Positions 1 through 64,000 of a stretch of 64,000 nt of DNA are shown piece after piece. This DNA comes from Myxosarcina sp. GI1 (GTDB lineage: Bacteria; Cyanobacteriota; Cyanobacteriia; Cyanobacteriales; Xenococcaceae). The position numbers were made by a program, and so were the translations under genes. Numbering within the stretch: position 1 is the first letter of the stretch; the number at the start of each line of letters is the position of its first letter. The notes beneath the pieces were generated by a model. The model worked only from the letters and a program-made list of their open reading frames with translations. It made no database searches and had not been told where the DNA came from. Location: positions 37,764 through 101,763 of the forward strand of contig NZ_JRFE01000016.1 in assembly GCF_000756305.1 (NCBI RefSeq), given 5' to 3'.

Positions 1-954
1 CCTGCCACTCCTGGCAAACCATCCCCACCACCCGAATCAAAGCCCGAACCAATAGCACCACCACCAGAAGATAAATCGGAACCAGAACCAAAACCCGAAG
101 AACCTAAGCCTTCTCCACAAAAAATTGCCGCACAACGCCAGCAAAATTTACAGCGAGAAGTTAGCAGCCTTAGCAGCAGCCTGCAAAAAAAGAACACAGC
201 AACTACCGATGAAGAAGCGCGTAAAAACTATGTAGCTTGGCTAAATCGAGTAAAGGCAATTGCGCCAGAAAATTTAGATGTAGCAGGAACTTATCCCAGA
301 GATGCCTGTATCAGAAAACTTGAAGGAACTAGCGTTTTTGGTGTAGTTGTCAACGCCAAAGGAGAAATGGTGGCATCAGATTTGCTCAAAGGGGCCAAAT
401 ACCCTGTTTTCGATCTACAGGGAAGTAAAGATCTTGCCAAACTTAAGTTTGAAAACGATACCAAGCAACCTAAGCCTTATCGAGTAACTTTAAACTATAA
501 ATATGACTCGGAAATTTGCCCTTCTCTAACTCTACCTTCTCTTAGAAGAAATAATAAAATTAATACTCCGCAGTCAGAAACTCAACCAACTCCCAACGAA
601 GCTGAGGAACAGTCACCACAACCCGAAGCTAACCCTGCCCCCGAAGCCCAAACCCCCAAAACACCAGCAAAAACCGAAGCACAGTCGCCCCAACCCGAAA
701 CCAAAACTCTTGAAACACCAGCAGAAGTCGAACAACAGCCATCTCAACCCGAAACCAAAACTCCCGAAACACCAGCAGAAGCAGAACCAAAACCACCCCA
801 ACCCGAAGCTGAAACTTCCGAAACTCCTAATAAACCATCATTAAGGGAAAGATTGCGAAATGTACCGCTACTTCCTAAAGATAGATTTTCTTCTCCTGCT
901 GAAAACTCCGAACAACCCGCCTCCGAAACAACTGCTCCAGAAACTTCAAAATAA
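1..954 (+). CDS. TonB-like C-terminal domain protein with Pro/Glu-rich tail (5' end outside window)
   Basis: The frame is open from the first base, so the start lies before the window; 317 codons are visible. The first 40 or so residues are a Pro/Glu/Lys-rich linker. A short helical stretch follows, then at about residues 98-170 a domain of TonB C-terminal type, beginning YPRDACIRKLEGTSVFG and ending in YRVTLNYKYD. In TonB-like proteins this domain follows a periplasm-spanning Pro-rich arm. Here another Pro/Glu-rich tail of about 145 residues, with three 18-residue repeats, follows the domain, which is unusual. A role in envelope energy transduction or protein contact is inference from the domain. 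The N-terminal membrane anchor expected for the family cannot be seen. Confidence 0.6.
   Translation, partial: PATPGKPSPPPESKPEPIAPPPEDKSEPEPKPEEPKPSPQKIAAQRQQNLQREVSSLSSSLQKKNTATTDEEARKNYVAWLNRVKAIAPENLDVAGTYPRDACIRKLEGTSVFGVVVNAKGEMVASDLLKGAKYPVFDLQGSKDLAKLKFENDTKQPKPYRVTLNYKYDSEICPSLTLPSLRRNNKINTPQSETQPTPNEAEEQSPQPEANPAPEAQTPKTPAKTEAQSPQPETKTLETPAEVEQQPSQPETKTPETPAEAEPKPPQPEAETSETPNKPSLRERLRNVPLLPKDRFSSPAENSEQPASETTAPETSK
661..822 (+). repeat. Three tandem 54-bp coding repeats (18 aa each)
   Basis: Units begin at 661, 715 and 769 with ACACCAGCA. They encode TPAKTEAQSPQPETKTLE, TPAEVEQQPSQPETKTPE and TPAEAEPKPPQPEAETSE. A degenerate unit precedes them. The repeats lie in the acidic Pro-rich tail of the TonB-like protein and could change copy number by slippage. 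Confidence 0.85.
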
Positions 955-1083
955 AATAATCTGTTCGTACTTTTTTGACAGTTATTTGAATTTTTTCTGA
1001 AATTTTGGGAATGCTAGATTTATGTAAATTTTATATTTTACAGATTAACGATTTAGATTTATTCCCAAGTCAAAATTAAATTA

Positions 1084-1380
1084 ATGTTGTCATTTTATGT
1101 TAGTTGTTGGTTTCTAGGTATCTTTAATCCAGCGCAAGAATCTCAGGAAACTATTAAAAAACCGAAATACAAAAAAATATTTATTCTAGGACAAGAGCAA
1201 GGTTGGCAAATTTTGCTCGGTTGTCTTTCGGATAGCACTATTACTTGCGATCGCCAAAAAATACTAACTATTTTCAATCCAGTCGGGCAAGTTTTACGAA
1301 CTTTGTATAGAAAGTCGCCAAACAAAACTTACATAGCAATCGAGAACGAATTCAAAATTAAAGCAATAATATCATTTTAA
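1084..1380 (+). pseudogene. Relic of a sensor kinase N-terminus (PAS fragment), 98 codons
   Basis: The frame begins ATGTTGTCATTT, resembling the start ATGTTGACATTC of the ethylene-receptor-like kinase at 5801, and the upstream DNA of both carries AAATTTTGGGAA and AAATTAATGTTG. Residues 18-65 align without gaps to residues 147-194 of that kinase, with 20 of 48 identical by eye, including LSD, CD and LTIFN. This covers the linker helix and the start of the PAS domain. The membrane domain is missing, and the PAS domain stops after about 30 residues. I read it as a decayed, internally deleted copy of the downstream sensor gene. It could still be expressed as a small protein; nothing in the sequence shows this. 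Confidence 0.5.
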
Positions 1381-1412
1381 TTTTTTGCCAAGACACATTA
1401 TCGATTCTTTTT

Positions 1413-1443
1413 AGCCATAAGCCATAAGCCATAAGCCATAAGC
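1413..1443. repeat. Heptanucleotide tandem repeat (AGCCATA)4
   Basis: Four exact copies of AGCCATA followed by a partial AGC, upstream of the first histidine kinase. This is the short tandemly repeated repetitive (STRR) type of cyanobacterial intergenic DNA. Confidence 0.9.
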
Positions 1444-1494
1444 TTTTAAGATCGATTTTCTTTTTCTAAAAATACGCTAGTCTCCAAAGTTAAC

Positions 1495-4400
1495 ATGACA
1501 AACAAATTTGCTTTATGGCAAAAGCTTAAGTCAACTCGGAATTGTGACATTAAACTTCGCTATGTATCGATTGCTCTACCAATTCTAGTTATTGTTGTAG
1601 CTTGTGTTGTTCTTTTAGGTTGGTATTTAGATCTGCCTGCTTTAAAAAGCATTTTTCTAGGGCGATCGACAATGAAATTTAGTACTGCTTTGTGTTTTAT
1701 TTTAAACAGTACTAGCTTACTATTGTGGCATCGGCAACAATTCGCTCGACTAGATCGGACTAGTAGAGTTTCTAATTTATTAATTTCTGGCTTTCTATAT
1801 CTCGTGCCAACTTTGACAATCGTATTCACCACTATGACTTTAGTTGAATATGGTTTTCAAGTAGATTTAGGCACGAATTTGCTTTCTTTTCTCGATACCT
1901 TGAATGCTGTAGGCGATAACTTTGGTGGGCGAATGTCTCCCAATACAGCTCTAAGTTTTTTCTGGTTTAGTTGGGCAACTATACTACTGATTCAAAAATA
2001 TTATCACGCCGTCCAACTCTTGGCAGTGGCAATTATAGGAGTTGCCCTAACCTCATTGATGGGTCATATTTACGATCTTGCCTGGTTTTATGGTATGAAC
2101 ACTGGAACGGAAATAGCGGTTGTTACTGTCTTTAACTTTCTGTTTCTTGCTTTCGCTCTACTAGGAACTCATGCCGATAAAGCCCTGATGAGAATTATCA
2201 CGCGCAACGAAGCAGGCGGCTTAATGGCGCGGTGGCTACTTCCTTTGGTAACTATTATTCCGCCATTATTGGGCTGGTTTTTTTGGTCAAATTTTTTGGA
2301 TATTGATGTAGTTACAGAAACAAGAATTGCACTGACAACTTTGTTAGAAATATCGATTTTAGATGCAGTAGTTTTGTGGACTGCTAAAAAATTAAACGAG
2401 ATCGATCGCCAGCGTCAATCATTTTTTCAAGACTTGGAAGAAAGCGAACAACAGTTGAGTTTGGCTTTTGATTGCGCTGTAATTGGCAAAGCACTGCTAT
2501 CTATAGAAGGAAAATTTTTAAAAGTTAATCCTGCTCTCTGCGAAATTGTTGGTTACTCAAAGAGAGAATTACTTAATTTAAAATTTCAGGATATTACCTA
2601 TGCTGAAGATTTAGCCAATCTCGAATACAGAAATCGAATGTTAGCTGGTGAAATAAACACACATCAAATAGAAAAACGCTACATTCACAAATTAGGACAT
2701 TTGGTTTGGGTTTCTATTAGTGTATCTTTGGTAAGAGATCGGCAGAATCGAGAGCCTTTATATTTTGTCGCTCAAGTACAAGATACTACGGAGCGCAAAC
2801 AAACAGAAGCAGCTATTCGAGAAAGTGAAGCTAAATATCGTCTTATTGCCGAAAATTCCAATGACCTGATTGCTAGTCTTTCTTCAGACAGAGTTTATTA
2901 CTATGTTTCTCCTGCCTGTCATACTCTGCTAGGCTACACCCAACAAGAAATGCTTGCTCGATGTCTTGATGAGTTTCTTCATCCCGAAGATCTAGAAATT
3001 TATCTTCAAGATGGGGAAGCTTGTGCCATACGCGGAGATCGCTGTACTAATATCTATCGAATGAGACATAAGAATGGACATTACCGCTGGTTTGAAAGCA
3101 CTAATCGTTATTTAAAAGAATCTGATTTAAAATCAATTATCTCCATATCGCGAGATATTACCGAACGCAAAAAAGATGAAGATGCTATTGCTCGACTTAA
3201 TGAAGAACTAGAAGCGCGAGTTAAACAACGTACTGCCGAACTAGAAACTGCTAATCAGTCTTTGAAAGCTGAAATTATTGAGCGTCAAAGAGCCGAACGA
3301 GAAAATCAGCTACTACAAAATATCACTCAGATCGTTGCTACTGCCGACGATTTTGAAGATGCTATTTCTTGTATCCTTCGCAAAATGTGTGATTATGAAA
3401 AGTGGGATTTTGGCGAAGCCTGGCTACCTACTGAGCGAGAGAACGTCTTGCAGCTTTGTTCTGCTTGGTATAGCAATTCTCCAGAACTTTTATCATTTAG
3501 AGAAGCCAGCCTTCATTTTACTTTTGCTCCCAACATTGGTCTTCCAGGTAGAGTCTGGGCGACTAAAGAAGCTGAGTGGATTCATAATGTTTCTCTAGAA
3601 AGCGAAAATTCTTTTCTTAGAACCAAAGTTGCTCAGCAGCTAGGGTTGAAAACCGCTCTGGGTCTACCCGTGGTTTCTCATGACAAATTAATTGCAGTTT
3701 TTGTTTTCTATAGTCATCAAGAATGTTCTAAAAATAACCGCACGATAAAACTACTGAAAGCGACTTGCGCTCAGCTAGGTTTAATTATGGAACGCAAAGT
3801 GTTTGAAAATGCTTTGCGCTCTAGCATGGCAACTAATCGCGCTTTACTAGATGCTATTCCCGATTGGATATTTCGCTTCAGCTACGACAATGCAGTTGTT
3901 AATTACAAAGCTTCTAAAAATACCCCTGTTCCTTTAATTACCGACAATTTTGTTGGTAAAAATATCTATCGAATTTTGCCTCAAAAATATGCAGATTTAA
4001 TGGCACAAAATATATCTGAAGCTTTAGTTAGTAATGAAGTACGGGTTTGTGAATATCAACTATCCAAAGAATCACAAACTATAGATTATGAAGCGCGCAT
4101 CGCGGTAAGCAGTAAAGATGAAGTGATGGCGATCGTGCGAGATATTACTGCGCGTAAAAATTACGAACGAGATATTCACAATGCACTAAAACAAGAAAAA
4201 AAACTCAACGAACTAAAATCTCGCTTTGTCTCTATGACCTCTCATGAATTTCGGACACCACTAACTTCAATGTTATTTTCCTGCGAGCTACTCGAACTTC
4301 ACGGTCATAAGTGGAGTGAAGACAGGAAACTCAATCATCTCAACCGTATTAAAACTTCGATCAAACGTATGACAGAGTTGTTAAATGATGTCCTGCTTTT

Positions 4401-4932
4401 GGAAAAAGCTGATGCGGGTAAATTGGACTTAAAACCCACTCAGTTCGATTTGTATAAATTCTGTAAAGAGTTTGTCGAAGAAATAGAATCAATCTACAAA
4501 ACACATCGAATAATTTTTAACGTGGAGAATTCTACTACTGATAACCAAAACTTTACTGTAAGTATGGACGAAAAACTGCTACAACATATACTTAACAATC
4601 TTCTTTCTAATGCCATTAAGTACTCACCCGATCGCGATGAAGTTTACTTTGACTTGAAATATGAAACAGAACAAGTAGTGTTTCAAGTTCGAGATTTAGG
4701 CATTGGCATTCCGCAAGAAGATCGAAAACATTTATTCGATTCTTTTCATCGAGCGAGTAACGTTAGTTCGATCCCTGGCACTGGATTAGGACTGCCTATA
4801 GTCAAAAGAGCGGTAGATTTGTACGGTGGAACTATCACTATGCAAAGTCAAGTTAGAAAGGGTACAACTTTTACCGTTACCCTCCCATACTTGATTGAAA
4901 ACCCAGTTGATGAAGTTTCTGCAACTACATAA
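1495..4932 (+). CDS. Multi-pass membrane sensor histidine kinase (PAS-PAS-GAF-PAS-HisKA-HATPase)
   Basis: 1145 residues. Residues 22-300 hold about eight hydrophobic segments, a membrane sensor region I cannot name. Then come PAS (about 315-440), PAS (442-565), a coiled coil (565-605, with EARVKQRTAELE), GAF (605-755), PAS (776-887), HisKA with phospho-acceptor His917 in SHEFRTPL, and the HATPase with LNNLLSNAIKYSP, DLGIGIP and GTGLGLPIVKRA. The GAF domain lacks an obvious bilin-binding Cys. It should autophosphorylate on His917 and pass phosphate to the regulator 46 bp downstream, a partnership inferred from adjacency. From the second PAS to the end it is closely similar to the kinase at 5801, so the two are tandem paralogues with different sensors. 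Confidence 0.9.
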   Translation: MTNKFALWQKLKSTRNCDIKLRYVSIALPILVIVVACVVLLGWYLDLPALKSIFLGRSTMKFSTALCFILNSTSLLLWHRQQFARLDRTSRVSNLLISGFLYLVPTLTIVFTTMTLVEYGFQVDLGTNLLSFLDTLNAVGDNFGGRMSPNTALSFFWFSWATILLIQKYYHAVQLLAVAIIGVALTSLMGHIYDLAWFYGMNTGTEIAVVTVFNFLFLAFALLGTHADKALMRIITRNEAGGLMARWLLPLVTIIPPLLGWFFWSNFLDIDVVTETRIALTTLLEISILDAVVLWTAKKLNEIDRQRQSFFQDLEESEQQLSLAFDCAVIGKALLSIEGKFLKVNPALCEIVGYSKRELLNLKFQDITYAEDLANLEYRNRMLAGEINTHQIEKRYIHKLGHLVWVSISVSLVRDRQNREPLYFVAQVQDTTERKQTEAAIRESEAKYRLIAENSNDLIASLSSDRVYYYVSPACHTLLGYTQQEMLARCLDEFLHPEDLEIYLQDGEACAIRGDRCTNIYRMRHKNGHYRWFESTNRYLKESDLKSIISISRDITERKKDEDAIARLNEELEARVKQRTAELETANQSLKAEIIERQRAERENQLLQNITQIVATADDFEDAISCILRKMCDYEKWDFGEAWLPTERENVLQLCSAWYSNSPELLSFREASLHFTFAPNIGLPGRVWATKEAEWIHNVSLESENSFLRTKVAQQLGLKTALGLPVVSHDKLIAVFVFYSHQECSKNNRTIKLLKATCAQLGLIMERKVFENALRSSMATNRALLDAIPDWIFRFSYDNAVVNYKASKNTPVPLITDNFVGKNIYRILPQKYADLMAQNISEALVSNEVRVCEYQLSKESQTIDYEARIAVSSKDEVMAIVRDITARKNYERDIHNALKQEKKLNELKSRFVSMTSHEFRTPLTSMLFSCELLELHGHKWSEDRKLNHLNRIKTSIKRMTELLNDVLLLEKADAGKLDLKPTQFDLYKFCKEFVEEIESIYKTHRIIFNVENSTTDNQNFTVSMDEKLLQHILNNLLSNAIKYSPDRDEVYFDLKYETEQVVFQVRDLGIGIPQEDRKHLFDSFHRASNVSSIPGTGLGLPIVKRAVDLYGGTITMQSQVRKGTTFTVTLPYLIENPVDEVSATT

Positions 4933-4978
4933 GCTGTTGTTTTCAAATACATACAAAAAAAATAAGGAGATTTAAATT

Positions 4979-5650
4979 ATGACCAAACTTTTGGTAATTG
5001 AAGACGAACAATTTGTTAGAGAAGGTATTACAGAACTTTTAGAAGCGGAAGATTACGAAGTCTTTAGTACGGAAAACGGTATTTTAGGCGTTCTTTGGGC
5101 GCAGGAAAATTTACCAGACTTAGTAATTTGCGATGTCATGATGCCTGAAATTGACGGACATGAAGTTTTGTCCGAAATGCGTAACATACCAAGTTTGGCT
5201 TTGACACCATTTATTTTTCTTACTGCCAAGGCTGATAAAACTAGCATGAGACATGGTATGGAATTAGGTGCAGATGATTATCTGACCAAGCCAATTTCTA
5301 GAGACGATTTGATTAACGCTATAGAAACCAGATTGGCAAAACATAAAAAAATACAAGAACAATATGATAAACAGCTTAAGCGTGCCGATGAGTTAGAGCA
5401 AAGAGTCGGCGAAATTGAAAAACTATACATTCAAGAAAAGCTATCGCAAAAATATTACGAAGCAGTGCTCAAGCTAGCTATAGCAATTAACTTGATAGAG
5501 AAAATTCAACCAGGAGAATTGCGCGATCGCAACATAGACATTATTCGTAAAACTTGTGCAAATGAGATTGAGAAGATCGACGACCAACCCAGTTTGCGAA
5601 AAAGTATTATATCTAAAAATCCTGAAATAGCTTTGCAATTGCTAAATTGA
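4979..5650 (+). CDS. Response regulator, REC domain plus helical C-terminal tail
   Basis: 223 residues, preceded by AAGGAGA about 8 bases before ATG. The REC domain covers about 1-125, with acidic Glu8/Asp9, phosphorylation site Asp52 in VICDVMMP, Thr82 and Lys104 in DYLTKP. The remaining 100 residues are a heptad-like helix (about 120-150) followed by a segment with YYEAVLKLAIAINLIEKIQP, and there is no DNA-binding or enzymatic output domain I recognise. It follows the kinase at 1495 and is probably its partner. The regulator at 8832 has the same length and is paralogous throughout, tail included, so the tail is under shared constraint. Its function is unknown. Confidence 0.88.
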   Translation: MTKLLVIEDEQFVREGITELLEAEDYEVFSTENGILGVLWAQENLPDLVICDVMMPEIDGHEVLSEMRNIPSLALTPFIFLTAKADKTSMRHGMELGADDYLTKPISRDDLINAIETRLAKHKKIQEQYDKQLKRADELEQRVGEIEKLYIQEKLSQKYYEAVLKLAIAINLIEKIQPGELRDRNIDIIRKTCANEIEKIDDQPSLRKSIISKNPEIALQLLN

Positions 5651-5800
5651 AAACTGTCAAAACGCCAAATTGTTTGAAACGCCTCCCGCTAATAGTAGAA
5701 GTTAATCTTGATTATTGCATTAACACTTTTTTAGAGCGCAATCAAACTTTTGGTGAAATTTTGGGAACTCTAAATCTAACCCCAAATTGAAATCAAATTA

Positions 5801-8800
5801 ATGTTGACATTCAGCGATAACTGGTTGCTAACTGATTCACTAACAGATTATGTTCTGGGAATTTCCTCTAGCGTGTCTTCTTTCATGCCACATGGTATGT
5901 GTTACCTGTGGAAACCCAGTTTAATTGGACTTTATGTAGTTAGCGATCTGTTAATTGCTATATCTTATTATTCAATTCCCTTTACTTTGATTTATATCGT
6001 TCGCAAACGAAAGGATATTCCTTTCAATGGAATTTTCTTTTTATTTGCCGCTTTTATCATTTTTTGTGGCACTGGTCATGCTTTAGATATTTGGACTCTT
6101 TGGCATCCTAACTATTGGATTTCTGGATGTGTTAGAGCCGCTACAGCTATTGTTTCGGTAATTACAGCGATCGCGCTAATTAGACTAATTCCGCAAATTT
6201 TAACCTTGCCTTCTAATGCACAGATGCGGGTCATTAACCAGAAGCTAGAGCAAACTATTGAGGAATTGAAACAGAAAGATTTAGTTATTTGGGTTAAAGA
6301 AAAATTCTTACAAACTATGCTGGATAATCTTTCTGATGGTATTGCTGCTTGCGACAGTCAAGGTAAGCTAACTATTTTCAATCGAGCCAGTAAAGTTTTT
6401 TTTGGAGAATTAGAAGAAATTCACTCTGATGAATGGTCGAACTACTACGGTTTATATGAGTCAGACGGTAAAACTCTACTCAAACAAGAAAAACTTCCTT
6501 TATTACGTGCCCTCAATGGTGAATCAGTTAGAAACTTCAAATTAGTTACCAAGCAACAATCGAAAAAAAAACGTACTCTACTGGCTAATGGCGATTCTAT
6601 TGTCGATGCCGATGGTGAGAAAATTGGCGCAGTAGTCGCAATGCGAGACATCAGCGAGTTAGAAAAAGTAGCGGAAGCTTTGCGAGAAAATGAAGCTAAG
6701 TATCGCCTGATTGCCGATAACTCTGAGGATTTAATTGCTACTCTCAACGCCGATCGCATTTATCTTTATGTTTCCCCCTCCTGTTACGCACTTTTGGGTT
6801 ACAAACCAAAAGAAATGTTGGGTAAATGCCTCGATGATTTTCTGCATCCCGAAGATCGAGAATTGTTCGCCCGCAGAGAAGAAGTTTGCATAGCCCAGAG
6901 CGATCGCTGCACTAATATCCATCGAATGAGACATAAACATGGACACTATATCTGGTTTGAAAGCATCAATCGTTATTTAAAAAAATCTAATTCAGAATCA
7001 ATTATTTCTGTATCGCGAGACATTACCAAACGCAAACAGACTGAAGATGCTGTTGCTCAACTTAACGAGGAACTTGAAGCCAGAGTCAAACAGCGCACCG
7101 CCGAACTGGAAACTTCTAACCAGTCTTTAAAAGCAGAAATTATCGAACGCCAGCGAATTGAAGAAGAGATTCGGTTACTGCAAAATATTACTCAGTCTAT
7201 TGCAGGGGCTGAGGATTTTGAAGAAGCTATTACACTCACCCTACGACAGGTATGTGAGACTGGCGGTTGGCATTATGCTGAAGCTTGGATTCCCTCGTCG
7301 AATGAAAAAGTTCTAGAACTCAGTTCTGCTTGGTATAGCAGTTCTGTAGAACTTTTGCCCTTTAGAGAAGGTAGCATTCACTTTTCTTTTCCTCCAGGTG
7401 TTGAAGTGTCTGGAAGAGTTTGGGCAAATCAAAAATTTGAGTGGATTCAAAATCTTCCTTCTCAGGACGAAGAATATTTTCCTAGAGTCAAATTAGCAGA
7501 GCAAGTAGGGTTTAAAACTGCTTTAGGAGTACCGATAACTGCCGACCATAAAGTAATTGCAGTTTTTGTATTCTTCGATTTGTATCATCGTTCGGAAAAC
7601 AAAAGAATGGTAGAACTGGTCAAGTCAGTTGCCGCACAGTTGGGTTTGATTATGAAGCGTAAACAAGTTGAAGATGCCTTACGCTCTAGCATGGCAACCA
7701 ATCGCGCTTTACTCGATGCCATTCCCGACTGGATGTTTCGCTTTGGCTACGACGGCACTTTAGTTAATTTTAAAGCTCCCAAAAATACTCACGCTCCTTT
7801 AATTTCCAGCAATTTTATTGGCAAGAAACTCGACGAAGTTTTGCCCCAAGACGTTGCCAAAGTAATGATTAATGGAATCACTGAAGCTTTGACCACCAAA
7901 AAAGTTCAAATTTGCGAATATCAGTTAAATCGAAAAACCAAAACCAAGGATTATGAAGCGCGGATTGCCGTTAGCGATCGCAATGAAGTGATGGCAATCG
8001 TACGAGATATTACCGAACGCAAGCAAATAGAATATAATATTCGCTCCGCTTTAGAAAAAGAAAAACATCTTAACGAACTCAAAACTCGTTTTGTTACCAT
8101 GACCTCTCATGAGTTTCGCACACCACTAGCTTCAATTTTATCTTCCTCCGAATTGCTAGAACATTATGCTCACAAGTGGTCTGAAGAGCGAAAATTAAAC
8201 CATTTGCATCGAATTCAAACCTCGGTCAAACACATGACTGGTTTGTTAAATGATGTCTTGCTGCTTGGTAAAGCTGATGCAGGTAAGTTAGCTCTCAGTC
8301 CTACTGAATTCGATCTGTATCGGTTTTGCCGAGAATATGTTGAAGAAATGCAGCTAATTACTAAAACTCATCAAATTATTTTTAATCGACATGGCTGTTT
8401 TGAAGAGAGCCACGATCGCAGTACAAATCCTGATGACATAACTGGAAATCGAGGTTATACCGTTTGTATGGATGAAAAACTGCTGCGTCATATTCTAAAC
8501 AATTTACTTTCTAATGCTATTAAGTACTCGCCTAATAGCGACAAAGTTTATTTTGATGTGACATGCGAACCCAAACAAGTCGTATTTCAAGTTCGAGACT
8601 TAGGAATAGGTATACCTGTTGAAGACCAAAAACATCTATTCGATTCTTTTCATCGAGCTAGCAATGTTAACTCAATCCCTGGTACGGGTTTGGGATTACC
8701 CATTGTCAAAAGAGCGGTAGATTTGCATGGTGGAACGATTGCTATGAAAAGTAAGATGGGTGACGGTACTACCTTTACAGTTACTCTCCCTAATTTAACT

Positions 8801-8809
8801 ATTAAATAA
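5801..8809 (+). CDS. Ethylene-receptor-like (ETR1-type) sensor histidine kinase
   Basis: 1002 residues. Residues about 40-135 form three membrane helices matching the ethylene-binding domain of plant ETR1 and cyanobacterial SynEtr1: SDLLIAISYYSIP (Asp49, Tyr56, Ile59, Pro60) and FIIFCGTGH (Ile86, Cys89, His93). Cys and His are the copper ligands in ETR1 (Cys65, His69), and the other ETR1 residues known to matter (Asp25, Tyr32, Ile35, Pro36, Ile62) are also matched. Then PAS (170-290), PAS (297-420), coiled coil, GAF (456-613), PAS (630-743), HisKA with His770 in SHEFRTPL, and HATPase (887-1000) with DLGIGIP and GTGLGLP. The GAF lacks an obvious chromophore Cys. Ethylene binding is inferred from conserved ligands. 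The partner regulator starts 22 bp downstream. Confidence 0.9.
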   Translation: MLTFSDNWLLTDSLTDYVLGISSSVSSFMPHGMCYLWKPSLIGLYVVSDLLIAISYYSIPFTLIYIVRKRKDIPFNGIFFLFAAFIIFCGTGHALDIWTLWHPNYWISGCVRAATAIVSVITAIALIRLIPQILTLPSNAQMRVINQKLEQTIEELKQKDLVIWVKEKFLQTMLDNLSDGIAACDSQGKLTIFNRASKVFFGELEEIHSDEWSNYYGLYESDGKTLLKQEKLPLLRALNGESVRNFKLVTKQQSKKKRTLLANGDSIVDADGEKIGAVVAMRDISELEKVAEALRENEAKYRLIADNSEDLIATLNADRIYLYVSPSCYALLGYKPKEMLGKCLDDFLHPEDRELFARREEVCIAQSDRCTNIHRMRHKHGHYIWFESINRYLKKSNSESIISVSRDITKRKQTEDAVAQLNEELEARVKQRTAELETSNQSLKAEIIERQRIEEEIRLLQNITQSIAGAEDFEEAITLTLRQVCETGGWHYAEAWIPSSNEKVLELSSAWYSSSVELLPFREGSIHFSFPPGVEVSGRVWANQKFEWIQNLPSQDEEYFPRVKLAEQVGFKTALGVPITADHKVIAVFVFFDLYHRSENKRMVELVKSVAAQLGLIMKRKQVEDALRSSMATNRALLDAIPDWMFRFGYDGTLVNFKAPKNTHAPLISSNFIGKKLDEVLPQDVAKVMINGITEALTTKKVQICEYQLNRKTKTKDYEARIAVSDRNEVMAIVRDITERKQIEYNIRSALEKEKHLNELKTRFVTMTSHEFRTPLASILSSSELLEHYAHKWSEERKLNHLHRIQTSVKHMTGLLNDVLLLGKADAGKLALSPTEFDLYRFCREYVEEMQLITKTHQIIFNRHGCFEESHDRSTNPDDITGNRGYTVCMDEKLLRHILNNLLSNAIKYSPNSDKVYFDVTCEPKQVVFQVRDLGIGIPVEDQKHLFDSFHRASNVNSIPGTGLGLPIVKRAVDLHGGTIAMKSKMGDGTTFTVTLPNLTIK

Positions 8810-8831
8810 ACAATGCACGGAGATTAAAATC

Positions 8832-9503
8832 GTGACTAAAATTTTAGTAATAGAAGACGAATTATTTGTTAGAGAAAACATTACAGAACTGTTAGAAGCA
8901 GAAGATTTTGAAGTTTTCAGTACCGAAAATGGCATTTTGGGAGTGCTATGGGCGCAGGAGAATCTACCAGACTTGGTTATTTGTGACATTATGATGCCTG
9001 AAATTAGCGGACATGACGTTTTGATTGAAATGCGGCAATCACCAAGTTTGGCTCTAACCCCATTTATTTTTCTTACCGCTATGGCAGATAAAGCCGATCA
9101 AAGAGAAGGTATGGAACTGGGAGCGGATGATTATCTAACTAAGCCATTTACCAGAGACGAGTTGCTTGGTGCTATTGAAGTTAGATTAGAAAAACAACAA
9201 AAGCTCTTAGAAAAATACGATAGCGAACATCAGCGTGCGGAAATGTTAGAGCAAAGAGTTCGCGAACTCGAACAACTGCAATTGCAAGAAAGCGTCTCAC
9301 AAGAATATTACGAGGCAGTACTCAAGCTAATTACGGCAATCAATCTTATCGAAAAAATTCAGCCAGGAGAAAGACGCGATCGCAATTTAAATATCGTTCG
9401 TGAAACTTGCGCTCAAGAAATTGGTATGCTCAAAAAGGTACCCAAATTACAACACGAAGTTTTGTCCAAAAATTCTAGTTTGTCATTATTACTACAACAC
9501 TAA
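8832..9503 (+). CDS. Response regulator, REC domain plus helical C-terminal tail (paralogue)
   Basis: 223 residues with a GTG start, 22 bp after the ethylene-receptor-like kinase and preceded by CACGGAGAT. REC domain with Asp52 in VICDIMMP, Thr82 and Lys104 in DYLTKP. The tail matches that of the regulator at 4979 (EYYEAVLKLITAINLIEKIQP, then a helix ending near ETCAQEI). No output domain is recognised, so it may act by protein contact. Close spacing suggests cotranscription with the kinase. Specificity for one kinase or cross-talk between the two pairs cannot be decided from sequence. Confidence 0.88.
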   Translation: MTKILVIEDELFVRENITELLEAEDFEVFSTENGILGVLWAQENLPDLVICDIMMPEISGHDVLIEMRQSPSLALTPFIFLTAMADKADQREGMELGADDYLTKPFTRDELLGAIEVRLEKQQKLLEKYDSEHQRAEMLEQRVRELEQLQLQESVSQEYYEAVLKLITAINLIEKIQPGERRDRNLNIVRETCAQEIGMLKKVPKLQHEVLSKNSSLSLLLQH

Positions 9504-9531
9504 GCAGTATAACCGTACGAACTTATGTTAG

Positions 9532-9606
9532 CGGTGCGACCCACAGGGCGGAGTACCGCCCAAAGACGGCAGCGAAAGCTGCCCGCAAGCTTTGGGGCGT
9601 TGGCGC
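9532..9606. repeat. GC-rich multi-hairpin palindromic element
   Basis: Locally GC-rich DNA in an AT-rich gap (9504-9816). It contains perfect hairpin GGGCGG-agta-CCGCCC (9546-9561) and perfect hairpin GGCAGC-gaaa-GCTGCC (9568-9583). The second hairpin is enclosed by CCAAAG (9560-9565) and CTTTGG (9590-9595). The branched fold suggests a REP-like mobile palindromic element or a terminator region after the regulator. I see nothing else in this gap. Confidence 0.6.
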
Positions 9607-9816
9607 GAATACAAGCAAAATTTAAGTGTCCTAACCTCGATACGTAATGCTAATACATTTTAGTTTGTATGTAGACATGGAATACAAAGCTTAAAAACAT
9701 CTATTTTTAGCTAACCATAAATTCTCTCCTACTTTATATCAATACTTTTAGATACTTGTGTCAGGCAGTCAGATATTAAAGTATTTCCTATAAACAAGCG
9801 ATCGCGACTTATTACT

Positions 9817-10929
<1,113 letters not shown>

Positions 10930-11061
10930 TTACACCCAGATTTTCAATTATCGCGATCGCCTCTGCGTCGCCTTATTTTTCAGAAAAAGTCTACTCTAGA
11001 AGGAAGTTTTAATAGATTGTTTACCTTGCTGCGAGCGACCATAATCAACTTAGCTCGAAAC

Positions 11062-11089
11062 GGCACTATATAGTAACCTAGATAGTGCC
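11062..11089. promoter_or_regulatory. Perfect 8-bp inverted repeat in the frmA upstream gap
   Basis: GGCACTAT (11062-11069) and ATAGTGCC (11082-11089) are separated by 12 bases. They lie in the 355-bp gap between divergent frmA and the DUF2007 gene, which otherwise shows only AT-rich promoter-like DNA. It could be an operator or an RNA hairpin. No T-run follows, so a terminator is unlikely. Confidence 0.35.
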
Positions 11090-11281
11090 AAACTTCCCTC
11101 ATTAGTCTATATAAATCCAAACAAGATTTGTACTTAATTAAGCTGCCAACCTTTATATACTTAAGATCGATTTGAGTTTGGCTTTTTCAAACCCAATAGA
11201 AATTACAATATTACAATAGTTAGATTATCGCCCAAAAAGCGATTTCCTCTGTGGTATGGCTAAATAAAACATCATAAACTC

Positions 11282-11491
11282 GTGTTCTGGACTACATTAA
11301 AAACTACTAAAGCCCGTTGGGAAGCAGAGTTGATGCAGCAAATATTAGCCGCCCACGATATTCCCAGCCGCGTTCTCAATATTGGCGCGGGTATTTATTG
11401 CGGACAGGGAAGCCAGGCAGCACTTCAAGTTTTAGCAAAAGATCGTTGGACGGCTTTACTGTTGCTTAGTTCTCCAGAGGAAAATGAGTAA
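11282..11491 (+). CDS. DUF2007-type small protein
   Basis: 69 residues from a GTG start; the first internal ATG would remove conserved sequence. The pattern ARWEAELMQQILAAHDIPSR followed by a Gly-rich stretch and LQVLAKDRWTALLLL fits DUF2007, small proteins proposed to be signal-transducing because they resemble PII-like folds. No enzyme motif is visible. It lies 24 bp before accD on the same strand, so cotranscription with the carboxyltransferase subunit is likely; whether it affects fatty acid synthesis is unknown. Confidence 0.6.
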   Translation: MFWTTLKTTKARWEAELMQQILAAHDIPSRVLNIGAGIYCGQGSQAALQVLAKDRWTALLLLSSPEENE

Positions 11492-11515
11492 CATCGTAAA
11501 TATAAATTTAAAATT

Positions 11516-12436
11516 ATGTCTTTAATCGACTGGTTTGCCAACCTTAGAAAAACTGAAACTCCAACTCAAAAACGGCAAGAAAGAGAAATAGCTGATGGGT
11601 TATGGATGAAATGCGACGAATGTAGTGCCGTTGCCTATGCCAAAGATTTACAGGTAAATCAACTAGTTTGTTTAGAATGCGGACATCACCATCGCGTCGA
11701 TGCTAACGAACGAATTAAGCAGCTAATCGATCCCGAAACCTGGGATTTTTTAGGAGAAGAAATACTTCCTAACGATCCGCTGAAGTTTCGCGATCGCAAA
11801 GAATATCAGACACGACTCCAAGACTATCAATCTAAAACAGGTCTTAATGACGCGGTTCTAACGGGGACGGGTTCGATAGATGGTTTGCCCGTAGCTCTAG
11901 GAGTTATGGATTTTCGCTTTATGGGCGGTAGCATGGGTTCGGTAGTAGGCGAGAAACTGTGCCGTCTTATCGAACACGCTACCGCAGAACGTTTGCCTGT
12001 AGTTATTGTCTGTGCCTCTGGCGGTGCGAGAATGCAGGAAGGTATGTTGAGTTTAATGCAAATGGCAAAAATTTCGGGGGCTTTACAACGCCATCGCGAA
12101 GCACATTTGCTTTATATTCCAATTTTGACTCATCCTACTACGGGAGGAGTAACTGCCAGCTTTGCCATGTTAGGAGATATTATTATCGCCGAACCCAAAG
12201 CAACTATAGGATTTGCAGGACGCAGGGTTATCGAACAAACCCTCAAAGAAAAGCTACCCGAGGGTTTTCAAACTTCTGAATATCTTCTGCAACATGGCTT
12301 TGTCGATACAATCGTACCTCGTACTCAACTTAAGAAAACTCTGGCACAGCTGGTCGGATTACATCAATCTTTTTATCCTTTAATGTCTCCAGTAAACTAT
12401 CAAAATGGCGTTGCACCAACCAAGACTGAAGTTTAA
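11516..12436 (+). CDS. accD: Acetyl-CoA carboxylase carboxyltransferase subunit beta
   Basis: 306 residues, normal for bacterial AccD. With AccA it transfers the carboxyl group from biotin to acetyl-CoA, the first step of fatty acid synthesis, in the cytosol. The N-terminal zinc ribbon is visible as CDEC (residues 34-37) and CLEC (52-55 region). The crotonase-like core has [33 protein letters not shown] and [14 protein letters not shown], the oxyanion-hole segments. It probably forms an operon with the upstream DUF2007 gene. Confidence 0.97.
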
Positions 12437-12491
12437 AATTACCAAATTAAAGCTAAAAGCCAATCGCTTGAGTTGTTTAAATTTCATCCCG

Positions 12492-12863
12492 ATGCAGGAG
12501 TTTCAACGCTCGTTCATCATTAGTTTGTTAATGGCAATTTTGACTCTCAATTGTCTGGGGGAAAGAGCCATTGCCAAACCTGCTACTGTGTTGAGTAAAA
12601 CTGAAATCTCTCAAAAACTCCAGCAGTTTCCTGGTTGGACTCAAAAAAACAACAAAATAGTCAAAACTTTTGAATTTAAAGACTTTGTGGCGGCAGTCGA
12701 TTTCGTTAACAGACTGGTAGAACCAGCAGAGTTAGCAGGTCATCACCCAGACATTGCGATTAATTACAACAAAGTTACCGTGTCGCTTACGACACATGAT
12801 GCTGGTGGCATTACTAACCAGGACTTTGCTCTAGCTGAAACGATTTCTCAATTAACTAAGTAA
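12492..12863 (+). CDS. 4a-hydroxytetrahydrobiopterin dehydratase (PCD/DCoH) with signal peptide
   Basis: 123 residues from ATG at 12492. A longer start at 12405 overlaps accD by 32 bp, but the shorter form begins with a good signal peptide (MQEFQRSFIISLLMAILTLN, cleavage near AIAKP), so I prefer it. The mature part is a pterin-4a-carbinolamine dehydratase: KLQQFPGW, FEFKDFVAAVDFVNRL, AGHHPDI with the paired catalytic His residues, YNKVTVSLTTHDAGGIT. The family recycles pterin cofactors. Export to the periplasm or thylakoid lumen would be odd for that job, and the signal could instead be a membrane anchor. Confidence 0.82.
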   Translation: MQEFQRSFIISLLMAILTLNCLGERAIAKPATVLSKTEISQKLQQFPGWTQKNNKIVKTFEFKDFVAAVDFVNRLVEPAELAGHHPDIAINYNKVTVSLTTHDAGGITNQDFALAETISQLTK

Positions 12864-12978
12864 CTAGTAGACTAATGCTTAAATAAGCCTATCAGCAATA
12901 AACAAGAGAACAACGTAGAGTTAATAACTTGCTACTTGCTACTTCCGCACAGCGATATTAGTGTATCGACATTTCTGG

Positions 12979-13728
12979 TTAGACTCTTTTAAGTATGCGT
13001 CTAAACCTACCGCCGCTATAGTCGATATAGGCGATTGCTTTATTGAGGGGCATAATCCTAACCCTACCGTCTTGGCTATTTGCCTGATAGACTTTTTTGT
13101 GAGTCATGTCTAAAGCGGTCATCCAACCACTATGATGATGATAAGCTCCAGTTTCAATATCCAACCAGCCAGGACCTGCTGCTATTTGACCTGGTTCGAC
13201 TCCTGGAAGTGTGAAAGTGATAGTGTGACCCGTAATAATTTGTTTGTCTTCAAAAAACGGCTGTTTGTTACCGTGAAATTCATTTCTAATCCAGCAAAAC
13301 TGTGCGGAAGACTGTTCTCCTAAAGGTATCTGAGGATGCACGCCCGCATGAACTAACCAATACTCTCCTAAATCCAGGTAAAGCGGCAAATTTTTCATCC
13401 AGTCAATGTGTTCCTGGGGAATTTTGCTGTTGTAACTGCTAACCGTAGCATGACCGCCGCTATAAAGCCAACTTTGATAGAGATCCATCGAAACTTCTCC
13501 ACTACCGACGACATTAAGCAACATTTCTTCGTGATTACCTCGCAGACATTTATAATTATTAGCAATTGCTAATTCTACTACCTGTGCGCTTTTAGGTCCT
13601 CGATCGATTAAATCGCCCAGAAAGTAAATTTCATCGTCGCTGTTGGGAGAAATTAAGTCTAACAAAGTAATCAAGGTGTCGTAGTGTCCGTGTACGTCAC
13701 CAATTACGATTTGGCGGTGATTGGTCAT
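12979..13728 (-). CDS. Calcineurin-like Ser/Thr protein phosphatase (PPP family)
   Basis: 249 residues. Metal-binding motifs of the PPP superfamily are in order: GDVHGHYDTL near the N-terminus, GDLIDRGPKS, RGNHEEML, then HAGVHP and GHTITF. These coordinate two metal ions for phosphomonoester hydrolysis. Size and motifs match small bacterial PP2A-like phosphatases and ApaH relatives, so the substrate could be phosphoprotein or a dinucleotide. No signal peptide, so cytosolic. It is monocistronic on the minus strand, with divergent miaE upstream. Confidence 0.85.
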   Translation of the reverse strand: MTNHRQIVIGDVHGHYDTLITLLDLISPNSDDEIYFLGDLIDRGPKSAQVVELAIANNYKCLRGNHEEMLLNVVGSGEVSMDLYQSWLYSGGHATVSSYNSKIPQEHIDWMKNLPLYLDLGEYWLVHAGVHPQIPLGEQSSAQFCWIRNEFHGNKQPFFEDKQIITGHTITFTLPGVEPGQIAAGPGWLDIETGAYHHHSGWMTALDMTHKKVYQANSQDGRVRIMPLNKAIAYIDYSGGRFRRILKRV

Positions 13729-13960
13729 ATTAAACTGTGTGTGTACGACTTCAGAGGGGTTATTGCTATTAACTAAAGAAGTTTCTCAGCCAGTTATAGC
13801 AAATTGTTAATTTATCTATCTAAAGTGTTCCCATTTAACGGAAAAAGTTTTACGTCGGCTCTGAATTGTTTTTATCTTGACATTGTAACTATAAAAAAAC
13901 AAATACATAGAGATAGAGATATTAATGAGCTTTACAGAAATTGTTGTTTAAAATTCATTT

Positions 13961-14569
13961 ATGATAGATACAACATTGGCATCAAATACCAAATTTAAAA
14001 TTCTCAAACAACCTAGTAGTGAGGCTTGGCTCCAACAAACTCTCGCCAATCTAGATGTTGTTTTACTCGATCATTCCCACTGCGAACGCAAAGCGGCAGG
14101 AGCGGCAATTAATTTGATGTTTCGCTATCCCGCCCATCATCACTTAGTCAGACAGTTAACAGCGATCGCCAAAGAAGAATTAGAGCATTTTGAGTTAGTC
14201 AATCAATGGCTGGAAACCAGAAAAATTTCCCTGGCTCCTTTAAACTCTCCTCCCTACGGAGCAAAATTAAAATCTCAAATTCGCCATGCCGAACCAGAAC
14301 GGTTGCTAGATTCTCTAATGGTTTCGGCTCTAATTGAAGCGCGATCGCATGAAAGATTGAATTTAATAGCCGAACACTGTCCAGAGCGCGATTTAGCTAA
14401 ATTTTATCGCAGTTTAGTAGCATCAGAAGCCCGTCACTACGGTATTTATTGGTTATTAGCCGACCGCTACAGCGAACGAGAGATATTGAATCAACGTTTA
14501 GAAGAATTGGCAACTTTTGAAAGCGAAATATTAGCTACTTTACATCCAGAACCGAGAATACATAGTTAA
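13961..14569 (+). CDS. miaE: tRNA-(ms2io6A37) hydroxylase, MiaE family
   Basis: 202 residues. MiaE is a ferritin-like non-haem diiron monooxygenase that hydroxylates the isopentenyl group of 2-methylthio-isopentenyladenosine at tRNA position 37. Iron ligands are visible in the paired patterns DHSHCERKAAGAA, AKEELEHFELV, EARSHERL and ASEARHYGIY. It is the first gene of a tight group with the acetyltransferase (10-bp gap) and glucokinase (6-bp gap). The ATG at 13961 leaves a plausible N-terminus. A longer-looking frame starting at 13804 is out of phase and not supported. Confidence 0.92.
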   Translation: MIDTTLASNTKFKILKQPSSEAWLQQTLANLDVVLLDHSHCERKAAGAAINLMFRYPAHHHLVRQLTAIAKEELEHFELVNQWLETRKISLAPLNSPPYGAKLKSQIRHAEPERLLDSLMVSALIEARSHERLNLIAEHCPERDLAKFYRSLVASEARHYGIYWLLADRYSEREILNQRLEELATFESEILATLHPEPRIHS

Positions 14570-14579
14570 AGCTAAGTAG

Positions 14580-15077
14580 ATGGATAAAATTTATGGCGAG
14601 TTTCGAGTTAGAGATTGGCAACAGCGCGATCGCGACTCAGCAGCGCGAGTAATTCGACAAGTATTGAGTGAATATGGTTTACCCTGGCAACCAGAAGATG
14701 CCGATCGCGATGCAGTAGAAGTAGAAGCGTCATATCTGGCGACTGGAGGAGAATTTTGGGTTGTCGAACGGGCAAACAAAATTGTTGGAACGGCAGGATA
14801 TTATCCCACTACTAGAGGCGAAAAAGCGGTAGAAATTCGTAAAATGTATTTATTGCCCGAAGTAAGAGGCAGAGGATTGGGTAAATATTTATTGCGAGAA
14901 TTGGAAACAGCCATAATGCGGCGCAATTACGCACAAATTTGGCTCGAAACGGCTACGGTATTAGTTGAAGCCGTAAAACTCTATCAAAGCTTTGGTTATC
15001 AACCCGCTACGGGAATAGAAACCGAACGGTGCGATTTGGTGTATGTTAAGAAATTGAGTATAAACAACAAACCATAA
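14580..15077 (+). CDS. GNAT family N-acetyltransferase
   Basis: 165 residues with a complete GNAT fold: FRVRDWQQRD at the start, the central strand GEFWVVERANKIVGTAG, the acetyl-CoA loop EIRKMYLLPEVRGRGLGKYLL, and a C-terminal YQSFGYQPA helix. The R-G-R-G-L-G loop binds the CoA pyrophosphate. The acceptor substrate is not predictable. It lies between miaE and glk in a probable operon. Confidence 0.85.
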   Translation: MDKIYGEFRVRDWQQRDRDSAARVIRQVLSEYGLPWQPEDADRDAVEVEASYLATGGEFWVVERANKIVGTAGYYPTTRGEKAVEIRKMYLLPEVRGRGLGKYLLRELETAIMRRNYAQIWLETATVLVEAVKLYQSFGYQPATGIETERCDLVYVKKLSINNKP

Positions 15078-15083
15078 CAAATT

Positions 15084-16136
15084 ATGCTCTTAATAGCTGG
15101 CGATATTGGCGGAACCAAAACAATTTTACGTCTGGTAGAAGTTACCGAAGTTACTCAGACAGAAAAGTCATTTAAAACTGTTAAAGAAGCACAGTATGTC
15201 AGTGCTAGTTTTGTCGATTTAGTGCCGATGGTAAAACAGTTTTTAGCTACGGGCAATTATTCAACGCCGCAAGCTGCCTGTTTTGCGATCGCAGGTCCCG
15301 TAATTAATAATACTTCTAATCTAACTAACATTAGTTGGGTTTTAGATTCACAGCGTTTATCAACTGAATTAGGCATTAAAGAAGTTAGTTTAATTAACGA
15401 TTTTGCAGCTAATAGCTTTGGTATTTTGGGTTTAAAAGATGCCGATCTGCACACACTTCAAACTGGAGTCAAGCAAGGTAACTCTCCTATAGGCGTAATT
15501 GGTGCGGGAACTGGTTTGGGAGAAGCATTTTTAGTGCCTCAAGGACAGAGATATTTAGTTTTTCCTACCGAAGGTGGTCATACAGACTTTGCACCTAACA
15601 ACAAGCTAGAAATTCAGCTTTTAGAATATTTACAAGATAAACTGGCAACGAATCACGTTTCTGTAGAAAGAGTAGTTTCTGGTCAGGGAATTGTCGCTAT
15701 CTATCAATTTTTGCGTGACTCTAATTTTGTTCAAGAATCAGCAACAGTTGGCGATAAAGTTAGAACTTGGGAAAAAGAAACCGAAAAAACTATCGATCCT
15801 GCTGCCATTATTTCTCAGGCAGCTTTCAAACAGAGCGATCGCCTGTGCGTCAAAACTATGGAGATGTTTGTTGAAGCTTATGGTGCTGAAACTGGCAATT
15901 TAGCTCTTAAATTGTTGCCCTATGGTGGCATTTACATTACTGGTGGAATTGCCGCTAAAAACTTACTGTTAATGCAAGATGGACGGTTTATCAATGCCTA
16001 TAAGCAAAAAGGCAGAGTTAGTAATCTTCTAGATAATATTCCCGTACATATTGTTCTTAATCCTCAAGTAGGATTAGTAGGTTCGGTGCTTTACGCCTTA
16101 CAGTCTGGTAAACGAGAATCGAATTTGAATAGTTAA
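15084..16136 (+). CDS. glk: Glucokinase
   Basis: 350 residues, E. coli Glk type of the ROK/hexokinase fold. It phosphorylates glucose with ATP in the cytosol. Phosphate loop DIGGTKT near residue 8, LINDFAANSFG with the catalytic Asp, GAGTGLGEAFL, the glucose-binding TEGGHTDF, and GGIAAKNL near the C-terminus. It is last in the miaE-GNAT-glk group. With the pfk gene at 18743 it gives two upper-glycolysis kinases within 5 kb, but on opposite strands. Confidence 0.93.
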   Translation: MLLIAGDIGGTKTILRLVEVTEVTQTEKSFKTVKEAQYVSASFVDLVPMVKQFLATGNYSTPQAACFAIAGPVINNTSNLTNISWVLDSQRLSTELGIKEVSLINDFAANSFGILGLKDADLHTLQTGVKQGNSPIGVIGAGTGLGEAFLVPQGQRYLVFPTEGGHTDFAPNNKLEIQLLEYLQDKLATNHVSVERVVSGQGIVAIYQFLRDSNFVQESATVGDKVRTWEKETEKTIDPAAIISQAAFKQSDRLCVKTMEMFVEAYGAETGNLALKLLPYGGIYITGGIAAKNLLLMQDGRFINAYKQKGRVSNLLDNIPVHIVLNPQVGLVGSVLYALQSGKRESNLNS

Positions 16137-16137
16137 A

Positions 16138-16269
16138 ATTAAATGGTTTGTTTCAATTGCATTTGCTATCTTTGTTTCTGGTTAAACTTGGGTATCTGTA
16201 TATGCTATTAGACAAGCTTATAAGCCAGATAATTCTGAAAAGAGCGAGGTCGATCGCGTCAGTAATTAA
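16138..16269 (+). pseudogene. Decayed small membrane-peptide gene, copy A
   Basis: In frame it reads (I)KWFVSIAFAIFVSG, stop at 16183-16185, then TWVSVYAIRQAYKPDNSEK and on to a stop at 16267-16269. The position of the expected ATG is ATT. The same 132-base unit occurs as copy B at 18570-18701 with no internal stop. One hydrophobic helix followed by a polar tail suggests a small single-pass membrane peptide of 43 residues. The family is not recognised. Confidence 0.45.
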
Positions 16270-16301
16270 AGCAAAAAGTTATGTTTAAAGCGATCGAACT
16301 T

Positions 16302-16775
16302 TTAAAGATCGAAGTGCATTTGATTGCCGATCGCAAAACCAAGGCTTTCGTATAATGATTTACCTTGAGGGGAAGCATGTAAAACTGCTCTAGTGCAACC
16401 AATAGATTTAAGATACTCTATTGTCTTGCTAGTCAATTCTTTGCCAATGCCTTGATGTCGATAAGATTTTTCCACATAAACACCCCATATATAACCATAG
16501 TTTCGAAATTCTGCCTTAAAAATTCCAGGATATAGACCATCAAATAACTGACAGCTAACAGAACCAACTATATTTCCTTCTACTTCGGCAACAAAAGCTT
16601 GATATTGTAAATTTTGGCGAGCATTGTCAATATAGTTAAGCGTCGTTTCTTTCCAGTTAGCAGCGATCGCATCTTCCTGAAAACCGAGATCGAGCCACAT
16701 TTGATAAAAGTGTTCGGCAATAATTAAATCGTTTTGTGAAGTGGCAGTTTTAATATCAAAATAGCTTTGATTCAC
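16302..16775 (-). CDS. GNAT family N-acetyltransferase
   Basis: 157 residues. GNAT core is visible: YQAFVAEVEGNIVGSVSCQ, the CoA loop YVEKSYRHQGIGKELTSK, then CTRAVLHASPQGKSLYESLGF. Homology to the acetyltransferase at 14580 is only at fold level. The acceptor is unknown. It is convergent with glk and divergent from the membrane protein gene at 16842. Confidence 0.85.
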   Translation of the reverse strand: MNQSYFDIKTATSQNDLIIAEHFYQMWLDLGFQEDAIAANWKETTLNYIDNARQNLQYQAFVAEVEGNIVGSVSCQLFDGLYPGIFKAEFRNYGYIWGVYVEKSYRHQGIGKELTSKTIEYLKSIGCTRAVLHASPQGKSLYESLGFAIGNQMHFDL

Positions 16776-16841
16776 GGTTGTTAATTAAACAATTGAATTG
16801 GGAACAGTAAAAGCGATCTTATTTTACTGAAACTTTCGGCA

Positions 16842-17774
16842 ATGAAAATTGTACTAGATATTGACAAGCTTCTTTTAGAAGGAAGAATCACTAGAGAAGA
16901 GTACGAGCGGCTTAAAAAATTTGCTTCTGAAGAAACAGGTTCGCTGGCACTAAATATTTTAATTGGATTTGGAGTTATTGCAGTTGTTTTAGGTGCCTTA
17001 GCATTACTACCATCGTCTGTTACTGCAATTGCCATAGGTATTGCTTTATTGTTAGCTGGAATATTTTTGCGAATTAATCGTTTTCGCGATTGGAAAGTGC
17101 TTAGAGCAATCCTGTTACTAGTTGGAGCGATTTTGGCAAGCGGAGGAATTCTAGCTTTAACAGAAGGAAGTATTTTGGGCTATCTTCTCACCACAATTCT
17201 CTGTCTTATTGGCAGTGTCTATGCACAAAGTAACTTACTTGTTATTATTGCCACACTTTCTTTATCCGCAACTGTTGGTGCTATGACAGGCTATATGCAC
17301 GCAGTGTATTTTCTGTCAGTTCGACAGCCAACTTTAACAATCTTGCTATTTAGTTTATTAAGTTGGGGTTCTTATCAATTATCTTTCCGAATACCAAGGA
17401 AATATCAGCCTCTAACTATTACATTTTCAAGAACATCTATATTTCTGGTTAATTTGGGCTTTTGGGTTGGTTCGCTATGGGGAGATTCTCTTTGGCGACT
17501 GAGAACTAACTGGAGTTTCCGTAGCGGAGAAATGATTCCCGACTGGATTTTTGTAGTTAGTTGGGCTTTGGGAATACTAATCGTCGGAATATGGGCAGCC
17601 AAACAAGGTAAAAGATGGGTAGTAAATTTGCTAATGGTTTTTGGCGCAATTCATTTTTATACTCAATATTTTGAAAGGCTTGGAGCTTCACCTATGTCAC
17701 TTCTATTTGCAGGTTTTATAGCTTTGGGAATTGTAATAGCTGTTGATAAATTTAATAGAGAACTATTGTCTTAA
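16842..17774 (+). CDS. DUF2157-like multi-pass membrane protein
   Basis: 310 residues. A soluble N-terminal helix pair (LLLEGRITREEYERLKKFASEE) resembling the DUF2157 head is followed by about eight hydrophobic segments, beginning LNILIGFGVIAVVLGALALL. There are no catalytic or transport motifs I can name. It is probably in the cytoplasmic membrane. Neighbours face away on both sides, so it is likely a single transcription unit. Confidence 0.65.
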   Translation: MKIVLDIDKLLLEGRITREEYERLKKFASEETGSLALNILIGFGVIAVVLGALALLPSSVTAIAIGIALLLAGIFLRINRFRDWKVLRAILLLVGAILASGGILALTEGSILGYLLTTILCLIGSVYAQSNLLVIIATLSLSATVGAMTGYMHAVYFLSVRQPTLTILLFSLLSWGSYQLSFRIPRKYQPLTITFSRTSIFLVNLGFWVGSLWGDSLWRLRTNWSFRSGEMIPDWIFVVSWALGILIVGIWAAKQGKRWVVNLLMVFGAIHFYTQYFERLGASPMSLLFAGFIALGIVIAVDKFNRELLS

Positions 17775-17848
17775 TACAGCCATTTAAGCTATTTGCTCTC
17801 GAACACTTTGTATAAACTTTTAGACCAGCGAAGAAATATGACGCTGAT

Positions 17849-18415
17849 TTAATTATTATCGACTGGTTTGACGGCAGCTTGCAAAATTTCCACATCTTTG
17901 AGCCAAAATACACCAACTGATTCAAATTCAACGCTAACAGTTATTGAACCTGAATATCGCTCTTTTTTGTAGTGAAAAGGTAGTGTACTAATATGCCAAG
18001 CAGTTGTCCCTTTTATTCCCGAACAATATTCATAACCCCAACCACCAGTATTTTTAACACTTAAAACTAATTTAGCTGGTTTAAGTAAATTCGCTGTTTT
18101 TACTTTAGCTTGACACATCAGCAAACATTCTGAAATTTCGGGTTCGGGAATCTCAAATAGCAATACCTTTTTTTCTCCGTATGAAACAATTTTCCAGCTA
18201 TCTTGCTCTATCGTAATATTATCTTGAGTAATGGTTCTGTCTGTGGCAGGTCTAAATATACGAATCAATCTATAGGGTTCGGCTGGTTCTGGTACTTTAG
18301 ACCATTCTCCCATTCTATTATCAAACGACTCAGCTAAAGTCTTAAATCCTGCTTCAATTCCCGATGCTATTCCTGCTTCGACACTAGCTTTAAGTTCATC
18401 AAACCAACTAAACAT
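17849..18415 (-). CDS. Hypothetical protein with amphipathic N-terminus and beta-rich C-terminus
   Basis: 188 residues, not recognised. The N-terminal 45 residues (MFSWFDELKASVEAGIASG and on) form an Ala/Gly-rich amphipathic helix. The rest is rich in short strands and aromatic residues (NTGGWGYEYCSG, TTAWHISTLPFHYKKER, SVEFESVGVFWLKDVEI), a pattern seen in beta-sandwich ligand-binding domains. No signal peptide or transmembrane helix. Any carbohydrate-binding role would be a guess. Confidence 0.6.
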   Translation of the reverse strand: MFSWFDELKASVEAGIASGIEAGFKTLAESFDNRMGEWSKVPEPAEPYRLIRIFRPATDRTITQDNITIEQDSWKIVSYGEKKVLLFEIPEPEISECLLMCQAKVKTANLLKPAKLVLSVKNTGGWGYEYCSGIKGTTAWHISTLPFHYKKERYSGSITVSVEFESVGVFWLKDVEILQAAVKPVDNN

Positions 18416-18569
18416 AATTTGTCTAAACTGTATTAATAAATAATGACAATATATTTCTCGATTATATAAATTACTAGCTAAATTGTCACCAATTCAACTT
18501 AGAAGTTAACTAGTAAAGCATAGATATATCAGCATATAAATACAATTATCGAGCTAAAGGATTTATGAA

Positions 18570-18701
18570 ATAAAGTGGTTTGTTTTAGCAATATTTGCTG
18601 TTTTTATTTCTGGTTTAACTTTGGTTTCTGTGTATGCTATTAAACAAGCTTCAAAACCAGATAATCTTAAAAAGAACCAGGGCGATCGCATTGATAATTA
18701 A
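18570..18701 (+). pseudogene. Small membrane-peptide gene lacking a normal start, copy B
   Basis: The 327-bp gap 18416-18742 holds this unit. In frame it reads (I)KWFVLAIFAVFISGLTLVSV, then YAIKQASKPDNLKKNQGDRIDN and stop. The expected ATG position is ATA; a nearby ATG at 18565 is out of phase by a 5-base insertion or reads into TAA. It is the same length (132 bases) as copy A at 16138-16269. It may be a recently inactivated gene or one using a rare start codon. Confidence 0.4.
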
Positions 18702-18742
18702 ATCGAGATCGCCACAAGTAAACTCTCATTTTAATCTAAAAT

Positions 18743-19828
18743 CTAGTCTCCAAAACAAATACCCAAACCTCTAGCAGTTTTGACTAAAGTATCTTTAGGA
18801 TCGACGGCGCGATAGTTTTTAATTGCTTCGGCGATGGGAACGCTAATTACCTGACGATTTTGCCAAGTAACCATGCGATCGTATTGTTCTTTGGCGACTA
18901 ATTCTACAGCCACTACGCCAAAAGCAGAAGCTAAAATGCGATCTAAAGGTGAAGAAATACCGCCACGTTGGGTATGTCCGAGTACCGTAACCCTAGTTTC
19001 TGCACCACTCAAATTAGTAATTTGTTCGGCAAGATATTGACCGATACCACCCAAACGACAGTCTACAAAATGACCTTGTTCTAATAGTTCTCCTGACTCA
19101 GTGCAAACAGCTTCGGAGACAACGGCAATAGAATAATCTTGTCCCATTGCCTGTCTTTTCTTGATATGGTGGCAAATGTTTTCTAACTTATAACGTAGTT
19201 CGGGAATCATAATAATATCTGCACCACCTGCAATGCCAGCATTTAGAGCAATATGTCCTGCATCTCTACCCATCACTTCTAAAATCATTACCCGACTATG
19301 ACTGGCAGCAGTAAAGTGGAGACGGTCGATCGCTTCAGTGGCAATATTAACCGCAGTATCAAAACCAATCGAACGTTCGGTAATGCCCACATCATTGTCA
19401 ATGGTTTTGGGAATACCTACTAAGTTTATTCCCCCCTGCTGTGCCAGCTTGCGTAAGATAGCCAGACTACCATCACCACCGATGCCTATCAAGGCATCTA
19501 AATCTAACTGGCGGTAGCCTTCGATAATTTCTTCCGAACGATCGGCTAAGGAACCATTGGACATGGGAAAAGCAAAGGGATCGCCTTTATTGGTAGTACC
19601 TAAAACCGTCCCACCCATAGTTAACAGGCGATCGACATTATTAACGTATAGGGGCATAGCTTGGGGAGGACGACTCATTAACCCGTGAGTTGCCTTACAA
19701 ATACCTAATACTTCCCAACCATAAACATCAACCGCGCAGCGCGTTACCGCCCTAATTACCGCATTTAAACCAGCACAGTCACCACCACTGGTAAGAATAC
19801 CAATCCGTTTTCGCTCCGACATTTCCAT
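18743..19828 (-). CDS. pfkA: 6-phosphofructokinase
   Basis: 361 residues. Phosphorylates fructose 6-phosphate to the 1,6-bisphosphate. Visible: GILTSGGDCAGLNAVIRA, GIGGDGSLAIL, the catalytic segment PKTIDNDVGITERSIGFDTA, EVMGRDAGHIAL and the C-terminal LGHTQRGG. In E. coli numbering the residue at position 104 is Gly (GGDG), typical of ATP-dependent enzymes, while position 124 is Lys (PKTIDND), typical of the PPi-enzyme-like clade. Such Gly/Lys enzymes are known as ATP-dependent in actinomycetes. A start three codons later (MSERKR) is possible. Confidence 0.93.
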   Translation of the reverse strand: MEMSERKRIGILTSGGDCAGLNAVIRAVTRCAVDVYGWEVLGICKATHGLMSRPPQAMPLYVNNVDRLLTMGGTVLGTTNKGDPFAFPMSNGSLADRSEEIIEGYRQLDLDALIGIGGDGSLAILRKLAQQGGINLVGIPKTIDNDVGITERSIGFDTAVNIATEAIDRLHFTAASHSRVMILEVMGRDAGHIALNAGIAGGADIIMIPELRYKLENICHHIKKRQAMGQDYSIAVVSEAVCTESGELLEQGHFVDCRLGGIGQYLAEQITNLSGAETRVTVLGHTQRGGISSPLDRILASAFGVVAVELVAKEQYDRMVTWQNRQVISVPIAEAIKNYRAVDPKDTLVKTARGLGICFGD

Positions 19829-19970
19829 TCCGATTTACTGTTCGATCTTATTTTTCTGGTTGCTGGTGACAAAAGATCGAACGCTCAACAAATTGCTACA
19901 AAGCGACCGCGTCTATTAAAAGAAATTTATTTATTGTTACATTGATGCTCAGGTACTAAATTGCTGCTTG

Positions 19971-20681
19971 CTAAACGCTTTTTGCCGATTTTAATTCTGA
20001 CTCGACAGTAGACAAACTGAGATTGCGTTGAAAACGTTTAGTCGGCATCGACTGGCGAAAAGACTGATAATAATCCTTACGAGATTCTTCAAACAAATAG
20101 CGTAGTTGAGCGATCGGATTATCGTGATGATCGATGCGTAAATCTAGATGGGGATAATCATCTTGATGAACCACATAAATGGCAGCAGACTGACGACCCC
20201 GCTTATCGCCTCCCGCAGCCTCTCCTGCTTCTAAAGCCTGTAGTAGTCTTTCGCAAAACTCCATGCCTGCCTTAGCTTGATAGGCATCTGCCATCGCGGT
20301 TAAAGTTCGTTCTCCTACCAGCATATTTCCCGCCACTGAAAAATTAGGAAAGGTAAAATGTCCTGCCCAATCAACGCAGTTTTTTCCCGTCCACGCGGCA
20401 GTATGACCGTAGCGGTCTACGAGATGAAGCTGGCGCTGCTGACGGTCTTTGTCATCATTTAACAGGGTATCTATTATCTCTTGAGGCGTAGTTGTCTCTG
20501 CTTGCTGTAACAACTGAAGACCCAAAATTCCCAATAGTGGATTGGTTTGTGCTTGAGTGGCGATCGCGCCAATATTAGCTTTAGCATGGGGTACTAATGC
20601 CCCTACTGCTAAATGTTTGGTTGCTACTGCAACACCAGTCATGCGTGTAGTTTCGTCCCAAGCCACAATCGAGAAGGTCAT
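19971..20681 (-). CDS. DUF1028 family protein (Ntn-hydrolase-like fold)
   Basis: 236 residues. The start MTFSIVAWDETTRMTGVAVAT, the segment IGAIATQAQTNP and the GNMLVG motif with EAGEAAGGDKRGRQSAA are the signature of DUF1028. Proteins of this family are assigned to the Ntn-hydrolase superfamily, but their substrate is not established. The C-terminal 40 residues (YYQSFRQSMPTKRF and on) are a basic extension. It is divergent from the vapBC genes. Confidence 0.8.
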   Translation of the reverse strand: MTFSIVAWDETTRMTGVAVATKHLAVGALVPHAKANIGAIATQAQTNPLLGILGLQLLQQAETTTPQEIIDTLLNDDKDRQQRQLHLVDRYGHTAAWTGKNCVDWAGHFTFPNFSVAGNMLVGERTLTAMADAYQAKAGMEFCERLLQALEAGEAAGGDKRGRQSAAIYVVHQDDYPHLDLRIDHHDNPIAQLRYLFEESRKDYYQSFRQSMPTKRFQRNLSLSTVESELKSAKSV

Positions 20682-20819
20682 ATATCTTATCTAAACTTGA
20701 CTTATGTATACAGTATTTATAGCTCTGGTATAACATAAGGAAATTTGGTTTATTGCGATCGATTTAACATTTTTGTAAATGCTTTGATAAAAGCGATCGC
20801 TCCCTTAGCAACTTTTATA

Positions 20820-20842
20820 CATAGCGATATATACGATCTATG
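20820..20842. promoter_or_regulatory. Possible VapBC operator inverted repeat
   Basis: CATAG (20820-20824) and CTATG (20838-20842) flank a 13-base AT-rich spacer, 38 bp before the antitoxin ATG. A TATATA box follows at about 20853. VapB antitoxins usually bind palindromes in their own promoter, so this is a candidate autoregulatory site. The match is short. Confidence 0.25.
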
Positions 20843-20879
20843 CGTAAAATAATAGATATATATACACATCAAATAATTT

Positions 20880-21071
20880 ATGCGTACGAATATAGTTATT
20901 GACGATAAATTAATGAAAGAAGCTTTAGCGTTGACTGGATTAAAAACCAAAAAAGAAGCTGTAGAACTCGGACTTAAAACTTTGATTCAAATAAGAAAAC
21001 AAGAAAAGCTTAAACAATACAAAGGAAAGCTTAAATGGGAAGGAGATCTCGAACACATGAGAATTGATTGA
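20880..21071 (+). CDS. vapB: VapB-family antitoxin
   Basis: 63 residues: MRTNIVIDDKLMKEALALTG is the ribbon-helix-helix DNA-binding start typical of VapB, and a basic linker leads to WEGDLEHMR, the toxin-binding tail. It neutralises the PIN-domain toxin encoded next and probably represses the operon. The stop overlaps the toxin start as TGATG, so translation is coupled. Confidence 0.88.
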   Translation: MRTNIVIDDKLMKEALALTGLKTKKEAVELGLKTLIQIRKQEKLKQYKGKLKWEGDLEHMRID

Positions 21072-21463
21072 TGGTACTTGTAGATACTAGTGTTTGGATT
21101 GATTATTTTAACGGAAAAAATACCGCACAGACAGAAAAGTTAGATATTTTACTGTCTTCAACTATAGTGATTGTTGGCGACTTAATACTTACTGAAATTT
21201 TACAAGGTTTTAGAGCAGATAAAGATTATCGGTTTGCTAAACAGTTATTAACAGAACTCGAACTTATTTCTTTGTGCAATGTTTCTTATGGGATTAAATC
21301 TGCTAATAATTATCGAAAACTTCGCAAGCAAGGCATTACTATTAGAAAAACCATCGATTGTTTAATTGCAACGTACTGTATAGAAAATAAATTACCCTTA
21401 CTTTACTCGGACAAAGATTTTGAGCCGTTTACCAAATATCTCAATCTTAAATCTGCTTTGTAA
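21071..21463 (+). CDS. vapC: VapC-family PIN-domain ribonuclease toxin
   Basis: 130 residues from ATG at 21071; a TTG one codon earlier is possible but less likely. PIN-domain acidic residues are all present: Asp5 in VDTSVW, Glu42 in TEILQGF, Asp96 in TIDCLIA and Asp114 in SDKDF. VapC toxins cleave tRNA or rRNA with Mg2+. The gene overlaps vapB by one base. It appears intact. Confidence 0.9.
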   Translation: MVLVDTSVWIDYFNGKNTAQTEKLDILLSSTIVIVGDLILTEILQGFRADKDYRFAKQLLTELELISLCNVSYGIKSANNYRKLRKQGITIRKTIDCLIATYCIENKLPLLYSDKDFEPFTKYLNLKSAL

Positions 21464-21514
21464 GTGTAGATTACTAACAACAGTCAAACAAAGCAAAGAA
21501 AAATTGCTTCTTCA

Positions 21515-21700
21515 TCAATCATCTTCACCAATCCACCATTGCCGATATTCATTTGGAGCGAAGTTTCGATGTACAATTTCAGAAACCACTCCGTTTAGCA
21601 GTCTCAATACAATTGGCTCACGATCGAGCAAATAAATAATACTATACCATCTGGAAGATGAGAAACCGTTTATAAAGCAAATCTTAAGTTCAAGTATTAC
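21515..21700 (-). pseudogene. Possible gene remnant on the minus strand
   Basis: An open frame of 61 codons without ATG lies directly after the 170-residue hypothetical gene, shifted in frame. The conceptual product ends RQWWIGEDD after VVSEIVHRNFAPNEYRQW. The sequence looks protein-like (balanced composition, aromatic and charged residues) but has no start codon or recognised family. It may be a 3' fragment of a lost gene or a frameshifted end of the upstream one. Confidence 0.2.
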
Positions 21701-22202
21701 TCACTTTTTCCAGTCTTCTTTTTTCCCAGGGAAACGTCAGTTGAAAGGGATTAGACGTGGCTATAGTTTTCCAGTCTTTACCGCAGGGAGATTGAAATTC
21801 AGCCTTAAAACATTTGCTGCCTCGGTAATGTTCGATTATTTGATACTTTCCAGATAAAAAGCCTGAAACTGCATCGAGATACTCATTAACATAAGTAGGA
21901 TTTGTGCAAGGAAACCACCTCAACCATAGGTGTGAGACAGAAAAATGCAGTTCATCTCTGTTCTGAAAGTTCAAATTTACTTCATGTTTAAGTCCTTGCT
22001 GAACGGGTATGATTACCGATAGTTCTACAGGGGCATCTCGGTTATCAATTATCTGTAGATGAGGAAAACGAGTTTTAATTTCAGCAAAAGTCTGAATAGC
22101 AATTTCTAATGCTTTGTCTTCTTTATCTGTCATACACTGCTTTTCTACTATGGTTTGTTCATACGCTCGTTTAATCTTATTCTGTCTCACAGAACTAAAC
22201 AT
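21690..22202 (-). CDS. Hypothetical protein, 170 aa
   Basis: Not recognised. A second ATG at residue 24 (MTDKEDKALEIAIQTF) could be the true start, since the first 23 residues are basic and low in similarity to a folded domain. The centre has hydrophobic strands (VELSVIIPVQQG, NLNFQNRDELHFSVSHLWLRWFP) and the C-terminus has FPWEKRRLEKV. No signal peptide, no membrane segment. Genes on both sides face other directions. Confidence 0.55.
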   Translation of the reverse strand: MFSSVRQNKIKRAYEQTIVEKQCMTDKEDKALEIAIQTFAEIKTRFPHLQIIDNRDAPVELSVIIPVQQGLKHEVNLNFQNRDELHFSVSHLWLRWFPCTNPTYVNEYLDAVSGFLSGKYQIIEHYRGSKCFKAEFQSPCGKDWKTIATSNPFQLTFPWEKRRLEKVSNT

Positions 22203-22335
22203 TATTCTCGTTCTGTTTAATTTATGCTTTAAATTATTAATTATTTAAATTAACGATCGCCTGACATTCTATAGAAACCCGATCGAGCAATCTACTATAC
22301 TGCTTTTAGTGTTTTAAATAAGAGTTTATCGATCC

Positions 22336-24345
22336 ATGTGTGGAATTGCTGGCGTAATGAATCACGACCCTTCTCGTCCTGTCGATCCAGAGACGCTAAT
22401 CGCAATGGCAGCAATTCAATCTCATCGAGGTCCCGATAAGGCTGGCTGGAAGACAATTGAAGATCGCGGAGTGGGTTTTGGGCAGGCGCGTCTGGCAATT
22501 ATCGATCTAGATCCAGATCGAGCGCAGCAGCCGTTTATTTCTCGCGATGGGGAGTACGCAGTTATTCACAATGGTGAGTTTTACGATTATAAATATCTGC
22601 GAGCGGATTTAACTTCAAGAGGTTATCAGTTTTTTAGTAAGTGTGATTCAGAATTAGTATTGCATTTAACTGACAGATTGGGACTGGAAGCGGCTTTACC
22701 CCATCTGCGTGGAGAATTTGCCTTTGCACTCTACCAACGCTCGGCAGATCGTCTGACATTGGTGCGCGATCGCTTTGGGGTTAAACCTTTATACTGGACA
22801 CTAACCCCAGAAGGTTTGGTTTTTGGCTCGGAAATTAAAGTATTATTCGCACATCCAGCCGTAAAACGCCGCTTTTCCTCTCAAGGACTCTATCACCAAC
22901 TGATGCAGTTAATGGTGCCTGGTACGACTGCTTTTGAAGGTATCTATGCAGTAGAACCAGGGCAAATGGTAACTTTTGAGCGGCGAGATGGACGCTTACA
23001 GGTTCGCAAGCAGAAGTATTGGGATTTAAACTTTCCTCACCTTGGCGAACGTGGTAAATCTCTACCCGATGAAGCGTATATCGAGCAATTACGCCATCAT
23101 TTTGTCGAAGCAATTCAGTTACGCTTAGAAGCCGATGTACCCGTTGCCTGTTATCTTTCTGGCGGCATCGATTCTTGCTCGATTATGGGTGTTGCCGCCG
23201 CCTGTCAGCAGTCGCCAGTAAAAGCTTTTACCATCGGGTTTGACGATCGCGATTACGACGAAACGGCGATCGCCAAAGAAATGGCTGAGGCGGTAAATGC
23301 CGATCAAGATATTCTGACGATCGACGGCGAACAGCTTTACGAAAACTTTAGCAGGACGATTTGGCATACCGAACGCAGTATCTACAATACTTTTACTGTT
23401 GCTAAGCTGTTAATGAGTGAATACGTACACAATGCTGGCTACAAGGTGGTAGTTACGGGAGAAGGTTCCGACGAACTGTTTGCTGGCTATCCCCAACTGC
23501 GACTAGATTATATTCTTCACGGTATGGACAATGCCCCACCCGAAGAAAAAGCCGATTTACAGGCATGGCTGCAAGAAAGCAATAGTTTATTTAAAGGAAA
23601 CTTGTTAGCAGAAAAAACCATCAACGATCGCGCTCTCACCGATATAGTAGGCTTTACCCCCAGTTGCTTACAGTCGTGGTTATCTGCTGCATCTCTGGTT
23701 CCCAATTTACTACATCCCGAACATCGCACGGCAACAAAAGATTACTCCCCTGGTGCAGCGATCGCGCAGACTTTAGATAGAAAGCAGCTTGAAAATCGTC
23801 ATCCTTTAGATAAAGCTCAGTATATCTGGATCAAAACTCAGTTTGAGTCTCAGGTTTTAGGATGGGCGGGCGATCGCGTGGATATGGCTAACTCTTTAGA
23901 AGCTCGTCCCGCTTTTCTAGACCATCCCTTAGTAGAATTTGCCGTTACTTTACCCATCGAAATGCGCTTGCGGGGTCGTCAGGATAAATATATTTTACGA
24001 GAAATGATGCGTCCTTTACTACCCAAAGCACTTTACGAACGACAAAAATTTGCGTTTATGGCTCCTCCTTCTCATACCGATTTAGAAAAGCAAAAGGCAA
24101 TGCGAGGTTTAGCCGACAATTATTTATCTTCGCAGGCGATCGCCGATAGCGGTTTGCTAGATAACGCAGGAGTTAAGAAAGTTCTTCAGCGTCATGGCGA
24201 CGAAGATACCCCAGTTTCCGAACGAGTGCAGCTAGATGCGGTTATCAATCATCTACTTAGCGTTCAGATGATGCACGAACATTTTGTAGCTAGCGACGTA
24301 CCGAAATCAGCCCGCGATCGCGCCGTAGAACTAGGTTGGTTGTAA
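22336..24345 (+). CDS. asnB: Asparagine synthase (glutamine-hydrolysing)
   Basis: 669 residues. Makes asparagine from aspartate, ATP and glutamine. The N-terminal class II amidotransferase domain starts MCGIAGVM, with Cys2 as nucleophile after Met removal, and has RGPD and NGEFYDYKYLR. The synthetase domain carries the pyrophosphate loop LSGGIDSCSIMG and later VTGEGSDELFAGYPQ and SLEARPAFLDHPLVEF. A TATACT box at 22296-22301 is a possible -10 element. The gene ends 9 bp from the convergent Tab2 gene. Confidence 0.93.
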   Translation: MCGIAGVMNHDPSRPVDPETLIAMAAIQSHRGPDKAGWKTIEDRGVGFGQARLAIIDLDPDRAQQPFISRDGEYAVIHNGEFYDYKYLRADLTSRGYQFFSKCDSELVLHLTDRLGLEAALPHLRGEFAFALYQRSADRLTLVRDRFGVKPLYWTLTPEGLVFGSEIKVLFAHPAVKRRFSSQGLYHQLMQLMVPGTTAFEGIYAVEPGQMVTFERRDGRLQVRKQKYWDLNFPHLGERGKSLPDEAYIEQLRHHFVEAIQLRLEADVPVACYLSGGIDSCSIMGVAAACQQSPVKAFTIGFDDRDYDETAIAKEMAEAVNADQDILTIDGEQLYENFSRTIWHTERSIYNTFTVAKLLMSEYVHNAGYKVVVTGEGSDELFAGYPQLRLDYILHGMDNAPPEEKADLQAWLQESNSLFKGNLLAEKTINDRALTDIVGFTPSCLQSWLSAASLVPNLLHPEHRTATKDYSPGAAIAQTLDRKQLENRHPLDKAQYIWIKTQFESQVLGWAGDRVDMANSLEARPAFLDHPLVEFAVTLPIEMRLRGRQDKYILREMMRPLLPKALYERQKFAFMAPPSHTDLEKQKAMRGLADNYLSSQAIADSGLLDNAGVKKVLQRHGDEDTPVSERVQLDAVINHLLSVQMMHEHFVASDVPKSARDRAVELGWL

Positions 24346-24354
24346 CTAAAATTA

Positions 24355-25170
24355 CTACGATTCATTTTTAAGCAGCCAAAAACCCGTATAGGTCATGCCA
24401 GAATCATCGGGTTGAATTAACAAAAAATGCAGTCCTTTACTAATCTGTTTTTTCTGCTGGTAATCTTCTGCTACTCGGATAGTATTTTCCCCTGCAAAAG
24501 TATTAAAGATCCAGCGATCTACCAGTCCTGTTTCTAGAACCAAACCTCCAGACTTACCTACTTCTGTCGTCACATAGTCTAAAGATACGGGCTGTTGTTG
24601 CTGTAGCCAACGGGCTAAAACCATCGAGTTCTTACCACCATAAACTACAATTCCTGGAATCATGATGTTAGAAGCAACTCGCATATTTATAGGTAAAAAA
24701 GTTTCTGGTAAGTCGAGAATAGGAATCGGGCGATCGCCAAACAAACTTACTATTTCTCCTGCGGCAATATTGGCAAAATTTAGTTCATCACCCCGAATAC
24801 TTTCTGGTAGGGGTTGTGGTGGAGGCTTTTCTAATGCTAAAGGATTGTAGTTGGGTATAGATTTAGCTCTCTGAGTAAGGGCAATCTTTAAAGTTTCAGT
24901 ATGTCTGGTAGCTTCTACAGTAATGCCCAACTTTTCGGCAGCTAAAGTTATTAAACCCAAGGCTTGAGGGCGAAACACCTGGATTTTTTTTGGTAGCTCG
25001 TTTTGAGCTACAGTAGTAAACTGAGTCTCTAACCACTGCGAATTAGCCCACTCTGAATCACATCTTGCACTATAAACCGTGTCGCGATCGCAAATTACTA
25101 ATTCCCACTGTCTTGATAAATTGTTTTTAGTAGCAGGAAGATGATTAAAATCGACTTGCCAAATTTTCAT
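24355..25170 (-). CDS. Tab2/Atab2 family RNA-binding protein
   Basis: 271 residues from ATG at 25170 (MKIWQVDFNHLP); an upstream ATG at 25194 adds eight residues without family character. The opening IWQVDF, the central FLPINMRVASNIMIPGIVVYGG and the end FLLIQPDDSGMTYTGFWLL are typical of the Tab2/Atab2 family. In Chlamydomonas and Arabidopsis, Tab2/Atab2 binds psaB mRNA and promotes translation of photosystem reaction-centre proteins. A matching role in cyanobacteria is inference. Confidence 0.82.
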   Translation of the reverse strand: MKIWQVDFNHLPATKNNLSRQWELVICDRDTVYSARCDSEWANSQWLETQFTTVAQNELPKKIQVFRPQALGLITLAAEKLGITVEATRHTETLKIALTQRAKSIPNYNPLALEKPPPQPLPESIRGDELNFANIAAGEIVSLFGDRPIPILDLPETFLPINMRVASNIMIPGIVVYGGKNSMVLARWLQQQQPVSLDYVTTEVGKSGGLVLETGLVDRWIFNTFAGENTIRVAEDYQQKKQISKGLHFLLIQPDDSGMTYTGFWLLKNES

Positions 25171-25357
25171 AGCAATATTTTTAGACTTAGACACTGTTTG
25201 AATTTTATCGCCAAGGACAAAACTAAAGCTATTTTGGCTTCAAGCTACAAAACAAATGTAAAAACTTGCTATTGTAAAATTTTTTTATATCCCTCGAAGT
25301 CGATTTTTAAACGAGTTCACCGAAAAACGCCAGCATAGTGAGTTAAATAGTAGCGAA

Positions 25358-25375
25358 AACCAAAATATTTTGGTT
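25358..25375. promoter_or_regulatory. Perfect 18-bp palindrome upstream of ftsH
   Basis: AACCAAAATATTTTGGTT is fully self-complementary with no loop, ending 45 bp before the ftsH ATG. A loopless palindrome of this length is typical of a dimeric regulator site rather than an RNA hairpin. The regulator is unknown. Confidence 0.4.
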
Positions 25376-25420
25376 AGGCTTAAATTATCTCGAATACCAT
25401 TTTTTTATATAAGACTACCT

Positions 25421-27361
25421 ATGAAAAATAAGGGTTGGATCTCTAAGAAAAAACCAAATATTGGTACAAATATTAAGCTAACTACTAAAGGAAAACCGCA
25501 ACGCAAACATTTTATTACTGCTGCTGTCGGCAAACTGGCTGTAGGTTTGACTATTTTACAGACTTTAATGCCAGTAACACCGGCTTTGGCACAACAAAAA
25601 TCGGATAACGAATTAAGCTATAGCCAGTTTAAAGAAAAACTAGCAGCAGGGGATGTTACTAAAGTCGAACTAGATAAAACTACCAATACAGCCAGGGTTG
25701 AGTTAAAGGGACAACCTGAAAACGCCGAACCTAAAGAAGTATTGTTGTTCGATCGCAACGAAGGTTTGATTTCTGAAATTCGCAGTCGAGGTATAGATTT
25801 TAGCGTTGACGAATCGATCGATCGCTCTACTGCTGTTGGCGTTTTACTCAATCTAGCAATTATCTTTGTCTTGCTGGCAGGATTAATTATGATAATCCGC
25901 CGTTCGGCAAATGCTTCTGGTCAAGCTTTTAGCTTTGGTAAATCTAGAGCCAGATTTCAGATGGAAGCCAAAACTGAAACCAAGTTTGACGATGTCGCTG
26001 GTATAGAAGAAGCTAAAGAAGAACTACAGGAAGTAGTAACTTTTCTAAAAGAGCCAGAAAAATTTACCGCCGTAGGCGCGAAAATTCCCAGAGGGATGTT
26101 GTTAATTGGACCGCCAGGAACTGGTAAAACCCTGCTGGCAAAAGCGATCGCTGGAGAGGCGGGCGTACCTTTTTTTAGCATCTCTGGTTCGGAATTCGTC
26201 GAAATGTTTGTCGGTGTGGGTGCTTCTCGCGTCCGCGATCTGTTTAAAAAAGCCAAAGAAAACGCTCCTTGTTTGGTATTTATCGATGAAATTGATGCCG
26301 TCGGTCGTCAACGAGGTTCGGGAATAGGCGGTGGTAACGACGAACGAGAACAAACCCTCAATCAGTTGTTGACTGAAATGGACGGCTTTGAAGGCAATTC
26401 TGGCATTATTATTATCGCTGCCACCAACCGTCCCGACGTTCTCGATCCCGCTCTGTTGCGTCCTGGTCGTTTCGATCGCCAGGTAGTAGTAGATTATCCC
26501 GATTTTCGCGGTAGATTGGGAATTTTAGAAGTTCACGCACGGGGTAAAAAAATCGATCCCGAAGTTTCTTTAGAAGCTGTGGCTCGTCGTACCCCGGGAT
26601 TTAGCGGGGCGGATTTAGCTAATTTACTCAATGAGGCGGCAATTTTGACCGCCAGACGCTACAAAGCTGCTGCTACTATGCTAGAAATCAATGATGCTAT
26701 AGACCGCATCGTGGCGGGAATGGAAGGTATACCTTTAATTGACAGTAAATACAAACGTTTGATTGCCTATCACGAAGTCGGTCATGCAGTAGTTGCCACT
26801 CTAACTCCCAATCACTACCCTGTAGAGAAAGTAACCATTATTCCCAGAGGTGGTGCGGGCGGTTTGACCTGGTTTACCCCCGATGAAGAACTGGGTTTGG
26901 AATCTAAATCTAAAATTATGGCGCAGATTACCGCGACTTTAGGCGGAAGAGCGGCTGAAGAAATTGTTTTTGGTAGGGATGAAGTGACCCAGGGCGCACA
27001 ACAAGATATTAAAATGCTGACCGATCTGGCACGTAAAATGGTAACTAAGTTCGGTATGTCCGATTTAGGCTTGCTGGCATTAGAAGGGCAAGAGCAACCA
27101 GTCTTTTTAGGTGGTGATTCGATGCAGCGTGCCGAATATTCTGAATCGGTAGCCGCTCGAATTGACGCTCAAATTAGAGCGATCGCGGTAGAATGTTACG
27201 AACGAGCTAAAGCAATTATCCGCGACAATAGATTGGCAGTCGATCGCCTGGTCGATTTGTTAATCGAACGAGAAACTATTGACGGTAAAGAATTCCGCGA
27301 GCTATTGGCAGAATATTCCACGCCCTCAAAGCCAGAATTGCAGCTATCACTTGACAAATAA
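25421..27361 (+). CDS. ftsH: ATP-dependent zinc metalloprotease FtsH
   Basis: 646 residues from ATG at 25421; a TTG at 25370 would add 17 unlikely residues. Membrane-bound AAA+ protease that removes damaged membrane proteins; cyanobacterial and plastid members include those repairing photosystem II. The order is a basic N-terminus, first membrane segment (about 30-50), lumenal domain, second membrane segment (about 140-160), Walker A GPPGTGKT at 230-237, Walker [12 protein letters not shown], arginine-finger region RPGRFDRQ, and zinc site HEVGH at 451-455. The trmJ-like gene follows after 5 bp. Confidence 0.95.
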
Positions 27362-27366
27362 GATTA

Positions 27367-28191
27367 GTGAATCCCCTAGCCAAGATTAAAATTGTTTTGG
27401 TCGAACCAGCAGGAGCGTTAAATGTTGGTTCGATCGCTCGGGTAATGAAAAATATGGGTTTGTCCCAATTAATCTTAGTAAATCCCCGCTGCGATCGCTA
27501 CTCTGATGAAGCAAAAAAAATGGCGGTACACGCTATTGATGTCTTAGAAAATGCTGTTATTGTAGATAGTTTGCCCACCGCATTAGTAGGCTGTCAAAGA
27601 GCGATCGCCACTACCGTTCGACAGCGCACTTTTCCGATTAAGTTAGAATCTCCCTCAGCAGCTTTACCCTGGTTATTGTCCCCAAACTCAAACACCGCTT
27701 TAATTTTTGGTGCCGAAGAACGAGGACTGAGTAACAGCGAACTAAAATACGCTCAGAGGTTTGTCTGTATCGACTCCCATCCCGATTATCCTTCGTTAAA
27801 TTTGGCGCAAGCGGTGGCTGTTTGCGCTTACGAACTGTACCAAAGCTGGCGAAACAATCTTGACAAGTTTGTTGGCTATGTTACCGTACAGGAGAAATCG
27901 AGTAATTTTGCCCAGTCTGCGGTTGACGTTGTTAAAAATCCTACTGGCAGCAACAACGCTAACTCAGCAAATAGCGCCTCGCTGGAAGTTTTAGAAGCTT
28001 ATTACCAGCATCTTGAAGCTGTACTGTTAGATATAGGCTATCTCTATCCCCATACGGCTACAGCCAGAATGGATAAGTTTCGACGGCTTTATAATCGAGC
28101 CGAGCTTACAAGTAACGAGGTAGCAATGTTGCGAGGAATACTCCGTCAAATACAGTGGTCGATAAACAACTCGTCGAAAACGAAAGAATAG
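27367..28191 (+). CDS. TrmJ-like SpoU/TrmH family RNA methyltransferase
   Basis: 274 residues from GTG at 27367, 5 bp after ftsH, so cotranscribed. The SPOUT knot is visible: IVLVEPAGALNVGSIARVMKNMG, LIFGAEERGLSNSELK and the SAM-binding PSLNLAQAVAVCAYEL. TrmJ enzymes 2'-O-methylate tRNA position 32. The C-terminal domain, about 100 residues after a Ser/Asn linker, fits the TrmJ dimerisation extension. Target assignment is inference. Confidence 0.87.
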   Translation: MNPLAKIKIVLVEPAGALNVGSIARVMKNMGLSQLILVNPRCDRYSDEAKKMAVHAIDVLENAVIVDSLPTALVGCQRAIATTVRQRTFPIKLESPSAALPWLLSPNSNTALIFGAEERGLSNSELKYAQRFVCIDSHPDYPSLNLAQAVAVCAYELYQSWRNNLDKFVGYVTVQEKSSNFAQSAVDVVKNPTGSNNANSANSASLEVLEAYYQHLEAVLLDIGYLYPHTATARMDKFRRLYNRAELTSNEVAMLRGILRQIQWSINNSSKTKE

Positions 28192-28192
28192 A

Positions 28193-28242
28193 GATCGGGC
28201 GGGTAGTAAATGTAGGAAAATTCTACGTCCGATCGTTCTTTC
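28193..28242 (+). terminator. Candidate terminator of the ftsH-trmJ operon
   Basis: The 9-bp stem GATCGGGCG (28193-28201) with CGTCCGATC (28226-28234), including one G-U pair, encloses a second stem GTAG/CTAC. TTCTTT follows. It begins 2 bp after the trmJ-like stop. The T-run is short. Confidence 0.45.
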
Positions 28243-28267
28243 AATCTGGGTAGTATATTTCTAATTT

Positions 28268-29533
28268 GTGTCGGAGAAGAAACAAGCCGTGAGTCCCAAA
28301 CCCGAAAGTATTTCTAAACCAAAAGCCAATCGCGCTCGCCGCAGTCTTAAATTATTCCGTCGTGCGAACTGGAGCGATTCGACTTCGGCAGCTGTAAATC
28401 GACTATCATCTAGCAACCACCAACAGCCCAAAAGCCGCACTCGCCAAAAGTTTACTGCCGATTTACAGCCAAGAACAGCTAAACATCCTACTACTTTCTG
28501 GCACTCTCGCTTTCGAGCTTCTCCTTTATACATACCTTTTTTGGTAACGCTAAATTTAGCAGTAATTGCCGTTGGTTTGAGTACTATTTTGGGAACGACC
28601 ATCTCTATAGCCAATTCACTTCAGGTAACTTCACCTCAAGATAATGTTTCACCAGATAAAGTTTTGGCAGAAAACGCCGACAGCAATACCTCTCGATTAG
28701 AAAAGTTGTTTCCTATTGCTGAGTTGGGCAAAGAAATTCCCGCTCTTCAAGCCCAATTAGAAGACTTAGCTGCTCAATATCCCCAACTAGAACCAAAAGT
28801 ATTTCTCGCCGATCTCGATACTCAAAGCTATGTCAGTATTGATGGTCAAACCCCACTTTCTTCCGCTAGTACGATTAAATTACCAATACTGATTGCTTTC
28901 TTCCAAGATGTAGACGCGGGCAAGATCGACCTACAGGAAGAACTAACTATAACCGAAGAAGTTGTTGGTGGTGGTTCGGGTGGTATGCAGTACGAACCCA
29001 TAGGCACAAAATATACCGCTCTCGAAACTGTTACTTTAATGATTACGGTAAGCGACAATACTGCTACTAATATGTTGATCGAGCGTTTGGGGGGACAAGC
29101 TGCTCTCAATCAAAGATTTATTGATTTGGGTTTAACTGCTACTAGATTGCAAAACCCATTACCAGATTTAACAGGAACTAACACTACCAGTACCGAAGAT
29201 TTGGGCAATTTACTGGTTCAACTCGCTCGCGGCGAATTAGTTTCTATACAATCGCGCGATCGCCTGCTGTTAATTATGAGAAGTATTGTCCGTAATACGC
29301 TTCTTCCTGAAGGTTTAGAAGCAGGAGCGATAATCGCTCACAAAACAGGAGATATTAAATCAGTTTTAGGAGATGCAGGGATTATCGATATGCCTAACGG
29401 TAAACGCTACATAGCCTCTGTATTAGTCAAGCGTCCCGACAACGACCCACAGGCTAAAGAATTTATTCAGCAGATGTCTCATCTTGTTTATCAGTATTTC
29501 ACCTTACAACCAACTGACACCTTTACTAATTAA
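28268..29533 (+). CDS. Membrane-anchored class A beta-lactamase-like serine hydrolase
   Basis: 421 residues from GTG. A basic, Ser-rich cytoplasmic N-terminus of about 90 residues leads to one membrane segment (IPFLVTLNLAVIAVGLSTIL), then the penicillin-binding fold outside. Motifs: STIK (SxxK nucleophile), SDN in TVSDNTATN, and KTG in AHKTGDIK. The omega-loop region reads RLQNPLPDLTGTN, without the deacylating Glu166 of true class A beta-lactamases. The protein therefore probably binds cell-wall peptide or acylates slowly rather than giving strong penicillin resistance. Cell-wall function is inference. Confidence 0.82.
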   Translation: MSEKKQAVSPKPESISKPKANRARRSLKLFRRANWSDSTSAAVNRLSSSNHQQPKSRTRQKFTADLQPRTAKHPTTFWHSRFRASPLYIPFLVTLNLAVIAVGLSTILGTTISIANSLQVTSPQDNVSPDKVLAENADSNTSRLEKLFPIAELGKEIPALQAQLEDLAAQYPQLEPKVFLADLDTQSYVSIDGQTPLSSASTIKLPILIAFFQDVDAGKIDLQEELTITEEVVGGGSGGMQYEPIGTKYTALETVTLMITVSDNTATNMLIERLGGQAALNQRFIDLGLTATRLQNPLPDLTGTNTTSTEDLGNLLVQLARGELVSIQSRDRLLLIMRSIVRNTLLPEGLEAGAIIAHKTGDIKSVLGDAGIIDMPNGKRYIASVLVKRPDNDPQAKEFIQQMSHLVYQYFTLQPTDTFTN

Positions 29534-29689
29534 ATGTCAAACTAATTACCCCGATCGACGCTTGAGGACTTGGGGATATAAAGGACTTGAGGAAATCTCC
29601 CTACTTCTCTAATTCCCTACTTCCTTACTCTCCAAATCAAAATATTTTATGTTTAATTAAGTGAAGTTACTTAGTAGGGGTTAGCAAAA

Positions 29690-30400
29690 ATGGAAATTTT
29701 AATAGTTGAAGACGAAAGCGAAATCGCTCAACTAATTAAACAAACCTTAGAAAGAGAAAATTTTAGTTGTGCGGTCGCGAGTAACGGCTTACTGGCACTA
29801 GAAAGCTTTAAACAGCAAGAACCCGATTTAGTAATTCTCGATCTCATGCTTCCTGGTTTGGACGGTTTGGAAGTATGTACTCGCATTCGCCAACAGCCTA
29901 ACGTTAAAGATCCTTACATTTTGATGCTGACCGCCAGAGGAGAAGAAATAGATCGCGTTATTGGTCTTTCTACTGGTGCCGATGATTATTTAGTCAAACC
30001 ATTTAGCCCCAGAGAATTAGTAGCGAGAGTTAGAGCTTTATTGCGCCGCAGTCTGCGTCATAGCACACAAGAATCATCTCAAATTTATCGCACCAAGCAT
30101 TTTACAGTTGATTTAGACCAGCGTATTGCAACTCGTCAGCTAAACTCTCAAGCGGCAGAAAATCTCGATCTCACTACTTTGGAATTTAATTTATTGGCGA
30201 CTTTTATCAGCTATCCAGGTCGGGTTTGGAGTCGTACCCAACTAATAGATAAGCTTTGGGGTAATGATTTTTTTGGTGACGAACGTGTAGTCGATACTCA
30301 CATCAGACGCTTGCGTAAAAAAATTGAGCCTGATACTGCTAATCCTACTTTTGTTAAAACTGTAGTGGGAGTGGGATATAAGTTTGAAGATGAAGCATAG
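29690..30400 (+). CDS. OmpR/PhoB-family response regulator
   Basis: 236 residues. REC domain (1-120) with Asp51 in VILDLMLP and Lys in DYLVKPFSPRE; linker; winged-helix DNA-binding domain (140-235) with LTTLEFNLLATF, SRTQLIDKLWG, VDTHIRRLRKKI and VVGVGYKF. It binds promoter DNA on phosphorylation. No kinase is adjacent, so the partner is unknown. Confidence 0.93.
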   Translation: MEILIVEDESEIAQLIKQTLERENFSCAVASNGLLALESFKQQEPDLVILDLMLPGLDGLEVCTRIRQQPNVKDPYILMLTARGEEIDRVIGLSTGADDYLVKPFSPRELVARVRALLRRSLRHSTQESSQIYRTKHFTVDLDQRIATRQLNSQAAENLDLTTLEFNLLATFISYPGRVWSRTQLIDKLWGNDFFGDERVVDTHIRRLRKKIEPDTANPTFVKTVVGVGYKFEDEA

Positions 30401-30413
30401 TACCGCTATGCGG

Positions 30414-30448
30414 AAGTCAAAAGTCGAAAGTCAAAAGGCAAAAGGGAA
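30414..30448. repeat. Heptanucleotide repeat (AAGTCAA-type), five units
   Basis: Units AAGTCAA, AAGTCGA, AAGTCAA, AAGGCAA, AAGGGAA in tandem directly after the OmpR-type regulator. STRR-type repeat. Confidence 0.8.
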
Positions 30449-30527
30449 TTATGGCTATTTAAAGGTTTTTAATTTAATTGGGTCGATATACTTAGCAAAC
30501 CTCAAAAAACTATTGTAGGAAGATATT

Positions 30528-30761
30528 ATGGCTTTTGGCAAAATAAATAATGAGCTTAAACTTATTGGTAAAAGTAAAAATATTCCAGGGGTAGCATTGC
30601 TAGTTTCCAATCGCCTGAAAGAAAAACTAGGTGACAGAGTTTACGAGCGATTACTGCAAACCTTAAAAAAGGAGTCTGTATACGAACGAGCACCTAAACT
30701 CAATACCAAAGATGGTGATGCTTACTTACACCATCCAGGCTATCTACCACCAAACTACTAA
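30528..30761 (+). CDS. Small hypothetical protein, 77 aa
   Basis: Starts at ATG with AGGAAG about 7 bases upstream. Basic N-terminal half (MAFGKINNELKLIGKSKNIP), a helix (LLVSNRLKEKLGDRVYERLLQTLKK) and a Tyr/His/Pro-rich end (DAYLHHPGYLPPNY). The family is not recognised. Good ribosome site and protein-like composition support a real gene. Confidence 0.5.
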   Translation: MAFGKINNELKLIGKSKNIPGVALLVSNRLKEKLGDRVYERLLQTLKKESVYERAPKLNTKDGDAYLHHPGYLPPNY

Positions 30762-30939
30762 GATTTTTTTGAGTCTACTATTAAGAGAGTCGATCGCATT
30801 GAAGATTGCTATTTAGAAACTCCAGCCAAAGTTTTTGAGTGTCGCGATAAAAATAAGTATAATTTCAAGAATGAAGTTAACTAAATACGGTAGTTAGACG
30901 TTAGTTGCTAGTTGTTAGTAAATAAACATTAGTTAATAA

Positions 30940-31695
30940 TTATTGCTCGGTTTCTTGAGCAGTTTGTAATTTAGATTTAAGTTCATCAATTTTAGTGATA
31001 ATTTCTTGTCGGTGCTGCTTATCTCGAATATTAGGAAGAACCAGCGACCAGGCTAAAATTTGAGCCTCAGTAATGTCGGGATTTTGAGCTAAAAACTCAG
31101 CAGTATTACGATAGCGAACAGCTAGTTCTGCACCGCTCTCTCCATGAATAGAAGCTAAGTCTGCTGCCGTTTTATAAGAATTTTTAGCCGCTTGAATATC
31201 CCCTAAATACAATAACTCATCTAAACCTTTTGCTGTCCATAATAAGGCAGCTTCTGGCGATTCTGGAGAAACTGACTTTAAAACCTTTTCCATTAAAATA
31301 ATAGTTTCTTCGGGCTTACCAGCATGGATAGTATTAGCAGTAGAAAGAGTTAAATAGGCTTTAGAGAAACGAGGATCGAAACTGCTAATTGTTTTAAAAT
31401 AATCTGTAACCAATGAGTGACCAGTCTGTTCTCTAGCTGGTTTATCGCCATAATATTGAATAAAATTCAAATAAGTCCAATCAGCAACTATGTTGTCATA
31501 ATCTAAACCAGGAAGTTGTTGTTGAGCGTTAACCAATCTTTTTTGCTCTTGTTCTTCTTGATAATAGTTGTTTGATGAAGATGGAGTGAAAAAATCTCGA
31601 TATTGCTGACATTGTAAAATAATTACTCCTGTCAGACAGCTAAACCAAACAAAGGGTAGAGTTTGAGTGAACTTGAGTAGGCGAGAGAAGAACAT
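30940..31695 (-). CDS. Membrane-anchored TPR-like protein
   Basis: 251 residues. One N-terminal hydrophobic segment (LPFVWFSCLTGVIILQCQ) acts as signal or anchor, possibly with a lipidated Cys. The rest is helical with TPR-like pairs: SSFDPRFSKAYLTLSTANTI, SPEAALLWTAKGLDELLYLG and DIQAAKNSYKTAADLASIHG. It ends in a charged helix. A scaffold role at the membrane is inference. Confidence 0.65.
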   Translation of the reverse strand: MFFSRLLKFTQTLPFVWFSCLTGVIILQCQQYRDFFTPSSSNNYYQEEQEQKRLVNAQQQLPGLDYDNIVADWTYLNFIQYYGDKPAREQTGHSLVTDYFKTISSFDPRFSKAYLTLSTANTIHAGKPEETIILMEKVLKSVSPESPEAALLWTAKGLDELLYLGDIQAAKNSYKTAADLASIHGESGAELAVRYRNTAEFLAQNPDITEAQILAWSLVLPNIRDKQHRQEIITKIDELKSKLQTAQETEQ

Positions 31696-31800
31696 ATTTA
31701 AAAAATAAAAACTAAAATATTTAGAACGAGTGTTTTCACTTAAGTGATTACACTTATACTGCCATAGTTTTTATTTACTGTCGTGAGTTTGTAACGCGAC

Positions 31801-31917
31801 TCAGTTAATTAAAATGTCTACTTCGATCGCCCGAACAACATCTATAACAAAGATTGCAGCAACTACTAAATGTATTTTTGCAACATCTTGATTCATTAAA
31901 ACTTTAATTCCCTTCAT
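31801..31917 (-). CDS. Possible small membrane peptide, 38 aa
   Basis: In the 276-bp gap before the FUSC gene. ATG to TGA, with the central hydrophobic stretch IHLVVAAIFVIDVVRAIEV. No good ribosome site is visible. It may be chance. Confidence 0.2.
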   Translation of the reverse strand: MKGIKVLMNQDVAKIHLVVAAIFVIDVVRAIEVDILIN

Positions 31918-31971
31918 CACAAATTTATTCTAAATTTATGTATTTATTTCTACATCGCAGACAGTAAGTTA

Positions 31972-32898
31972 ATGTCCCCAAAAAATCGGCAGTTTCTTGG
32001 TTGGTTATGGCAGCAGTTTCAACTCCAGCAGGGTAAACCCGCTTACATCTATGGCTTGCGAACACTTTTAGTCTTAGGAGCACCTATTGCAGTAGGATTT
32101 CTTCTCGGTAAACCTACGGCAAGTGCGATCGCAACTATCTCGGCTTTATTTGTCGGAATGGTTAATATTAATGGAACTTATCGCCAGCAAGCTCTAGCAA
32201 TCGGTACGGCAACAGTTGGTATTACTTTGGCTTTGTTAATCGCCAATTTAGTTAGTAGTAATTTTTGGTTGACTATTGCCACGACCTTTACAGTCATTTT
32301 TGTCCTCGGTTTGGCTGGTTTGTATGATGCGGCAGCGGCGAGAGTTAGCTTAGTTATTTCGATGATGTTTATTATCTCACTAGCTAGATTTTCGTCGTTT
32401 CCCAATTTGGTTACGATTCTCGAACAATGTCTGCTTTGTCTGGCTGGCGGACTGTGGACTATGGTATTGTCGTTGAGCTTATGGATAGTACGACCCTATA
32501 AACCCGTCATTCAGTCAGTTGCCGATTGCTATCTTGCTTTGAGTAAATTGACTCAGTTAGCACAGAACCGAGTAACCAATTTGCAACAGGAAGATACAAA
32601 TTTTTTACAAACACAAGATGCAGCAATTCAAAATATAATTTTTGCCCGCGATATGTGGACTTCGGTTTGGACTAAAGAAAAAACCGATAATCCCAGAGGA
32701 GAACGATTGCTGGTGTTGTTGGAAGATGCCAATCAAATTGCTAATTCCCTGGTGGCATTGGCAGAATTAATCGCGATCGCTTCTCAGAAGTCTTTATTCG
32801 CTCTTTTACAACCAGAAATCGAAAGAGGGACAGAACAAATAGTAGTAAGTTTGCAGAGATTGTCAACTGCTTTAAAAAAAGAGCGATCGATACCTTTA
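31972..32898 (+). pseudogene. FUSC-family transporter, 5' part (interrupted by IS630-type element)
   Basis: 309 codons up to the insertion point, ending KKERSIPL; reading on into the element gives foreign residues to a stop at 33006. Residues about 25-165 hold membrane helices (LLVLGAPIAVGFLLGKP, IATISALFVGMVNINGTYRQQ, LVISMMFIISLA), then a cytoplasmic helical region begins. The rest of the gene resumes in the same frame at 34101. Removing 32899-34098 plus one TA copy restores a continuous gene of about 758 codons, a normal size for FUSC/aromatic-acid-exporter-like proteins. As it stands, the encoded protein is truncated. Confidence 0.88.
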
Positions 32899-32906
32899 AA
32901 CCGCAT

Positions 32907-33755
32907 CTACTTTGAAAACCGTAGTTTTTCTTCTTCTGGATCGAGGTGTTTTTTAACCCACAAGCGATCGCTTAAAAACAGTGGAGTAGTATTAATTAGA
33001 TGCTGAAAATCAGCAACAGCAGAAATTAACTCTTGTTGTTGGTCATAACAAACATGATAAGTTATGTCTTCTCTGAGCCATTGCCAAAGATGTTCGACAG
33101 GCATAAAATCTGGGCTATAGCCAGGTAATTGTAGAAGATGGATGTCCATTGCTGATGCTGCCTCGGTGACCACTTTAGCACGATGATATGGTGCGCCATC
33201 CCAAACCACAGTTATTTGTTGCTGGGGAAATTCGACTCGCAACTTTTTGAGAACATCAATGGTATTAATTTTCTCTGCTTTCTCATAAGGAAAAATTCTG
33301 GTTTGCGCCTGATTATAGAGGTAAACACCATAAAAAGAGACTTTCTTTCTTCCAGGAGAACTAGAGCTGACCCAAAACCTTTCTCCCCGAATTGACCAAC
33401 CGTAACCTTCATCGGTATCTAAATGTATATGGGCTTCATCAATATAGATAATTAATCGCTTTTGATGAAGTGCATCCTCTAATAATTCAGTAATTTGTTC
33501 GACAAATTCAGCTCTTTTGGCGGTATTGCCTTTATTAAGCAACTTCTTCGCTTTCTTCCAGGAAAAACCCATCTGCTTAAGAGTTTTTCTGACTGTCTCT
33601 CGACAACAATTTATCTTCCACTTCTGTTTCAGCCAGTGGACGAATCTTTTTAACGTCCAACGTGGAAACCCTTGAGATTTCCTCCCTCTTTCTTGTGGTG
33701 CTAATGCTGACCTTAAAAGAGCTTTCTGGATTTGATTCCCTAAATCTTTTCGCAC
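32907..33755 (-). CDS. IS630-type transposase, catalytic part (OrfB)
   Basis: 282 residues from GTG at 33755; normally made as a fusion with OrfA by frameshift. Helix-turn-helix remainder at the start, then an RNase-H-like DDE domain: Asp106 in IYIDEAHIH, Asp186 in VVWDGAPYH and Glu221 in DFMPVEHLW. The 34-residue spacing between the last two is the DD34E pattern. Its stop codon lies inside the left terminal repeat. All catalytic residues are present, so it may be active. Confidence 0.92.
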   Translation of the reverse strand: MRKDLGNQIQKALLRSALAPQERGRKSQGFPRWTLKRFVHWLKQKWKINCCRETVRKTLKQMGFSWKKAKKLLNKGNTAKRAEFVEQITELLEDALHQKRLIIYIDEAHIHLDTDEGYGWSIRGERFWVSSSSPGRKKVSFYGVYLYNQAQTRIFPYEKAEKINTIDVLKKLRVEFPQQQITVVWDGAPYHRAKVVTEAASAMDIHLLQLPGYSPDFMPVEHLWQWLREDITYHVCYDQQQELISAVADFQHLINTTPLFLSDRLWVKKHLDPEEEKLRFSK

Positions 33756-34018
33756 CGTTTCGGAAAAAAAGGGTTTCTTCCTCCCGTTCTTTGATACTCG
33801 ACGGCTTTGAGACCTTCTTGATTATAACGATGCACCCATTCCATTACTGTTTGGGGATTTCTTCGGGTTTGTTCCCCTACCTTTGTAGCACTTTTCCCTT
33901 CACTAATTTCATACAATGCCATCAGTCTCTCTCTTGTTCGAGGATGTTTGGCAGCCAATGCCTCTGTTCTTAATAACTCTTTGCTTTGATTCCAACGAGC
34001 GTAATCTACTTTTAACAT
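33740..34018 (-). CDS. IS630-type transposase, DNA-binding part (OrfA)
   Basis: 92 residues from ATG at 34018. Helix-turn-helix domain: RERLMALYEISEGKSATKVG and NPQTVMEWVHRYNQEGLKAV bind the element ends. It overlaps OrfB by 16 bp in the -1 frame. Seven Ts in the mRNA sense (plus-strand A-run at 33764-33770) form a slippery site just before the OrfA stop. Confidence 0.88.
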   Translation of the reverse strand: MLKVDYARWNQSKELLRTEALAAKHPRTRERLMALYEISEGKSATKVGEQTRRNPQTVMEWVHRYNQEGLKAVEYQRTGGRNPFFPKRCEKI

Positions 34019-34100
34019 CAAATCGATCTTATTTTTCTTCTCTTAATCAGCCTATTTGATTTTGAGCCAAAACTCCAGTTTTCAAACTGGACGGGGTTTA

Positions 34101-35450
34101 GAAGATTTAGAACGAAGTATAGAGGCGTTAGAACACCAATGGCAAAGCGTGCGCGATCGCATCCATCAGCAAACCCTTAAAATTCAAACTAGTGATTATG
34201 CAGAACTCGTCAATCTCAGAAAAATCGTTACGAGTTTGACTAAGCTATCACAACAAATTCATACCGATGCAGAAATTGCGACTAATTTGAGTTTTAGCTC
34301 TACTCCCTCGAACAGTTTCTTTCTAACCCAGCCACAACCTTCTTTTTGGTGGGACACGATTAAAAATAATTTTAACTTTCGTTCGGTTTCTTTCCGTCAT
34401 GCTTTACGTTTGGCAGCGATTGTCATCACCGCCCAATTAATTGCTTATGTGTTGCCCATATCTAGAGGTTATTGGATTACTCTAACAGCACTGGTCGCTC
34501 TAAAACCTAACTTTGGTGGAACATTTCAGAGTACGGGGCAAAGGGTTCTTGGAACTATTGTCGGCAGTATTATTGGCATTGTTTTAGTGACTCAAATTCA
34601 TAACTCTGTGGCGATCGCCTCATTGGTTTTGCTGTTGATGTTTGGTGCGATGTCGTTGCGTTCTTTGAGCTACAGCATTTTTATTACTTTACTCACACCC
34701 GTAATTATTTTGCTACTCAACGTTATTGGAGTTGGAGACTGGAAAATTGGCATCCTGCGAATTATCGATAGTTTAATTGGAGGGGGGCTGGCACTTTTGG
34801 GCAGTTACTTACTGTTTCCTAATTGGGAAAAAGAGCAGCTTCCCACCCAACTAGAGCAAACGATTCAAGCTAATCTGGCTTATTTTCAGGCAGTAATCTC
34901 TATATATTTAGCTAAAAACAATGATGGTGAAAGTTCGCTACAGCGATCGCGCCATCGAGCAGCATTAGAAAACGCCAATGCCGAAGCAGCAGCCCAAAGA
35001 TTATTTAGCGAACCGCGTCATATTCGCGGAGAAATCGAACCCGTTATGACTCTAATGCTGTATATTCGTAGCTTTTTTAGCTCTGTAACTGCTTTGAGCG
35101 AACATTTAGCAGAACTCAGTGAAGAAAATCGCTTTGCTCACATCGAAGATCTTACTGAGGCAATTGCAAGAGTGTTAGACAATTTAGCCACCGCTCTCAA
35201 TCGAGGAGAAGAACCCCAACCTTTACCAGCTTTAGATAATTATCTGGCAGTTATTGGCGATCGCCTCGAAAAATTACATGCAGCTCGTTTCCTAGAAATG
35301 ACTGCTCATTCTATTGCCGTAACTCCTACTTTGCGATCGATACGAGAACAGACTCCAGTGGCTACCGAACTAAATAGAATTGTTCGCTCGGTAACAATTA
35401 TGCACTGCACTATTAGTAGAATGCGAGAGATTGAAGCCAAAGCGCGATAA
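34101..35450 (+). pseudogene. FUSC-family transporter, 3' part
   Basis: 449 codons after the insertion, in frame with the part ending at 32898. Begins EDLERSIEALEHQWQSVRDR, a cytoplasmic helix, then the second membrane block (HALRLAAIVITAQLIAYVLP, GYWITLTALVALKPNFGGTF, VLGTIVGSIIGIVL) typical of FUSC, then a helical C-terminal region. An in-frame TTG at 34056 inside the element could allow some translation of this half. Without the N-terminal membrane block, function is doubtful. Confidence 0.88.
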
Positions 35451-35580
35451 CCTTAATTTCTAATCGAGTACAAATCCGAAGAAGTTGCTAGGCTTTAAAG
35501 AGTTAGAGTAGCAGGACAGAGTACGGAAGAAAAATTCTCCCTGCTCCCTGCTAAGGACAGCAATGCTCCCATGCTTTTAT

Positions 35581-37383
35581 CTATGTATCTTTTTCCAACC
35601 AAGTTTTAATTGTCGAAGTCACCTCAGCAAGGGGGATTTCTTGAGATTCGTGGTTAGCTCTCTTAACTACTTCAACTTTTCCCGATTTAAGCGAGCGCCC
35701 CGTAACAATCCGATAGGGAATACCGATCAGATCGCTATCTTTAAACTTAGCCCCCGCTCTTTCCTGGCGATCGTCTAGTAAAGTCTCCACGTTAGCCTGG
35801 TTTAATTCTTGATAGAGTTGTTCGGCAGTTTCTACCTGTGAGGAGTCGGACATATTGGGAATCACGATAATTACCTGATATGGTGCGATCGCTACTGGCC
35901 AAATAATACCGTCTTTATCGTAAGATTGTTCCACCGCAGCTTGTGCCAGACGCGAAACCCCGATACCGTAGCAACCCATCCACAAAGGTTCTTCCGTACC
36001 TGCCTCGCTAGCGTAAGTAGCCCCCATTGCCTGAGAATATTTAGTTCCCAACTGAAAAATATGTCCTGCTTCAATTCCTCTGGCACTTTGAAGGGTTTGA
36101 CTGGAATCTAGTACCGAGCGTTCGCCTACCTTAGCTGCTTTAATATCTACCACCAATTCTGGAAGGGTAAACTCCTTACCCCAATTAGCTCCTACTACGT
36201 GGTAGCTAGACTCATTAGCACCAGTAATAAAGTTTTCTAACTTTACTACCGTTTTATCTGCCAGTCGTAAAAACTTCGGTGCCACCTCTTTAGCAGGACT
36301 AATACAGTCATCATCGAGATTGGGAGCAATATAACCTAGAGGCAGAGGTTTTGCTGCCCATTTCTTCTGTGCCGTTTCATCGGGTACGTTCAAACCGATG
36401 ACGGTATTGGCATTATATTGGGGAGCGAGTTTAACTAATTCGTTTTGCAGTTTGACTTCATTAATATCAAGATCGCCACGAATGCTAATTAAAACTAATA
36501 CTTTGATACCGTTGTCGTAAATAGCTTCGTAAAGAACGTTTTTAACAATCGCGGTAGGCGAACATTTTAAAAACTCTGCTAGTTTGGCAATAGTTGCGGT
36601 GTCTGGGGTTTCTATCTTTTCGTAGCTAGTAAATGGCGAAGCTACGGCATCGGTTGGCAGAGAAACCGCTTTTTCAACATTTGCCGCGTATTTACCGTCT
36701 TCGGTGTAAAGAATTTCATCTTCTCCCGCCTCTGCTAGAATCATAAACTCCTGAGAACCAGAACCGCCAATGGCTCCCGAATCTGCTTCTACTGCCCGAA
36801 ACTGCAAACCGCAACGTTTGAGAATATTATTATATGCCCGATCCATATCTCGATAGGTTTGTTTGAGGCTAGCTTCATCGGTATGAAACGAATAGGCATC
36901 TTTCATAATAAATTCTCGACCGCGCATCAAGCCAAAACGAGGGCGAATTTCGTCGCGAAATTTAGTTTGAATCTGGTATAAATTTAGCGGTAGCTGACGG
37001 TAAGAACGGATAGCATCTCTAGCGATCGCGGTAATTACTTCCTCATGAGTGGGACCTAATCCCAGCTCTCGCTGCTGGCGATCGACTAAGGAAAACATAA
37101 TTCCTTCGGCTTTAGTATAGGTATCCCAACGCCCCGACTCTTGCCATAGCTGTGCTGGCTGTATTTGGGGTAACAAACATTCCTGCGCCCCTGTTTTATC
37201 CATTTCTTCACGCACGATTTGAGAGACTTTTTGCAGCACCCGCCACATTAGGGGTAAATAAGCGTAAATACCGCTACCGATGCGACGAATGTAACCCGCA
37301 CGCAGCAGCAACTGATGACTGGGAATTTCTGCCTCTGCTGGATTTTCTCGCAGCGTGACAAACAGCATTTGTTGTAAGCGCAT
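35581..37383 (-). CDS. proS: Prolyl-tRNA synthetase
   Basis: 600 residues, bacterial type. Class II core: motif 1 region near [17 protein letters not shown], motif 2 [21 protein letters not shown], motif 3 [16 protein letters not shown]. Between motifs 2 and 3 lies the editing domain (about 220-400) that clears Ala-tRNA(Pro). The C-terminal anticodon-binding domain includes [12 protein letters not shown]. Cytosolic. The upstream hairpin ACTAAAA-cc-TTTTAGT (37423-37438) may be regulatory. Confidence 0.95.
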
Positions 37384-37636
37384 TGTTATCTCTCTAGCTA
37401 AACTTAGGAATACTTATTTTAGACTAAAACCTTTTAGTTACTTTTACCGAATTAATTTAAGTTTTCAATAAAGTAAAGTAAGTTTTACAACCTAATAGTT
37501 AAAAATTTAGATGAAGTTTGTCGATTCTGTGACGGCATATCTAGTCATTTAAATTTATTTATGTATATATGGAGTAAAGCAAAATATTTAATTTTTAGTT
37601 TTATTTACTTAAAAAAATATTAACGGAGATAGATTG

Positions 37637-38179
37637 ATGAAAATTGGAGCGCAAGAGGGCAACTGGGTAAATCGCAATGTCATGGAAATTTTAGTTAAAG
37701 AAGAAATTGACAGACAAATTCGCCGCTATCCGTCAAATGTTGTCAAAAAAATCAATCTTTTAGAAGTAGCTACTTATGCGTTAAATAGATTGCCAGCTTT
37801 ATATGCTTCTTCTCAGCAAGGATTTAACAAACAAAAATTAAAAGGACGTGCGGAACACAGCGTAGAAATTACTCAAGCCGTTCGTCGAGGTTTTGCGGCG
37901 GTACAGCAAGATTTATTGCGTTATTCCGTTCCCTTGATTGAATCTACTGAGCCAAGTATTAACGACGATACTAAGGATATTGAAGAAGCTAGAAAAGCCT
38001 TGCAAGAGTTAGCCAAGTATTTACCCAATGGTGAATTTTCTTGGTCTAAAATTGTTAAGTTAATCAAACCTTATTTAGCCCAAGCTAATCTTAAAGACGC
38101 AAGTTCTACTCGTCGCTTTGATAAAATAACCTGCAACTCTAGTTCCGAATGGGTAGGCAACTCTAGCTATCGAAAATAA
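37637..38179 (+). CDS. comFB: ComFB family late-competence protein
   Basis: 180 residues from ATG at 37637, with CGGAGA about 8 bases upstream; a TTG one codon earlier is less likely. The ComFB core is NVMEILVKEEIDRQIRRYPS followed by INLLEVATYALNRLPALYASS. In Synechocystis, ComFB binds c-di-AMP and is needed for natural competence. A long variable C-terminal half follows, ending in a Ser-rich tail. It is transcribed alone. Confidence 0.85.
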   Translation: MKIGAQEGNWVNRNVMEILVKEEIDRQIRRYPSNVVKKINLLEVATYALNRLPALYASSQQGFNKQKLKGRAEHSVEITQAVRRGFAAVQQDLLRYSVPLIESTEPSINDDTKDIEEARKALQELAKYLPNGEFSWSKIVKLIKPYLAQANLKDASSTRRFDKITCNSSSEWVGNSSYRK

Positions 38180-38336
38180 TCTGTGTCAAGTCGCGAACAA
38201 AAGAAGTTTTAAGAGAAGCAACGAAAAACAAGTTTTATAGTCATTTTAGTTAATTAATACCTATAGTTTCTTTTTGGAATAACTATATTTATTAAATATA
38301 AAAACTATTAGTTTTAAAATGTGACCCAATCTAACC

Positions 38337-39662
38337 TTATTTTTCTTGCCAAAATTCATTACTTTGATGTTTATTTTTATCGAAAGAAAAATTAGTTGTT
38401 GACTCTGGCTGAAACTTGGAAAAAGATAGAGTTTCATTTATTGGTGCGATCGCCTTTGGCGGTACGCGGGGCGTAATCGCGCCTTGCGCACTGGCAGAAC
38501 TAATCGTAGCTCTAGTTTCTATTTGACGTTCGAGACGGTCGGCAGAAGAAACTAAATTACTCAAGCCGTTAACTAAATTTCTGACGTTTTCTAAAAATGC
38601 AGGATCGCCAGTAAAAGCTTCTAAATCGGAGGTGATTTTTTGAGCATTGGCAAAAGTAACTCTAGCCGAGTCTAGTGTTTGTTGCAGCGTCACCAAGCTG
38701 TTGGGATCGTTAAATGTCTCGGAAATATTTTTAAGATTTTCCGATGCTGCTGCAGCATTAGCCGTGAGAGTCTCTAAATTTTGTGCTAGCTGTTCGGTGT
38801 CGGTAGTACCTAAAGTATTGTCTAGTTTGACAATCAAACCTTGCAGGCGATCGCTCGTGGTACTAATACTATTTAAAGTTGTAGTTAGATTGCCTTGATT
38901 TTGTTCTAATAAGCGATTGACATTGGTGGTTAATTCACTGACGCGATCGGCAGTAGTCTGATATTTTTGAGCGGTGGTCACTAATTCGCTAGAAGTATTA
39001 TTAGCAATATCGCTCAAATTATTAGTTATCTGCGAAACGCCAGCAAGCTCTCGTTCGACATCTTTTACCAACAAAGAGACATCTTGACTCAGATCGGCTA
39101 CTCCTGCGGCGGCTCTAGAGGCATTGACAACTACAGAATCAATTTTGGCAAAAAACTCTGGATCGCCGTAAAGCTGGCTAAAACGGTAGGTCAAGGGCAG
39201 CAAATCGTCTAGAGTCAAACCTTTTTCTCCAGGAAGGCGAGCATTATTGCATAAGATCGCGTTAGCATTGCAATTGTTACCAACGGGATTTAACTCTAAC
39301 TGGTCTGCCGATAGTTGAGTTTCGGGAATGATATCGATAAAGGTTTCGCCAATCAAGCCAGAACTTGTAGCTTTAACGTTGACATCTCTGGGAATAACTA
39401 AGTCAGAAGAAGAAATTTCGAGAGTAACATCGACTCCATTAGTACCCGATTGAATATTGGCAATTTTGCCTACTCTCAGTCCTCGGTAGCGAACTCCATC
39501 ACCTACTTGAATACCATTAACGTCGGGAAATTCGACTTGGATTTGGTAACTTCTGCTACCAAACTTAATTCCTCTCAACCAAAGAGCAATTCCTGCTACT
39601 AAGGCAACACCAACGATAATTAATAAACCGACAGAGCCTTCTCTTACAGTGCGCGATCGCAT
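38337..39662 (-). CDS. MCE/MlaD-family lipid transport protein
   Basis: 441 residues. N-terminal membrane anchor (GSVGLLIIVGVALVAGIALWL), MCE domain (about 35-115, with GDGVRYRGLRVGKI and SGLIGETFIDI), then a long helical region with repeated Asn/Thr/Leu heptads (about 150-380). Such proteins form a periplasmic ring or needle carrying lipids between membranes; the plastid counterparts are Ycf22/TGD2. It follows the mlaF-like gene by 33 bp. The membrane permease (MlaE) is not in this window. Confidence 0.87.
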   Translation of the reverse strand: MRSRTVREGSVGLLIIVGVALVAGIALWLRGIKFGSRSYQIQVEFPDVNGIQVGDGVRYRGLRVGKIANIQSGTNGVDVTLEISSSDLVIPRDVNVKATSSGLIGETFIDIIPETQLSADQLELNPVGNNCNANAILCNNARLPGEKGLTLDDLLPLTYRFSQLYGDPEFFAKIDSVVVNASRAAAGVADLSQDVSLLVKDVERELAGVSQITNNLSDIANNTSSELVTTAQKYQTTADRVSELTTNVNRLLEQNQGNLTTTLNSISTTSDRLQGLIVKLDNTLGTTDTEQLAQNLETLTANAAAASENLKNISETFNDPNSLVTLQQTLDSARVTFANAQKITSDLEAFTGDPAFLENVRNLVNGLSNLVSSADRLERQIETRATISSASAQGAITPRVPPKAIAPINETLSFSKFQPESTTNFSFDKNKHQSNEFWQEK

Positions 39663-39695
39663 GATAAATTCTATCCTCTCACTCTTAAATATAGT

Positions 39696-40499
39696 TTAAT
39701 CGCCGACTCCAATTGGACCTTCAATACTGGCACTAAAAAATTGCCTGACCAAAGGATTATCAGTAGTATCGATTTCCTCGACTTTTCCCTGCCACTGAAT
39801 TTTGCCTCCGTATAAAAAGATAACGCGATCGGCAGTGCGGCGGATGGTACTTTCTTGGTGAGTTACCATTAAATAAGTACCACACCCTCTTTCGGTACAC
39901 TGTAAGTCACGCACTAAATCTTCAATCACCGTCGAAGCGATCGGATCTAGACCTGCGGTAGGTTCGTCATAAAGCACTACATCGGCTTTACTGTCTTCGT
40001 CTTCGGGATTAGACATAACCGCCCGTGCAAAGCTGACTCGCTTCCGCATACCTCCAGACAATTCGGCAGGATAGCTATCATTAGTTCCCGATAGTCCTAC
40101 CATTTCTAATTTTTCATCAACTAATTTCCTGATTTGTTTGTAGCTTAGATCGGAGTGCTCGAATAAATAAAAGCCTACGTTTTGCTCGACCGTTAGAGAA
40201 TCAAACAGTGCTGCTTGTTGAAACACCATACTGATAACAATTCGGTCTTCTGCATCTTCGATCAGACCCAGACGTTTTTTGCCTCTAATATAGATTTCTC
40301 CTCGGTCTATAGGGATCAAACCAGCAATCATTCGCAAAATTGTAGATTTACCAGTACCAGAAGGTCCGATAATTACCAAAGCTTCACCGCGATCGATCTT
40401 TAAATCGACGCGATCGAGAATTACTTTGTTGCCAAAGCATTTGCTAACCCCTCTTAACTCAATTAAAGGCGGTTCTTTGCCGTTTGTGCTATCGACCAT
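39696..40499 (-). CDS. MlaF-type ABC transporter ATP-binding protein
   Basis: 267 residues. Walker A GPSGTGKST, Q-loop VFQQAALFDSLTV, signature LSGGMRKRVSFARA, Walker B VVLYDEPTAGLDP and the H-loop VTHQES. The LSGGMRKR signature is typical of lipid importers of the Mla/TGD type. It energises the MlaD-like partner encoded next on the same strand. Confidence 0.92.
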   Translation of the reverse strand: MVDSTNGKEPPLIELRGVSKCFGNKVILDRVDLKIDRGEALVIIGPSGTGKSTILRMIAGLIPIDRGEIYIRGKKRLGLIEDAEDRIVISMVFQQAALFDSLTVEQNVGFYLFEHSDLSYKQIRKLVDEKLEMVGLSGTNDSYPAELSGGMRKRVSFARAVMSNPEDEDSKADVVLYDEPTAGLDPIASTVIEDLVRDLQCTERGCGTYLMVTHQESTIRRTADRVIFLYGGKIQWQGKVEEIDTTDNPLVRQFFSASIEGPIGVGD

Positions 40500-40531
40500 A
40501 GTTGTATCAGTAGAGAAGTAGTTGGACTTTT

Positions 40532-40579
40532 AAACGAGACTTGCGCTTGCCGAGGAAACCTCGGCGCGCTTCCTCGTTT
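40532..40579 (-). terminator. Strong inverted repeat between chlI and mlaF
   Basis: Perfect hairpin GCCGAGG-aaa-CCTCGGC (40549-40565) nested inside AAACGAG (40532-40538) and CTCGTTT (40573-40579). It lies just after the chlI stop on the minus strand, whose transcript leaves the hairpin with CGTTTAAAAG. Probable terminator of chlI, insulating the mlaF gene. Confidence 0.5.
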
Positions 40580-40583
40580 TATT

Positions 40584-41657
40584 CTACTCGGCAACTTCTA
40601 AACCAAAAACTCGCGCTACGGATTTTTCTACTTTGTAACCAGAATCAATATTTTCCAGAGGATCTTTACGTAAGCGATGGCGCAGACAGAGGACGATAAC
40701 GCGACGAATATCTTCAATAGTAACTTCGCTGCGTCCCTCAAAAGCCGCAAGTGCTTTAGCAGCACGATTGGTAACGATATCGCCTCGCAACCCGTCTACA
40801 TCTAGTTCGGAGCAAATTTCTGAAATTTTGACCTGTAAATCGCGATCGATAGTAACTTGAGGCAGTAACTCTTGCGCCCGAACGATTTGAGACTGTAATT
40901 TTTCTTGCTCTTCAAAATATTTCTGACAAAAAGCATTGGGATCGCCATCAAATTCGGCTCTTTGCTCGACAATTTGCACTCTTAATTCTGGTTCTTTGAC
41001 CGTATGGATCTCGGCGTGCATCCCAAAACGGTCTAATAGCTGAGGACGCAATTCTCCTTCTTCGGGGTTACCCGAACCGACCATGACAAATCTTGCGGGG
41101 TGTCTGATAGATATTCCTTCTCTTTCTACGGTATTCCAACCGCCAGCAGCCGAGTCTAGTAGTACATCTACCAAATGGTCGTCTAACAGATTGACCTCAT
41201 CTACATAGAGAATACCGCGATTGGCTTTGGCTAACAAACCTGGTTCAAATGCCTTAACTCCTTCTGCCAGAGCCTTTTCAATATCAATAGTGCCGCAGAC
41301 GCGGTCTTCGGTTGCGCCTAATGGTAGATCGACCATTTGTACTTTTTTCTTAACAATTTCGATGGGAAGTTGCTGTTCGATCGCTTGCTTGACTTCTTCG
41401 CTCATCAAGTCAGAATCAACTGGATCGCTATTAAAAGGATCTCCTGCTACTACTTCAATTTCTGGTAAGAGGTCGGCTAAAGCGCGAATTGTAGTGGACT
41501 TGCCCGTACCGCGATCGCCCATAATCATTACGCCACCAATTTTTGGGTCGATAACATTTAAAATTAGAGCCAGCTTCATCTCTTCTTGACCGACAATTGC
41601 CGTGAAGGGAAAAACTACGCGGCGAGTTTTGGCAGGTGCGGGTAGTGTTGCAGTCAT
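40584..41657 (-). CDS. chlI: Magnesium chelatase ATPase subunit I
   Basis: 357 residues. AAA+ motor of the enzyme that inserts Mg2+ into protoporphyrin IX, the first committed step to chlorophyll. Walker [11 protein letters not shown], Walker [13 protein letters not shown], sensor 1 [15 protein letters not shown], arginine finger DRFGMHAEI and the C-terminal helical lid. It works as a hexamer with ChlD and ChlH, not encoded here. It is monocistronic by spacing. Confidence 0.96.
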
Positions 41658-41756
41658 ATTAATTTTTTTGTTTAACAGTAAATAAAATTACTAGCAGAGA
41701 ATTCTACTCAGTATGATTAATGATTTTTTTAGAAAACGTTTTTATTGTGCCATGTT

Positions 41757-42512
41757 TTAATGGTACAGCGATGCGGGAACGACAATATAGCCCGTACTAA
41801 CATCTCCCAAAACCAAATTTTTGCTTTTTCCCCAATACCACCAGTACGCACCGACATAAGCACAGATCGAACTGTCTAGCCGATCTTCAATTGCCTTGAG
41901 TTCTTTTCCCGTTATTTTGTCGTCAATTATAGGTACTAGATTTTTCAGGCTGGTTTCTGTATCGAGGATTGCTAATGATGGTTCTAATAGTGGTAGCTGA
42001 TTAACAATGTAGTCGCGTAGCTTTATTAGTTCCGTTTTACGATCTGCCAGCTTGCCTTTTTTATATTTTAAAATTTTTTGCAAACCGAATAAATTTACTA
42101 TGGCAGGATGGGGATAAACCTCGATTTGATACCGACCTAATTTTTGTGCTTCGATCGCTGGTGCGTGAATAAAGTTTCTGGCTGACAAACTAAGACCAAA
42201 ACTAGTAGTGCGATCGGCAAAAGGACGATTTAAATTGGCAGGATAACACCCTGCATGATAGCGACCAAAGTATTTGTGGGTTAATTTATCTGGTAATCTC
42301 GTTCCTGTTTGATTGGGAATAATTGTTGGTGCATCTACGGCAATCAAAGCAGGTTCGTTGTCCGATACATGGCGATCGATCCAGGTTAAAATCTCTGTTA
42401 TTTCTGCCTTTGTTGTTAGTTCTAAAATTTTTAGTTTATTGTTATGCCACTCCAAACAACACAGTCCGCTATCACCCGATACCCAACCAAAATCGATTCC
42501 GATAAATTTCAT
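41757..42512 (-). CDS. DUF429 domain protein
   Basis: 251 residues. Start KFIGIDFGWVSGDSGLCCLE and AVDAPTIIPNQTGTRLPD are typical of DUF429, which has an RNase-H-like fold; function is not established. The motif RIDSSICAY-like segment near the end (DRLDSSICAYVGAYWWYWG) fits the family. It starts 2 bp after the M42 peptidase gene, so the two are cotranscribed. Confidence 0.8.
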   Translation of the reverse strand: MKFIGIDFGWVSGDSGLCCLEWHNNKLKILELTTKAEITEILTWIDRHVSDNEPALIAVDAPTIIPNQTGTRLPDKLTHKYFGRYHAGCYPANLNRPFADRTTSFGLSLSARNFIHAPAIEAQKLGRYQIEVYPHPAIVNLFGLQKILKYKKGKLADRKTELIKLRDYIVNQLPLLEPSLAILDTETSLKNLVPIIDDKITGKELKAIEDRLDSSICAYVGAYWWYWGKSKNLVLGDVSTGYIVVPASLYH

Positions 42513-42514
42513 TG

Positions 42515-43597
42515 TTAGTACATATCTTTTAAAAACTCACTGTTAGAACCATAAGACAACAAAACTTTGACGCAGTTGGCGATCGCTTCTAGATGGGCAA
42601 TTTCGTATCCGTGAGTATTTTCGGTGGGAAAACTCAAACAGGCTGCCCTGGCTACGTGTCCGAATTTCATGGCGATCGAACCATCGCTACCAAAACCCTC
42701 TAGCGCGGCAAACTGGAGGGGAATACGCGCTTTTTTAGCTGCCTGCAAGATTTCGGCATTGAGGTTTTCATCGTAAATTCCATAGCTGTCTCTAGATAGC
42801 AACACTGGTGCTCGATCGGACTGTAAAGCAAACTCTGCCGCTAAAGGACATATTTCTAAGGCAATTAAGGCATCTAAAGCTTGGTTTTGAGTAAAGTATA
42901 AAGCCCCGATCGCCCCAACTTCTTCTTTTGCCGAAGCTACTAAATAAACATCTACAGGAGGGTTAGTCAGATATTTGGCTAATAACAGCAAGATAGCTAC
43001 CGAGGCTTTATTGTCTAAGGTATAGCTAGCTATATAGTTTTTGAGGCGAAATGGTCGTTTGCGATGTTTGCCTACTACTACCCTACTACCAGGACGAACG
43101 CCAGATTTCTCTAACTCCTCATCAGTACACTTAGTTTCTACCCAAGCATCTTCCCATAATAAAGGGGCATCTTCCTGCTGGGCTTTTTGGGGAGATTCGT
43201 GGGAAACGTGACGGGAACCAAAAGAGAGAATGCCGCTAATTGTCTGGCGATCGCCAATAATATCTACAACCCCTTCACCATAAACCCAGGGAAACGAACC
43301 ACCGAGGCGACGTACCTGGAGACATCCTTCTGCTTCGATAGACTTAACAGCCGCTCCAATCTCATCTTTATGGGCGGTAATAGCGATCGCATTTCCTTCT
43401 TTGCTACCAGGAATTTTAGCAATAATGTTACTGGCTCTATCTTGCCAGGTTTCTACCCCTAGAGCTTGAAAGCGATCGAGCAATACTTTGTCTATTTCTG
43501 CTTCTACACCGCTAGGAGAGTGTAATAAAACTAATTCGCTAATAGTATCGAATAAATCATCGTAATCGATCGCGGGACTACTACCGTTGAGTTCCAT
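42515..43597 (-). CDS. M42-family metallopeptidase (aminopeptidase/endoglucanase-like)
   Basis: 360 residues. Two-zinc site: His in ITAHKDEIG, Asp in YTLDNKAS, catalytic Glu pair in SAKEEVGAIG, Asp/Glu in ALEICPLAAE and His in TENTHGYEIAH. The M42 PDZ-like insert lies at about 75-165. Members remove N-terminal residues from peptides in a large cytosolic tetrahedral complex. The two-gene unit with DUF429 suggests a linked role, unknown. Confidence 0.88.
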   Translation of the reverse strand: MELNGSSPAIDYDDLFDTISELVLLHSPSGVEAEIDKVLLDRFQALGVETWQDRASNIIAKIPGSKEGNAIAITAHKDEIGAAVKSIEAEGCLQVRRLGGSFPWVYGEGVVDIIGDRQTISGILSFGSRHVSHESPQKAQQEDAPLLWEDAWVETKCTDEELEKSGVRPGSRVVVGKHRKRPFRLKNYIASYTLDNKASVAILLLLAKYLTNPPVDVYLVASAKEEVGAIGALYFTQNQALDALIALEICPLAAEFALQSDRAPVLLSRDSYGIYDENLNAEILQAAKKARIPLQFAALEGFGSDGSIAMKFGHVARAACLSFPTENTHGYEIAHLEAIANCVKVLLSYGSNSEFLKDMY

Positions 43598-43705
43598 ATA
43601 TTTATTAGTAAAACCAGAAGTGAATTAATTTTAACTTGGGGGAAATTTCTAATGTATTAAACACTACACTAAATATCTATAATCAGCACGCTCATAATAG
43701 ATAAA

Positions 43706-44554
43706 ATGCCTATAGTAAATATTCGCGGTGTAAATCACTACTACGAATGGATTCGCAACTCATCCAACTCTACCAAACCCGTAATGGTGTTCGTTCATGG
43801 TTGGGGTGGTTCGGCAAGATACTGGCGCAGTACTGCCGAAGCTTTAGCTAATGATTTTGACTGTTTGCTATACGATCTCAGGGGTTTTGGACGTTCTCTT
43901 TTACCCACCGAACCAGTTGAGATTGACTACGAATTAGAAGAATATGCCGACGATTTGGCATTATTGTTAGATGCTTTAAATCTAGACCGAGTTTATCTCA
44001 ATTCTCATTCGATGGGTGCCTCAATCGCCGCTTTGTTTATCAACCGCCATAGCGATCGCGTCCGTCAGGCAATTCTTACCTGCAATGGTATCTTTGAATA
44101 CGATGCCAAGGCTTTTGCCGCGTTTCATAAGTTTGGCGGCTATGTAGTCAAGTTTCGCTACAACTGGTTTTTAAAAGTTCCCTTTGCCGACCAGATGTTT
44201 ATGGCGCGGTTTCTCCATCGTCCCATTAATAAGCGCGATCGCGTGGCTTTTTTAGAAGATTTTTTACTTGCAGATTACGACGCAGCCGCAGGCACGATCT
44301 ATACTTCGGTAAGCAAAAAAGCTGTGGATATAATGCCAAAAGAGTTTACCAAAATTAGCGTTCCCACTCTAATGATTTCGGGTGAAAAAGATATTATTAT
44401 TCCCGCTGCAATGGGTAAACAAGCCGCCGCCCTAAACAACAATATTACTTATGTCGAATTGCCCAAAACATCTCATTTCCCTATGCTGGAAGATAAGGAA
44501 AGTTATTTACAGGCAGTAAGAGATTTTTTACAGGTAGATAGTGTAGTGGCTTAG
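43706..44554 (+). CDS. Alpha/beta hydrolase
   Basis: 282 residues. Oxyanion HGWGGSARYW, nucleophile elbow NSHSMGAS (Ser in the G-x-S-x-G-like H-S-M-G), catalytic Asp in SGEKDIIIP and His in KTSHFPMLEDKE complete the triad. Soluble, no signal peptide. The elbow reads SHSMG rather than GHSMG, a mild departure. The substrate cannot be told. Confidence 0.87.
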   Translation: MPIVNIRGVNHYYEWIRNSSNSTKPVMVFVHGWGGSARYWRSTAEALANDFDCLLYDLRGFGRSLLPTEPVEIDYELEEYADDLALLLDALNLDRVYLNSHSMGASIAALFINRHSDRVRQAILTCNGIFEYDAKAFAAFHKFGGYVVKFRYNWFLKVPFADQMFMARFLHRPINKRDRVAFLEDFLLADYDAAAGTIYTSVSKKAVDIMPKEFTKISVPTLMISGEKDIIIPAAMGKQAAALNNNITYVELPKTSHFPMLEDKESYLQAVRDFLQVDSVVA

Positions 44555-44633
44555 AGAATGAAATTTATCTTCACTTCCAAGCAGTCATTATAAGACAACT
44601 TAGTTTAAATGCGACTTAGCTTATCTTGCATTT

Positions 44634-44984
44634 CTAAGCAAGATTAAGAGCTATCTTCAAAGCTTTCTGAACTTCAACTAATAAATCTGTAGATAAAGTA
44701 CCTAGTTTTCTTTGCAAAACCGATTTACTAACTGTAGCTATTTTATCTACTCTAATCAAAGATGTTTTTTTCAAGCCCAATCGAGCAAATTGAGGATTGC
44801 TGTTTTCAATGAGTACCCAGCTAGCTTGTAAACTACCCGTAGGAATTTTAGAAAAAATCCCCAAAATAATCACTTCTTCTCTATGAACCGATAAAATTAG
44901 TGCAGGTCTGAGTTTTGCTGACGTTAAATCGCTAAAAGGGAATTTAACTAGCCATATTTCTTCAAGCTGAGGATTAGATATCAT
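44634..44984 (-). CDS. PemK/MazF-family endoribonuclease toxin
   Basis: 116 residues from ATG at 44984 (MISNPQLEEIWLVKFPF); a longer start at 45005 would cover more of the antitoxin. EEIWLVKFPFSD and KLRPALILS are the MazF-family barrel, SLIRVDKIATV the later strand. These toxins cut mRNA at short motifs. It overlaps the upstream antitoxin by 11 bp, giving translational coupling. Confidence 0.83.
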   Translation of the reverse strand: MISNPQLEEIWLVKFPFSDLTSAKLRPALILSVHREEVIILGIFSKIPTGSLQASWVLIENSNPQFARLGLKKTSLIRVDKIATVSKSVLQRKLGTLSTDLLVEVQKALKIALNLA

Positions 44985-45156
44985 AAATATCTTCTTCTTC
45001 GTCATTCCATTCAGAAAAACCAGTTTCAGCTAATTGCATCATCTGAGTGGTTGATAGTTTTTCTTCTAAATCCTCAATTAGTGTTATTTGTTCTTGTATT
45101 GACAACTGAAAAATTATTTGTTTGATTTCTTCTAAAGTAAGACTGGGATTTGTCAT
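44974..45156 (-). CDS. Antitoxin of the PemK/MazF-type pair
   Basis: 60 residues from ATG at 45156 (GTG at 45162 possible). Two helices (LTLEEIKQIIFQLSIQEQIT, LIEDLEEKL) and an acidic tail (WNDEEEDIYDI) that can mimic RNA in the toxin. No clear DNA-binding domain, so repression of its own promoter is uncertain. Confidence 0.75.
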   Translation of the reverse strand: MTNPSLTLEEIKQIIFQLSIQEQITLIEDLEEKLSTTQMMQLAETGFSEWNDEEEDIYDI

Positions 45157-45224
45157 GTACACTTTAGTTTTGCAAATTGTTGTCGTATATTACCTAAATA
45201 AATTATAGTAAATGGCGATCGCTT

Positions 45225-45959
45225 ATGAACCTGCTGATAATTCAAAATTCTCAACTTGCTTCTTTAGGATATTTGGGTAAGTGCATCGTCGAAAGAAATG
45301 TAAATATAGAAATTGTTACTCTTTTTTCCAATGATGTACTTCCTACTAACATCAATTCCTACGATGGTTTGATTATTCTCGGTGGTGCGATGAATGCCGA
45401 AGACGACGAAAGCTATCCGTATCTCGAAGAAATTGTACGCCTAATTCATTTATTTGCTGTCAAACATTTACCCATTCTCGGTATTTGTTTGGGAGCGCAA
45501 CTTATTGCCAGAGCTTTTGGAAAAAGAGTTTATCAACATCAAGAAGAAGAACTTGGCTTCACGCCACTGTATCCACTTAGTGAAGTTACTAAAACCGATC
45601 CCTTACTAAAAAATTGTCTCGAACCTATTCGGATAATGGAGTGGCATTTTGATACTTTTGACTTGCCAGATGAAGCTAAATTACTCTTAACTGGCGATAA
45701 ATGTCACAATCAAGCTTACCGTATTAGTGACAATATTTATGGCTTTCAATGTCACTTTGAAGTGGATGAAGCAATTATTTTAAGCTGGATTGACGAAAAC
45801 AGACAACACATCTGGCAACATCGTCCAGATTTTCCCCAACAGTTGCAGCAAGATATAGAAAAATATTTAGCGCGATCGCACTCTTTTTGTCAAAATGTCT
45901 GTGATGGTTGGCTCGATTTAGTTATGCTGGAAATGAATAGAAAAACTTATTCAAGCTAG
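45225..45959 (+). CDS. Class I glutamine amidotransferase-like protein
   Basis: 244 residues. Catalytic Cys in LGICLGAQLIARAFG, His and Glu in FQCHFEVDE. The whole protein is one GATase domain like the N-terminal half of GMP synthase, without a synthetase partner. Such stand-alone enzymes handle gamma-glutamyl amines or act with an unknown acceptor. It is divergent from the toxin pair, 68 bp apart. Confidence 0.87.
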   Translation: MNLLIIQNSQLASLGYLGKCIVERNVNIEIVTLFSNDVLPTNINSYDGLIILGGAMNAEDDESYPYLEEIVRLIHLFAVKHLPILGICLGAQLIARAFGKRVYQHQEEELGFTPLYPLSEVTKTDPLLKNCLEPIRIMEWHFDTFDLPDEAKLLLTGDKCHNQAYRISDNIYGFQCHFEVDEAIILSWIDENRQHIWQHRPDFPQQLQQDIEKYLARSHSFCQNVCDGWLDLVMLEMNRKTYSS

Positions 45960-46238
45960 AGAAATAATTTCAAATGATACTCAAGGTCTAATTTGGCGTT
46001 TTTGTATTGGTAGACTTGGCGAAATAAACTACCAGCTTCACCAGGGCAGTAAGAAAAAGACTCACTTTTGATTTGCAGCATACTCCTCCAACTATATACT
46101 TCTGAAAAAGAGATCGTTGAAGGTAGTATCGAAATCGTAATATTGCGAACGAGTCATGTATTTAAGCGTATCGATAACCAACTGTGGCGTGTCTAGTTTC
46201 AAGTCGAACGCTATTGCCCAGTCGTAATGCAAACTCAT
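45956..46238 (-). pseudogene. Frameshifted pseudogene fragment
   Basis: The 358-bp gap 45960-46317 holds two adjacent minus-strand pieces. The first runs 46238 to a stop at 46092 (MSLHYDWAIAFDLKLDTPQL, then VIDTLKYMTR). The second, in another frame, runs 46081 to 45956 (FSYCPGEAGSLFRQVYQYK). Both look like parts of one cyanobacterial hypothetical protein family with a tail missing. A stop and a frameshift separate them. Confidence 0.4.
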
Positions 46239-46317
46239 TGAACCAATATTCTATTTTTGCTATAAGTACATAGTTATTATAAATAGCAACAAACCCTCTT
46301 TGCTGTTTTTTTGCTAA

Positions 46318-46965
46318 CTATCTTGAATTGTTTTCAGAATTCAAATCATCTAAAAACAGCTTGATTCGCAAAATAATTCCTAAAGTAACTTGCTTGGTCA
46401 GCCAATATAAGCCAGTCAAAATAATAAAAGTAATAGCAATTACTAACAAGGGTTGTTTATCAGTTAGATCGCTTATAGTTGTAACCAATAAAACATCTGG
46501 CTTGGTAACTAAATCCCAACTATTAAAGCGGCGAAATCGACCCATGAAAATACCGATCGCACATAGAGCATGAGTTAGTAACTCGCAGGCAAAAATATAT
46601 TTTTTAGCACCTTGTTTTTCTAAATAATAACTTTGAGCGATTAGAGAAATTGTATAAGCCTCCCAACCAATTAAAATTGCCAAAGAGTGTAGAGGAATAA
46701 AAATTAAAGTAGTAACCCAAATTGAATAACCCGCTCTGATTGCTTCTATTAGATGAATAACATCTGTTAATAAATAAGGAGCATTGGGCAAAAAGAGAAT
46801 AAAAACAACTAAGCCGATCCACCAAAATAGCGATCGCCTGTTACTACGCCGAAGAAACAACCAAAAGCTAAGAACTAAAGGAATAAAAGCTAAAAACAAG
46901 TTCCAGATAATCCATCCACTGTGTTTGTTAAAGGCTTCTAGAGCATTAGCTAATATTGTTTCCAT
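46318..46965 (-). CDS. DUF1361 integral membrane protein
   Basis: 215 residues with about six membrane helices. The patterns IWNLFLAFIPLVLSFWLF, FLPNAPYLLTDVIHL and GIFMGRFRRFNSWDLV are characteristic of DUF1361. Function unknown, cytoplasmic membrane. It is monocistronic. Confidence 0.85.
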   Translation of the reverse strand: METILANALEAFNKHSGWIIWNLFLAFIPLVLSFWLFLRRSNRRSLFWWIGLVVFILFLPNAPYLLTDVIHLIEAIRAGYSIWVTTLIFIPLHSLAILIGWEAYTISLIAQSYYLEKQGAKKYIFACELLTHALCAIGIFMGRFRRFNSWDLVTKPDVLLVTTISDLTDKQPLLVIAITFIILTGLYWLTKQVTLGIILRIKLFLDDLNSENNSR

Positions 46966-47063
46966 CTATTTTTCATTTTCGCGCTGAAGAATTATTCCAA
47001 GAGTAACAAAATTAATCTGTTTTGGGCGTTGCATAACTACGGGATGAGATTTTGAAAGTATCT

Positions 47064-47084
47064 CCCCTGCACCCTGCACCCTGC
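47064..47084. repeat. Heptanucleotide repeat (ACCCTGC)3
   Basis: CCCCTGC followed by two copies of ACCCTGC, downstream of cobA-hemD. STRR type. Confidence 0.7.
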
Positions 47085-47116
47085 TAATCTCAACTATCCC
47101 ATCATGATGCAATGCG

Positions 47117-48634
47117 CTATTTTGAAGCTTCTTGTATCGCCTCGGTCAATCCTTCCAAAGTATATTCGACAGCTTCAATATTTACTCTGCCTAATAATTC
47201 TACGCAAGTTTTAGAGGTTTGAGGACCGATCGAAGCTATAGAAACGGTTTCTAAAATGGATTCTGGTTTGGTATCTGCTGGTAACTCTCGTTCGATTAAA
47301 TGATAAAAGTTTTTAACGGTTTTGGAACTGGCAAAGGTGACAATATCGATTTGTTTTTGCTGCAAAGCTTGCCAAACTGAAGGTTCGAGGCGATCGGGAC
47401 ATTGAGATTGATATACAGCGACTTCGGTTACTACTCCACCTTGGCTAGTTAATTCTCTCACTAATACTTCTCTACCACCAGTTTCAACGCGGGGAAATAA
47501 AACATTTTTGCCGTTTAAAGCTTCGGGAAAGTTAACTACCAGCGAGTCAGCAACAAAATCTGGAGGAATAAAGTCTGGCTGCAAGTTTCTTTTATAGAGA
47601 ACATCTGCGGTTTTTTTACCTACTACCGCAATTTTTAGCTTACCTAAAACTCGATAATCTTTGCCCAAACTTAGTAGGCGATCGCAAAAATAATTAACGC
47701 CGTTAGCCGAAGTGAGAATCAACCAGTCAAAAAGCTCAATAGTAGCGATCGCTTTGTCTAATTCTTGCCAGCTTGAAGGAGGAGTAATAACTAAAGCTGG
47801 CATTTCGATAACCTTTGCTCCTTGTCGTTCGAGTAAGGCAGTAAAATTACTCGCCTGTTCGCTAGCGCGAGTTACCAAGATAGTTTTATCTTTGAGAGGA
47901 AGCTGGCGATCGCTATACTGACTGCTTAATGACACGACTTGTCCGATAATAATGACTGCTGGAGAGAGAGAAATCTGCTCTGTTTTACTTACTATATCGG
48001 TTAACGTTCCCCAAAAAACTTGTTGCTGTCTTTGGCTGCAATGACACACAATTGCCACTGGTTCTTGAGGCGATCTCCCGTTGGCTATTAACTCTCCAAC
48101 AATTACGGATAAAGTACGTCCTCCCATTAAAATAGCCAAGGTATCTATACGCGCTAAAGCCTGCCAGTCAAGCTGTTCTGGTTGGTGTCCGCTCAATACC
48201 GCAAAACAACTGCTTAAATACTTATCGGTTAGAGGAATACCTGCAAGTAAGGGTGCGGCTAAAGCCGACGAGATCCCTGGTACGAGTTCGTAGTCACAAT
48301 TTGCTGTCTGTAGTGCCTCTATTTCTTCGTTTGCTCGACCAAAAATAAAGGGATCGCCGCTTTTTAGTCTGACTACCTGCTTGCCTTGCAAACAGTATGC
48401 TACTAATAATTGATTGATTCTATCTTGAGGAGTGCTGGTTTGTCCGCCTCGCTTACCTGCTGCGATTTGTAAACAGTCAGCAGGTACTAAAGCTAATAGC
48501 TGAGAATCTACCAAAGCATCGTAAATTAAAATCTCAGCCTCGGCTAGTAATTCTTTGCCTCTTAAAGTAAGATAGGCAATATTTCCCGTTCCTGCCCCGA
48601 CGAGATATACTTTACCATTACTCAACTCTGACAT
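47117..48634 (-). CDS. cobA-hemD: Uroporphyrinogen-III C-methyltransferase / uroporphyrinogen-III synthase fusion
   Basis: 505 residues. N-terminal half (1-245) is a SUMT/CobA methylase: VGAGTGNIAYLTLRG, AGKRGG, RLKSGDPFIFGRANEE, VPGISSALAAPLLAGIPLTD and ILMGGRTL. C-terminal half (255-500) is HemD: KTILVTRASEQASNFTALLE and TFASSKTVKNFYHL. HemD makes uroporphyrinogen III and CobA methylates it towards sirohaem and cobalamin, so the fusion joins the branch-point steps. It is divergent from the DUF72 gene, 13 bp apart. Confidence 0.93.
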   Translation of the reverse strand: MSELSNGKVYLVGAGTGNIAYLTLRGKELLAEAEILIYDALVDSQLLALVPADCLQIAAGKRGGQTSTPQDRINQLLVAYCLQGKQVVRLKSGDPFIFGRANEEIEALQTANCDYELVPGISSALAAPLLAGIPLTDKYLSSCFAVLSGHQPEQLDWQALARIDTLAILMGGRTLSVIVGELIANGRSPQEPVAIVCHCSQRQQQVFWGTLTDIVSKTEQISLSPAVIIIGQVVSLSSQYSDRQLPLKDKTILVTRASEQASNFTALLERQGAKVIEMPALVITPPSSWQELDKAIATIELFDWLILTSANGVNYFCDRLLSLGKDYRVLGKLKIAVVGKKTADVLYKRNLQPDFIPPDFVADSLVVNFPEALNGKNVLFPRVETGGREVLVRELTSQGGVVTEVAVYQSQCPDRLEPSVWQALQQKQIDIVTFASSKTVKNFYHLIERELPADTKPESILETVSIASIGPQTSKTCVELLGRVNIEAVEYTLEGLTEAIQEASK

Positions 48635-48647
48635 TGTTTCTCTGCTT

Positions 48648-49496
48648 GTGAATTTTTATCTGGGCTGCGCGGTTTGGTCTTATAAACCCTGGGTAGGTAA
48701 CTTTTATCCTCCCCAAAGCCGCGAGCGAGATTTTTTACAGCTTTACAGCCAACGCTTTACTGCTGTTGAAGGTAATACTACCTTTTATGCAGTTCCCTCT
48801 GCTGCTACTGTAGCGAAGTGGGCAAGTCAAACTTCACCAGAATTCAAATTCTGTCCCAAATTTCCCCGCCAAATTACCCATAGCGGTTTGCTGCAAGCTG
48901 CCATACCAGAAGCTTTTAACTTTATCGATAGAATATCTGGTTTGGGCGATCGCCTAGGAACGGTATTTATTCAATTACCACCAAGCTATAGTCCCCAATA
49001 TTTTGACGATTTAACAGCATTTTTGCAAGCTATTGATAACAAAGTTTCTCTAGCAGTGGAAGTTCGTCATTTAGACTGGTTTAAGCAACCATATTGCGAT
49101 CGCCTCAACCAAATGTTGACAGCAATGAATGTTGCTAGAGTGCTGTTAGATACTCGCCCAATTTACAGTTCACCAAAAGATCCCCAGGCTAATTCTACTC
49201 GCCGCAAGCCCAAGGTTCCAGTGCAACCCATTGTCACAAATAACTGTAGTTTAGTACGTTTTATTAGCCATCCCCAGGCAAAATACAACCAATCTTATTT
49301 AGAAGAATGGACTCAAATCATAGATCGCTGGCTGCGTCAGGGCAAAACCGTTTATTTCTTCGTACACTGTCCTCAAGAAGAGCGTTCGACAGATACGGCA
49401 CGATATTTTTATTCTTTATTACAACAGCAAAATTCTTCCCTTCTTACTCTTCCTTGGAATAATTTAAAGGTTGCAACTCAATTGAGCTTGTTTTAA
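48648..49496 (+). CDS. DUF72 protein (TIM-barrel-like)
   Basis: 282 residues from GTG. LGCAVWSYKPWVGNFYPP, AVEGNTTFYAVPS, FKFCPKFPRQITH, VEVRHLDWF and YFFVHCPQE are DUF72 hallmarks. Function not established. The start lies 13 bp from the divergent cobA-hemD start. Confidence 0.85.
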   Translation: MNFYLGCAVWSYKPWVGNFYPPQSRERDFLQLYSQRFTAVEGNTTFYAVPSAATVAKWASQTSPEFKFCPKFPRQITHSGLLQAAIPEAFNFIDRISGLGDRLGTVFIQLPPSYSPQYFDDLTAFLQAIDNKVSLAVEVRHLDWFKQPYCDRLNQMLTAMNVARVLLDTRPIYSSPKDPQANSTRRKPKVPVQPIVTNNCSLVRFISHPQAKYNQSYLEEWTQIIDRWLRQGKTVYFFVHCPQEERSTDTARYFYSLLQQQNSSLLTLPWNNLKVATQLSLF

Positions 49497-49679
49497 AGTC
49501 TGTGGTTGCTCGTAGTTACAATATTTTTGTAGCATTAGTTAAACTTGTTTGACCAGTGTTCCCTAATTGTAATGTTGCTTAAAAAAAATTTACAAAAGCA
49601 TAAACCAGTAAAGAAAAGCTTTTGTTAGAGCAAAGTCAGAAAGTCAGAAGTTTAAAGCTCCTAAATGAGCGATCCCCGT

Positions 49680-49822
49680 TATAAAATATAGGTAAGGAAG
49701 TGTAGTAGGTCTTTACTAAAGCACTCCTCAATTTACGACTCTATAATATAGATATTGCTTAACAGTTCTATATGGTTGGTTCTAGGGATATTGTTTGGCT
49801 GACAATATCCCTTATTTTTTGG
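49680..49822 (+). ncRNA. Candidate small RNA ending in an intrinsic terminator
   Basis: The 658-bp gap 49497-50154 has no gene. A TATAAAAT box (49680-49687) precedes hairpin 49695-49728 (AGTG/CACT outer, TAGTA/TACTA inner). Next come ACTCCTCA and a second TATAAT (49742-49747). A perfect 10-bp stem GGGATATTGT/ACAATATCCC (49785-49811) follows, then TTATTTTTT. The RNA would be about 70 or 125 nt depending on the promoter. ACTCCTCA recalls the core of cyanobacterial Yfr1, but the following CACACC is absent. Confidence 0.4.
49785..49820 (+). terminator. Rho-independent terminator
   Basis: Perfect 10-bp stem GGGATATTGT and ACAATATCCC with a 7-base loop, followed by TTATTTTTT on the plus strand. 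It is 290 bp past the DUF72 stop, so it more likely ends an independent transcript. Confidence 0.75.
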
Positions 49823-50154
49823 CTTTAATTCGGTATTTATTACTACCAGTAAAATCACTCCTACACCTTAGAATTACCGAAGCAATCTACAATCTAAGAT
49901 ATAAAATAATATTCTTTTAGCCTGAATGTCTACAGTAAATACACGTAATCAGACGAATTATTCATATACTTTATAGAGCGTATTCGATAATTTTTTAAAA
50001 GTATTTGCTTCGATCGCCTAACTGTAATCTTATAAACAGCAAAGATCGTATTTATTTAAAAAAGGTACTAAAAAAATAGCAGTTACAGAAAATGCTTAAA
50101 ACCTAGAGCCTAAATTATTTCATAGAGTCTAAGCACAAAAACTATTTTATGTAA

Positions 50155-50685
50155 CTATACATCTGCCGAAGTGTAATCAGGGCAATTTTGGGCCAATTGG
50201 GCAACAGACAGTTGTTCGTAGCGTTCAAAAGGCTGGTGTATCCAGGGACTATCGGGAAGATAATCGACATAGTAATCTGGAGCAATCTTAGAAGTACTCT
50301 TATACCAGATTACCGCGGTGCGAACTTCTTCTATCTCTTCACCATATCTTGCTTTAAGCCAATTTAACGATTCGATTAAACTAACTCCAGAATCTACTAA
50401 ATCGTCTACTAATAAAACTTTTTTGCCGAGTTCGGCTTCAATCATCGATAGATGTTGGGAAAAAGCTATTTCACCCTGCTGACGATTATCTTTTCCACCA
50501 TAAGAAGCAGCAGTGACAATAGCTAGAGGTTGTCCGAACAAACGACAAAAAATATCCCCGACACGCAAACCGCCTTTGGCAATACAAACAATGCGATCGA
50601 ACTGCCAGCCAGACTGGTGAATTTTAACCGCTAAAGTTTCAATTTTTTGGTGATAATCCGACCAAGAGACGTATAAATCTGTCAT
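50155..50685 (-). CDS. Phosphoribosyltransferase
   Basis: 176 residues from ATG at 50685 (MTDLYVSWSDYH); a TTG seven codons upstream is less likely. PRPP-binding loop VLLVDDLVDSGVSL and RIVCIAKGGLRVGDIF place it with purine phosphoribosyltransferases of the xanthine/guanine type. Purine salvage is inferred; the base is not certain. It is divergent from the transporter gene. Confidence 0.85.
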   Translation of the reverse strand: MTDLYVSWSDYHQKIETLAVKIHQSGWQFDRIVCIAKGGLRVGDIFCRLFGQPLAIVTAASYGGKDNRQQGEIAFSQHLSMIEAELGKKVLLVDDLVDSGVSLIESLNWLKARYGEEIEEVRTAVIWYKSTSKIAPDYYVDYLPDSPWIHQPFERYEQLSVAQLAQNCPDYTSADV

Positions 50686-50730
50686 AACTGTAGTGAATCT
50701 AGACAATAATCACATATTAACGGGAAGCCA

Positions 50731-52347
50731 ATGGATCGAGAAAAGCTAAATTTTACCACTAAGCTGGCTTATGGTTCTGGAGACATGGGACCTGCGATTA
50801 CGGCGAATATACTAGTATTTTATTTGCTTTATTTTTTTACTAATGTTGCCGGATTACCCGCAGGTTTGGCTGGCAGTATTTTAGCAATTAGCAAAATTGG
50901 CGATGCAATTAATGACCCCATCGCGGGAATTTTGAGCGATCGCACCCGTAGTAAATGGGGTAGACGGATTCCCTGGATGCTATTTGGCACGATTCCCTTT
51001 GGAATTTTCTTTTTCTTGCAGTGGATCGTACCTGAGTTTAGCGACGATGTAACGGTCAATAACTGGGGTCAATTTGCCTATTACATTGCGATCGCCATTT
51101 TCTTTAATCTGGCATACACGGTAGTAAATTTGCCCTACACGGCTCTAACTCCAGAACTAACCCAAGACTATAACGAACGAACCACCCTCAATAGTTATCG
51201 CTTTGCTTTCTCCATTGGCGGCAGTATTTTATCTTTGATGCTGGCGATTTTTGTCTTTCGAGCATACGATAATCCCAAGCAGCAATATTTAGTATTGGGT
51301 GGGGTTAGTACGCTAATCTCGATGGTGGCTCTTTTGTGGTGTACGCTGTCAATTCAAGAACGAGGCGCTTCACCAATCTTGGGACGACAGGGTAGAAAAA
51401 TTCTCGGCTTGGGGTTGACTGCCTTGGGAATTGCAGCAATCGCCTACGGTATTTACAATTTAACTTTAGGTTCGGCAGCGATAGTTTTATACGGTGTCTT
51501 GGGGATTTTTATCGGTATTCAGCTTACCGCCTTTGGATTGACTTTAACTTATGCCAAAGTCGAAACTCACCTGAGCGATAGTTTGGCAGTTGAAGCCAGA
51601 AACAAAGCCAATACCGTTCCCACCACCCCATTAAAAGAACAGTTAAAAATTGCTTTTACCAATAAACCTTTTCTCTACATCATTGGCATTTATTTATGCT
51701 CTTGGCTGGCGGTTCAGCTTACGGCTTCAATTTTAATTTATTTTGTAGTTAGCTGGATGGGCATGGATGAGGCGGCTTTTCCCTTAGTGGCGATCGCAGT
51801 TCAGGGAACGGCATTAGTAATGTTGTTCTTCTGGAAATGGGTCGGTGAAAAGCTAGATAAAAAAGTAATTTATTTTCTCGGTTCGCTGATTTGGATTATC
51901 GCTCAGGGAGGACTATTTCTCATTCAGCCAGGACAAACTACCTTGCTTTATATTCTGGCAATTATGGCAGGCTGTGGCGTATCGGTAGCCTATTTGGTTC
52001 CCTGGTCGATGATTCCCGATGTCATCGAACTGGACGAACTAAATACAGGACAGAGACGAGAAGGAATTTTCTATAGTTTTATGGTGCTGCTGCAAAAATT
52101 TGGTTTGGCACTAGCTCTATTTTTAGTAGGCTTGGCTTTAGAGTGGTCGGGATTTGTCGAAAGACCTCCAGGGGGAGAGATTCCCATTCAGCCAGACAGT
52201 GCTTTGCTAGCCATTCGGATTGCCGTCGCGCCACTACCAACGATCGCTCTAATTCTCGGGTTGATTCTGGCTTATTTCTATCCCATTACCAAGGAAAAAC
52301 ACGCCGAGATTCGTTTGAAACTAGAAGAACGAAAAAATAATAGTTAA
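50731..52347 (+). CDS. GPH-type (glycoside-pentoside-hexuronide) cation symporter of the MFS
   Basis: 538 residues with 12 or more membrane helices. AYGSGDMGPAITANILVFYL, the conserved loop GDAINDPIAGILSDRTRSKWGRRIPWMLFG-type segment and SMIPDVIELDELNTGQRREG are GPH signatures. It carries a sugar-like solute with Na+ or H+. An extra pair of helices (about 225-275) in the middle is longer than the usual GPH linker. Substrate unknown. Confidence 0.85.
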   Translation: MDREKLNFTTKLAYGSGDMGPAITANILVFYLLYFFTNVAGLPAGLAGSILAISKIGDAINDPIAGILSDRTRSKWGRRIPWMLFGTIPFGIFFFLQWIVPEFSDDVTVNNWGQFAYYIAIAIFFNLAYTVVNLPYTALTPELTQDYNERTTLNSYRFAFSIGGSILSLMLAIFVFRAYDNPKQQYLVLGGVSTLISMVALLWCTLSIQERGASPILGRQGRKILGLGLTALGIAAIAYGIYNLTLGSAAIVLYGVLGIFIGIQLTAFGLTLTYAKVETHLSDSLAVEARNKANTVPTTPLKEQLKIAFTNKPFLYIIGIYLCSWLAVQLTASILIYFVVSWMGMDEAAFPLVAIAVQGTALVMLFFWKWVGEKLDKKVIYFLGSLIWIIAQGGLFLIQPGQTTLLYILAIMAGCGVSVAYLVPWSMIPDVIELDELNTGQRREGIFYSFMVLLQKFGLALALFLVGLALEWSGFVERPPGGEIPIQPDSALLAIRIAVAPLPTIALILGLILAYFYPITKEKHAEIRLKLEERKNNS

Positions 52348-52457
52348 CTTTGCCTAAAACTGCATTAGTAAACTATCTCGCACCTAATAAGTAATAGCAA
52401 ACCAAATAATTCTGGCAGCGATTGCATTACTTACTAGCAATAAACAGGAGCAGAACT

Positions 52458-52700
52458 ATGCAGTTAACTTATCGCGGTGCAAAATACCAAACTCAGACTC
52501 TACCAAATCTCAATTTATCTACTTCAGAAGTCACTGGCAAATATCGTGGCAAAGCTTCCGAGCTTTCGCCTTACCTGCGAGTATTTTCCAAATCTTTAGC
52601 TATGTTTACCTATCGCGGTATTGGCTACAGCAAAGAAGTAAACTGCAATTGCAGCAGCAAAACTTCTCAGTCAACAGAAAGTAACTCCACTCAAGCCTGA
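52458..52700 (+). CDS. DUF4278 small protein
   Basis: 80 residues from ATG at 52458, with AGGAG 7 bases upstream; a longer start at 52422 lacks support. MQLTYRGAKYQTQ, TGKYRGKA and MFTYRGIGYSKEV are the YRG repeats of DUF4278, common in cyanobacteria. Function unknown. A terminator hairpin overlaps its stop. Confidence 0.82.
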   Translation: MQLTYRGAKYQTQTLPNLNLSTSEVTGKYRGKASELSPYLRVFSKSLAMFTYRGIGYSKEVNCNCSSKTSQSTESNSTQA

Positions 52701-52719
52701 TTTGTAGTTGAGTGGTTTC
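52687..52719 (+). terminator. Candidate terminator after the DUF4278 gene
   Basis: Perfect 8-bp stem CCACTCAA (52687-52694) and TTGAGTGG (52708-52715), then TTTC. The left arm is inside the last codons of the gene. The T-run is short. Confidence 0.4.
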
Positions 52720-52762
52720 TATGAATTAAATAAGGCATTAAGTAAAAGCTTATAGCTTTATA

Positions 52763-54562
52763 TCAAGCAGAAACTCGAACGCGCTGTTCTCCAGACAATT
52801 CAAAAGTTTCGTGAACGGCTTTTAAGGCTTTTACTCCATTGTGTTCGTCAACTACGCAGCTAATTTTAATTTCCGAGGTGGTAATCATTCTAATGTTGAT
52901 ATTTTCTGTAGCCAATGCTGCAAAAAACTTGGCTGCTACCCCTGGTTGAGCTATCATTCCCGCACCGACTATGCTAACTTTGGCGATCGCTTTGTCTGCC
53001 GAAACTTCACCGCAGTTTAATTCGCAAATCAATTCACAGACGCGGTCTGCATCCGAGCGAACTACCGTAAAAGCAATATCGCGGGTAGCAATATCGTTAA
53101 CAATGCGACAGCGTTGAGATTGAATGATCGAATCGACGCTAATTTTTTTCTCAGCTAGCAAACCAAAAATTCGTGCTGCCATACCAGGACGGTCTGGGAC
53201 GTGGCGAATCGCAATTTGTGCCTGTTGGCTATCTAATGCCACCCCTCGAACTGGCGGACGAGCGATTGAAGATTCGTATCTGGTTGTGGCTGGTTGGGCA
53301 TTGAGTTCGACATCAAATGCCTGGGCGAGAACTGCCAAAGCGCGATCGCATTCTGCTTTATTAATAACGCAGCTTACTTTAACTTCCGAAGTAGAAATCA
53401 TCTGAATATTAATTCCTGCATCGGCAAGAGTTTGGAACATCATAGCGGCAATTCCAGGACGACCGATCATTCCCGCACCAGAAATAGCAACCTGAGCGAT
53501 ATCGCGTTCGACAATAGCTTCTGCTTCATCTGTAGAGTTGGGATAATTGCGTAAGGCAGGAGCGATCGCTTCGGTTACGGCTTCGGCTTTAGCAAGTAAG
53601 CGATCGAATACGGTAAAAGCAATATCATTAGAATTACCTTCATGAATCGATTGAATAATTAGATCGACATCTATTTCTTGACGAGAAATTTCGCCAAACA
53701 AACGAGCGGCAACTCCAGGGCGGTCTGGTACTCTTAATAGGGCGACTTTGGCTCGATCTGTATCTACTGCCACTCCATCTACCGCCTTGGCTAGCTCTAG
53801 TCCCTGTAAAGAACGCGGTTGCGGCAAGGGAGATACAACTTTAGTTCCTGGTGCATCGCTCCAACTTGACAAGACTACCAGCGGGATGCCAAAGTTACGA
53901 GCGATTTCTACAGCGCGGGGATGCAGCACTTTAGCTCCTAAACTGGCTAATTCCAGCATTTCATCGGCGGTAATTTCTTCCATCAAGCGAGCCGAAGGCA
54001 CGAGGCGGGGATCGGTAGTGAGAATTCCAGGTACGTCGGTATAAATTTCGCAACGGTTAGCTTTGAGAGCCGCCGCCAGAGCCACTGCCGAAGTGTCAGA
54101 GCCACCCCTGCCCAGAGTTGTAATTTCAAAGTCTTCTGTGTTGCTAATTCCCTGAAACCCTGCAACTACAACAACTTCTCCTTTATCGAGATGTCTGGTA
54201 ATTCTTTTATCGCAAATTTGCAAAATTCTGGCGCGACTGTGTTCTGCCTCAGTGACAATCCCTACCTGCGCTCCCGTAAGTGAAATTGCTGGCTGGTTTA
54301 ACTCTTGTAAAGCCATGCTCAATAGGGCAATGGAAACCTGTTCTCCTGTAGATAGCAGCATATCCATTTCCCGACGAGAGGGATTACTGGAAATTTCATC
54401 AGCTAACCGAACTAAAGTATCGGTGCTTTTACCCATTGCCGATACTACTACTACAACTCGATTTCCCTGTTGTACGGTTGTTTGGATTCTACGAGCGACT
54501 GCTTTGATGCGCTCTACCGAGCCTACAGACGTACCGCCATATTTTTGAACGACTAAAACCAT
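52763..54562 (-). CDS. lysC: Aspartate kinase with four ACT domains
   Basis: 599 residues. The kinase domain (1-250) starts [19 protein letters not shown] and has [25 protein letters not shown]-type active-site segments. Four ACT-type repeats follow: [59 protein letters not shown] and [19 protein letters not shown]. It makes aspartyl phosphate for Lys, Thr and Met synthesis and is fed back by amino acids binding the ACT domains. Doubling of the ACT pair is usual in cyanobacteria. Confidence 0.95.
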
Positions 54563-54793
54563 AATCTAACTTAACTTGCATTAGACCAAGTATCGCTTAT
54601 GAAAGGGGCGATCGGCTATTAGTTATCAGTTACTATATGCAAACTTTACGGTAACTAAATCTTTAAAAAAGCGATTGCGTTTCGGTTAATATTAGACTGC
54701 GATCGGTAAAATTACTGTTTGTGTTCGAGTACCCAGAACTTTAGAAAAGTTAACCAAGGCTCGTTTATTTGACAGACAACTTATCTAAAAAAT

Positions 54794-56251
54794 GTGTTAG
54801 ATAAAAAAAATAAATCTGCCCCACCACCAACACACATGATGTTAGAAGTAGGCAACATTGTCGGCGATCGCTATATTCTCGAACATAAATTGGGTCGTAA
54901 TGCAGGTAGACAAACCTGGTTGGCAAGAGATTTAAATACCACATCCAAAGAACGAGTAGTCATCAAATTTTTGGCGTTTGGCGGCGATGTACAGTGGGAA
55001 GACTTAAGATTGTTCGAGCGCGAAGCACAGACGCTCAAGCAGCTAAACCATCCTCAAATTCCTCAATATAAAGATTATTTTTCCATCGACGACCGCATTC
55101 TTTGGTTTGCTTTAGTACAGCAATATTTACCTGGTTCTTCTCTCAAGCAATTATTGTCTGAGGGCAAACGTTTTAGCGAATCAGAAATTAACAGTATTGC
55201 CAGAGGAGTATTACAAATTTTAATTTATCTTCATTCACTCAACCCTCCATTACTGCATCGAGATATCAAACCAGGCAATTTAATTTTGGATGAAAATTGT
55301 CGAGTATATTTAGTAGATTTTGGTGCGGTACAAGACCGTGCCGCAACTGAAGGAGCTACTTTTACTATAGTTGGTACCTATGGTTACGCTCCGCTCGAAC
55401 AGTTTGGCGGTAGAACCATTCCTGCTTCAGACTTATATGCTTTGGGTGCGACTTTAATTCATTTGTTAACTCGAATTCCTCCTGCGGAATTACCCCAACG
55501 AGATTTAAAAATTCAGTTTAGAGAACGAACCAGTGTCAGCAACAAGCTGGCTAATTGGTTAGAGAAAATGACAGCACCTGCACTCGAAAAAAGATTTTCT
55601 GCTGCCAAACAGGCTCTCAAAAGTTTAGATTCTCAAGATGGCGAGCTTCAAAGTGCAACTATAAATTTTCAGCGGAAGCTGCTCAAACCTTTCGATACTG
55701 AAGTCAAGCTCGATCGTTCCCCCGAACTTTTAACCATTACTGTACCGATGCGAGGCGAGTTTTTAATTAGAGACAAAACTTTAGCAACCTGGATACGACT
55801 GGCTTTACTGATTATTTGCTGCGGTTCGATACCTGCAATAGTTTTATTAAGAATGCTGCCGTTTGTAGTTTTTGGTATAGCTGGTTTTACCCTGGTGCTA
55901 ATGCCAATTGGCATCGCTATCGGCTACACGATGCTAAAATATTTTTTTTCTACAACTCAGTTATCTATTGACGCTAAAAAGTTTGAGATTGAAACGCGGT
56001 TTTTCTGGTCGAAACAGAGTCAGCGAGACGCAACCAATCGCATCCAAGATGTTTCGGTTAACTATGTTGCTAACACTCGCAATAGTACCGAAATGATAAC
56101 TAGTTCCTTAGTAATTAATACCAAAACTTCGGCTTTTTCTAATCGATTCAATCGATATTTATTCGGACAAAGCCTGAGTGAAGCCGAGTTAATTTGGTTG
56201 GCTAGAGAAATTCGTGACTGGCTGAGCGATCGTCAATTTTCTGCGCGGTGA
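54794..56251 (+). CDS. Eukaryotic-type Ser/Thr protein kinase with C-terminal membrane domain
   Basis: 485 residues from GTG at 54794 (ATG at 54836 or 54839 possible). Kinase domain about 20-275: catalytic Lys in VVIKFLAFG, HRDIKPGNLI and DFGAVQD. The glycine loop is degenerate (LGRNAGRQTWLA instead of GxGxxG). Two membrane helices follow (RLALLIICCGSIPAIVLL, FVVFGIAGFTLVLMPIGIAI), then a cytoplasmic domain ending near the C-terminus. Substrate unknown. Confidence 0.88.
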   Translation: MLDKKNKSAPPPTHMMLEVGNIVGDRYILEHKLGRNAGRQTWLARDLNTTSKERVVIKFLAFGGDVQWEDLRLFEREAQTLKQLNHPQIPQYKDYFSIDDRILWFALVQQYLPGSSLKQLLSEGKRFSESEINSIARGVLQILIYLHSLNPPLLHRDIKPGNLILDENCRVYLVDFGAVQDRAATEGATFTIVGTYGYAPLEQFGGRTIPASDLYALGATLIHLLTRIPPAELPQRDLKIQFRERTSVSNKLANWLEKMTAPALEKRFSAAKQALKSLDSQDGELQSATINFQRKLLKPFDTEVKLDRSPELLTITVPMRGEFLIRDKTLATWIRLALLIICCGSIPAIVLLRMLPFVVFGIAGFTLVLMPIGIAIGYTMLKYFFSTTQLSIDAKKFEIETRFFWSKQSQRDATNRIQDVSVNYVANTRNSTEMITSSLVINTKTSAFSNRFNRYLFGQSLSEAELIWLAREIRDWLSDRQFSAR

Positions 56252-56264
56252 GAGGAGAGTATAA

Positions 56265-56285
56265 AGTAGCGAGTAGCGAGTAGGA
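56265..56285. repeat. Heptanucleotide repeat (AGTAGCG)3
   Basis: Two copies of AGTAGCG and one AGTAGGA right after the kinase gene. STRR type. Confidence 0.7.
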
Positions 56286-56405
56286 AGTAATTTAGTCTAC
56301 AGCAATTAGTATTAAATTAAGGGGTAAAGATTTATCTGCTGACCTTTTCTCCTCTTTTGTAAAATATAAAAATACAATATTTAAAAATATCCAATAATAA
56401 AATCG

Positions 56406-57059
56406 ATGATAGCTATACTCGACAAAGAACCAACAACTTATGAAGGTCAATTTGGCAAATATACAATTGCCAAAAACGATCGCCTGGAGGTAATTGTCTA
56501 TCGTTTGGGATTGGCACTTGCTGCCGCTAGTTTTGCGATCGCGACTAATCTTTTTTTTGCTAAAGGCGAAATCGTATTACCTTGGATAACTCCTCTATTT
56601 GCTGCTTTTGCTATCGGTTTGGGGGTAAGTCTATTAACCATTCATATCTATCTAGCCCCATTACACAGGCTATTACAAGCTTTCTGGGTAGTAGGAACGG
56701 TTTCGGCGATCGCTATAGCCTGGCAATCTAGCGAACCCCTGGCACTGTATGTATACGAACACCCCTTAACTTTATTAGGAGTAGGGTTTATCTTTGCCGC
56801 TTTGACTGGCATTTATTTCAAAGAAGCTTTTTGTTTTAATCGCCTTGAAACCAAAGTTTTAACTCCCCTGGTACCATTGTTACTTTTAGGTCATTTAACA
56901 GGCTGGTTATCGGTAGATATAGAACAGGTGCTACTAGCAGTTTGGACGATTGGATTTACTATTTTCGCCGTACGCAAACTAACTCAAGAAATAGATCCCG
57001 ATATTGGCGATAAGTCAGTATTTGCTTATTTAAAACAGCAAAACAATAATAATAATTAA
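56406..57059 (+). CDS. DUF2301 integral membrane protein
   Basis: 217 residues with about six membrane helices. YRLGLALAAASFAIATNLFF, the LAPLHRLLQAFWVVG loop and GIYFKEAFCFNRLETKVLTP are DUF2301 features. It is found in cyanobacteria and algae, and function is unknown. It ends in a run of Asn codons (AAT repeats). Confidence 0.85.
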   Translation: MIAILDKEPTTYEGQFGKYTIAKNDRLEVIVYRLGLALAAASFAIATNLFFAKGEIVLPWITPLFAAFAIGLGVSLLTIHIYLAPLHRLLQAFWVVGTVSAIAIAWQSSEPLALYVYEHPLTLLGVGFIFAALTGIYFKEAFCFNRLETKVLTPLVPLLLLGHLTGWLSVDIEQVLLAVWTIGFTIFAVRKLTQEIDPDIGDKSVFAYLKQQNNNNN

Positions 57060-57124
57060 TTATTTGCGCTAAACGCTTTTATTGAGCGAATATATAAGAG
57101 ATAAATTTTTTATCTCAATTTATT

Positions 57125-58984
57125 ATGTCTACCGCCTCTTTGCCTGAAAATGAAGAAGAGCGTTTAGCAGAGTTGTATCGCTATGCCATACTGGATACTC
57201 CAAGTGAAGAGAATTTTGACAATTTAACCTATCTTGCCGCCCATATCTGTCAATCGCCAGTTAGTTTGATTAGCCTGGTAGACAAACATCGACTGTGGTT
57301 TAAATCGCGGTACGGACTAGATATTGCCGAGCTACCGAGAGAGCGAGCATTTTGTAGCTATGCAATTTGTCATAAAGAACCCTTTATCGTATCTGATGCT
57401 ACCAAAGATTTTCTGGTAAAAGATAGTCCACTGGTTACAAACGAGCCAAAAATTCGCTTTTATGCAGCAGTACCGCTAATTTCATCTGGTGGATATACTT
57501 TAGGAGTGTTGTGCGTTATTGATTATGTACCTAGAGAAATTTCGACCGAACAAGTCGAAGTTTTAAAAATTATAGCAGGTCAAGTTGTGGCACTTTTAGA
57601 AGCTCGCCTGCTATCTGAGAAAGTAATTAAGTACACTAATGCCCTTGAAGAATCTCGTCACCTAGAGCATAAAGCATTTCATGACGCACTTACAGGCTTA
57701 GCAAATCGTAGTCTGTTTGCAGAACAAATTAATATCGCAATTGCTCAATCTCAGAAATTTAACTGTTCTCGCTCGGCAGTACTGTTTATCGATTTGAATC
57801 GGTTCAAGATCGTCAACGATAGTTTGGGACATCTTGCTGGAGACAAATTATTAATTGAAGTAGCCGACCGCTTAATCAAAGCTGTTCGAGCGATAGATCT
57901 AGTAGCTAGGCTCGGTGGAGACGAGTTTGTAGTCTTATTGCGAGAAATTAATGACTTAAATGAATCGATTCATATCGCCAAACGTATTATTAGAGAAATA
58001 GAACAGCCTTTTTATATCTTCTCTCAGAAAATTTTTGTCAGTGCTAGTGTTGGCATTGTAGGGATTGACTCCAATTATCAAAACGCTTCAGAAATAATCC
58101 GCGATGCAGATATTGCCATGTATCGGGCAAAATCGGGAGCCCAAGATAAGTATATAGTGTTTGACAAGTCTATGCACCTAGAGGTATGCAAACGTTTAGA
58201 TTTAGAAAATGAGTTGCGTAAGGCTTTAGAAAAAAGAGAATTTTTGCTTTACTATCAACCTATATTTTCCCTTGAAACCAAGAAAATAGTAGGGTTTGAA
58301 GCTTTGGTACGCTGGCGCGATCGACAAAAAAATATTAGAGTTCCTGCCAAGTTTGTTCGAGTTGCCGAAGAAACTGGAATAATTATTCCCTTGGGCAAAT
58401 GGATTTTGGCAGAGGCATGTCGCCAGCTAAAAACATGGCAAGAACAGTTTCCCTCGCCACAGTGTTTCTCAATCAACGTTAATATTTCTGTCGTTCAATT
58501 AAAAGATCCACACTTTTTGCAGGATATCGATCGCATCTTAACCGATACCAACCTGAACGGACGCTGTTTAACTTTAGAAATTACTGAAAGCATTTTAATT
58601 GAAGATGCCGAAGAAGTCTTATTTATTCTCGATCGGCTTCGTCAGCGAAATATCTCTGTTAGTATTGACGACTTTGGAACGGGCTATTCCTCTTTGAGTT
58701 ATTTGCATCGGTTTTCAATTTCTAATCTTAAGATAGATAAATCTTTTGTGCGATTAATGGTCGATCGAGATCGCGCCTACCGTATTATTGAAACTATTGC
58801 CAAACTAGCGCAACAGTTGCAGCTAACTACTATAGCCGAAGGGGTAGAAGAAGAACAACAGCTAAGTTTACTCAAGGAAATTGGCTGTAACTATGCCCAG
58901 GGCTATCTATTTTCCAAACCTCTATCTGCTACTGCCGCTACCCAGTGGTTACGAGAGCGACAGGCAAACGAAGCGATCGTATAA
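57125..58984 (+). CDS. GAF-GGDEF-EAL cyclic-di-GMP enzyme
   Basis: 619 residues. GAF domain (about 10-165, beginning ERLAELYRYAILDTPSEE), GGDEF domain with intact RLGGDEFVVLL (near 262), and EAL domain (375-610) with FEALVRW, ITESILIED, DDFGTGYSSLSYL and KIDKSFV. All signature residues for synthesis and hydrolysis of c-di-GMP are present, so both activities are possible. The GAF type (CSYAICHKEPFIVSD) is a common sensory GAF and lacks a bilin Cys motif. Cytosolic. Confidence 0.93.
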   Translation: MSTASLPENEEERLAELYRYAILDTPSEENFDNLTYLAAHICQSPVSLISLVDKHRLWFKSRYGLDIAELPRERAFCSYAICHKEPFIVSDATKDFLVKDSPLVTNEPKIRFYAAVPLISSGGYTLGVLCVIDYVPREISTEQVEVLKIIAGQVVALLEARLLSEKVIKYTNALEESRHLEHKAFHDALTGLANRSLFAEQINIAIAQSQKFNCSRSAVLFIDLNRFKIVNDSLGHLAGDKLLIEVADRLIKAVRAIDLVARLGGDEFVVLLREINDLNESIHIAKRIIREIEQPFYIFSQKIFVSASVGIVGIDSNYQNASEIIRDADIAMYRAKSGAQDKYIVFDKSMHLEVCKRLDLENELRKALEKREFLLYYQPIFSLETKKIVGFEALVRWRDRQKNIRVPAKFVRVAEETGIIIPLGKWILAEACRQLKTWQEQFPSPQCFSINVNISVVQLKDPHFLQDIDRILTDTNLNGRCLTLEITESILIEDAEEVLFILDRLRQRNISVSIDDFGTGYSSLSYLHRFSISNLKIDKSFVRLMVDRDRAYRIIETIAKLAQQLQLTTIAEGVEEEQQLSLLKEIGCNYAQGYLFSKPLSATAATQWLRERQANEAIV

Positions 58985-59079
58985 AATTAGCAAAAGAAGA
59001 TCCTATTGATGCTTGGCACGATCGCATGCTGGCTCTCTATGATGGTTTAGCAGGTAAAGCATTAAACTATGCCGTTTGA
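58984..59079 (+). pseudogene. Possible glutathione S-transferase 3' remnant
   Basis: In the 485-bp gap 58985-59469. Open to a TGA at 59077-59079, reading KLAKEDPIDAWHDRMLALYD then GLAGKALNYAV. The Trp-x-x-Arg-Met-Leu helix resembles the C-terminal end of GST-like proteins. No start and no upstream part of the gene. The rest of the gap shows nothing coding. Confidence 0.3.
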
Positions 59080-59469
59080 AGGCAAAATATCTCAGTATAT
59101 TTATTGGTTGGGACGAGTTAATTAGAGCGATGAACAATAAACAATAAGAGTTTAGTTGCTAATTGCTAATTGATTAAGTAATGAATATCCTAATCCAAGC
59201 TCGTAATACTATATTTCTTTTTTACACAAAAAATACTTAGATTGACATAGATTATGTCAGGTAGACAGTAAAACACGTTGCATAAATTGCTGATTGCCAA
59301 CCTATTACCAATTAGAACGCCAATTAATTTGTAGGTGCTGAGGTAAGAAATGAAATCTTTAAAATCTTCAATTTTTATAGAAACAAGCTTCACTTACTTT
59401 CTATTTCTATTACTGCTTATTTTAATTGTTTGAAAAGCGATCGCCGAACAGAAAGTTAATTACTACTTG

Positions 59470-61008
59470 CTACTTATTTGTCGGACGATTGACAAGCTTA
59501 AAAGAGTCGAGCATTTTATTTACTACAGGCAGATAAAAATTATACTTTTCAGGAGCAGCAGTATAGGTAACAATATAGGCTCGGTCTTGTTCTACAGTCC
59601 AAGTTTGCATTCTTTTGACTCGAACGCCATTTTCTTCGCCTTGATAGATTACCGTTTTAGCTTCGTTTTGACCCAAAGTAACTGGCTTGGGAAAGGTTAC
59701 TGCTGGATCGGATAATGTTTGAATTTCCAAGATCGATTTATCGGTGTACTCATCTAAAGACATATCAGTAGATAAATTTTCAATTAAAACGCTGACTGTT
59801 TCTTGAAAATTATCAGTTTCGGTTTCTGGCGTAGAAACAAAAATGACTCCCACAGCAACAAAATCGTCTCTGTTTTGCTGCGTCCAAGTTTGAGGATAAA
59901 CAATCGCAAAACCCTGTTCTCGATCGCTATATGGTATCAGAGGGATAGTTCTCGAATCTTGGTACCGCCAAAATCCCCAGATAATTAGCGCAGCAGCGAT
60001 CGCAGCGAAGAAAGAAAATATTAAAGTTAATTTGGATTTGGGTTTGGTTTTCTGTGGTGGTTTAGATATTTTACCTGCAACTGCAGGAATTATTTTAGTA
60101 CGGTCTATTAGTTGGGGTTGCTGTTTGGCAGTATTAATAGCCAGTGTGGTACGCTCGCTATTTTTTTTATTCGATAACTTTTCAAGCTCTAGCAGTACGT
60201 TTTCAGCCCAGGTATAGCGTTCTTGAAACTGATGACATACCATTTTATCGAGAAGCTTTAAAAATAGAGGGTTATAGCGGTCATTGTTTCTGAGGCAATC
60301 GCGCCAAATTAATTCGCCATCATTATCTACTGGTAGCTGACGCGGTGGTACTCCCGTTAGAGCTTGAATGGCAATGACACCTACAGCATAAATATCACTA
60401 TAAAATCCAGGATGACCCATCAGTTGCTCTGTAGGCATATAAGACCTGGTTCCTACTGCAATGGTATGCTTTATTTGACCAGAGCTATCGATAATTTGAG
60501 AGCTTACTTGCTTTACAGAACCAAAATCAATGGCGACAATTTTGCCATCCCTAGTACGTCTCATTAGATTAGACGGTTTAAGGTCGCGATGAATGACACC
60601 ATGTTGTTGAATTACTGATAGAACTTCGAGAATATCGGTCAATAAGGCAATGGTTTGCACCTCCGACCAGGGACAGTCGGCAATAATTTCTCGACTTAAA
60701 TCTTCTCCTTCGATTAATTCCTGTACCAAAAAAAAATCGCCTTCAGATTCAAAATATGCCAGTAAACGGGGAATGCGATCGCAATGACCTAGAGTGTTGA
60801 GAATTTCAGCTTCGCGGGCGAACAAACGTCTGGCAACGCTCAGAGTTTTGGGATGATTCGATCTGGGCTTTAACTGCTTGACTACACAAGGCATACTAAA
60901 GCACTGCAAATCTTCAGCTAGAAAAGTAATTCCCGCTCCACCTCTACCTAGTTGCCGAGTAATACGATACCGACCCTGAATACTTCTGCCGATGAGATTG
61001 GTATCCAT
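59470..61008 (-). CDS. Eukaryotic-type Ser/Thr protein kinase with extracytoplasmic PsbP-like domain
   Basis: 512 residues. Kinase domain 1-275: LGRGGAGITFLAED glycine loop, catalytic Lys in CVVKQLK, HRDLKPSNLM and DFGSVKQV, plus GTRSYMPTEQLMG. Linker, one membrane helix (LTLIFSFFAAIAAALIIWGF, about 335-355), then an external domain (365-505) with FAIVYPQTWTQQ and ETVSVLIENL, a pattern like the PsbP fold. A sensor outside and kinase inside is the likely layout. Substrate unknown. Confidence 0.9.
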   Translation of the reverse strand: MDTNLIGRSIQGRYRITRQLGRGGAGITFLAEDLQCFSMPCVVKQLKPRSNHPKTLSVARRLFAREAEILNTLGHCDRIPRLLAYFESEGDFFLVQELIEGEDLSREIIADCPWSEVQTIALLTDILEVLSVIQQHGVIHRDLKPSNLMRRTRDGKIVAIDFGSVKQVSSQIIDSSGQIKHTIAVGTRSYMPTEQLMGHPGFYSDIYAVGVIAIQALTGVPPRQLPVDNDGELIWRDCLRNNDRYNPLFLKLLDKMVCHQFQERYTWAENVLLELEKLSNKKNSERTTLAINTAKQQPQLIDRTKIIPAVAGKISKPPQKTKPKSKLTLIFSFFAAIAAALIIWGFWRYQDSRTIPLIPYSDREQGFAIVYPQTWTQQNRDDFVAVGVIFVSTPETETDNFQETVSVLIENLSTDMSLDEYTDKSILEIQTLSDPAVTFPKPVTLGQNEAKTVIYQGEENGVRVKRMQTWTVEQDRAYIVTYTAAPEKYNFYLPVVNKMLDSFKLVNRPTNK

Positions 61009-61060
61009 ATCCCTAATCGTTTGCTTAGGTGTTCTCTAAATTGTAATAATTTTTTTAACC

Positions 61061-61930
61061 CTAACGAGATTTGCGGTTAAAAAATTCACCCGCACCTTCA
61101 CCTACTAAAGATAAACCAGTTACCATCAAAGTCATTGCCAGACCTGGAAAAGTTGCCGACCACCAAATTCCTATAGGCAGTGCATCCAATGCCAGGCGCA
61201 AATCGTGTCCCCATTCTGGCGTTTCTGGGGGTAGTCCCAGACCTAAAAAACCCAATCCTCCCAAAATCAAAATAGCATCGGCAGCATTGAGGGTAAACAG
61301 TACGGGAACGCTTTGGATTACATTTAGAAATAAGTAGCGAGACAAAATTCTCGAAGTAGGCGCACCCATTGCTCTAGCCGCTTCGATAAATAATTCGGTT
61401 TTGACGCTAGTAGTGTGATTGCGAACCAGACGATAATACTGTGGTATGTAGGCGATACTAAGAGCGATCGCAGCATTAACTACGCCTTTACCCACGACAA
61501 AAGCTAAAGTAACCGATAGCAGTAGTCCTGGGAGCGTATACACGGTATCCATGAAAAAAATTAACACTTTATCAATTTTTCCTCCCAGATAACCGCTAAC
61601 TAAGCCTAAAGGAACTCCAATAACCGAGCTAATTGTAGTTGCTAAAATCACTACTTTTAAAGCCGCTTGGGTGCCAAACAAAGTTCTTGAAAAAACATCG
61701 TATCCCTGGCGAGAGGTACCAAACCAATAATCTGCTCCTGGCGGTTCGTGAACGGGATTGCTCAAAGCTTCGGTAGGATCTTGTAACCAGCCTATTTCTT
61801 GGAAAGCAGGTGCTAATAAGGCAATGGCGATAAAAGAGATAGTAATAATTAATCCAATAATCGTTAAAATTACTGAGGGATTGAAACGAATACGAGTACG
61901 AGAAACCCTGGCTTTAGCAGTAGTAGTCAT
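61061..61930 (-). CDS. Dpp/Opp-type ABC transporter permease
   Basis: 289 residues from ATG at 61930 (MTTTAKARVSRTRIRF). The frame runs 18 codons further upstream but only through tandem repeat DNA. N-terminal helix ILTIIGLIITISFIAIALLA, then the DppC-like core with WFGTSRQGYDVFSRTLFGTQ, membrane helices and EAA loop EAARAMGAPTSRILSRYL. It forms half of a peptide or nickel importer channel; its partners are not here. Confidence 0.9.
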   Translation of the reverse strand: MTTTAKARVSRTRIRFNPSVILTIIGLIITISFIAIALLAPAFQEIGWLQDPTEALSNPVHEPPGADYWFGTSRQGYDVFSRTLFGTQAALKVVILATTISSVIGVPLGLVSGYLGGKIDKVLIFFMDTVYTLPGLLLSVTLAFVVGKGVVNAAIALSIAYIPQYYRLVRNHTTSVKTELFIEAARAMGAPTSRILSRYLFLNVIQSVPVLFTLNAADAILILGGLGFLGLGLPPETPEWGHDLRLALDALPIGIWWSATFPGLAMTLMVTGLSLVGEGAGEFFNRKSR

Positions 61931-61933
61931 GAC

Positions 61934-61996
61934 AATGAACAATGAACAGTGAGCAATGAGCAATGAACAATGAACAGGGAACAATGAACAGTGAAC
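61934..61996. repeat. Heptanucleotide repeat (AATGAAC)9
   Basis: Nine seven-base units (AATGAAC, AGTGAGC, AATGAGC, AGGGAAC variants) directly upstream of the permease ATG. On the minus strand they extend the reading frame. Confidence 0.85.
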
Positions 61997-62030
61997 AATA
62001 TTTACCGATCCGTTGATGTTTGATGATTGC

Positions 62031-62075
62031 TCATTGATAAATGCTTAATGTTAAATGTTAAATGCTCATTGATAA
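62031..62075. repeat. Second heptamer-like repeat tract upstream of hisC
   Basis: TCATTGATAAATG, TTAAATGTTAAATG and CTCATTGATAA alternate in the permease-hisC gap. Confidence 0.5.
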
Positions 62076-62154
62076 TAACTCTACTATTTGCCAAATTTTG
62101 GAATAATAATTTTATTCCTATAATTTTAATGTTCGTCCCATCAAATAGATACTA

Positions 62155-63294
62155 ATGAGCGATTGCCCTGCTTTTATTCGTTCCGATTTAAGCGAACTTG
62201 CAGCTTATACTCCCAATCCTGGAGGTAAAGATCTTAGTTCTCTAGACCGTCTTGATGCTAATGAAAGTCCCTATGATTTGCCCGAAGAACTTAAAGCCAA
62301 GTTAGCCTGGATTTATCAACAAGAAATAGCCACCAACCGCTATCCCGATGGCGGTCACTGGCAACTCCGAGAAGCGATCGCCCAATACGTTAACGATTCT
62401 GCTAATTTGGATAATGCGATTGCTGCCGCTAATATTTCTGTAGGCAACGGTTCGGATGAACTAATTAGATCTTTACTTATTGCCACCTGTTTGAATGGTG
62501 AAGGAGCAATTCTTACGGCTAATCCTACTTTTTCAATGTATGGCATTTTAGCTAAAACTCTGGGTATTTCTAGCGTAACCGTACCGAGAAGAGAAACCGA
62601 CTGGACAACCGAATTAGATACAGCCCGACAAGCGATCGCTACAGTTCGGAATCCACCAATTAAAGTGGTGTTTGTCGTACATCCTAATTCGCCGACGGGT
62701 AATATCTTAAGTCACTCAGAATTAGACTGGTTACGTAATTTGCCTTCAAATATTTTAGTAGTTATTGATGAGGCTTACTTTGAATTTAGCCAAACATCGG
62801 TCGTTAACGAGCTAGCAGAGCATCCTAACTGGGTCATCCTGCGTACTTTTTCTAAAGCTTTTCGACTCGCTGCCCATCGCGTAGGATATGCCATTGCCCA
62901 TCCCGATTTAATTGCGGTTTTAGAGAAAGTTCGTTTACCGTACAATCTACCTGGATTTGCTCAAATTGCTGCCAAAATAGCTCTCCAGCAGCGCAGCTTG
63001 ATTTTGCCTCTCGTTAGCGAGACGCTACAGGAAAAAATAAAAATGTGGAATATTTTAGCTGCTATCCCCCAATTAAAAGTTTGGCAGAGTCAAGCTAATT
63101 TTCTTTATGTAAAACTTAAAGATTGCGATCCTAACCATGACAGCCAAAAATATACTCAGCTAATTGACGAACTCAAACTCAGAGGAACATCAATTCGCTA
63201 TACTGGCGGTGGACTAAGAATTACTATTGGTACTAAAGCAGAAAATGCTAGAGCGATCGCCAGACTGCAAGAATTATTAAAACACAGCTATTAG
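62155..63294 (+). CDS. hisC: Histidinol-phosphate aminotransferase
   Basis: 379 residues, class II PLP aminotransferase. LDANESPYDLPEELK, NRYPDGGHWQLREAI, VGNGSDELIRSLL, HPNSPTGN, VIDEAYFEF and the lysine-bearing RTFSKAFRLAAHRVGYA. It makes histidinol phosphate in histidine synthesis. No other his gene is nearby. Confidence 0.93.
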   Translation: MSDCPAFIRSDLSELAAYTPNPGGKDLSSLDRLDANESPYDLPEELKAKLAWIYQQEIATNRYPDGGHWQLREAIAQYVNDSANLDNAIAAANISVGNGSDELIRSLLIATCLNGEGAILTANPTFSMYGILAKTLGISSVTVPRRETDWTTELDTARQAIATVRNPPIKVVFVVHPNSPTGNILSHSELDWLRNLPSNILVVIDEAYFEFSQTSVVNELAEHPNWVILRTFSKAFRLAAHRVGYAIAHPDLIAVLEKVRLPYNLPGFAQIAAKIALQQRSLILPLVSETLQEKIKMWNILAAIPQLKVWQSQANFLYVKLKDCDPNHDSQKYTQLIDELKLRGTSIRYTGGGLRITIGTKAENARAIARLQELLKHSY

Positions 63295-63311
63295 CTGTTA
63301 GCCGAATTATA

Positions 63312-63357
63312 AAGTCTGAAGTCTTCTTTAAGTCTGAAGTCTAAAGTCTGAAGTATG
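63312..63357. repeat. Heptanucleotide repeat (AAGTCTG-type)
   Basis: Units AAGTCTG, AAGTCTT, then AAGTCTG, AAGTCTA, AAGTCTG, AAGTATG after hisC. A second run, GAGACTT-GAAACTT-GAGACTT, lies at 63422-63442. Confidence 0.75.
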
Positions 63358-63469
63358 TCTGATAAACTAGCAACCAGTAAAGATACTCCCGATCTTTCTA
63401 GTAGAAAAAAACTTAAGATTTGAGACTTGAAACTTGAGACTTCCTGATTTGAGGCTTACCGCGAAGCGG

Positions 63470-63928
63470 TTAAAGTAGCTCGCTATTGCGTACCTTACGA
63501 ATAGTTTGAGGTAAAACGCCTACCAATAAAGCAAAAACTTCATCGGGTAGTTTGGCAACTGTCTCCGCATCGAACCAATGCTCGAATTGATTGAGAATTA
63601 CCTGCGCTCTTTCTGTGGCTACAGGATTATCGGTAATTTGTTTGGTTAACCTAATCCACTGTCGCCGCATTTTGTAAGCTTGCTTTTTAGCCTGAGAATC
63701 TTGAGGATAGATTAAGGAAATATTGCCTACGGGAACTACATCGACGGCATCAACATCGAAATGTCCGCCAACAATAGCTCCAGGACCTACAAATTCGGCA
63801 TGATATTTTTTGCATACGATCAAACCGTTTTTGCGGCGAGGATTGACAATCGATAATTCGCCTGCTTTTAGTTGAGCTAAAATCTCGTCAGTTTGAAAGC
63901 CACGATTGGAATAATTGGGTTCGTTCAC
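63470..63928 (-). CDS. Conserved hypothetical protein, 152 aa
   Basis: Not recognised. Begins MNEPNYSNRGFQTDEILAQL. A Gly/Val-rich centre (GPGAIVGGHFDVDAVDVVPV) is followed by basic helices (KKQAYKMRRQWIRLTKQ) and ends LPQTIRKVRNSELL. No signal peptide or membrane helix. The weak hairpin ACCGC-gaa-GCGGT (63458-63470) sits at its stop. Confidence 0.6.
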   Translation of the reverse strand: MNEPNYSNRGFQTDEILAQLKAGELSIVNPRRKNGLIVCKKYHAEFVGPGAIVGGHFDVDAVDVVPVGNISLIYPQDSQAKKQAYKMRRQWIRLTKQITDNPVATERAQVILNQFEHWFDAETVAKLPDEVFALLVGVLPQTIRKVRNSELL

Positions 63929-64000
63929 TCTGGAAATACCGTTGTCATCAATTATAAAGTTTATTTAAATCGCCTCAAAATTAACATCCTTATTAAAAAA

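Follow-up and report, generated by a model that had tools for sequence, protein, structure and literature searches.

The window, a 64,000-nucleotide stretch of DNA from Myxosarcina sp. GI1, contains two histidine kinase genes, each followed by a response regulator gene (order HK1, RR1, HK2, and RR2, separated by 46, 150, and 22 bp; Table 1), and the second kinase begins with a domain of the ethylene-binding type (EBD). Could HK2 be an ethylene receptor, does it carry a light-sensing module as well, and how did such a kinase come to stand beside HK1? An earlier note on this DNA, made from the letters alone, had proposed an ethylene sensor without a light module. Our joint explanation, to which we give a probability of roughly 70%, is that HK2 is an ETR1-type membrane ethylene receptor without a recognizable photosensor, with copper and ethylene binding predicted from its sequence, that relays to RR2 and was born by a swap of front ends.

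Table 1 Features of the HK2 locus (positions in the window) and of the other EBD proteins of the host genome (contigs named).
Feature	Coordinates	Strand	Basis
HK1, paralogous kinase; its front end is hydrophobic, multi-helix, and matches nothing in Pfam	1495..4932	+	Pfam, alignment
RR1, 70% identical to RR2, same tail	4979..5650	+	alignment
HK2, sensor histidine kinase, 1002 aa	5801..8809	+	intact ORF; Pfam ETR1_N, PAS, GAF_2/GAF, HisKA, HATPase_c
PHGMCYLW (residues 30-37), N-terminal segment of the kind typical for bacterial EBDs	5888..5911	+	EBD alignment
EBD, ETR1_N, residues 41-136	5921..6208	+	Pfam, ETR1 alignment, AF2 helices
Codon starts in HK2	D49 5945, Y56 5966, I59 5975, P60 5978, I86 6056, C89 6065, H93 6077	+	
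C89 (6065-6067) and H93 (6077-6079), candidate Cu(I) ligands, predicted membrane helix 2	6065..6079	+	AF2, ETR1 alignment
Mosaic junction near residues 290/291 (place approximate), EBD-kinase-like before, HK1-like after	6668..6673	+	segment identities
GAF domain, residues 471-618, without bilin Cys or DXCF	7211..7654	+	Pfam, alignment
HisKA dimerization/phosphoacceptor domain, residues 761-828	8081..8284	+	Pfam
H770 in HEFRTP, HisKA of HK2	8108-8110	+	sequence
HATPase_c catalytic domain, residues 891-998	8471..8794	+	Pfam
RR2, receiver and ~105-aa tail, GTG start, 22 bp past HK2	8832..9503	+	Pfam, ORF
L036, EBD-GAF-HisKA-HATPase-receiver, 835 aa	G000:C17:118500-131500, 4808-7315	-	Pfam
L035, EBD-PAS-HisKA-HATPase, 547 aa, Asn at the Asp25 place	C19		Pfam, alignment
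L037, EBD-PAS-GGDEF, 679 aa, Ala at the ETR1 Pro36 place	G000:C6:186000-198500, 5260-7299	+	Pfam, alignment

HK2 has the domain order EBD-PAS-PAS-GAF-PAS-HisKA-HATPase_c, assigned with Pfam except for the PAS that precedes residue 290, for which co-linear homology with other EBD kinases was used; the best PAS stretch covers residues 306-413, and PAS_4 matches two separate stretches. HisKA, the HATPase_c motifs, and H770 are all present, giving a histidine kinase core with its phosphoacceptor His. The alignment to the EBD family that the earlier note had proposed as a check gave a Pfam ETR1_N match far beyond chance (E 3.9e-40; score 136.5 bits, cut-off 27). BLAST against Arabidopsis ETR1 (38% identity over 93 columns, with an ETR1 sequence checked at ten numbered residues) paired D49, Y56, I59, P60, I86, C89, and H93 of HK2 with Asp25, Tyr32, Ile35, Pro36, Ile62, Cys65, and His69, which we take to be the seven required residues of ETR1. 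These are the counterparts that the earlier note had listed, and their codons were confirmed. Ethylene binding to ETR1 requires seven residues according to the cited parts of two articles (PMC6682694, PMC11819568). The note had called all of them copper-site residues, a label that proved too wide, since the copper site proper, as given in the cited part of PMC12643061, consists of Asp25, Cys65, and His69.

An AlphaFold2 model of the EBD, built from 61 EBD sequences (the window and 60 of 80 loci; pLDDT 80.9, pTM 0.63), predicted helices at residues 39-69, 76-101, and 105-134. C89 and H93, which would act as ligands as do C65 and H69 of ETR1 (PMC13012798, in part), fall by these limits well inside predicted membrane helix 2, and not outside it, the finding that the note had named as speaking against its reading. 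Because EPR data on ETR1 match the AlphaFold helix packing badly (same review, cited part), we used the model for helix limits only. On ideal helices, D49, Y56, I59, and P60 lie within 100 degrees of each other and I86, C89, and H93 within 60 degrees. A search for relatives of the EBD among solved structures found none (best 1kzu, E 0.36), and a structural fold search gave no match at E 0.001. Among 125 EBD rows from relatives (see below), the column of H31 in the N-terminal motif is His in 105 and that of C34 is Cys in 111. Three positions count against the binding reading: R112 stands at the ETR1 K91 position (R in 17 of the 125 rows, K in 93), H45, common in bacterial EBDs (H in 112/125), is Tyr in HK2, and the second His of the bacterial PHGHC is Met33.

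A set of Cys, His, and Asp is a generic soft-metal site, and by general chemistry Cu(I) takes ligands besides ethylene, so HK2 might instead be a membrane copper or redox sensor whose EBD binds Cu(I) and whose signal is the copper or redox state. We regard this as unlikely, as the equivalents of ETR1 Y32, I35, P36, and I62, beyond the copper site, are all kept in HK2, no copper gene was found among the four ORFs scanned 3′ of RR2 (9817-13728; an alcohol dehydrogenase, a carboxyl transferase, a pterin dehydratase, and a metallophosphoesterase), and ORF 367-954 had no Pfam match. The host genome encodes copper-type P1B ATPases, and since the same family occurs in 14/14 control genomes, their presence says little; a copper supply for HK2 is possible and not specially indicated. 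Two of these ATPase genes reach the same score of 653.9 bits (G000:C57:29250-31049 and G000:C58:60094-61893) and are perhaps a recent duplicate or a repeated contig.

We then compared HK2 with the EBDs of other genomes. ETR1_N is present in 51 of 60 relative genomes, the genome of HK2 counted; in an even sample of 386 genomes across the phylum, 90 have it. The relatives gave 132 matches, of which 125 were taken as 125 distinct rows and seven, at most 57.5 bits, were left out (G053:C321, G027:C101, G051:C25, G040:C3, G053:C112, G028:C31, and G034:C15). One EBD gene, L303 (G055:C183), is broken; its two open parts, 98 and 65 aa long, are both among the 125 rows. All seven ETR1 residues are kept in 70/125 rows and both Cys and His in 107/125, and the pair is absent from 18/125, one of these a fragment. 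The fold can thus outlive its ligand, and relatives seem, judging by these rows, to reuse it with the copper site gone; residue conservation is consequently no proof of ligand binding. ETR1_N domains without the pair include those of L243, L306, L308, L311, L307, and L276, among others.

Such losses, together with those of H45 and the second His of PHGHC in HK2, would also fit a vestigial EBD, a membrane anchor for a cytoplasmic PAS/GAF sensor in which the gas site is kept by recent descent only. We consider this quite improbable, because HK2 keeps all seven residues although its nearest EBD clade varies at the D25 position, and because two paralogues of the host genome have diverged at D25 or P36 and HK2 has not. 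The clade in question is supported (100/99) and holds 16 same-family EBDs, with Asn in 12 and Asp in four at the Asp25 place; over all 125 rows, this place is Asn in 17 and the Pro36 place is Pro in 91. Asp/Asn changes numbered seven on a 123-row tree and five on a 47-row tree (the family rows with both Cys and His plus eight other-family rows, the Asn rows L267 and L284 from other families being left out), and on the latter monophyly of the 12 Asn rows was not rejected (AU p 0.088). Repeated Asp/Asn switching is suggested, and we claim the position as variable only.

Two associations seen in the same rows were dropped. The PHGxC motif and the copper ligands are both present in 100 rows and both absent from 15, with 7 and 3 mixed (Fisher 1.3e-11), and the near-constant PHGxCYLW of bacterial EBDs is mostly absent where the copper ligands are absent; a coupling is not claimed, as the tree holds only 2 supported independent pairs and shared ancestry explains the pattern equally well. 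Likewise, Arg stands at the ETR1 Lys91 place in 9/17 Asn25 rows versus 8/102 Asp25 rows, and the 3 supported independent pairs on the tree decide nothing about an Asp25-Lys91 association.

The bilin signature that we used as criterion for a light-sensing GAF is that of cyanobacteriochromes, and L036, from the same genome as HK2, served as an internal positive control. In the HK2 GAF, Pro561 fills the bilin Cys column of the alignment, no DXCF was found, and the only Cys of the domain, C485, lies far from the chromophore column, bearing out the earlier remark that no bilin Cys is evident. A comparison of this GAF with the PDB returned no GAF, chance matches only. HK2 might still sense both light and ethylene as SynEtr1 does, since it is, like SynEtr1 and GeiEtr2 (PMC6682694, cited part), an EBD kinase of a cyanobacterium that contains PAS and GAF domains, yet this is very improbable given Pro561, the missing DXCF, and a GAF that is 11-16% identical to six bilin-type GAFs from EBD kinases versus 53-55% to those of two FHA kinases. 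HK2 might still hold a chromophore without a covalent bond, or a cofactor in one of its PAS domains, the bilin test being one of motif and alignment.

The bilin-type GAF signature occurs in 15 of the 125 EBD rows from the 51 relative genomes that have ETR1_N, and 110 lack it, of which a few may lack a GAF because 3 of the 125 rows overrun the end of their stretch and 10 have fewer than 400 aa. The 15 comprise five EBD proteins in which a Cys-Phe motif precedes a CH motif by ~30 residues (L224, L255, L261, and L237 with DXCF, L283 with ETCF) and ten, L036 included, of a putative bilin type by motif (CYLxLL, then VPI and LWGLL); they remained from 18 motif contexts after L215, L227, and L289 were dropped on inspection, being stretches of GGDEF or HATPase or, in one case, without the GAF context. 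A first bilin pattern (2/102) had been dropped since it allowed no Leu after CYxx and missed the CYLELL type. The GAF of L036 reads CYLELL...VVPI...LWGLL and is cyanobacteriochrome-like with Cys-Tyr, and L039, L041, L043, and L262 have the same type. At the level of sequence, HK2 is without a photosensor signature, and such absence is the common state among EBD rows. An ethylene sensor without a light module is probably the best reading of HK2, as EBD, helix 2, and GAF suggest, and the contrast with SynEtr1 that had set it apart turned out to be ordinary, 110 of the 125 rows being without the signature.

Among the described receptors, AzoEtr1 of Azospirillum brasilense is an EBD-PAS-kinase for which ethylene binding has been shown (PMC11819568, in the part cited here). 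It shares with HK2 the EBD with seven residues, PAS, and histidine kinase, with no photosensor mentioned in that part of the article, and it adjoins a response regulator without a recognizable output motif, as HK2 does RR2. By Pfam, HK2 is likewise an EBD-PAS-kinase with an adjacent regulator without a known output domain, and an ethylene response is predicted for it. AzoEtr1 has 525 aa and one PAS (same source), against three PAS and a GAF in HK2, which is moreover a mosaic beside its paralogue HK1 and adjoins a regulator with a tail of ~105 aa. GeiEtr1 and GeiEtr2 of Geitlerinema sp. PCC 7105 resemble HK2 as cyanobacterial EBD kinases with all seven residues and one N-terminal Cys; GeiEtr1 is an EBD-GAF-kinase, the bilin state of its GAF not being stated in the cited part, and GeiEtr2 has the HK2-like order EBD-PAS-PAC-GAF-kinase, ending in a receiver of its own where HK2 uses the separate RR2 (PMC6682694).

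SynEtr1 (Slr1212/UirS/PixA, Synechocystis PCC 6803), compared by its description in the same partial source (PMC6682694), also has EBD, GAF, histidine kinase, and a separate response regulator; it is a light and ethylene receptor with a cyanobacteriochrome, unlike HK2 with its GAF without bilin Cys. Its partner Slr1213 activates transcription. RR2 shows a receiver only in Pfam, with a tail that is unassigned there and has a weak model, and it may or may not act in the same way. Arabidopsis ETR1, besides the EBD likeness given above, has a single GAF after the EBD and a fused receiver (PMC12643061, cited part), unlike HK2, and two N-terminal Cys (C4 and C6) versus the bacterial PHGxCYLW segment. 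Bacterial ethylene receptors that have no photosensor and stand next to a regulator without an output domain are already published (AzoEtr1, PMC11819568, in part), as are cyanobacterial EBD-PAS-GAF kinases (GeiEtr2, PMC6682694, in part). HK2 adds one more putative photosensor-free bacterial ethylene sensor, of unusual origin.

This origin was traced by comparing HK2 segment by segment. Residues 27-140 are 71% identical to the EBD kinases L040, L042, L045, and L035 and 27% to HK1, and residues 201-290 are 47-50% identical to L040, L042, and L045 and 31% to HK1. For residues 291-345, identity is 65% to HK1 and 18-27% to the same four EBD kinases, and beyond residue 345 identity to HK1 ranges from 49 to 84% by segment (63.5% from residue 273 on). 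By these identities, HK2 is a mosaic that resembles other EBD kinases over residues 27-290 and HK1 from 291. The earlier note mentions neither this mosaic nor the HK1-RR1-HK2-RR2 order nor the three EBD paralogues elsewhere in the genome. With residues 401-1002 as query, the best non-self EBD match among 227 EBD entries (loci L035-L054 entered twice) scored 286 bits, and nine same-family kinases without an EBD scored 632-712 bits. Eight of the nine have an FHA front end in Pfam (L192, L193, L196, L197, L198, L199, L200, and L203), and the remaining one, L194, lacks FHA and has a shorter ORF of 624 aa; L202, which matches part of the HK2 core, has an FHA front end too. No EBD was found among 159 ORFs at 20 same-family core loci. 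The FHA kinases L192, L196, L197, L198, L199, L200, and L203 (L202 excepted) are 56-59% identical to HK2 over about residues 400-1002 and differ in the front end, an FHA domain and no EBD versus the EBD of HK2. A search of the open-licence literature found no work that brings an ethylene-binding domain together with an FHA domain and a histidine kinase.

On the core tree, HK2 groups with HK1, L204, and L205 of the host genome (support 95/98), and these three share one hydrophobic front end. The simplest account of the order of events, drawn from sequence comparison, would be that an HK1-type kinase and its regulator were duplicated in place and that one copy gained an EBD-PAS front end by a crossover near residue 290. 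The HK1 front end (1495-2430) is a hydrophobic module of ~310 residues without Pfam match that has five copies in the host genome and is N-terminal to histidine kinases in HK1 and L204-L207. HK1 and HK2 form a natural experiment, with a mostly shared cytoplasmic part, closely similar regulators, and different membrane front ends, so that the effect of an EBD on a given kinase is separable by comparing the two neighbors.

RR2 is the probable partner of HK2, and it may also be served by HK1. The tails of RR2 (9186-9500) and RR1 (5333-5647) are each ~105 aa without a Pfam domain; that of RR2 is predicted to be helical by a poor two-sequence model (pLDDT 57.4). Within the host genome, the tail was found in RR1 and RR2 only. 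In a search of 150 genomes of relatives, 42, the host counted, had an RR2-type tail at E 0.001, and eight family members exceeded 80 bits. In six of these eight (G015, G007, G024, G021, G022, and G017), the tailed regulator adjoins a kinase that matches the HK2 core over ~600 residues; in G008, the adjoining kinase matches part of the core, and in G019, the core-matching kinase and the tailed regulator are on different contigs. Most FHA kinases of the genome family of HK2 stand next to a regulator with the RR2 tail, whereas the host C9 kinase L203 has no adjoining tailed regulator. The RR1/RR2 tail is conserved in regulators next to FHA kinases in several relatives.

By analogy with SynEtr1, AzoEtr1, and ETR1, as described in the cited parts of PMC6682694, PMC11819568, and PMC13012798, HK2 could work as follows. 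In an EBD dimer, C89 and H93 would coordinate Cu(I) and D49 would tune the affinity, and ethylene at this site would alter helix packing, a signal that would pass through PAS-PAS-GAF-PAS to the HisKA/HATPase core. Ethylene binding has been shown for the EBD in AzoEtr1 and SynEtr1, and kinase inhibition by ethylene is described for ETR1 and, indirectly, for SynEtr1 (PMC11819568 and PMC6682694, in part). In HK2, ethylene would most likely lower autophosphorylation of H770, so that less phosphate reaches RR2; the tail of RR2 probably works through contacts with proteins rather than with DNA. With an EBD-PAS front end in place of its original one, a duplicated HK1-type kinase would have brought an ethylene input to an existing kinase-regulator pathway.

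A profile search found four EBD proteins in the host genome (HK2 and those on C17, C19, and C6), with the seven residues complete in two, HK2 and L036 on C17. In ETR1, the change of Asp to Asn leaves a working receptor with ~100-fold lower affinity for ethylene, and natural variants exist as tuning between species, according to the cited part of a 2026 review (PMC13012798). Graded sensitivity among the four proteins is hence testable. We tentatively propose, as a possibility that we would not yet favor, that they form an affinity-graded ethylene sensor set with different outputs: HK2 with Asp49 and RR2, the bilin-GAF protein on C17 with Asp, the C19 kinase with Asn and an expected ~100-fold weaker affinity, and the GGDEF protein on C6 with Pro36 changed to Ala. 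In this proposal, the swapped front end of HK2 put a pathway of the FHA-kinase type under ethylene, and Asp and Asn switched within the clade of the HK2 EBD. If bacteria use the affinity switch of ETR1, the Asp/Asn pair of HK2 and C19 would let one genome cover a wide ethylene range. L037 is a possible ethylene-gated diguanylate cyclase. An EBD with all seven residues and an Asn25 EBD keeping Cys and His occur together in 8 of the 51 genomes.
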